In this document: positions 1 to 7,598 of the stretch, one piece after another | Layout: every line of letters starts with the position of its first letter | Numbering within the stretch: the stretch's first letter is position 1 | Assembly (NCBI GenBank): GCA_003557545.1 | Contig: PWOD01000193.1 | Span: forward strand, 1-7,598 | Direction of reading: 5' to 3' | Origin: a bacterium | GTDB lineage: Bacteria > T1Sed10-126 | Length of the DNA: 7,598 nucleotides | Position numbers and translations under genes: made by a program | Notes under the pieces: model-generated | What the model saw: the letters and a program-made list of their open reading frames with translations, nothing else | Database searches by the model: none | Told to the model about the DNA's origin: nothing

Positions 1-47
1 ACCGATAAAGACTCTTTCGGGTCTGGGTAAATAAAGTTCTACTACCC

Positions 48-485
48 TTAGGTCCCTACCATTCCAGCTGTGGATGACTCCTCAACCAGCAGCACCCTAA
101 GGGCTTTCCTCGGCTGATTTACTCGCATAACCAGAAAGGCTCCCCGGGACGAATCGGCCTCACAATTCTGACTGTAATAAGCGTATCCAATATTGATCCG
201 GGCTGAAGCAAGCCGGTCGGCAATGGCTGAAATATCCGGTAGACGACGATCAAACTCAACTGTTAAGACCCGATTATCGACCACAACCATTCCCTGTTGT
301 TCAAGCAGTTCAGAGGCCATTTCAGGTTGATCAACAACAAATCTATTAACCACGTGGTCATCAGAGTCAACCGCTGTAAAACCGAGTATATTTACTCCTG
401 ATCGATGAAATGTCTGACAGATCCGGGCCAGCTCCGAGGGACAATTTTTAACGTAAACTGACAGCTGTTTGCGTATTTTAATCAC
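48..485 (-). CDS. Tandem ACT-domain protein (small-molecule sensor)
   Basis: A 145-residue protein built of two consecutive ACT-like beta-alpha-beta-beta-alpha-beta units, about residues 5-70 and 73-135, with no catalytic or DNA-binding domain. ACT domains typically bind amino acids or related ligands at dimer interfaces; free-standing tandem-ACT proteins of this size are widespread but mostly uncharacterised, so a regulatory or sensing role is an inference and the ligand is unknown. The first unit begins QLSVYVKNCPSELARI: the loop that is usually N-x-P-G-x-L reads N-C-P-S-E-L (residues 14-19), with Ser in place of the common Gly. The start is GTG at 483-485, supported by AGGAGG (complement of 494-499) with an 8-nt spacer. 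It is transcribed away from the histone gene across a 415-bp gap. No convincing terminator is visible in the 47 bases after its stop. Family call is sound, function open. Confidence 0.8.
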   Translation of the reverse strand: MIKIRKQLSVYVKNCPSELARICQTFHRSGVNILGFTAVDSDDHVVNRFVVDQPEMASELLEQQGMVVVDNRVLTVEFDRRLPDISAIADRLASARINIGYAYYSQNCEADSSRGAFLVMRVNQPRKALRVLLVEESSTAGMVGT

Positions 486-771
486 AACAGCAACCTCCTG
501 GAAACCATCAAAAATATAATCATCAACGACAAAATTTTATTGCGATGAAGTTCGAGCACCAATAACCAATATCGTCATAAACAGGTTGAAAGTGAAGGTA
601 TAAAGGGAGAAAATCAAAAAATCAGCCGAATAAAGGCTAAAATCAGGAAAAAAATCGATTATTTTGCTGTTTTTAGCCCTTTGACGCTGGTAAAAAGCAG
701 ATTTTAAGCTAAAATTTAGTTGTTTCGTCAGGAGATAGTTGGCCACGGTACAAGTTAATCAGATGATTTTA
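486..771. other. AT-rich divergent intergenic region with phased A/T tracts
   Basis: No credible gene lies here. Runs of four or more A or T are centred near 640, 651, 663, 672, 694, 703 and 712, mostly at or near multiples of about 10.5 bp, a pattern associated with intrinsic DNA curvature. A 6-bp AT-rich inverted repeat sits at 701-715. No clear sigma-70 promoter for the minus-strand ACT gene was found; the best -10-like string (complement of 513-518, TATATT) lacks a recognisable -35. A TTGACG at 681-686 on the plus strand has only a poor -10 partner. No T-box motif was recognised in the ACT leader. Confidence 0.5.
616..640 (-). terminator. Weak hairpin plus U-tract, candidate attenuator or terminator
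   Basis: On minus-strand RNA, UUAGCC and GGCUGA (complement of 635-640 and 622-627) can pair as a 6-bp stem including one G-U pair, with a 7-nt loop, followed directly by six U (621-616), then GA and more U. It lies about 130 nt upstream of the ACT gene start, so it could attenuate a transcript started further upstream. The stem is short and the area is AT-rich, so chance occurrence is quite possible. Confidence 0.22.
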
Positions 772-799
772 TTGACAGTTTATTTTTAACTTATGTAAA
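772..799 (+). promoter_or_regulatory. Candidate sigma-70 promoter of the histone gene
   Basis: A perfect -35 TTGACA at 772-777 is followed after 16 bp by TGTAAA (794-799), a 4-of-6 match to TATAAT. Transcription would begin near 806, giving a leader of about 95 nt before the ATG at 901. The leader carries a small hairpin (TCAGT-TATT-ACTGA, 835-848) and a GTACTGTAC palindrome (857-865). The -35 is strong evidence, the -10 is mediocre. Confidence 0.5.
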
Positions 800-883
800 T
801 CCGCCGAGGACAATCCTGATCATCTATATGGCTGTCAGTTATTACTGATGTTATCTGTACTGTACGTATTTATTTATAGTGCG

Positions 884-891
884 AAAGGAGG
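884..891 (+). promoter_or_regulatory. Strong ribosome binding site that fixes the histone start
   Basis: AAAGGAGG lies 9 nt before ATG at 901-903. An in-frame TTG at 892 abuts this motif with no spacer and so cannot be the start used. The near-perfect Shine-Dalgarno suggests efficient translation. Confidence 0.9.
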
Positions 892-900
892 TTGTTAAAA

Positions 901-1074
901 ATGGCTGATTTAGTTTACAAAAGCCGTGTGAAAGATGTAATTAAGGAAAAAGGATTGCTGTGTGACAGCGATCTTCCCGCAGCTGCCGGTGACAAGCTGG
1001 CTGAACTGCTGGACGAAGCTGCAAAGCGGGCACAGTCTAACGGTCGCAAAACCGTAAGACCTGCTGACCTGTAA
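901..1074 (+). CDS. Bacterial single histone-fold protein
   Basis: A 57-residue protein with a histone fold. Helix 1 is about residues 4-17 (VYKSRVKDVIKEKG, containing R9, which corresponds to the helix-1 Arg that enters the DNA minor groove in archaeal histones). Helix 2 is about residues 24-47. Loop 2 is GRKTVRPADL (48-57), with R49-K50-T51 and D56 matching the conserved RKT...D loop and Arg-Asp clamp. The order and spacing resemble archaeal HMf histones and the short Bdellovibrio histone Bd0055. By analogy it should dimerise and bind DNA in the nucleoid; that is inferred. Oddities: the chain ends one residue after the clamp Asp, so helix 3 is nearly absent, and net charge is only about +1 (11 Lys/Arg, 10 Asp/Glu). 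Cys21 is the sole cysteine. The ATG at 901 is chosen for its RBS. Stops occur in tandem (TAA-AAA-TAA), followed by a strong terminator, so it is probably transcribed alone. Confidence 0.88.
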   Translation: MADLVYKSRVKDVIKEKGLLCDSDLPAAAGDKLAELLDEAAKRAQSNGRKTVRPADL

Positions 1075-1095
1075 AAATAATTTTGTATTTATCCT

Positions 1096-1131
1096 CCCCT
1101 GGAGAATTAATCTCTCCAGGGGTTTTTTTTT
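1096..1131 (+). terminator. Rho-independent terminator of the histone gene
   Basis: CCCCTGGAGA (1096-1105) and TCTCCAGGGG (1113-1122) form a perfect 10-bp GC-rich stem with a 7-nt loop, followed immediately by nine T (1123-1131). It begins 21 bp after the stop codon. It also lies past the end of the convergent nadC gene, but on that strand no U-tract follows the stem, so it should work mainly for the histone transcript. Confidence 0.95.
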
Positions 1132-1148
1132 ATCACTGTAACGAGCAA

Positions 1149-2012
1149 TTAGAGATTTAAAAAATTAAAACTAATATCAAGGCTCTCAAAAGAATGGGTC
1201 AAACTGCCCAGTGAAATACGATCCACTCCCGGAATCAAATAGTTCTTAAAATTAATCGGATTAATCCCACCAGATATTTCGACCTCCACCCTGCCGGACA
1301 GCTGAGGAACTATCTCCCGTAACCTGTCGGGGCTAAAATTATCCAGCATCAGAACATCGATTTCAGTAAGGTCGAGCCCCACAAGTTCCTCTCTGTCATG
1401 AATTTCAACCACTACCTCCCCGGGGAAATCGATCCGCTGCAGCGCCTGTTTGACGCCACCCGCTAATTTTTTATGGTTATCTTTAATCATAACTCCAGAG
1501 TCAAGACTAAATCTGTGGTTATAGCCACCGCCACAGGCTACGGCATACTTCTGAAGTAATCTCCAGTGTGGAACAGTTTTCCGCGTATCGTAAATTTTTA
1601 TTCCATGCACCGAGGCCATGAGAACAAAACGTCGGGTCAAGCTGGCCACTCCTGAAAGCTGCTGCAGATAGTTAAGAGCAACCCTCTCAGCCGCCAGAAG
1701 CTGAGTTACAGGACCTCTCACAACCGCCAGCCTGCTCTGCTGTTCAACAACAGATGATTCCTCTTGATACCACTCGATTTCAACCGGCGGTAAGCCCTTA
1801 AATCGGCGGGAAATAAGAGTATAAAGCCGGTTAACAACAGGTATACCGGCAAGCACACCAGATTGTCGGGCGACAAACTCTCCTTCAACCAGTTTATTTT
1901 CAAGAATAATCTGCTCAGTAGTAATATCCCCTTCACCCAGATCTTCGTCCAACGATCGACTAAGATGCTCAACTAAATATTCTTTTGTAAAAAAATCATC
2001 CGAACTCAGCAT
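1149..2012 (-). CDS. nadC: Nicotinate-nucleotide pyrophosphorylase (carboxylating); quinolinate phosphoribosyltransferase
   Basis: Cytoplasmic enzyme of de novo NAD synthesis, converting quinolinate and PRPP to nicotinate mononucleotide, pyrophosphate and CO2. At 287 residues it has normal family length. Visible hallmarks in order: N-terminal open-faced sandwich with EDLGEGDITT (23-32); ERVALNYLQQLSGVAS (109-124); the substrate-binding DTRKT (142-146); CGGGYNHR (160-167); IKDNH (176-180); VEIHD (202-206); MLDN (222-225); EISGGI (245-250); and the C-terminal GVDRISLGSLTHS (262-274). After DTRKT it reads VPHWR where many homologues have TPGLR or TPGWR. Start ATG at 2010-2012 is preceded by AAGGAG (complement of 2023-2028) with a 10-nt spacer. 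It follows uvrB by 28 bp and is probably cotranscribed with it; nadA and nadB are not in the window. Confidence 0.96.
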   Translation of the reverse strand: MLSSDDFFTKEYLVEHLSRSLDEDLGEGDITTEQIILENKLVEGEFVARQSGVLAGIPVVNRLYTLISRRFKGLPPVEIEWYQEESSVVEQQSRLAVVRGPVTQLLAAERVALNYLQQLSGVASLTRRFVLMASVHGIKIYDTRKTVPHWRLLQKYAVACGGGYNHRFSLDSGVMIKDNHKKLAGGVKQALQRIDFPGEVVVEIHDREELVGLDLTEIDVLMLDNFSPDRLREIVPQLSGRVEVEISGGINPINFKNYLIPGVDRISLGSLTHSFESLDISFNFLNL

Positions 2013-2040
2013 ATCTCTGTCACTCCTTAACAGCTACAGT

Positions 2041-4035
2041 TTAATCCCGATCAGCTGTAATTTCTTGAATTTTATCCCTGTATCTAGCAGCCAGTTCAAA
2101 CTCTAACCTTTCAGCCGCCTCCTGCATCGCAACCGTCAGTTCTTCCAAGCGTTTTTCAGGACTATCAAACTGAGAAACTATCCGCTCGGTCATATCTGGT
2201 TGTCCTTTGCCAATTGGCAGCAATTGGTTAATCTTTTTCTTGATAGTTTGAGGCTCAATATTATGGGTAACATTGTAATCAATCTGCAGCTGCCTGCGCC
2301 GATCAGTTTCCTCAATAGCCTGCTTCATAGCCGGCGTTATTTCATCGGCATACATGATCACACGTCCGTTAAGATTTCGAGCAGTTCGGCCGATCATCTG
2401 GATTAGAGTGGTAGCCGAGCGTAAAAAGCCACTACGGTCTGCATCAAGGATAGCAACCAAAGAAACCTCTGGAAGATCCAGTCCCTCCCTTAAAAGATTG
2501 ATTCCAACCAGAACATCAAACTCACCCAACCTCAAATCACGAAGAATTTCTGAGCGCTCAAGAGTATCTATTTCCGAGTGTAAATAACGCACTTTAAAAC
2601 CCATTTTTATTAGATAATCAGTAAGATTTTCGGATAGCCTTTTGGTCAAGGTAGTAACCAGTACCCGCCGCTGTTTTTCCACCTCATGTTCAACCTGATC
2701 CATCAGATCATCAACCTGATCTTTGGTTGGTTTTACCTCGACCGGTGGATCAACCAGCCCGGTGGGCCGGACAATCTGCTCAATGATTTTTCTGCTCCTC
2801 TGCCGTTCATAATCACCGGGAGTTGCAGAGACATAAACAAGCTGACCGGTTTTACGATTGAATTCATGAAACTCAAGCGGTCGATTATCATAGGCCGAAG
2901 GGAGTCTAAAACCATGTTCCACCAGCTTATCCTTCCGGGAACGATCTCCGGCTATCATGGCTCTTAACTGGGGAATTGTCTGATGTGATTCATCGATAAA
3001 AGTAATAAAATCGGAAGGAAAATAATCCAGCAGAGTGTACGGGGGTTCACCGGGCTGACGACCGTCAAGGTGGCGCGAGTAGTTTTCAATACCATTTACA
3101 TAACCGGTCTCCTGAAGGATTTCAAGATCATATTCAGTACGGCTTCGCAACCGTTCAGCTGCCAGATTCTTACCCTGTTCAAGCAGTTCCTCCTCACGCT
3201 CCTCAAGTTCCTGCCGAATCCGATTAACAGCCTGATGTTTCTTATCAGGATCAAGTACATAGTGGTTTGCCGGATAGATAACCGTTTCCCCTTCCCCGAG
3301 GATTTCCCCCGAAAGCGGATCAAACTGCTCTAACCTTTCGATCTCATCATCAAACATCTCAACCCGCAAAGCGTTATCCTCATAGGCCGGAAAAATCTCC
3401 ACTATATCACCCCTGGCCCTGAATTTACCCCGGGTAAATTCAACATCATTTCGCTCGTACTGGAGAGTCAACAACCGCTGAAACAGCCGCCGGCGGGAGA
3501 TTTCAAGACCCGGTTTTAGGGGAAGGATCTTTTTTCTGTAGGACTCAGGAGAACCCAACCCATAAATAGCCGAAACGCTGGCCACAACTATAACATCACG
3601 TGATTGCATCAAGGAGGTCGTGGCTGATAACCGAAGCCGGTTAATCTCCTGATTGATTGACGAATCTTTTTCAATATAGGTGTCAGATTGTGGCACGTAG
3701 GCCTCCGGTTGATAGTAATCATAAAAACTAACGAAAAACTCAACTGAATTTTCCGGAAAAAAACTGCTGAACTCATTATAAAGTTGTGCGGCCAGAGTTT
3801 TATTATGGGAAAGAATCAGGGCCGGCCGCTGAAGCTGCCGAATAACTGAAGCCGCCGTGAAAGTTTTACCACTACCGGTTACTCCCAGGAGGGTCTGCTC
3901 CGAATGACCGGCATTTAAACTTTCAGTCAATTGGTCTATAGCCCGGGGTTGATCACCGGCAGGAGAAAATTCACTGGTTAGATTAAAACCATTTCCACTA
4001 TTCCGATAATAATCCCGATCCAGATCTGTAGTCAT
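2041..4035 (-). CDS. uvrB: UvrABC excinuclease subunit B
   Basis: DNA damage-verification helicase-like subunit of nucleotide excision repair; it receives damaged DNA from UvrA and recruits UvrC for incision. The 664-residue protein is full length. Motifs: AGDQPRAI (26-33, Q-motif area), Walker A GVTGSGKT (51-58), the damage-probing beta-hairpin region with YDYYQPEAYVPQSDTYIEKD (105-124), DESH Walker B (348-351), YVSATPGDYE (401-410), GINLLREGLDLPEV (511-524), QMIGRTARN (546-554), and the C-terminal UVR motif (about 622-658) that contacts UvrC. The start is ATG at 4033-4035, with GAGGAG 10 nt upstream; the frame stays open 31 codons further to a TTG at 4126-4128, but that extension is not UvrB-like and crosses the promoter. 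It is first in a probable uvrB-nadC unit. No LexA-box-like sequence (GAAC-N4-GTTC or CTGT-N8-ACAG) was seen upstream, so SOS control is not supported. Confidence 0.98.
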   Translation of the reverse strand: MTTDLDRDYYRNSGNGFNLTSEFSPAGDQPRAIDQLTESLNAGHSEQTLLGVTGSGKTFTAASVIRQLQRPALILSHNKTLAAQLYNEFSSFFPENSVEFFVSFYDYYQPEAYVPQSDTYIEKDSSINQEINRLRLSATTSLMQSRDVIVVASVSAIYGLGSPESYRKKILPLKPGLEISRRRLFQRLLTLQYERNDVEFTRGKFRARGDIVEIFPAYEDNALRVEMFDDEIERLEQFDPLSGEILGEGETVIYPANHYVLDPDKKHQAVNRIRQELEEREEELLEQGKNLAAERLRSRTEYDLEILQETGYVNGIENYSRHLDGRQPGEPPYTLLDYFPSDFITFIDESHQTIPQLRAMIAGDRSRKDKLVEHGFRLPSAYDNRPLEFHEFNRKTGQLVYVSATPGDYERQRSRKIIEQIVRPTGLVDPPVEVKPTKDQVDDLMDQVEHEVEKQRRVLVTTLTKRLSENLTDYLIKMGFKVRYLHSEIDTLERSEILRDLRLGEFDVLVGINLLREGLDLPEVSLVAILDADRSGFLRSATTLIQMIGRTARNLNGRVIMYADEITPAMKQAIEETDRRRQLQIDYNVTHNIEPQTIKKKINQLLPIGKGQPDMTERIVSQFDSPEKRLEELTVAMQEAAERLEFELAARYRDKIQEITADRD

Positions 4036-4045
4036 TAAAAATTTG

Positions 4046-4051
4046 CTCCTC
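4046..4051 (-). promoter_or_regulatory. Ribosome binding site fixing the uvrB start
   Basis: GAGGAG on the minus strand sits 10 nt before the ATG at 4033-4035. It selects this ATG over the upstream in-frame TTG, and the resulting N-terminus (MTTDLDRDYY) leads directly into the conserved family sequence. Confidence 0.88.
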
Positions 4052-4113
4052 AAAAAAAGATTCGATAGTTTACAACAGGCCTTTAAATTCCCTATTGAAC
4101 TGCAGCAAAAACT

Positions 4114-4142
4114 TTTACCCTGAGTCAATTCAAAGCTATAAT
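4114..4142 (+). promoter_or_regulatory. Candidate sigma-70 promoter of moeA
   Basis: TTTACC (4114-4119, 4 of 6) and a perfect TATAAT (4137-4142) are separated by 17 bp. Transcription would start near 4149, leaving a leader of about 80 nt that contains the 4172-4194 inverted repeat. The -10 shares bases with the opposing uvrB promoter. Confidence 0.6.
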
Positions 4143-4169
4143 TATACGCTATTGAAGGGAACGATTAAA
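4141..4169 (-). promoter_or_regulatory. Candidate sigma-70 promoter of uvrB-nadC
   Basis: On the minus strand a perfect TATAAT (4146 to 4141) lies 17 bp from TTTAAT (4169 to 4164, 3 of 6). The start site would be near 4134, giving a leader of about 100 nt. The -10 is the other half of the palindrome TATAATTATA (4137-4146), so the uvrB and moeA promoters are interlocked. Confidence 0.5.
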
Positions 4170-4171
4170 CA

Positions 4172-4194
4172 GCTCTGGACTATCGCTCCAGAGC
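4172..4194. repeat. Perfect 8-bp inverted repeat between uvrB and moeA
   Basis: GCTCTGGA (4172-4179) and TCCAGAGC (4187-4194) flank a 7-nt spacer, CTATCGC. In the moeA leader RNA this would be a stable hairpin about 23 nt after the inferred start and ending 23 nt before the Shine-Dalgarno. As DNA it lies just upstream of the uvrB -35. No U-tract follows on either strand, so it is not an intrinsic terminator; an operator or leader structure is possible. Confidence 0.6.
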
Positions 4195-4217
4195 GGCAAA
4201 ATCTATCAAACCAACAT

Positions 4218-4222
4218 GGGAG
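4218..4222 (+). promoter_or_regulatory. Ribosome binding site fixing the moeA start
   Basis: GGGAG lies 7 nt before ATG at 4230-4232. The frame is open for 45 further codons upstream to TTG 4095, but those codons cover the promoter and hairpin and have no MoeA similarity, so they are excluded. Confidence 0.75.
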
Positions 4223-4229
4223 TGAACCG

Positions 4230-5456
4230 ATGGATAACAGTTTAAGAGAATTTTCCACCGCACAAAAAATAGTTCTGGAGAATATTAAACCAGTTCCCGA
4301 CGAGACGATCAACCTGGAGGAGTCGGTGGAAAGAATAACCGCAGAATCAATTTGCTGTCAACACCCGGTTCCAGCCTTCAACAACTCTAAAATGGACGGA
4401 TTTGCAGTACGACTTGAGGATGCAGTAAAAGGACAAAAAAAGTTTCTAAAAATCAGCGGCGAATCAGCAGCCGGCCCGGGCCTACCCCCTGAATTACCTG
4501 CCGGAACCGCACTGCGGATTATGACCGGTGCAGCGGTTCCCGATGTGGCGGACTGTGTTATTAAAATTGAAAATTGTGAGGTTGATAATGATCGGGTAAA
4601 ATTTTCTCAGCAAGAGATTCACTCGGGTCTTAATATTCGACGGATGGGGAGTGACATGGAGGCGGGCGAGGTCGCGGTAGCAGCCGGCCATAGAGGTTCA
4701 CCAGCCTCTCTTGGCGCCATTATGTTAACCGGGCAGAGCCAACTTAAAGTCCATCAACAACCCCGGGTTTTGCTAATTTCAACCGGTGATGAATTGGTCA
4801 GAAAAGCTGGGAAAAAACTAAAACCAGGGGAAATTTATGATGTCAGCTCCCACAGCTTACCAGCCTTTGTCGAGGCTGCCGGGGGGCGGGTTGTCGACCA
4901 ACTTCAGCTGCCGGACGACCCTCGTAAAAGTCTGAAAAGGTTGAAAAGGCTGCAAGTTGACTGGGATATTGCTGTTTCCACCGGTGGCGTTTCAATGGGC
5001 GAATACGATTACACACTGGAGATTTTCGAACAGCTTGGTGGACAGCTAGAATTTCATGGTGTCAGACAAAAACCCGGTAAACCTCTGGCTTTTGGAAAGC
5101 TGAATGAGAAAGCGGTATTGATGTTACCGGGTAATGTAGTTAGCAGCCTCGTGAACAGTCTGCTCTACCTGGGGCCGGCGATTAAAAAAGCGGCTGGTTC
5201 AAGAGAATTCAGACCGGAATTCATTCAACTGAACTGTCAGGAAGAGTTTCCCAAAACCGGTCAAAGATTAACTTTTTTTCGGGGAAAAACTGTTGTGGAA
5301 GAGGGAATTATTTCGGTGAAGCCAAGCAGTAACCAGCAGGGCAGTCATATTTTAAGTTCACTAACTACCGCCGATTGTTTAGTTAAAGTTGACGCTGGCA
5401 AACAGCTCAAGCGGGGGGATAGGGCTGAAGTTATGTTTTTTAATCATCAGCTCTAA
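4230..5456 (+). CDS. moeA: MoeA-family molybdopterin molybdenumtransferase
   Basis: Inserts molybdate into adenylylated molybdopterin, the last common step of molybdenum cofactor synthesis, in the cytoplasm. At 408 residues it has the normal family length and domain order: NNSKMDGFAV (51-60, with D56), RIMTGAAVP (96-104), GSDMEAGE (140-147), the MoCF-binding core with ISTGDEL (183-189), YDVSSHSLPAF (203-213), STGGVSMGEYD (250-260), KPGKPLAFGK (281-290) and LPGNVVSS (299-306), then a C-terminal MoeA domain IV (about 325-405). These cover the acidic and lysine residues important in E. coli MoeA. One departure: the usual LPGNPVS reads LPGNVVS. No other molybdenum cofactor gene or molybdoenzyme is in the window, so whether it serves molybdenum or tungsten cannot be told. 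It is transcribed divergently from uvrB and meets the next gene tail to tail with 7 bp between stops and no visible terminator. Confidence 0.94.
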   Translation: MDNSLREFSTAQKIVLENIKPVPDETINLEESVERITAESICCQHPVPAFNNSKMDGFAVRLEDAVKGQKKFLKISGESAAGPGLPPELPAGTALRIMTGAAVPDVADCVIKIENCEVDNDRVKFSQQEIHSGLNIRRMGSDMEAGEVAVAAGHRGSPASLGAIMLTGQSQLKVHQQPRVLLISTGDELVRKAGKKLKPGEIYDVSSHSLPAFVEAAGGRVVDQLQLPDDPRKSLKRLKRLQVDWDIAVSTGGVSMGEYDYTLEIFEQLGGQLEFHGVRQKPGKPLAFGKLNEKAVLMLPGNVVSSLVNSLLYLGPAIKKAAGSREFRPEFIQLNCQEEFPKTGQRLTFFRGKTVVEEGIISVKPSSNQQGSHILSSLTTADCLVKVDAGKQLKRGDRAEVMFFNHQL

Positions 5457-5463
5457 ATCATCG

Positions 5464-5922
5464 TTATCCGAAGATATGAAAGGCAAGAACTGCCAGCAAA
5501 AGGGTAATTATCCCCAAACCTAAAAATACCAGCGCTGCCAGATAGGAGGTAGAACTATCGGAGCTTTCCTCCAAATCTTTTCCTTTAACTCGATCATCTT
5601 TATAGACATATCCCCGTCCATTAAAACCACCGGTAATATTAACTCTAATTTCAACATAGTTTTCTGGATTACCATCGATATCAGGGGGAAGGTCCGGACT
5701 TAATCGAACCGCTTCAACACGGGACTCAAGTGGTTGGGTTGCATGTTCGAATCGTTCCGACTGGAGATGTTCCGGAAAATGCTCGGCGGCCGGGCCAACA
5801 ACACGAACATAGATCTGGTCTCCGGCTGTTAAGTTTTTAGGATTTACCCCACTATGCTGGGCTGTAACAATCGATACCCGGAGATGCTTTTGAGGCTGAT
5901 TCTGTTGATCCGTGGATGACAC
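5464..5922 (-). CDS. Small tail-anchored membrane protein of unknown function
   Basis: I do not recognise a family. The 152-residue protein has a polar Gln/Lys-rich start (1-13) with no signal peptide, a beta-rich soluble region (about 14-112, e.g. LRVSIVTAQ and AGDQIYVRVVG, then NYVEIRVNITG), a Ser/Asp/Glu-rich linker (116-126), and one strongly hydrophobic segment at 127-151 that runs to the C-terminus. This predicts a tail anchor in the inner membrane with the soluble part in the cytoplasm. The start is GTG (5920-5922) with GGAG 11 nt upstream. It is the last of three same-strand genes, 57 bp after the OmpA-like lipoprotein gene, so a role linked to the envelope is possible. It ends 7 bp from the moeA stop, with no terminator of its own. 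The coding call rests on the RBS, the tight packing and the clear domain-linker-anchor design. Confidence 0.8.
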   Translation of the reverse strand: MSSTDQQNQPQKHLRVSIVTAQHSGVNPKNLTAGDQIYVRVVGPAAEHFPEHLQSERFEHATQPLESRVEAVRLSPDLPPDIDGNPENYVEIRVNITGGFNGRGYVYKDDRVKGKDLEESSDSSTSYLAALVFLGLGIITLLLAVLAFHIFG

Positions 5923-5979
5923 CTATCTAATCACTCCATATCTACCCTAACATTTATAAGGACGGTATCAGGGTTCAGT

Positions 5980-7233
5980 TTAATCGTTAAGCTGTTTTGT
6001 TTTAGTTTCAAGTTCAGCTGGAAGCAGCGTAATTTCAACCCGCCGGTTAAGCCGTCTGTTGGCGTCAGATGTATTGGGTTTCAGAGGTCTAAACTGTCCG
6101 TAAGCGACCGCCGCGATTCGATCTCTTTCCACATCCTGGGCATAAGCAAGGTATTTCAGCACTTCGAGCGCCCGATGTGCTGACAGCTCCCAGTTGGAAG
6201 GATAAGCCTCACGAATCGGAAGATCACAGGTATGTCCTTCGACGAGCAGTTCTCGATCCGGATACTGGTTAAGCACCTCAGCAATCGAGGCCAGCGTCTG
6301 CCGCCCATCCGGCAGCAGCCGGGCATCACCAATTTCAAAAAGAATTTGAGCCCCCAGATTAACCACAACTCCCAGGCTTTCATCACGCACGTAAACCCTT
6401 TCAACTGTTTCATCATCAATCGGTTCAAGCCCGGCAAGCTTGCGCTCAAAATCCTCAATAATCGCTCTGTTCTCCGCTTCAAGCTCCTCCATCTGACGGG
6501 TTTTTTGCTGCATCTCAAGCTGTAAAGAATCGGCTCGCTGTTCGACATAATCCACACTGCTGTCAAGCTCTGAAATCAGTTCCTCCTGGAGCTCCATCCG
6601 ATCGATCAACTGATCTTTTTCAGTGGTCAATATCTGATTTTCAGTTTGGAGCGATTGCAGCTGATCCTGCAGCTGTTGTTTGGCAGAGATCAGCTCATCA
6701 CGCTGTTCTTCAAACTCCTGTTTTTCAGCCAGATGAGCCTCTTTTTGCTCTTCAAACTGCTGTTGTTCAGCCAAAAAATCCGCATGGTCTGCATAAACCT
6801 GTTCGATTTCCTGGCGGGCCTGTTCAAGTTCCTCTTCCAACTCAGCGATCCGTTCGACCAGCAACAACTTCTCCGCCTGATAATCTTCAACCTCATCCTC
6901 AAGCTGTTGAACGGTCAGAGCTTTTTCTGAAAGTTGGTTCTGGAGAGTAGCGAGGGAGACACCCCGAACCCGATTGGTAATATTTTTGTACTGTTCCAGA
7001 TGATCTCTGGAAGGAGCGGTCTGCTGGACCTGACGAACCTCCTCGGCCTCTTCCCTGAGAGCTGCCAAATCAGCAGGACGATAATCTTCAGCCCCCAGTT
7101 CAGCAGCGGTCTCAATTTCGGCCAATATAGTTTGATATTCAGCATCCAACTGCCGTTCATCAACCTCCGGTGCAATCAATGCACAACTGGCCAGCAGAGG
7201 AAGTAAGACAGCCAATATAATCAAACGTCGCAT
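5980..7233 (-). CDS. OmpA/Pal-like lipoprotein with long coiled coil
   Basis: A 417-residue exported lipoprotein. The signal peptide (1-16) ends in lipobox LASC with Cys17; Ala at +2 fits outer-membrane sorting under the E. coli rule, facing the periplasm. Residues about 26-95 look helical, and 97-268 form a Glu/Gln-rich heptad-like coiled coil. The C-terminal domain (287-404) is OmpA/MotB-type: VNLGAQILFEIGDARLLPDG, LLVEGHT (329-335), SNWELSAHRALEVLKYL (346-362), YGQFRPL and NRRLNRRVEI (392-401). It should bind peptidoglycan. The usual GHTD-N reads GHTC-D (333-337), while the binding Arg equivalent R354 is kept. The domain order (lipid anchor, coiled coil, OmpA) is unlike short Pal. Start ATG is preceded by GGAG with a 10-nt spacer. 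It lies between a TPR gene and a tail-anchored protein gene. A weak internal promoter is possible in the gap before it (minus strand, CATAAT at 7284-7289, TTGATT at 7305-7310, 15-bp spacer). Confidence 0.9.
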   Translation of the reverse strand: MRRLIILAVLLPLLASCALIAPEVDERQLDAEYQTILAEIETAAELGAEDYRPADLAALREEAEEVRQVQQTAPSRDHLEQYKNITNRVRGVSLATLQNQLSEKALTVQQLEDEVEDYQAEKLLLVERIAELEEELEQARQEIEQVYADHADFLAEQQQFEEQKEAHLAEKQEFEEQRDELISAKQQLQDQLQSLQTENQILTTEKDQLIDRMELQEELISELDSSVDYVEQRADSLQLEMQQKTRQMEELEAENRAIIEDFERKLAGLEPIDDETVERVYVRDESLGVVVNLGAQILFEIGDARLLPDGRQTLASIAEVLNQYPDRELLVEGHTCDLPIREAYPSNWELSAHRALEVLKYLAYAQDVERDRIAAVAYGQFRPLKPNTSDANRRLNRRVEITLLPAELETKTKQLND

Positions 7234-7290
7234 GGTACCATCACTCCAGGTGAAACAGAATTTGAAATGCGCCCCACAATCATATTATGT

Positions 7291-7598
7291 TTATTCTACC
7301 CCATAATCAACAAAATTTTCAACCAGATAATCAGCTCGCAAACTAAGTTCACGGGCAGTTTGTTGATCAAACAGAGCAAAATTCTCTGCCGCTTCCCTGT
7401 ACAGCTGGACAGCTCTTTCATAATCTCTAACCTGGGGATAGCGATCATAGAGCTCAGCCAGATCAGCAATCAACTCGGGCTGCCTGTGCGCAGGAATCGC
7501 CCGCCGGGACTCCTCCCAGACATTTCGGGCCTCCTGATACTGTTGATCCTCCAGCAAAATCTCACCAAGTTCCTGCATCGCCCGGGGCCAGACAGCAC
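7291..7598 (-). CDS. TPR-repeat protein, C-terminal part (5' end outside window)
   Basis: The frame runs open to the window edge; the Met at 7576-7578 is internal, because the codons before it (AVWPRA) complete a good TPR unit: W-x-x-A-x-x-x-LG-x-x-x-x-x-x-x-Y-x-EA-x-x-x-WE, ending in IP. A second helical-repeat unit follows (PELIADLAELYDRYPQVRDYERAVQLYREAAENF), then a final capping helix to DYGVE. TPRs are protein-interaction scaffolds. Only about 102 residues are visible, so full length, signal sequence and number of repeats are unknown. The stop lies 57 bp before the lipoprotein gene on the same strand, suggesting cotranscription; a partner role similar to CpoB beside Pal is an inference from gene order only. 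Confidence 0.8.
   Translation of the reverse strand, partial: AVWPRAMQELGEILLEDQQYQEARNVWEESRRAIPAHRQPELIADLAELYDRYPQVRDYERAVQLYREAAENFALFDQQTARELSLRADYLVENFVDYGVE

Follow-up and report, generated by a model that had tools for sequence, protein, structure and literature searches.

The gene at positions 901 to 1074 (plus strand) of the window, the whole stretch of 7,598 nucleotides that was analyzed, encodes a bacterial protein with a genuine, stand-alone histone fold. Its product of 57 amino acids, MADLVYKSRVKDVIKEKGLLCDSDLPAAAGDKLAELLDEAAKRAQSNGRKTVRPADL, is probably an alpha3-truncated histone of the face-to-face (FtF) type, which would form tetramers that wrap short DNA and would share with HU a general role in the nucleoid. 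Bacterial FtF histones are an already described family (2023 to 2025), of which this protein is a further example, and the candidate phylum T1Sed10-126 joins the bacteria that carry them. Most bacteria lack histones, as the first-pass annotation had stated; alpha3 histones occur in about 1.15% of bacterial proteomes (PMC11390915). The source genome can very likely be assigned to the uncultured GTDB phylum T1Sed10-126 ("Ca. Busufiota"), from which two genomes of 2.15 to 2.2 Mb have been reported, originating from hypersaline soda lake sediment (PMC11382960). The histone gene is located on contig 117 of a 2.15-Mb assembly that is 92% complete; a second histone was looked for in the same genome, and none was found.

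Gene, signals, and conservation

The relevant features of the window are the following; L009 is the corresponding locus of a genome of the same family (G001), referred to here as the sister genome.

48..485, minus strand: gene for a protein with a pair of ACT domains; divergent left neighbor, conserved in L009
772..777, plus strand: exact TTGACA hexamer, claimed as a -35 element; without a matching -10 and probably uninformative
886..891, plus strand: Shine-Dalgarno sequence AGGAGG, 9 nt 5' of the ATG; retained in L009 (AAAGGAGG)
901..1074, plus strand, including the stop codon: 57-amino-acid alpha3-truncated histone (probably of the face-to-face type), as indicated by homology, structure model, residues R43/N47/R49/D56, and the 88%-identical sister copy
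1096..1131, plus strand: intrinsic terminator directly 3' of the histone gene; stem-loop at 1096 to 1122 with a 10-bp stem, followed by nine T
1149..2012, minus strand: nadC, quinolinate phosphoribosyltransferase; convergent right neighbor of the histone gene

The histone gene thus stands alone between the ACT-domain protein gene and nadC, with uvrB next after nadC. The first-pass annotation had credited it with a strong ribosome binding site, a perfect -35 element, and a dedicated terminator. The ribosome binding site and the terminator hold; at the position equivalent to the latter, the sister locus has its own, different stem-loop and T tract. As to the -35 element, the hexamer is indeed exact, but it has no -10, the promoter scan returned no promoter-like site on the plus strand near 772 to 777 (two sites in the whole region, both elsewhere, with 2.4 expected from shuffled sequences), and TTGACA is missing upstream of the histone gene in the sister locus. 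For these three reasons, the claimed promoter carries no weight.

The first-pass annotation had named lack of expression and of conservation in close relatives as observations that would count against it. In the sister genome, the histone is 88% identical and the gene order is the same, which rules out a decaying or very recent acquisition. A chance open reading frame is likewise discarded by this syntenic copy, by the phmmer match to a solved histone (see below), and by the dN/dS of the two copies, which is ~0.08 to 0.26, depending on the method. Between the two genomes, the dN is 0.07 for the histone, 0.18 for uvrB, and 0.45 to 0.51 for the ACT protein, nadC, and the membrane protein, and the HU counterparts are only 52% and 45% identical. 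The histone is therefore the slowest changing of the proteins compared, and none of the neighboring genes compared is as conserved as its own. Judged from these sequence comparisons, it is a maintained gene under purifying selection. Its synonymous divergence (0.93 according to NG86) is also lower, most other genes being saturated; this could be a sign of expression, and codon usage gives no support for it.

Two further differences between the loci were noted. (i) The sister locus contains two extra reverse-strand open reading frames between the histone gene and nadC (L009, 5181 to 6040), of which there are none in the window. (ii) In the window, moeA (4230 to 5456) is located between uvrB and the gene for a small membrane protein, and nothing lies between these two in L009 (9361 to 9397); this is a gene gain or loss between the two genomes.

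The nearest sequences by identity were a Peregrinibacteria copy (57%), copies from Diapherotrites archaea (52 to 53%), and copies on haloarchaeal plasmids (49 to 53%). In the phylogenetic tree, the two T1Sed10-126 histones pair robustly (100/100) on a long branch, and this pair has DPANN archaea and Peribacteria as weakly supported neighbors (80/75), the 58 alignment columns being too few to resolve the placement. A phage origin was rejected, as there was no match among 50,697 phage records, and so was a plasmid origin, since the plasmids among the matches listed were haloarchaeal, each with less than 60% identity.

Histone fold and face-to-face residues

The assignment to the histone fold is based on homology and on a structure model. 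The best solved relative retrieved by phmmer is HLp of Leptospira perolatii (PDB 9qt0; E value, 1.2e-8). In the HMM search that the first-pass annotation had proposed, the Pfam and NCBIfam histone models matched the protein only below their cutoffs. The proposed structure prediction returned a histone fold: the AlphaFold2 monomer (mean pLDDT, 83.9) has helices at residues 7 to 16 and 25 to 46 and a short turn at residues 54 to 56, corresponding to a truncated alpha3. Foldseek identified HLp as the top match of this model (TM, 0.91; rmsd, 0.7 Å), and superposition on the HLp crystal structure gave 0.7 to 1.0 Å over 54 to 57 residues at 42 to 44% identity.

Alpha3-truncated histones are characterized by an alpha3 of 3 to 4 residues and by a helix 2 shorter than that of nucleosomal histones (PMC11390915). 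Both features are found in the model, in which the last helical stretch covers residues 54 to 56, the chain ends at residue 57, and helix 2 is shortened to residues 25 to 46. In addition, the VIA alignment to HLp runs end to end and is almost gapless, whereas HMfA and HMfB span ~60 residues per 55 model residues. Two other histone classes were discarded: (i) the archaeal/eukaryotic nucleosomal histones, which have an alpha3 of three turns and a four-helix-bundle interface, since the chain stops after one turn; and (ii) the pseudodimeric DUF1931 histones, which consist of two fused folds (the Pfam model has 138 positions), since the protein comprises 57 amino acids and one fold. The match to PF09123 spans only positions 27 to 53 and is below its cutoff.

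The loop-2 RKTV...D signature and the helix-1 arginine reported in the first-pass annotation are present as R49, K50, T51, V52, and D56 and as R9, respectively. Residues R49, S52, N53, R55, and D62 of HLp align with R43, S46, N47, R49, and D56, and the HLp DNA contacts K15, K17, K21, and T57 align with R9, K11, K15, and T51. The residues with roles in the FtF tetramer, in the RD clamp, and in DNA contact have been described previously (PMC12701072, PMC11390915). The tetramer residues (R48, N52, and R54 in the family profile; R49, N53, and R55 in HLp) are thus present as R43, N47, and R49, and the RxTxxxxD motif is present as R49, T51, and D56, with R49-D56 as the clamp pair. R43, T51, and D56 never vary among 45 relatives, and the conservation of N47 is at least 90%; these counts are partly biased by the use of NGRKTVRP as one of the search seeds. 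Because the HLp tetramer contacts recur as R43, S46, N47, and R49 and the RD clamp as R49-D56, we assign the protein to the FtF subgroup.

An alternative is a bacterial dimer histone like HBb, which would bend DNA as a dimer and would not wrap it. Loop 2 of the protein is RKTV as in HBb, HLp having RTTV, and the model resembles HBb almost as closely as HLp: the VIA Z values of the monomer are 8.3 for HLp (56 to 57 residues), 7.9 for HBb, 7.5 for HTkC, and ~6 for nucleosomal archaeal histones, the gaps of less than 1 among the first three being near ties, so that Z alone does not sort the subgroup. Nevertheless, bacterial dimer histones are marked by the absence of R48 and N52 (PMC11390915), and R43 and N47, found here and in nearly all relatives, are replaced by E and D in HBb. 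We thus consider a dimer histone improbable and retain the FtF assignment.

We infer the oligomeric state, DNA wrapping, and abundance of the protein. By homology to HLp, two chains would dimerize head to tail via helix 2, and two dimers would form a closed tetramer joined at both faces by R43, S46, N47, and R49. DNA would then wrap around the tetramer (about 60 bp in HLp), held by K7, R9, K11, and K15 of helix 1 and by K50/T51 of loop 2, and the histone would, beside HU, have a general function in the nucleoid.

Charge and comparison with known histones

The protein is close to neutral (net charge, +1; pI, 7.9), as is the sister copy (net charge, 0; pI, 6.1), whereas the HLp and HBb cores have a pI of ~9.5 and the haloarchaeal copies are strongly acidic (pI, 4.1 to 4.5). 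It also has no basic N-terminal tail; most bacterial FtF histones have a tail, mostly a basic one (PMC11390915). Because of its charge and the missing tail, its affinity for DNA may be weaker. On sequence grounds, the near-neutral charge is a possible adaptation to salt.

The comparison with characterized histones can be summarized as follows. (i) HLp, the FtF histone of L. perolatii (PDB 9qt0 to 9qt2; PMC12701072), shares the fold, the truncated alpha3, the R/S/N/R residues, the RD clamp, the basic helix-1 DNA contacts, and the single gene copy; it differs in its N-terminal tail, in RTTV instead of RKTV, and in its pI. (ii) HTkC (PDB 9f2c) and the haloarchaeal FtF histones are tailless and have the same C-terminal signature. 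The latter, which are plasmid borne in Halobacteria, differ in their acidity and are two residues shorter around loop 1. (iii) HBb/Bd0055, the dimer histone of Bdellovibrio (PDB 8cmp and 8fvx; PMC10627809, PMC11317129), shares the fold, the truncated alpha3, and the RKTV...D loop but is a DNA-binding dimer without the FtF tetramer residues.

The HLp loop-1 contacts T27 and G29 correspond to C21 and S23. C21 (961 to 963) is a single loop-1 cysteine that the two T1Sed10-126 genomes have in common (LLCDSDLP). On two of the haloarchaeal plasmids (L102, 844 to 1365; L103, 844 to 1365), the gene for the exonuclease VII large subunit directly follows the FtF histone gene.

Coexistence with HU and cellular role

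The search for HU/IHF genes suggested in the first-pass annotation retrieved two HU-family genes in the histone-bearing genome and three in the sister genome. Among genomes with related histones, mostly metagenome assemblies in which binning errors are possible, HU was present in 23 of 24 bacterial and in 1 of 10 archaeal genomes. The lone archaeal match (L011, Diapherotrites) is located at bases 40 to 303 of contig 35 and may itself be a binning error. Since HU genes co-occur with the histone in the same genome and in 23 of the 24 bacterial genomes, the histone in this genome supplements HU and does not replace it. In Leptospira, HU has been reported to be absent (PMC12701072); the bacterial count suggests that Leptospira is not typical in this respect and that a bacterium with a histone usually has HU as well.

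The histone had also been proposed to be well expressed and a major chromatin component. Conservation and purifying selection agree with a gene that is not decaying, but its codon adaptation index (0.68) falls in the range of values seen both for ribosomal genes and for other genes, so that high expression cannot be read from its codon usage. With uninformative codon usage, a void promoter, and HU so widespread, the proposal of a major chromatin component is not supported. A more far-reaching idea, that an FtF histone without a tail and almost without charge, adapted to the cell of a hypersaline soda lake, forms chromatin with HU throughout the phylum, appears doubtful to us; if true, a wrapping histone and HU would share one bacterial chromosome.

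Conversely, the histone might be a minor DNA-binding or regulatory protein that has no part in nucleoid architecture, with HU packaging the DNA. The two HU-family genes of this genome, the presence of HU in nearly all bacterial genomes with a related histone, the lack of codon bias, and the near-neutral charge would fit such a role. We nonetheless regard it as improbable, given that the histone is far more conserved than HU (88% versus 45 to 52% identity), which speaks less for a dispensable regulator than for a general nucleic acid binder.
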